From NCBI GenBank assembly GCA_007127625.1, contig SKYZ01000168.1:1-15632 (forward strand): DNA of 15,632 nt, in the 5' to 3' direction. This document shows positions 1 to 15,632 of the stretch, piece after piece. This stretch comes from Aquisalimonas sp. (GTDB lineage Bacteria; Pseudomonadota; Gammaproteobacteria; Nitrococcales; Aquisalimonadaceae). Position 1 is the stretch's first letter; each line of letters opens with the position of its first letter. The notes under the pieces are model-generated. The model searched no databases. It was not told the DNA's origin and worked only from the letters and a program-made list of their open reading frames with translations. The position numbers were made by a program, and so were the translations under genes.

Positions 1-43
1 AACGGGCGCTTGATACGCCGCCGTGGATTGCCTGTTGGGGGAA

Positions 44-67
44 GGTGGACCTGAAGGTCCACCCTAC
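44..67 (-). repeat. REP-like palindrome overlapping the rsxA stop codon
   Basis: On the minus strand the element opens with GTAGGG and forms a perfect 9-bp stem (GGTGGACCT / AGGTCCACC) around a two-base loop. The TAG of its GTAGGG head is the stop codon of rsxA. It shares its head, its stem-loop layout and a CCTTCCC tail with the elements at 693-715 and 761-783. GTAGGG-headed palindromes of this kind are typical of REP sequences mobilised by RAYT (TnpA-REP) transposases; that assignment is inference. It may also act as a 3' mRNA end or stabiliser for rsxA. No T-run follows it. Confidence 0.7.
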
Positions 68-645
68 AACCGCACCAGACCCGTGAACCCCATGAATGCC
101 AGGGACATGATGCCGGCGGTGATGAGCGCAATGGCGGCGCCGCGGAAGGGCACCGGCACATCCGCCACCGCCAGGCGCTCCCGGAGGCCGGCAAACAGCA
201 CCAGCACCAGGGCGAAGCCGGCGGCGGCTCCAAAGCCGTACAGGGCGGAGGCGACGAAGCTGTGCTGCTGCTGGACGTTGAGCAGGGCGACGCCCAGCAC
301 CGCGCAGTTGGTGGTGATCAGCGGCAGGAAGATGCCCAGGACCTTGTGCAGCAGCGGGCTGGTGTAGCGCACCACCATCTCGGTGAATTGCACCACGGCG
401 GCGATCACCAGGATGAAGGCGATGGTGCGCAGGTATTCCAGGCCCAACGGTCCCAGCACCAGGGTGTTGACCAGGTAGCTGACCACGGAAGACAGCGTGA
501 GCACGAATCCGGTGGCCAGCGCCATGCCCAGCGCCGACTCCACCTTCCGCGACACCCCCATGAACGGGCACAGCCCCAGGAACTGGGTCAACACGAAGTT
601 GTTGACCAGGACCGTGGCAACGAGTATTAGGGCGAGTTCGGTCAT
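64..645 (-). CDS. rsxA: Electron transport complex subunit RsxA/RnfA
   Basis: This is an integral inner-membrane subunit of the Rnf/Rsx complex, which moves electrons between NADH and ferredoxin or SoxR while coupling to ion movement. The 193-residue product matches the length of E. coli RsxA. It opens with [20 protein letters not shown] and carries the family signature [13 protein letters not shown] near residue 25 and [17 protein letters not shown] in the middle. The two conserved Cys regions in these segments are known to hold a shared Fe-S centre in the complex. Around six hydrophobic segments are visible. An upstream in-frame ATG at 714 lies inside a repeat element and was rejected; the ATG at 645 fits the family, although its Shine-Dalgarno is poor (GGGAG lies 14 bases away). 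The remaining rnf genes would be expected to the left, beyond the window. The stop codon is part of a REP-like palindrome. Confidence 0.95.
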
Positions 646-692
646 CAGGTGGATGCGGCTCCCACAACGATAAGCCGGGCGCTTGTTCGTGG

Positions 693-715
693 CGTAGGGT
701 GCATCTTGATGCACC
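693..715 (+). repeat. REP-like palindrome, left arm of an inverted pair
   Basis: A GTAGGG head is followed by the palindrome GGTGCATCTTGATGCACC (8-bp stem, two-base loop). Positions 695-712 are the exact reverse complement of 763-780, so this element and the next form a BIME-like inverted pair in the rsxA-metG gap, able to form either two small hairpins or one long 18-bp stem. It is the plus-orientation copy. Confidence 0.7.
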
Positions 716-760
716 GTGAAGGGGCCGGATAGACCACCTCGGCCGGCCTGTCTCGGGAAG

Positions 761-783
761 GAGCATCAAGATGCACCCTAACG
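761..783 (-). repeat. REP-like palindrome, right arm of an inverted pair
   Basis: On the minus strand this reads TTAGGG followed by TGCATCTTGATGCTCC and a CCTTCCC tail. It differs from the 693-715 copy by one base in the head and one base in the stem, and shares the tail with the copy at 44-67. It starts about 20 bases downstream of the metG stop codon, so it would be the first structure in the metG 3' untranslated region. Confidence 0.7.
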
Positions 784-801
784 TCCGTTATTGCGCGGGC
801 G

Positions 802-2826
802 TTATTTGATCCGCATGCCCGGTTTCGCGCCGGAATCCGGTTCCAGGATGAACAGCTCGTCGCCACCCGGCCCGGCGGCCAGGACCATCCCTTCGGAGAC
901 GCCGAAGCGCATCTTGCGCGGCTCCAGGTTTGCCACCATCACCGTGAGACGGCCGCGCAGGTCCTCGGGCGCGTAGGCCGAGCGCAGGCCGGCGAAGACG
1001 TTGCGGGTCTCGCCGCCCAGATCCAGGGTGAGCTGCAGCAGCTTGTCGGCGCCGTCCACCAGGGCGGCCTTCTCGATGCGGGCGACGCGCAGGTCCACCT
1101 GGCCGAAGGTGTTGATGTCCACCGGGTCGGCGATGGGGTGGTCCGCCAACGGTCCGCTCGCCGCCGCGGCATCCGCCTTCGGTGCCATGGTCGCCTTGGA
1201 CTCCTCGATCACCGCGTCCACGTCGGCGCGTTCCACGCGCGTTGCCAGGGGCGTGAAGCGGTTGATGGTGTGGCCCAGCAGCGGTTTGCGGATGGACTGC
1301 CAGTCCTGGGGCTCCAGGTTCAGGAACGCCTCTGCCTCACCCGCGATCTTCGGTACCACGGGCTTGAGGTAGACCATGAGCACACGGAACAGGTTGAGCG
1401 TCTGGGTGCAGATGGCCTGCACCCGGGGTAGCGTCTCTTCCTGCTTGGCGAGCACCCAGGGCTGCTCCTCGTCGAAGTACTGGTTGGCCTGGTCCGCCAG
1501 GGCCATCACCTCGCGGATCACCCGGGAGAACTCCCGCTGCTCGTACAACTCGGCGATCTGCTCGCCGCGGGCGACGAACTCCCGGTACACCTCCGGCGCG
1601 GGCAGCTCTGCGGCCAGCTTGCCGTCGAAGCGTTTGCTGATGAAGCCGGCGCTGCGGCTGGCAATGTTCACCAGCTTGCCCACCAGGTCCGAGTTCACCC
1701 GCTGGGTGAAGTCGTCCAGGTTCAGGTCCAGGTCGTGGACGCTGCTGCCGAGCTTGGCGGACAGGTAATAGCGCAGGTACTCGGGGTTCAGGTGGTTGCG
1801 GTAGGTCTCCGCCATGATGAAAGTGCCGCGGGACTTGGACATCTTCGCCCCGTCGACGGTCATGAAGCCGTGGGCGCAGATCTTCGTCGGCTTGCGGAAG
1901 CCGGCACCGTGGAGCATGGCCGGCCAGAACAGGGCGTGGAAATAGACAATGTCCTTGCCGATGAAGTGGTAGAGCTCGGTGTCCGTGTCCGCATCCCACC
2001 AGGCGTCGAAGTCCTCGCCGTGGCGCTCGCACCAGTTGCGGAAGCTCGCCATGTAGCCGATGGGCGCATCCAGCCAGACGTAGAAGTACTTGTCCTCGGT
2101 GCCCGGGATCCGGAAGCCGAAATAGGGCGCGTCCCGGGAGATGTCCCACTCGCGCAGCCCCTCCTGGAACCACTCCTCCAGCTTGTTGGCCACCTCCGGC
2201 TGCACGTGGCCGCCGCGGGCCCACTCCTTGAGCATGTCCTCGAAGTCCTGCAGCCGGAAGAAGTAGTGCAGGGATTCGCGCTCTTCCGGCGTGGCACCGG
2301 AGATCACGGAGACGGGGTTCTTCAGGTCCGTGGGCGTGTACGTGGCGCCGCAGGACTCGCAGGAGTCCCCGTACTGGTCCGCCGCGCCGCAGCGCGGGCA
2401 TTCGCCCTTGATGTAGCGATCCGGCAGGAACATGCCCTCTTTCGGGTCGTAGGCCTGCTTGATGGTGCGGCTGTCGATATGGCCGGCATCGCGGTTGCGC
2501 TCGTAGATCAGCTCCGAGAGCTCGCGGTTCTCCCGGGAGTGGGTGGTGTAGTAGTTGTCGAAATCGATGCCGAAGGCAGCGAAGTCTTCCTGGTGCTCCC
2601 GGCCGATGCGCTCGATGAGCTCCTCCGGCGTGATCCCCAGTTCCCGTGCCTTGAGCATGATCGGGGTGCCGTGGGCGTCGTCGGCGCAGACGTAGATGCA
2701 GCGGTTGCCCTGGAGCTTCTGGAAACGCACCCAGATGTCCGTCTGGATGTACTCCACCAGGTGACCCAGGTGGATCGGGCCGTTGGCGTAGGGCAGGGCA
2801 CTGGTGACCAGGATCTTGCGTTGCAT
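802..2826 (-). CDS. metG: Methionyl-tRNA synthetase
   Basis: This cytoplasmic enzyme charges tRNA-Met with methionine at the cost of ATP. The 674-residue protein has the class I signature HLGH at residues 19-22 and the KMSKS loop at 328-332. The zinc knuckle has cysteines at 143, 146, 156 and 159 (CPRC...CESC), which is the long, zinc-containing E. coli type. An anticodon-binding helical domain follows. The C-terminal ~110 residues form the EMAP/Trbp111-like tRNA-binding OB fold ([11 protein letters not shown]...[11 protein letters not shown]) used for dimerisation. Length and architecture match E. coli MetG (677 residues). The ATG at 2826 is preceded by GAGG with only four bases between. It is divergent from rlmKL across 152 bp. 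In many relatives its neighbour is mrp/apbC, which is not present here. Confidence 0.98.
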
Positions 2827-2861
2827 GGAACCTCGACTCGCTGCGCTGGCGGAAAGGGCCG

Positions 2862-2867
2862 ATTATG
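2862..2867 (-). promoter_or_regulatory. Possible -10 element for metG
   Basis: The minus strand reads TGGCATAATC, a good CATAAT -10 hexamer with an upstream TGG resembling an extended -10, 35 bases before the metG start codon. No convincing -35 hexamer is visible at 16-18 bases. Confidence 0.35.
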
Positions 2868-2942
2868 CCAGATCGGCCTTCTACGGTGGCGGCTGTCGAA
2901 CAGGCGGAGCATCCATAGCTGCCCGGCCGGGGCGTGGGCGCG

Positions 2943-2948
2943 TACAAT
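2943..2948 (+). promoter_or_regulatory. Possible -10 element for rlmKL (GTACAAT)
   Basis: TACAAT, in the context GCGTACAATGCGGG, ends 30 bases before the rlmKL start. The base sequence at the expected -35 position is only weakly similar to consensus. The same GTACAAT core occurs before dcd, hda and wrbA in this window. Confidence 0.4.
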
Positions 2949-2978
2949 GCGGGCCCCGATCCGTCGAAGGCCCGAGCC

Positions 2979-5141
2979 ATGTCCAGCGAGTCGCACCATT
3001 TCGTCGCCACCTGCCCCGGCGGGCTGGAAGGGCTGCTGGCGGATGAACTCACCCGCCTCGGCGCCGCCGACGTCAGCCGCCAGCAGGGCGGTGTCGGCTT
3101 CAGTGGGCCGCTGGAACTGGCCTACCGCGCCTGCCTGTGGTCGCGGGTGGGCAACCGCATTCTCCTGCCCCTGGCCCGGTTCGCCGCCACTGACGCCGAG
3201 GCGCTGTATGCCGGTGCCCGCGAGCTGGACTGGACCGCCGTCATGCAGCCTGGGGTGACCATTGCCGTGCGCTTCGGCGGCATCCGCCCCGCCGTCGGAC
3301 ATACCCATTACGGCAGCCTCAAGGTCAAGGACGCGCTGGTGGACAGCATGCGCGCGGCCACCGGCGAACGCCCGGATGTGGACGTAGAGCACGCCGACCT
3401 ACGCGTGCATGTCTACCAGGTGGGCGAGGCGGTGACGTTGTCCCTGGATCTCTCCGGCGAGAGCCTGCATCGCCGCGGCTACCGGCGCCCCGGCGGGCTG
3501 GCACCGCTCAAGGAGAACCTGGCGGCGGCCATGCTGCTGCGCGCGGGCTGGCCGGAGATCGCGGCGGCCGGCGGCCCGCTGGTGGATCCTTTCTGCGGTT
3601 CCGGGACGCTGCTGGTGGAGGGAGCGCTGATGGCCGGCGATGTGGCGCCGGGGTTACTGCGGACCCACTGGGGATTCCTCGGCTGGCAGGGCCATGATGA
3701 TGCCTGCTGGAAGGGTCTGGTGGACGAAGCCCTGGAGCGGCGCGAGCAGGGGCTCCAGGCGGTGCCGCCCGTGATCGGCTATGACCACGATGCCCAGGCG
3801 GTGCGCGCCGCACTGCAGACCGTGGCCGATGCGGACCTCACCGGCACGATCCATGTCGAGCGGCGTGAACTGGCACGGCTGCAGGCGCCGGCGAAGGCGA
3901 GTGCCCCCGGGCTGGTGATCACCAATCCCCCCTACGGCGAACGCCTGGGCAGCGACGCCAGTCTGGTGCCGCTCTACGCACGACTCGGCGAACTGCTGCG
4001 GCGGGAGTTCCCCGGCTGGACCGCCATGGTGCTTAATGGTGCCGGCGCTGAACTGGGGCTGCGGCCTGATCGTCGATGGAGCGTGCGCAACGGGCCCATC
4101 CAGTGCAGCTTGGAGCGCTTCGTGCTCGGGGAAAAAGGTCCCACTGCCGCTGGAACGGCCGACGGCGAGGAAGAGGCAGCCGCATCACTGGTCAACCGCG
4201 TACGCAAGAACCGGCGTCGGCTCAAGGGCTGGCTCAAGCGCACCGGCGTGAGCTGCTATCGGCTCTACGATGCGGATATCCCCGAATACGCGCTGGCGGT
4301 GGATCGCTACCAGACCCTGGAGGCGGGGCCCTGGCTGCACGTGCAGGAGTACGCGGCGCCGAAGTCCGTGGATGCCCGGGACGCCGGCCGGCGCCTGCGG
4401 CAGGCCCTGGGGGGCCTGCCGGCCGCGGCGGAGGTGGCGCCGGAGCAGGTGGCGCTGAAGGTGCGTCAGCGCCAGAAGGGCAAGGCCCAGTACCAGCGCC
4501 AGGGCCAGGAGGGACGCTACTATACCGTCGACGAGGGCGGCGCGCGGCTGCTGGTGAATTTCACCGACTACCTGGACTCCGGCCTGTTCCTGGATCACCG
4601 CCCGGTGCGGGGGTGGATCGGCGCCAACGTCGCGGGGCGCTCGTTTCTCAACCTGTTCGCCTATACCGGCGCCGCCACGGTGCATGCGGCCCGCGGCGGT
4701 GCCAGCCGCACTACCAGCGTCGATCTGTCAAAGACGTACCTGGACTGGGCGCGGCGCAACCTGGAGGCCAACGGCCAGCAAGCGGGCAACGTGCACCGGC
4801 TGGTGCATGCGGACTGCCTGGAGTGGCTTCGCGAGAACGCGGAGGCCAGGCGTGATCCCGGCTACGACGTAATTCTGCTGGACCCACCCAGCTTCTCCAA
4901 CTCGACACGCATGAAGGCGACCCTGGACGTGCAGCGGGATCATGCGGCGCTTATCCATGCCGCCACGCGGTTGTTGAATGACGAGGGCGTACTGATCTTC
5001 TCAACCAATCTGCGCCGCTTCCATCTGGAGACAGACGCCCTCCGGGGGCTGCGCCTCGAAGACTGCACGGACTGGTCCATTCCGCCGGACTTCCAGCGCA
5101 ACCACCGCATTCACCGCTGCTGGTTCATTCATCGCTGTTAA
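2979..5141 (+). CDS. rlmL: Bifunctional 23S rRNA methyltransferase RlmKL (m2G2445 / m7G2069)
   Basis: The product is one 720-residue fusion of two SAM-dependent methyltransferases that modify 23S rRNA: RlmL makes m2G2445 and RlmK makes m7G2069. An N-terminal ferredoxin-like plus THUMP RNA-binding region (about residues 1-150) is followed by the RlmL domain, with a SAM loop DPFCGSGTLL at 203-212 and the catalytic NPPYGERLG at 316-324. A hydrophilic linker near 385-400 (GTADGEEEAAA) leads to the RlmK half, with SAM motif NLFAYTGAATVH from 558 and LDPPSFSNS at 634-642. E. coli RlmKL has 702 residues and the same order. The ATG at 2979 was chosen because homology begins at MSSESHHFVATCPGG; an in-frame ATG at 2934 would lie upstream of the candidate -10 element and was rejected. 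The TAA overlaps the stop codon of the converging small gene. Confidence 0.96.
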   Translation: MSSESHHFVATCPGGLEGLLADELTRLGAADVSRQQGGVGFSGPLELAYRACLWSRVGNRILLPLARFAATDAEALYAGARELDWTAVMQPGVTIAVRFGGIRPAVGHTHYGSLKVKDALVDSMRAATGERPDVDVEHADLRVHVYQVGEAVTLSLDLSGESLHRRGYRRPGGLAPLKENLAAAMLLRAGWPEIAAAGGPLVDPFCGSGTLLVEGALMAGDVAPGLLRTHWGFLGWQGHDDACWKGLVDEALERREQGLQAVPPVIGYDHDAQAVRAALQTVADADLTGTIHVERRELARLQAPAKASAPGLVITNPPYGERLGSDASLVPLYARLGELLRREFPGWTAMVLNGAGAELGLRPDRRWSVRNGPIQCSLERFVLGEKGPTAAGTADGEEEAAASLVNRVRKNRRRLKGWLKRTGVSCYRLYDADIPEYALAVDRYQTLEAGPWLHVQEYAAPKSVDARDAGRRLRQALGGLPAAAEVAPEQVALKVRQRQKGKAQYQRQGQEGRYYTVDEGGARLLVNFTDYLDSGLFLDHRPVRGWIGANVAGRSFLNLFAYTGAATVHAARGGASRTTSVDLSKTYLDWARRNLEANGQQAGNVHRLVHADCLEWLRENAEARRDPGYDVILLDPPSFSNSTRMKATLDVQRDHAALIHAATRLLNDEGVLIFSTNLRRFHLETDALRGLRLEDCTDWSIPPDFQRNHRIHRCWFIHRC

Positions 5142-5383
5142 TCGAGCTTGAGTCGGGCGTCGTCCAGGGAGAGTTCCGTGTCTTCCACGTAAACGGAAAT
5201 CTGGGTCCCGCGGGTGGTGTTCTCCATGACCTGATAGTCGAGCTGCTCCAGGTCGCCGCTGATCACGTCACCCACGGCGAGGGCGTCCTCTTCCAGGACC
5301 CCGAGAATGGAATACTCCCCGTGTTCGGTCTTGACGGCCACCACGCCGTCGTCGGCATTGATCAGCGCCACTGTTCCTTGCAT
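5138..5383 (-). CDS. Conserved small protein of unknown function (81 aa)
   Basis: The gene encodes an 81-residue acidic protein without signal peptide or membrane segment. The N-terminal half has alternating hydrophobic residues (GTVALINADDGVVAVKTEHG) ending in EYSILGVL, followed by AVGDVISGDL. This looks like a small all-beta fold, perhaps OB-like, which is inference. I recall similar short proteins with a V-A-V-x-T-E-x-G-E-Y-S-I core in pseudomonads, none with a known function. A strong Shine-Dalgarno, GAGGAG, lies eight bases before the ATG at 5383, which supports a real gene. Its TAA stop at 5138-5140 interlocks with the rlmKL TAA at 5139-5141 on the other strand. The 154 bases upstream (5384-5537) contain no recognisable feature. 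Confidence 0.8.
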   Translation of the reverse strand: MQGTVALINADDGVVAVKTEHGEYSILGVLEEDALAVGDVISGDLEQLDYQVMENTTRGTQISVYVEDTELSLDDARLKLD

Positions 5384-5537
5384 CGGGGGGTCTCCTCGTC
5401 ATGCCCGCGGTGTGGGCGTCTGGCCGGATACGTGGTCCGGCGCGTTGTCGTCGTTGTCCCGGGCCACAGGACACGAAGTTCTACCTTACGGTCCCGGGCA
5501 TGCCAGGTCCAGCGACAGGCAGCGGGCGCGGGACGGC

Positions 5538-5732
5538 TTACCCATGATCGTCCCGCTGACGTTCCCGCCAGCGCGCCAGGATGCGTTCGCACTGCGCCTC
5601 CCAGCGGTCCATGGCATCTTCCCAGAGTTCGAAAACGCAGGGATCGCAGCCGCTGTTGCAGCATTCCGAAGGGTCTGGCGGTTGCGGCCTGGGTGGCAGC
5701 TTGGGGCCGTCTTCCGGGGTATGTTCACTCAT
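5538..5732 (-). CDS. Small oxidoreductase-like domain protein (CCxxGCxxC)
   Basis: This 64-residue protein has a proline-rich N-terminus ([10 protein letters not shown]) followed by [15 protein letters not shown], with cysteines at 24, 25, 29 and 32, and then an aromatic and Arg-rich helix ([18 protein letters not shown]). The Pro-Pro / CCxSGCxxC / tyrosine-or-tryptophan pattern is that of the 'oxidoreductase-like' domain (PF09791), found as a short stand-alone protein in proteobacteria and in some larger eukaryotic proteins. Its biochemical role is not established; metal or Fe-S binding is a plausible guess. The ATG at 5732 has GGGAG seven bases upstream. A longer reading frame extends to 5897 but would overlap dcd. 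The gene is divergent from dcd, whose -35 element lies only four bases from this ATG. Confidence 0.88.
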
Positions 5733-5735
5733 GCG

Positions 5736-5765
5736 TTGGCTCCCGAATTCTCCCGGGGGTACAAT
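5736..5765 (+). promoter_or_regulatory. Sigma-70-type promoter for dcd
   Basis: TTGGCT (5736-5741) and TACAAT (5760-5765) are separated by 18 bases, and the -10 ends 25 bases before the dcd start. This is the best-formed of the four GTACAAT promoters in the window. It is packed against the start codon of the divergent 64-residue gene. Confidence 0.6.
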
Positions 5766-5790
5766 CCGCCATTTGCTCCGGGGGTTGGGA

Positions 5791-6357
5791 ATGTCCGTCA
5801 AATCAGACAAGTGGATCCGGCGCATGGCCCAGGAGGGCATGATCGAGCCGTTTGAGCCGGGCCAGGTGCGCGAATTGCCGGACAAGGGCAAGATCATCTC
5901 CTACGGGACATCCAGCTACGGCTACGACGTGCGCTGCGCCGACGAGTTCAAGATTTTCCATAATATCAACTCCGCCATTGTCGATCCCAAGCACTTCGAC
6001 GAGAGCAGCTTCGTGGACGTGCAGTCGGACGTGTGTATCATCCCGCCCAATTCCTTCGCGCTGGCGCGCACGGTGGAGTACTTCCGCATTCCCCGCTCGG
6101 TGCTCACCATCTGCCTGGGCAAATCCACCTATGCCCGCTGCGGCATCATCGTTAACGTCACCCCGCTGGAGCCGGAGTGGGAGGGCCACGTGACGCTGGA
6201 GTTCTCCAATACCACGCCGTTGCCGGCGCGCATCTACGCCAACGAGGGCGTGGCCCAGATGCTGTTCCTGGAGTCCGACGAGATCTGCGAGGTCTCCTAC
6301 AAGGACCGTGGCGGCAAGTACATGGGCCAGAGCGGCGTCACGCTGCCCCGGTCCTGA
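5791..6357 (+). CDS. dcd: dCTP deaminase
   Basis: Dcd converts dCTP to dUTP and ammonia, the first step of the main route to dTTP in gammaproteobacteria, and acts as a homotrimer in the cytoplasm. The 188-residue product carries the nucleotide-binding motif [10 protein letters not shown] at 110-119 and the active-site stretch [20 protein letters not shown], where E137 corresponds to the catalytic glutamate of E. coli Dcd (E138). The C-terminal GGKYMGQ closes over the substrate in the family. Length fits (E. coli 193, pseudomonads 188). The ATG at 5791 fits the homologous [10 protein letters not shown] start; the upstream Shine-Dalgarno is poor (GGGGGTTGGGA). An upstream in-frame ATG at 5581 would lie within the opposite gene and was rejected. 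A remnant of a hemoglobin gene converges on it, with a 15-base gap. Confidence 0.97.
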
Positions 6358-6372
6358 GCCCGTTCCCCGGTA

Positions 6373-6522
6373 TCAAAGCCGGATGATGTCCTCGCGCATG
6401 GCGGCCAGTTTCGCCAGCAGGCGGTTCTGGGTTGACACCGGCACGTGCTGGTGTTCCATGACCTCGATGAGGTTCTCTACCAGCGCATTGAAGTCCGCTT
6501 CGGTGATGTCCCGGCCGCCTGC
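6373..6522 (-). pseudogene. 3' remnant of a group 1 truncated hemoglobin gene
   Basis: Reading the minus strand from about 6522 to the TGA at 6373-6375 gives about 47 residues with the C-terminal signature of group 1 truncated hemoglobins: DITEADFNALVENLIEVMEH, then VPVSTQNRLLAKLAAMREDI. In intact members this is the G/H-helix region (pattern ...ITEADF..VV..L..AM....VP...QN.LLA.LAPM..DI). The N-terminal ~90 residues, including the heme-ligand histidine region, are missing, and there is no start codon or ribosome-binding site. The fragment lies in a different frame from the upstream chimeric frame, which reads through its first 40 bases before stopping at 6477. It is the last piece of a collapsed operon. 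Confidence 0.78.
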
Positions 6523-7172
6523 ACTGGACGATTGTCCAGCACGACAATGGCGGCGGCCTTGCCCTTGGCGTCCGCTCTTTCCAGTAGTCGGGGGAAGGGA
6601 AACCGGGCGTCCCGTGCGCCCTCGGCATCGGCGATCATGTCTCCGTCCACGGAGGCAACCATGGCGGCATCGGCACCGATGCGGCCGCCGTGGTTGCGCA
6701 GGGCGGAGGCGATGGTCGTCGCCTCGCCGGAGGCCACGGCTTCCCGGAAGCCGAAGTCATCGGCCAGCAGTTCGGCATTGTCCAGGAGCTGTTCCTGCCG
6801 AGCCGCCAGGAGGGACTGGAATACCCGGCCACCCACTGCCAGTTCCTCGCGCGCCTGGTCCTTGGAGAAGGAAAACACATGGTGGCGGACCTGATCGTTG
6901 TTGGGGAAGCGAACCGAGGCGCCGCGCTGAATGGCCTGTGCATGGGGCAGGAATTGCTGGTCGCGCTGGTCGACCTCGCCCTGCGGGCGCGGGTCGTCAT
7001 CGGCGCGACTGCTCAATCCAGGGGACTCGATATAGGCGACGGCATCGCCGAGCGGTTCTCCGTCAGAGCCGTTGACTGAAAGTGTGAGGCTGCCTGCCTG
7101 CAACGGCTGCAGGGCGATGAGAGCGGTCATGACTAGAGCCGCGAGCGCGAGACGGCTAGGGACAGGCGTCAT
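6477..7172 (-). pseudogene. Chimeric remnant: secreted cupredoxin-like N-terminus joined to a GGDEF/EAL-type sensor fragment
   Basis: The open frame encodes 231 residues (243 from an upstream ATG at 7208). The ATG at 7172 is chosen because AAAGGAG lies six bases before it. A signal peptide (MTPVPSRLALAALVMTALIA...LQAG) leads into a 'methylamine utilization'-type cupredoxin domain: AYIESPG, then FLPHAQAIQRGASVRFPNND and VRHHVFSFS. The expected second half, with the GCNIHDxM copper ligands, is absent. From about 6849-6863 the sequence changes abruptly to REELAVGGRVFQSLLAARQ, DDFGFREAVASGEATTIASA and NHGGRIGAD. These are the hallmark of the extracytoplasmic sensor domain of a family of diguanylate cyclase/phosphodiesterase proteins, here without membrane helices, GGDEF or EAL. 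The last 13 residues are out-of-frame hemoglobin sequence. A secreted chimera might still be made, but the loss of all functional parts argues for decay. Confidence 0.75.
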
Positions 7173-7265
7173 GCGTCGCTCCTTTCGAGAACCGAGTAGT
7201 GCGCACACGCTATCACGGCGTCATGGAGGCTCCCACGGCGCCTGACGGGCGATGTGATGGACTCC

Positions 7266-8093
7266 TCAGAAGCCGCCGCGCAGGGTGAGGAACGGTCCGT
7301 CCTGGCGGGGGGCGCCGGCCATGCGACCCAGATCCATCCAGCCGGCGCCGAGCTGTACCTCCGGCGTCACGGCGTAGCTGACGTAGGCAGCCCACCACGG
7401 GTCTCCGGGGTCATCCGCCAGGTAATCCGGCTGCTGACGGTATTCACCGGCGAGGTGAACAGCCCGGGTGAGTGCCGCGTGGATTCCGCCCTCCAGTTGC
7501 ACGGCGCGGCTGTCGCCGTCGGCGCCACCGAACCCGAACAGCCCGCCGGCATTGGCGCGGGTCCAGCGGGCGCTGGCGTGGAGACGCACGGCGCGCTTGT
7601 CGCCAAGCCGGTAGCCCGCACCCACCGTGGCCAGGGCGTCCCAGTCATCGCGCCGCCGGGGTTCCGCCGCGCCCAGGCTGTCTTCCAGACCAAAATTGCT
7701 CTGGCGGCGATAGCTGACGCCGAGGCTGGCCGCCGGTGCCAGCGGCCGGCGGGCGGAGCCCAGCAGCCGCACCCTGGCGCCGAAGACGTTCTGGCGTACA
7801 TCGTCGCTGCTGCCCACGCCGAGATTGGGCTGCGATGCGGTGAGTTCCCAGCGGTCGTTCACCACCAGGCCGGCGCCGACGGAGGTGAACTGGAAATCCC
7901 GCAGGCGGGCGTGGGTGATGAATGCGCGGCCGCCGAGGCCGTCGGCGGGGCCGTTCAGGCCCGGCGCCGGGGTCAGCACGCCGCCGGTGCCACCGTCCAC
8001 CGGGGCGGGCAGTCCGCCGCGGAACGGCTGTGCCGCCAGTGTGTCTGCGGCGATGAACAACAGCAGACCCAGAAAGATGCGTTTTCGGACCAT
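7266..8093 (-). CDS. DUF3034 family outer-membrane-type protein
   Basis: The 275-residue product has a clear signal peptide (MVRKRIFLGLLLFIAADTLAA) followed by a glycine-rich segment and repeated amphipathic beta strands with aromatic ends, closing with FLTLRGGF, as expected for an outer-membrane beta barrel. The run GGTGGVLTPAPGLNG, then GLGGRAFITHARLRDFQFTS, and NVFGARVRLLG plus LFGFGGADGDSRAVQLEGG match my memory of DUF3034 (PF11231). The function is unknown. The family commonly sits beside a cupredoxin-like 'methylamine utilization' gene and a GGDEF/EAL gene, which is the arrangement whose remains follow downstream. The ATG at 8093 has GGGGTG six bases upstream; a GTG at 8102 is the alternative. 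The gene follows purN by 48 bases in the same direction. No frameshift is visible, so it may still be functional although its partners are lost. Confidence 0.82.
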   Translation of the reverse strand: MVRKRIFLGLLLFIAADTLAAQPFRGGLPAPVDGGTGGVLTPAPGLNGPADGLGGRAFITHARLRDFQFTSVGAGLVVNDRWELTASQPNLGVGSSDDVRQNVFGARVRLLGSARRPLAPAASLGVSYRRQSNFGLEDSLGAAEPRRRDDWDALATVGAGYRLGDKRAVRLHASARWTRANAGGLFGFGGADGDSRAVQLEGGIHAALTRAVHLAGEYRQQPDYLADDPGDPWWAAYVSYAVTPEVQLGAGWMDLGRMAGAPRQDGPFLTLRGGF

Positions 8094-8141
8094 GCGGAAC
8101 ACCCCGTGGTCGTTATCACCCTTGCCGCACCGGCGGCGGGA

Positions 8142-8810
8142 CTATGCCGGCAGCGGCGCGTCCGGCGCGATTCGTACCGGCGCCTCCAGCGGACGGCCGT
8201 CCAGCACGGCGGTGTCGCCGTCCAGGCGCAGGCGCCCCTCGGCGAACCAGCGGACCGTCAGCGGGTAGACGCGATGTTCCTGCTGCTGTACGCGGGCCGC
8301 AAGCCGCTCCTCGGTGTCGTCCGGATGCACCGGGACCACGCCCTGGGCAATCAGCGGCCCGGCATCCAGCGCCGGTGTGACGAAGTGCACGCTGCAGCCG
8401 TGCCGTTCATGACCGGCCTCCAGGGCCCGCCGGTGCGTGTGCAGACCGCGGAACGCCGGCAGCAGGGACGGGTGGATGTTGAGCATCCGGCCGCGGAAGT
8501 GCTCCACCAGCCCGTCGGTGAGGATGCGCATGAAGCCGGCCAGGACCACCAGTCGGGGCCCGTGGGCGTCGATGCGCTGCTGGAGGCTGGCGTCGTAGCT
8601 CTCGCGGTCGGGGAACTCGCGGTGATCCAGGGTTTCGGTGGTGATTCCGGCCGCCCGTGCGCGCTCCAGGCCATAGGCGTCGCCGCGATTGCTGATTACC
8701 GCGCGGATGACGATGGGCAGTTTACCGGCCCGTTGGCCGTCGATCAGTGCCTGCAGGTTGCTGCCGCTGCCGGAGACCAGAACCACCACCGGCAGCGGGA
8801 CTGCCGTCAT
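8142..8810 (-). CDS. purN: Phosphoribosylglycinamide formyltransferase
   Basis: PurN transfers a formyl group from 10-formyl-tetrahydrofolate to GAR, the third step of de novo purine synthesis. The 222-residue protein shows the phosphate-binding SGSGSNLQ at 13-20 and the catalytic block [10 protein letters not shown] at 111-120. Active-site residues are N111, H113 and, in [13 protein letters not shown]149, equivalent to N106, H108 and D144 of E. coli PurN. It is slightly longer than the E. coli enzyme (212) because of a C-terminal extension ([15 protein letters not shown]...). The ATG at 8808-8810 overlaps the purM stop codon as ATGA, so translation is probably coupled. This is the usual purM-purN order. 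Confidence 0.97.
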
Positions 8811-9865
8811 GCCCCCTCCTGGAACCTTACGCGGGGGTCGCCGGCCTGTTCCACGTGGCCAAGGTGCCAGGCGGTCTCGCCGACGTCGCGCAGGGTTGCC
8901 AGGGCCGTGTCCAGTTCCGCCGCGGGCACGCAGATCACCATGCCAACGCCGCAGTTGAAGGTGCGCAGCATTTCGCTGGTGGCGACGTTGCCCTGCTGCT
9001 GCAGCCAGGTAAACACCGGCGGCCAGGTCCAGCTGGCAGGGTCGATGACCGCACCGTAGTGATCCGGCAGCGTGCGCGGCAGATTCTCCGGCAGACCGCC
9101 GCCGGTGATGTGCGCCATGGCGCGCACCTGCACCTGCTGGCGCAGTGCCGTCAGGCTGCGGGCGTAGATGCGCGTCGGTGCCATCAGTGCGGATCCCAGT
9201 GTGCCGCCGTCCAGTTCCTCATCCAGGCGGGCGCCGCTGTGCTCGATGATCCTGCGGATCAGCGAGTAGCCGTTGGAGTGGGGGCCGCTGCTGCCCAGGG
9301 CAATGAGCGCGTCCCCCTCGGCCACCCGACTGCCATCAATGATCTCGGCACGCTCCACGGCGCCGACGCAGAACCCTGCCAGATCGTAGTGGCCCTCGGC
9401 GTACATGCCGGGCATTTCGGCGGTTTCGCCGCCGATCAGGGCGGCGCCGGCGTCCTCGCACCCACGGGCGATGCCCTCGACCACGGCGGCGGCCACGTCC
9501 ACGTCCAGCCGACCGGTGGCGTAGTAGTCCAGGAAGAACAGCGGTTCGGCGCCGCAGACAATGATGTCGTTGACGCACATGGCCACCAGGTCCACACCGA
9601 TGCCGTCATGGCGCCCGGTCTCGATGGCCAGCTTGAGTTTGGTGCCGACACCGTCGGTGCCGGATACCAGCACCGGCTCGCGGTAGCGGTCCACCGGCAG
9701 GGCGAACAGGCCACCGAATCCTCCCAGGCCGCCGAGCACCTCGGGGCGTTGGGTGCGGGCCACCGCCGGGCGGATGCGGTCGACGAGGCTGTTGCCGGCG
9801 TCGATGTCCACGCCGGCGTCGCGATAGGTGAGGCCGTCGCCGGATGGCGTCGTGTCGGAAGCCAA
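8807..9865 (-). CDS. purM: Phosphoribosylformylglycinamidine cyclo-ligase (AIR synthetase)
   Basis: PurM closes the imidazole ring of AIR from FGAM with ATP, the fifth step of purine synthesis. The protein begins with the conserved [14 protein letters not shown] near residues 12-25. It contains [10 protein letters not shown], the ATP-binding [11 protein letters not shown] from 68, [30 protein letters not shown] and the C-terminal [12 protein letters not shown]. The choice of start is not obvious. The in-frame ATG at 9883 lacks a good ribosome-binding site, while the next codons contain AGGAG placed eight bases before an in-frame TTG at 9865. I therefore prefer TTG, giving 352 residues (E. coli 345); the ATG would give 358. 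The gene is divergent from the DUF2066 gene across about 136 bases and is coupled to purN by ATGA. Confidence 0.95.
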
Positions 9866-9914
9866 GGCGTTTTCTCCTAGCATTGGGCGGTGATTCCGGT
9901 CAGGCGCGTATGGT

Positions 9915-9926
9915 AGCCGATCGGCT
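9915..9926. promoter_or_regulatory. Perfect 12-bp palindrome in the purM / DUF2066 divergent promoter region
   Basis: AGCCGATCGGCT is self-complementary over all 12 bases and lies 49 bases upstream of the proposed purM start, between the two divergent genes. Its position suits an operator, but it does not match the E. coli PurR consensus and no second copy was seen. It may be chance in GC-rich DNA. Confidence 0.2.
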
Positions 9927-10001
9927 GGCGCTGAGCATCCGGCATGACCGGCGTGGTATGGTCTTGGTGAACCGGTGGCGCTCCCCAACTGCGAGGAATT
10001 C

Positions 10002-11054
10002 ATGGGAAAACGGTTGTTGTGTCTGCTTCTGCTGTGCCTGTTCCCGGCTCTGGGGCACGGCGCCAGCAGCATGTTCGACGCCCGCGTGGCAGTGGATAGC
10101 CAGGCCACTGACGAGCGGCGTGATGCCACCCGGGAAGGATTGCGCGGGATTCTGGTCCGGCTGACCGGGCTGGAGGTGCCTGAACAGCACCCCGAGCTTT
10201 CATCCCTGCTCGGAGACTCCGGGCGGTTCGTGCAGCAGTACGGTTTCGACGATACCGATGACGGCCTGGAGCTGGTGGTGCGTTTCGACGGTCCGGCGAT
10301 CCAGAGCCGGCTGGTGGAGGTGGAAGTCCCGATCTGGTCGGTGGATGCGCGCCCGCGCACCGTTGCCTGGGTGGCCGTGGACCGTGGAGGCGACCGGCGG
10401 ATCCTCGGTGGCGATGAAAGTACGGACTTGCAGGACGCCCTGCGTCGGGCCGCGCAGAGCGCCGGCTTGCCGTTGCTGTTTCCGCTGATGGATCTGGAAG
10501 ATCAGCGAGCGGTGAGTTCTTCGGACATCTGGGGAGGTTTCCGTGAGCCGATTCTCGAGGCCGCGGAGCGCTATGATGCCGAGGCCGTGCTGGTCGGTCG
10601 GGTCTCCCGTCGCGGTGATGGCTGGCGCACCCGGTGGTCCATGTTCTGGGATGGCGATTCCCACGACTGGACCGTGGAGGCACCCGAGCTCGAGGCCGGT
10701 CTGGCCGATGCCGTGAGCCAGGGCGTGACCCAGCTGGCCAGCCTGTACGCACGGGTCCCCGATCCGGATGCGGTGGGGAGCTTCACCCTGCGTGTTCGGG
10801 ACATTAACGATCTCCGCGGCTACGGCGACGTGACGCGGTACCTGCGCGGGTTGCGCGACGTGGAAACCGTTGAACCGGTGCGGATCGGAGAGCGGGAAGT
10901 CGACTTCCGTATGCGAGTCCAGGGATTGACTGACCGGACGTTGGAGCACCTGCGCAGCGGCCGCCCGCTCACGGAGGTGGAAGATGCCTCCGGGGATGAT
11001 AACGGCGACGATGATGCCCTGCGCCCCGATTACCTGTTCCGGTTCGGGGGCTGA
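10002..11054 (+). CDS. Secreted DUF2066 domain protein
   Basis: The 350-residue protein starts with a signal peptide ([20 protein letters not shown], cleavage near ASS) and continues with the typical DUF2066 opening [20 protein letters not shown], then [13 protein letters not shown]. Middle segments such as [14 protein letters not shown] and [13 protein letters not shown], together with [18 protein letters not shown], also match the family. The C-terminus is markedly acidic ([18 protein letters not shown]). The domain is a periplasmic protein family of unknown function found beside purMN and hda in many gammaproteobacteria. GAGGAATTC precedes the ATG at 10002, which decides this start over an in-frame ATG at 9975. 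It converges with the DUF481 gene across a strong hairpin. A direct role in purine synthesis is not implied by its position. Confidence 0.85.
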
Positions 11055-11058
11055 AGGC

Positions 11059-11090
11059 CACCCGCACCGCCGATGGAGGCGGTGCGGGTG
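11059..11090. terminator. 13-bp hairpin between convergent genes (bidirectional terminator candidate)
   Basis: CACCCGCACCGCC (11059-11071) pairs perfectly with GGCGGTGCGGGTG (11078-11090) around a six-base loop. It begins four bases after the DUF2066 stop and ends 12 bases before the DUF481 stop, so it serves both converging transcripts. There is no T-run on either side, so it is not a textbook intrinsic terminator. Confidence 0.6.
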
Positions 11091-11102
11091 TGACCGGACG
11101 GG

Positions 11103-12125
11103 TTACCAGCTGTACCCGGCAGTAAGCACGTACGCCGTGTCGATGCGCCGATTGTCCCCGGGGGGCTGGTTCTCGTAGTCCACGTTCACCTGGAATGTCC
11201 CCGTCATGCCGATGACGAAGGGGAAGCGAACGCCGGTGCGGCTGTTGATGACCACATCGTCGGTGTCTTCCAGATTGACCAGGCCAGTCTGGCTGTGGAA
11301 CAGGCGAATACCGTTGCCGGCGAAGCGTTCCTCGTAATCGATGCCCCAGCGGCCGGCCGGGTTGGACTCGTTCTCCGCCACGTAGCGATCCTCGTTGACA
11401 TAGCTCACGCCAAGCTCCGCGGAGAGGTTCCGCGTCGGGAACTCGAAGAACTGGAAGCCGAGGCCGACACCCACCGACGAGCGCAGGCGCAGGTCGCGGA
11501 AGCGGTCACGGGCGAGGGACACGTTGCTGTTCAGGTAGAACCGATCCGAGACGAAATGATCGTAGCGCGCGGAACCGGAAGCATTGTCCACGGTTTCCTC
11601 TCCGCCTTCCTCGGAACGGTTGAAGTCGGCGGCGAAGCGGATGCGGTTGACGTCGGTGCGGACCGTCGCGTCGGCGGTACCGCTGTAAGTCTGGCTGCGG
11701 GTATTACCGTCAGTGATACGGGCGCCGAGGCTGATGTTGCCGGTGGTTCTTACCGGCTCACGCACTGGCGTATCCGGCCCCGTGCCGCGCCGGATCGCCG
11801 TCACCGGGAACGTGACGGGATCGGTGAACTGCTCGCTGTCCAGCCGGATCTCGCCATCGTCGCCCTCCACGGCCCGGCCTCTGACCTCGGTGCCGTCTTC
11901 CATCAGAACCTGAATGATGTCGTCGGTTCGTAACTGGGCCACCAGATTCAGGGGATAGGAAAGGGTCTGGTCGGTATTCTCCGGCCTGAAGCTTACGGTA
12001 CCGCCGTCGATCTCCACGAACTTCCCGGTGATACGGTCGCCGTTCTGCAGGATGAGGGTGTCGGCCAGGGCCCCTTGGGCCCACAGTGCGGTGATCAGGG
12101 AAGCACTCAGGACGATATTTCGCAT
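11103..12125 (-). CDS. DUF481 family outer-membrane protein (YdiY-like)
   Basis: The 340-residue protein has a signal peptide (MRNIVLSASLITALWAQGALA) and then a short periplasmic-type beta domain starting DTLILQNGDRITGKFVEIDG and containing DIIQVLMEDGTEVRGRAVEG. From about residue 130 there is a DUF481 barrel (GNISLGARITDGNTRSQTYS ...) made of alternating strands and ending in the aromatic TAYVLTAGYSW, a typical outer-membrane beta signal. Function is unknown; E. coli YdiY is the nearest named relative I know, and some members respond to acid or salt. The start is ambiguous: AAGGAG lies 13 bases before the ATG at 12125 but seven before an in-frame TTG at 12131, and that AAGGAG is part of a small hairpin. 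The gene is divergent from hda. Confidence 0.85.
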   Translation of the reverse strand: MRNIVLSASLITALWAQGALADTLILQNGDRITGKFVEIDGGTVSFRPENTDQTLSYPLNLVAQLRTDDIIQVLMEDGTEVRGRAVEGDDGEIRLDSEQFTDPVTFPVTAIRRGTGPDTPVREPVRTTGNISLGARITDGNTRSQTYSGTADATVRTDVNRIRFAADFNRSEEGGEETVDNASGSARYDHFVSDRFYLNSNVSLARDRFRDLRLRSSVGVGLGFQFFEFPTRNLSAELGVSYVNEDRYVAENESNPAGRWGIDYEERFAGNGIRLFHSQTGLVNLEDTDDVVINSRTGVRFPFVIGMTGTFQVNVDYENQPPGDNRRIDTAYVLTAGYSW

Positions 12126-12129
12126 ACGC

Positions 12130-12144
12130 AAGGAGCGACTCCTT
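12130..12144 (-). promoter_or_regulatory. Hairpin containing the DUF481 Shine-Dalgarno
   Basis: On the minus strand AAGGAG-TCG-CTCCTT is a perfect 6-bp inverted repeat with a three-base loop. The left arm is the only good Shine-Dalgarno for the DUF481 gene and the right arm contains the first two bases of a possible TTG start, so pairing would hide the ribosome-binding site. Confidence 0.35.
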
Positions 12145-12264
12145 ATGGCAGGTGTGAGTGTGGGGCCCACCGCCTTGTGGGCGTGATCCGTTACGGAGGC
12201 TACACAAAACCCGTACGCTATTGCCAGCGCGAGTGTCTGTCTCGCGCCTTGGCGGTGGCCGGCG

Positions 12265-12270
12265 TACAAT
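12265..12270 (+). promoter_or_regulatory. Possible -10 element for hda (GTACAAT)
   Basis: TACAAT, in the context GGCGTACAATGGCGG, lies 61 bases before the hda start. It is nearly identical to the element before rlmKL (GCGTACAATGCGG). A TTGGCG at 12249-12254 is only 10 bases away and cannot serve as its -35. Confidence 0.4.
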
Positions 12271-12331
12271 GGCGGTCACGATCGCCGGGCCAAGCGTCCC
12301 GGCGTGCTGCGCCAGGTTTCGGGAGATTCGC

Positions 12332-13045
12332 GTGGGAACGTCATCGCCATCGTTGCCGATCCAGCTGCCGCTGGGCATTCGCTGGGATGACACTGCCAGC
12401 CTGGAGAGTTTTTACGCCGGTGACAACCGTCAGGCCGTCGCCGGCGTCGAGCGCCTGCTGGCGGACGCGGAGACGTCCGTCTATCTGCACGGACCCCCGG
12501 GCACCGGCAAGAGCCATCTGTTGCAGGCGGCAGCCCGGGCATGCAGTCAACAGGATGTGCCTGCGGCATATCTGCCCCTGGGGGGCGATCTTGGAGGTGG
12601 TGCCGGCCTTCTGGATGGCATGGAGCAGGTCGGCCTGGTGGCGCTGGATGATGTCCATGCGGTGGCCGGTGATCCTCGCTGGGAAACAGCACTGTTCCAC
12701 GCCTTCAATCGCATGCGGGATGCCGGCACACGACTGCTTGTCGCCGCCGCGGATCGTCCCGAGGCCATCGGTCTGCAACTCCCCGACCTGCTGTCCCGTC
12801 TGCAGTGGGGGCTGATGGAACGCCTGCATCCCATGGACGACGATCAACGTCTTGCGGCCCTGCGTCACCGCGCGCGACTCCGCGGACTGGATTTGCCCGC
12901 CGACGCCGGCCAGTATCTGATCCGGCGGCAGCCCCGGGATATGCGCTCTCTGTTCGGGCTGCTGGAGGCTCTGGACCGCGCAGCGCTGGCCGAGCAGCGC
13001 CGGCTGACGGTGCCGTTCATCCGTAAGGTGCTGGGGAAACGCTGA
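12332..13045 (+). CDS. hda: Hda, DnaA regulatory inactivator
   Basis: Hda is an AAA+ relative of DnaA domain III. With the DNA-loaded sliding clamp it stimulates ATP hydrolysis by DnaA and so prevents re-initiation. The 237-residue product (E. coli Hda 233) opens with a clamp-binding-like QLPLGI at 11-16. Walker A GPPGTGKS is at 54-61, Walker B is LVALDDVHAV, the sensor I region is LLVAAADRP, and the helical lid contains LSRLQWGLMERLHPM with the expected arginine-finger region. It lacks the DnaA DNA-binding domain IV. The start is GTG at 12332: GGGAG stands six bases upstream and the protein then begins at the clamp motif. Longer readings up to 12158 would run through the promoter region and past divergent DUF481. 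Neighbours (purMN, DUF2066, wrbA) match the order seen around hda in pseudomonads. Confidence 0.93.
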   Translation: MGTSSPSLPIQLPLGIRWDDTASLESFYAGDNRQAVAGVERLLADAETSVYLHGPPGTGKSHLLQAAARACSQQDVPAAYLPLGGDLGGGAGLLDGMEQVGLVALDDVHAVAGDPRWETALFHAFNRMRDAGTRLLVAAADRPEAIGLQLPDLLSRLQWGLMERLHPMDDDQRLAALRHRARLRGLDLPADAGQYLIRRQPRDMRSLFGLLEALDRAALAEQRRLTVPFIRKVLGKR

Positions 13046-13066
13046 TCGGCCGAAGGCCCGCGCATG

Positions 13067-13094
13067 GTCCGCCAGCGTATACCTGGGGGCGGAC
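13067..13094. terminator. Weak hairpin between convergent hda and DUF2069 genes
   Basis: GTCCGCC (13067-13073) and GGCGGAC (13088-13094) form a 7-bp GC-rich stem with a 14-base loop in the 88-base gap between convergent genes. There is no T-run. The position suits a bidirectional terminator, but the structure is modest and could be chance. Confidence 0.3.
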
Positions 13095-13133
13095 GGGCAG
13101 TCTCGCTGGGGCATGGCGTCCGTGGTGACGGGT

Positions 13134-15632
<2,499 letters not shown>

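Follow-up and report, generated by a model that had tools for sequence, protein, structure and literature searches.

The locus analysed here raises the question of how an intact DUF3034 gene came to be followed, on the same strand, by the first half of a cupredoxin, part of a bacterial sensor and the end of a truncated haemoglobin (tHb), and of what these proteins may do together where they are complete. The window, which is the whole stretch of DNA analysed, corresponds to the entire contig C8 (15,632 bp) of assembly G000. The comparison of its sequence with those of relatives leads to the reading that it most probably carries the remains of a conserved operon decayed by two deletions.

Layout of the locus and the two deletions

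The order on the minus strand is DUF3034 (intact), half a cupredoxin and a dCache piece joined in one 231-codon frame, and a tHb tail of 47 codons (Table 1). The complete genome G002, from the same genus, aligns with nearly all of the window contig. Its corresponding region codes for five co-directional genes, DUF3034a, the cupredoxin (226 aa), a dCache_3-HAMP-GGDEF-EAL sensor (792 aa), DUF3034b and a probably exported tHb (146 aa), which are faced by dcd. Alignment to this collinear region confirms the assignment of the three remnants and of DUF3034, all on the minus strand, that had been made in the first-pass annotation; the four-gene operon proposed there has five genes in this nearest intact relative.

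The operon regions of the window and of G002 are collinear by BLASTN except for two gaps, found exactly at the two junctions. At junction 1 (window position 6860) the 532 bp at 10180–10711 of the G002 locus (L010) are absent, while at junction 2 (6518/6519) the 3120 bp at 6718–9837 are missing. Both positions had been guessed correctly (6845–6870 and 6500–6530), and the gaps support the earlier proposal of two deletions in an ancestral operon. The segments lost are not the middle of the cupredoxin and sensor genes, as had been thought. The end of the cupredoxin (its second half) and the start of the sensor (its first 43 codons) went with the first deletion, and the remaining sensor, the whole DUF3034b gene and the first 99 tHb codons with the second. 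The longest words common to the 41-bp stretches around the G002 breakpoints have 6 and 5 bases, about the level of chance, and therefore no deletion mechanism is claimed.

Table 1. Features of the window in the region of the decayed operon.
Feature	Position	Strand	Basis
DUF3034a, intact, predicted 12-stranded outer-membrane beta-barrel	7266..8093	-	PF11231, AF2, Foldseek
Cupredoxin remnant, signal peptide and first half	6867..7172	-	77% identity to G002 residues 1-102
Junction 1 (532 bp of G002 missing)	6857..6866	-	BLASTN vs L010 and base view
dCache sensor remnant, residues 44-158 of 792 aa (dCache-HAMP-GGDEF-EAL protein)	6519..6863	-	88.7% identity to G002
Junction 2 (3120 bp of G002 missing)	6513..6524	-	BLASTN vs L010 and base view
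Group 1 truncated haemoglobin remnant, last 47 codons	6376..6516	-	95.7% identity to G002 tHb residues 100-146
Chimeric 231-codon open frame spanning junction 1	6477..7172, stop included	-	Same fusion in cluster P0001

The remnants are weak matches to the profiles of their families. The cupredoxin half matches Cupredoxin_1 of Pfam with E=0.041 and the sensor piece matches dCache_3 with E=7.9e-5, both under the curated cut-offs, and the tHb tail has no Pfam match. The closest intact match to the sensor fragment, at 90.4%, comes from a set of 113 sensor relatives. Only the first His of the type 1 copper ligands H...C-x2-H-x2-M is present in the cupredoxin remnant, three of the four being lost, while all four are found in 23 of the 23 full-length relatives of the same alignment (A5); a stricter pattern for the copper loop is matched by 45 of 52 cupredoxins. 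The tHb remnant begins after the proximal His, which is invariant in 17 of 17 rows of intact tHb relatives, and the haem site is thus lost. The window also has no EAL domain. Since the two deletions took the copper loop, the membrane anchors and all cytoplasmic domains of the sensor, DUF3034b and the part of the tHb that binds haem, the pathway is dead in the lineage of the window. Note that the genome of the window codes for one further truncated haemoglobin, only distantly related (23% identical), at 6237–6608 of locus L013 (G000:C178).

The surviving DUF3034a has 275 codons, from an ATG at 8093 to a stop that ends at 7266, and matches PF11231 with E=1.2e-38 and 133.6 bits (cut-off 25; the queries started one codon upstream of the ATG, at 8096). 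DUF3034b of G002 scores 329.3 bits with the same profile. The dN/dS of DUF3034a between the window and G002 is 0.19. In the tree, DUF3034b proteins of G002 and of two other family members, G006 and G011, cluster with a support of 0.98, and DUF3034a is separate and long-branched. Judged from this tree, DUF3034a of the window is a divergent, genus-level extra copy, and the DUF3034 proper to the operon has been lost. The upstream DUF3034 described previously is present, intact and in the same direction, but it is this extra copy.

Reality of the junctions and fate of the chimeric frame

An artefact of assembly or amplification, in which DNA still present in the organism was dropped from the contig at chimeric reads, perhaps with the same error in related data sets, would be in keeping with the fragmented state of G000 (497 contigs, 83% complete) and with a 448 bp gap in C6, the other large contig that can be compared lengthwise with G002. 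This explanation is nevertheless improbable. At neither junction was a repeat found of the length needed to collapse an assembly graph, nor was the missing 3.1 kb found elsewhere in G000 at orthologue-level identity. The fusion also recurs. Cluster P0001 (4 sequences) has a representative of 231 aa that differs by one residue from the protein of the window and a longest contig of 17,097 bp, its members possibly sharing one sample and including the window's own protein. P0002, coded by a 1,060-bp contig that could itself be chimeric, has the same junction 1 with five differences in the cupredoxin part, followed by another tail in which junction 2 is not shared. A search with this tail against all loci retrieved by then gave nothing convincing (best E 0.019). 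Real deletion was judged highly likely. As to the same 231-residue protein being carried by relatives, another sequence has the fusion, but G002 and other relatives carry its halves as separate full-length genes.

Further contigs of G000 were compared with G002. C6 (L140) is collinear with it save for the 448 bp of G002 C1 (10989–11436) that are missing at position 11144. C17 (L150; 15.3 kb) aligns with G002 at one end alone, over 968 bp, and is either a strain-specific island or a foreign contig. When 24 G000 contigs were compared with 418 kb of G002, no overlap passed the cut applied, a result that says nothing on the assembly.

The chimera could also be a new protein under selection, in which a secreted half of a cupredoxin is joined to part of a dCache domain. 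The frame is kept across junction 1, this junction is common to P0001 and P0002, and the dCache fragment has a dN/dS of 0.125 against G002 (112 codons). Such a role is very unlikely for a product that has neither membrane anchors nor an output domain and retains one copper ligand of four, that reads the tHb remnant in the wrong frame over its last 13 codons, beyond junction 2, and whose tail differs in P0002. The dN/dS of the tHb tail is 0.053 (47 codons) and that of the cupredoxin piece 0.322 (102 codons), the latter including the signal peptide, which evolves fast anyway; six intact genes around the operon have values from 0.015 to 0.188. G000 and G002 are sisters. On their respective branches, replacements number 18 and 10 for the two fragments of the fusion (cupredoxin and dCache; 6 unresolved) versus 55 and 66 in the six intact genes (95 unresolved), a slight and non-significant excess on the G000 branch (Fisher p=0.094) that also speaks against a selected chimera. 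The decay by two deletions is thus the preferred reading, and the earlier suggestion that the loss is recent is supported, as the dN/dS values and replacement counts of these sequences fit a late loss on the G000 branch and slight relaxation at most.

The operon in other bacteria and its loss within the family

A scan anchored on the tHb, with one genome per species, gave 48 loci, 35 of which are titled Pseudomonas, with two from one P. quercus strain. Genes for the cupredoxin, dCache-GGDEF-EAL, DUF3034 and tHb are found in this order and direction, hereafter canonical, in 39 of the 48, counting one locus whose sensor is divided between two frames and one with an extra EAL gene. This usual order places DUF3034 third, and not first as had been annotated for the window. 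The other loci are organized as DUF3034-tHb (6), DUF3034-tHb-cupredoxin-dCache (1), DUF3034-tHb-cupredoxin (1) or tHb alone (1), and DUF3034 adjoins the tHb in 47 of the 48. Outside Pseudomonas the canonical arrangement is found in 4 of 13 tHb loci (L040, L047, L056, L062).

DUF3034 is present in 15 of 274 genomes of the class, G000 included. The 14 loci from genomes other than G000 were reduced to 13 informative ones by setting aside L114, found at a contig end. A nearby tHb is coded in 8 of these 13, a cupredoxin in 9 and a dCache-GGDEF-EAL protein in 7 (one with frameshifts, one with DUF3034 reversed), while DUF3034 has no partner at all in 4, three of them on contigs shorter than 13 kb. 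The tHb is linked to DUF3034 about as firmly as the cupredoxin and the sensor are; its place as the fourth operon member, a point that the first-pass annotation had singled out, is confirmed by both counts. A chance association was considered and rejected: by our own estimate, three globins per 3 Mb would bring a tHb within 6.5 kb of DUF3034 in ~1% of cases, compared to 8 of 13 observed.

Related gene sets were found at three other loci. L026 (G000:C486), at 763–5834 of the minus strand, is a parallel module coding for a cupredoxin, a dCache_3-HAMP-class III cyclase and a patatin protein, the latter carrying also cyclic-nucleotide-binding domains and an NTE P-loop-like domain. At 7997–12417 of L105 (G157), DUF3034 is divergently oriented relative to genes for a cupredoxin and a dCache_3-HAMP-Ser/Thr protein kinase, which adds a third kind of output. 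At L101 (G123; 7373–11909), from another family, the operon is canonical in its order, with a GGDEF/EAL gene that contains two frameshifts and a DUF3034 gene that contains one stop; this may be decay, the genus-mate G246 (L103) being intact, or sequencing error.

Of the 14 genomes in the family of the window, G002 and G006 have the whole block next to dcd, G000 and G011 have part of it and 10 lack it, two of these keeping DUF3034a only. In G011 (L014/L039, 3694–5313) the C-terminal end of an EAL domain precedes intact DUF3034b and tHb genes, a separate partial loss. To judge from these sequences, most members of the family have lost the block or carry it in damaged form. This patchy distribution, together with the presence of DUF3034 anywhere in the genome in only 6 of the 14 and with the situation in G006, where two short frames separate the tHb from dcd and purN does not adjoin the block, could alternatively result from a mobile four-gene cassette gained separately by the ancestor of G000 and G002, by G006 and by G011, G000 having lost a recent gain. 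That history is unlikely: in G002, G011 and G006, which represent three genera, the block has its tHb end towards dcd, and the DUF3034b proteins of the three form the well-supported cluster described above. Whether cassette or old operon, the remnants of G000 stand at the same place, so that the two deletions stand as well.

The encoded proteins and a possible function

The AF2 model of DUF3034a has 12 strands (mean pLDDT 74.5) and the final residue of the protein is Phe. All 50 Foldseek matches listed are outer-membrane barrels, the best ones being FapF, Omp33 and a COG4313 channel, which are the nearest solved structures. At 9–17% identity and a TM of ~0.5, the likeness places DUF3034a in the same barrel class and does not imply their transport role. 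The model suggests that DUF3034 is an outer-membrane beta-barrel, probably a channel.

The cupredoxin of G002 gave no match up to E=1 in a phmmer search of PDB sequences, and the fold was predicted instead for that reason. The model of the intact relative in L045 has a pLDDT of 86.0, and the top matches of Foldseek and VIA-align agree on a cupredoxin fold. In this protein (L045 4123–4806) the cupredoxin domain (~57–142) seems inserted into a second beta-sandwich, CnaB/carboxypeptidase D rows spanning 22–203. Compared to type 1 copper cupredoxins such as plastocyanin, amicyanin and pseudoazurin, the operon protein thus has an apparent second beta-sandwich in addition; the window copy is cut mid-domain.

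The intact tHb of G002 matches PF01152 with 44.2 bits (cut-off 21), and HbN is among the group 1 structures matched by the family profile. The PF01152 match and the proximal His are common to the operon tHb and to group 1 truncated haemoglobins such as mycobacterial HbN (1idr). The operon protein differs from these by a start resembling a lipobox or signal peptide, by an invariant Cys pair C-x6-C, and by its coding gene, which adjoins those of a probable outer-membrane barrel and of a c-di-GMP enzyme. The lipobox pattern was found in 46 of 58 tHbs, several start codons being ambiguous; the N-termini of L040, L081 and L083 resemble plain Sec signals by eye. The operon tHb subfamily looks exported, possibly often as a lipoprotein.

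Pattern searches in 46 sensors longer than 600 aa found EAL, N-L/I/V-S and E-x-T-E in all 46, LKID in 45, EGVE in 43 and DDFGTG in 41. The intact sensor appears to be a c-di-GMP phosphodiesterase, as predicted from these motifs, with a mostly degenerate GGDEF domain.

Control of c-di-GMP by haem sensors is known from H-NOX and NosP with GGDEF/EAL partners and from globin-coupled diguanylate cyclases. An HNOB or FIST domain defines the H-NOX or NosP gas-sensing systems, and a globin fused to an output domain defines globin-coupled sensors. The operon shares with them the genetic linkage of a haem protein to a c-di-GMP enzyme. However, its haem protein is a truncated globin, apparently exported, that would act through a periplasmic dCache domain, and it adds a copper protein and an outer-membrane channel. 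A Pfam scan found neither HNOB nor FIST in four of the five G002 proteins or in DUF3034a of the window, and the tHb and the sensor are separate frames in all 39 canonical loci.

From gene neighbourhood and sequence we infer a link of the tHb and cupredoxin to the sensor. In a tentative mechanism, DUF3034 would form an outer-membrane channel, the tHb, held in the envelope and often a lipoprotein, would bind NO, O2 or another haem ligand, and the periplasmic cupredoxin would exchange electrons or copper. The periplasmic dCache domain may then read the state of both proteins and, through HAMP, control the EAL phosphodiesterase to lower c-di-GMP. Possibly, although this broader idea is equally conjectural, an exported haem globin, a cupredoxin and a dedicated channel feed one type of dCache_3-HAMP receptor whose output is exchangeable, being a c-di-GMP phosphodiesterase at most loci, a class III nucleotidyl cyclase in C486 and a Ser/Thr kinase in G157; this would be an undescribed system. 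No described function or report of the gene set was found in the literature covered, which left out most subscription papers, and novelty is thus unproven. Passages of PMC3770913 and the abstract and outline of PMC6629876 do not describe the operon.

For DUF3034, which has no assigned function and whose name occurs in two papers of the literature covered, the comparison predicts a location and a class of fold and identifies three partners that recur beside it. The family offers a natural series in which the operon is intact (G002, G006), interrupted by two deletions (G000), partial (G011) or gone (the 10 others). Control of c-di-GMP by the haem and copper state of the envelope would be a concrete hypothesis, testable in Pseudomonas.
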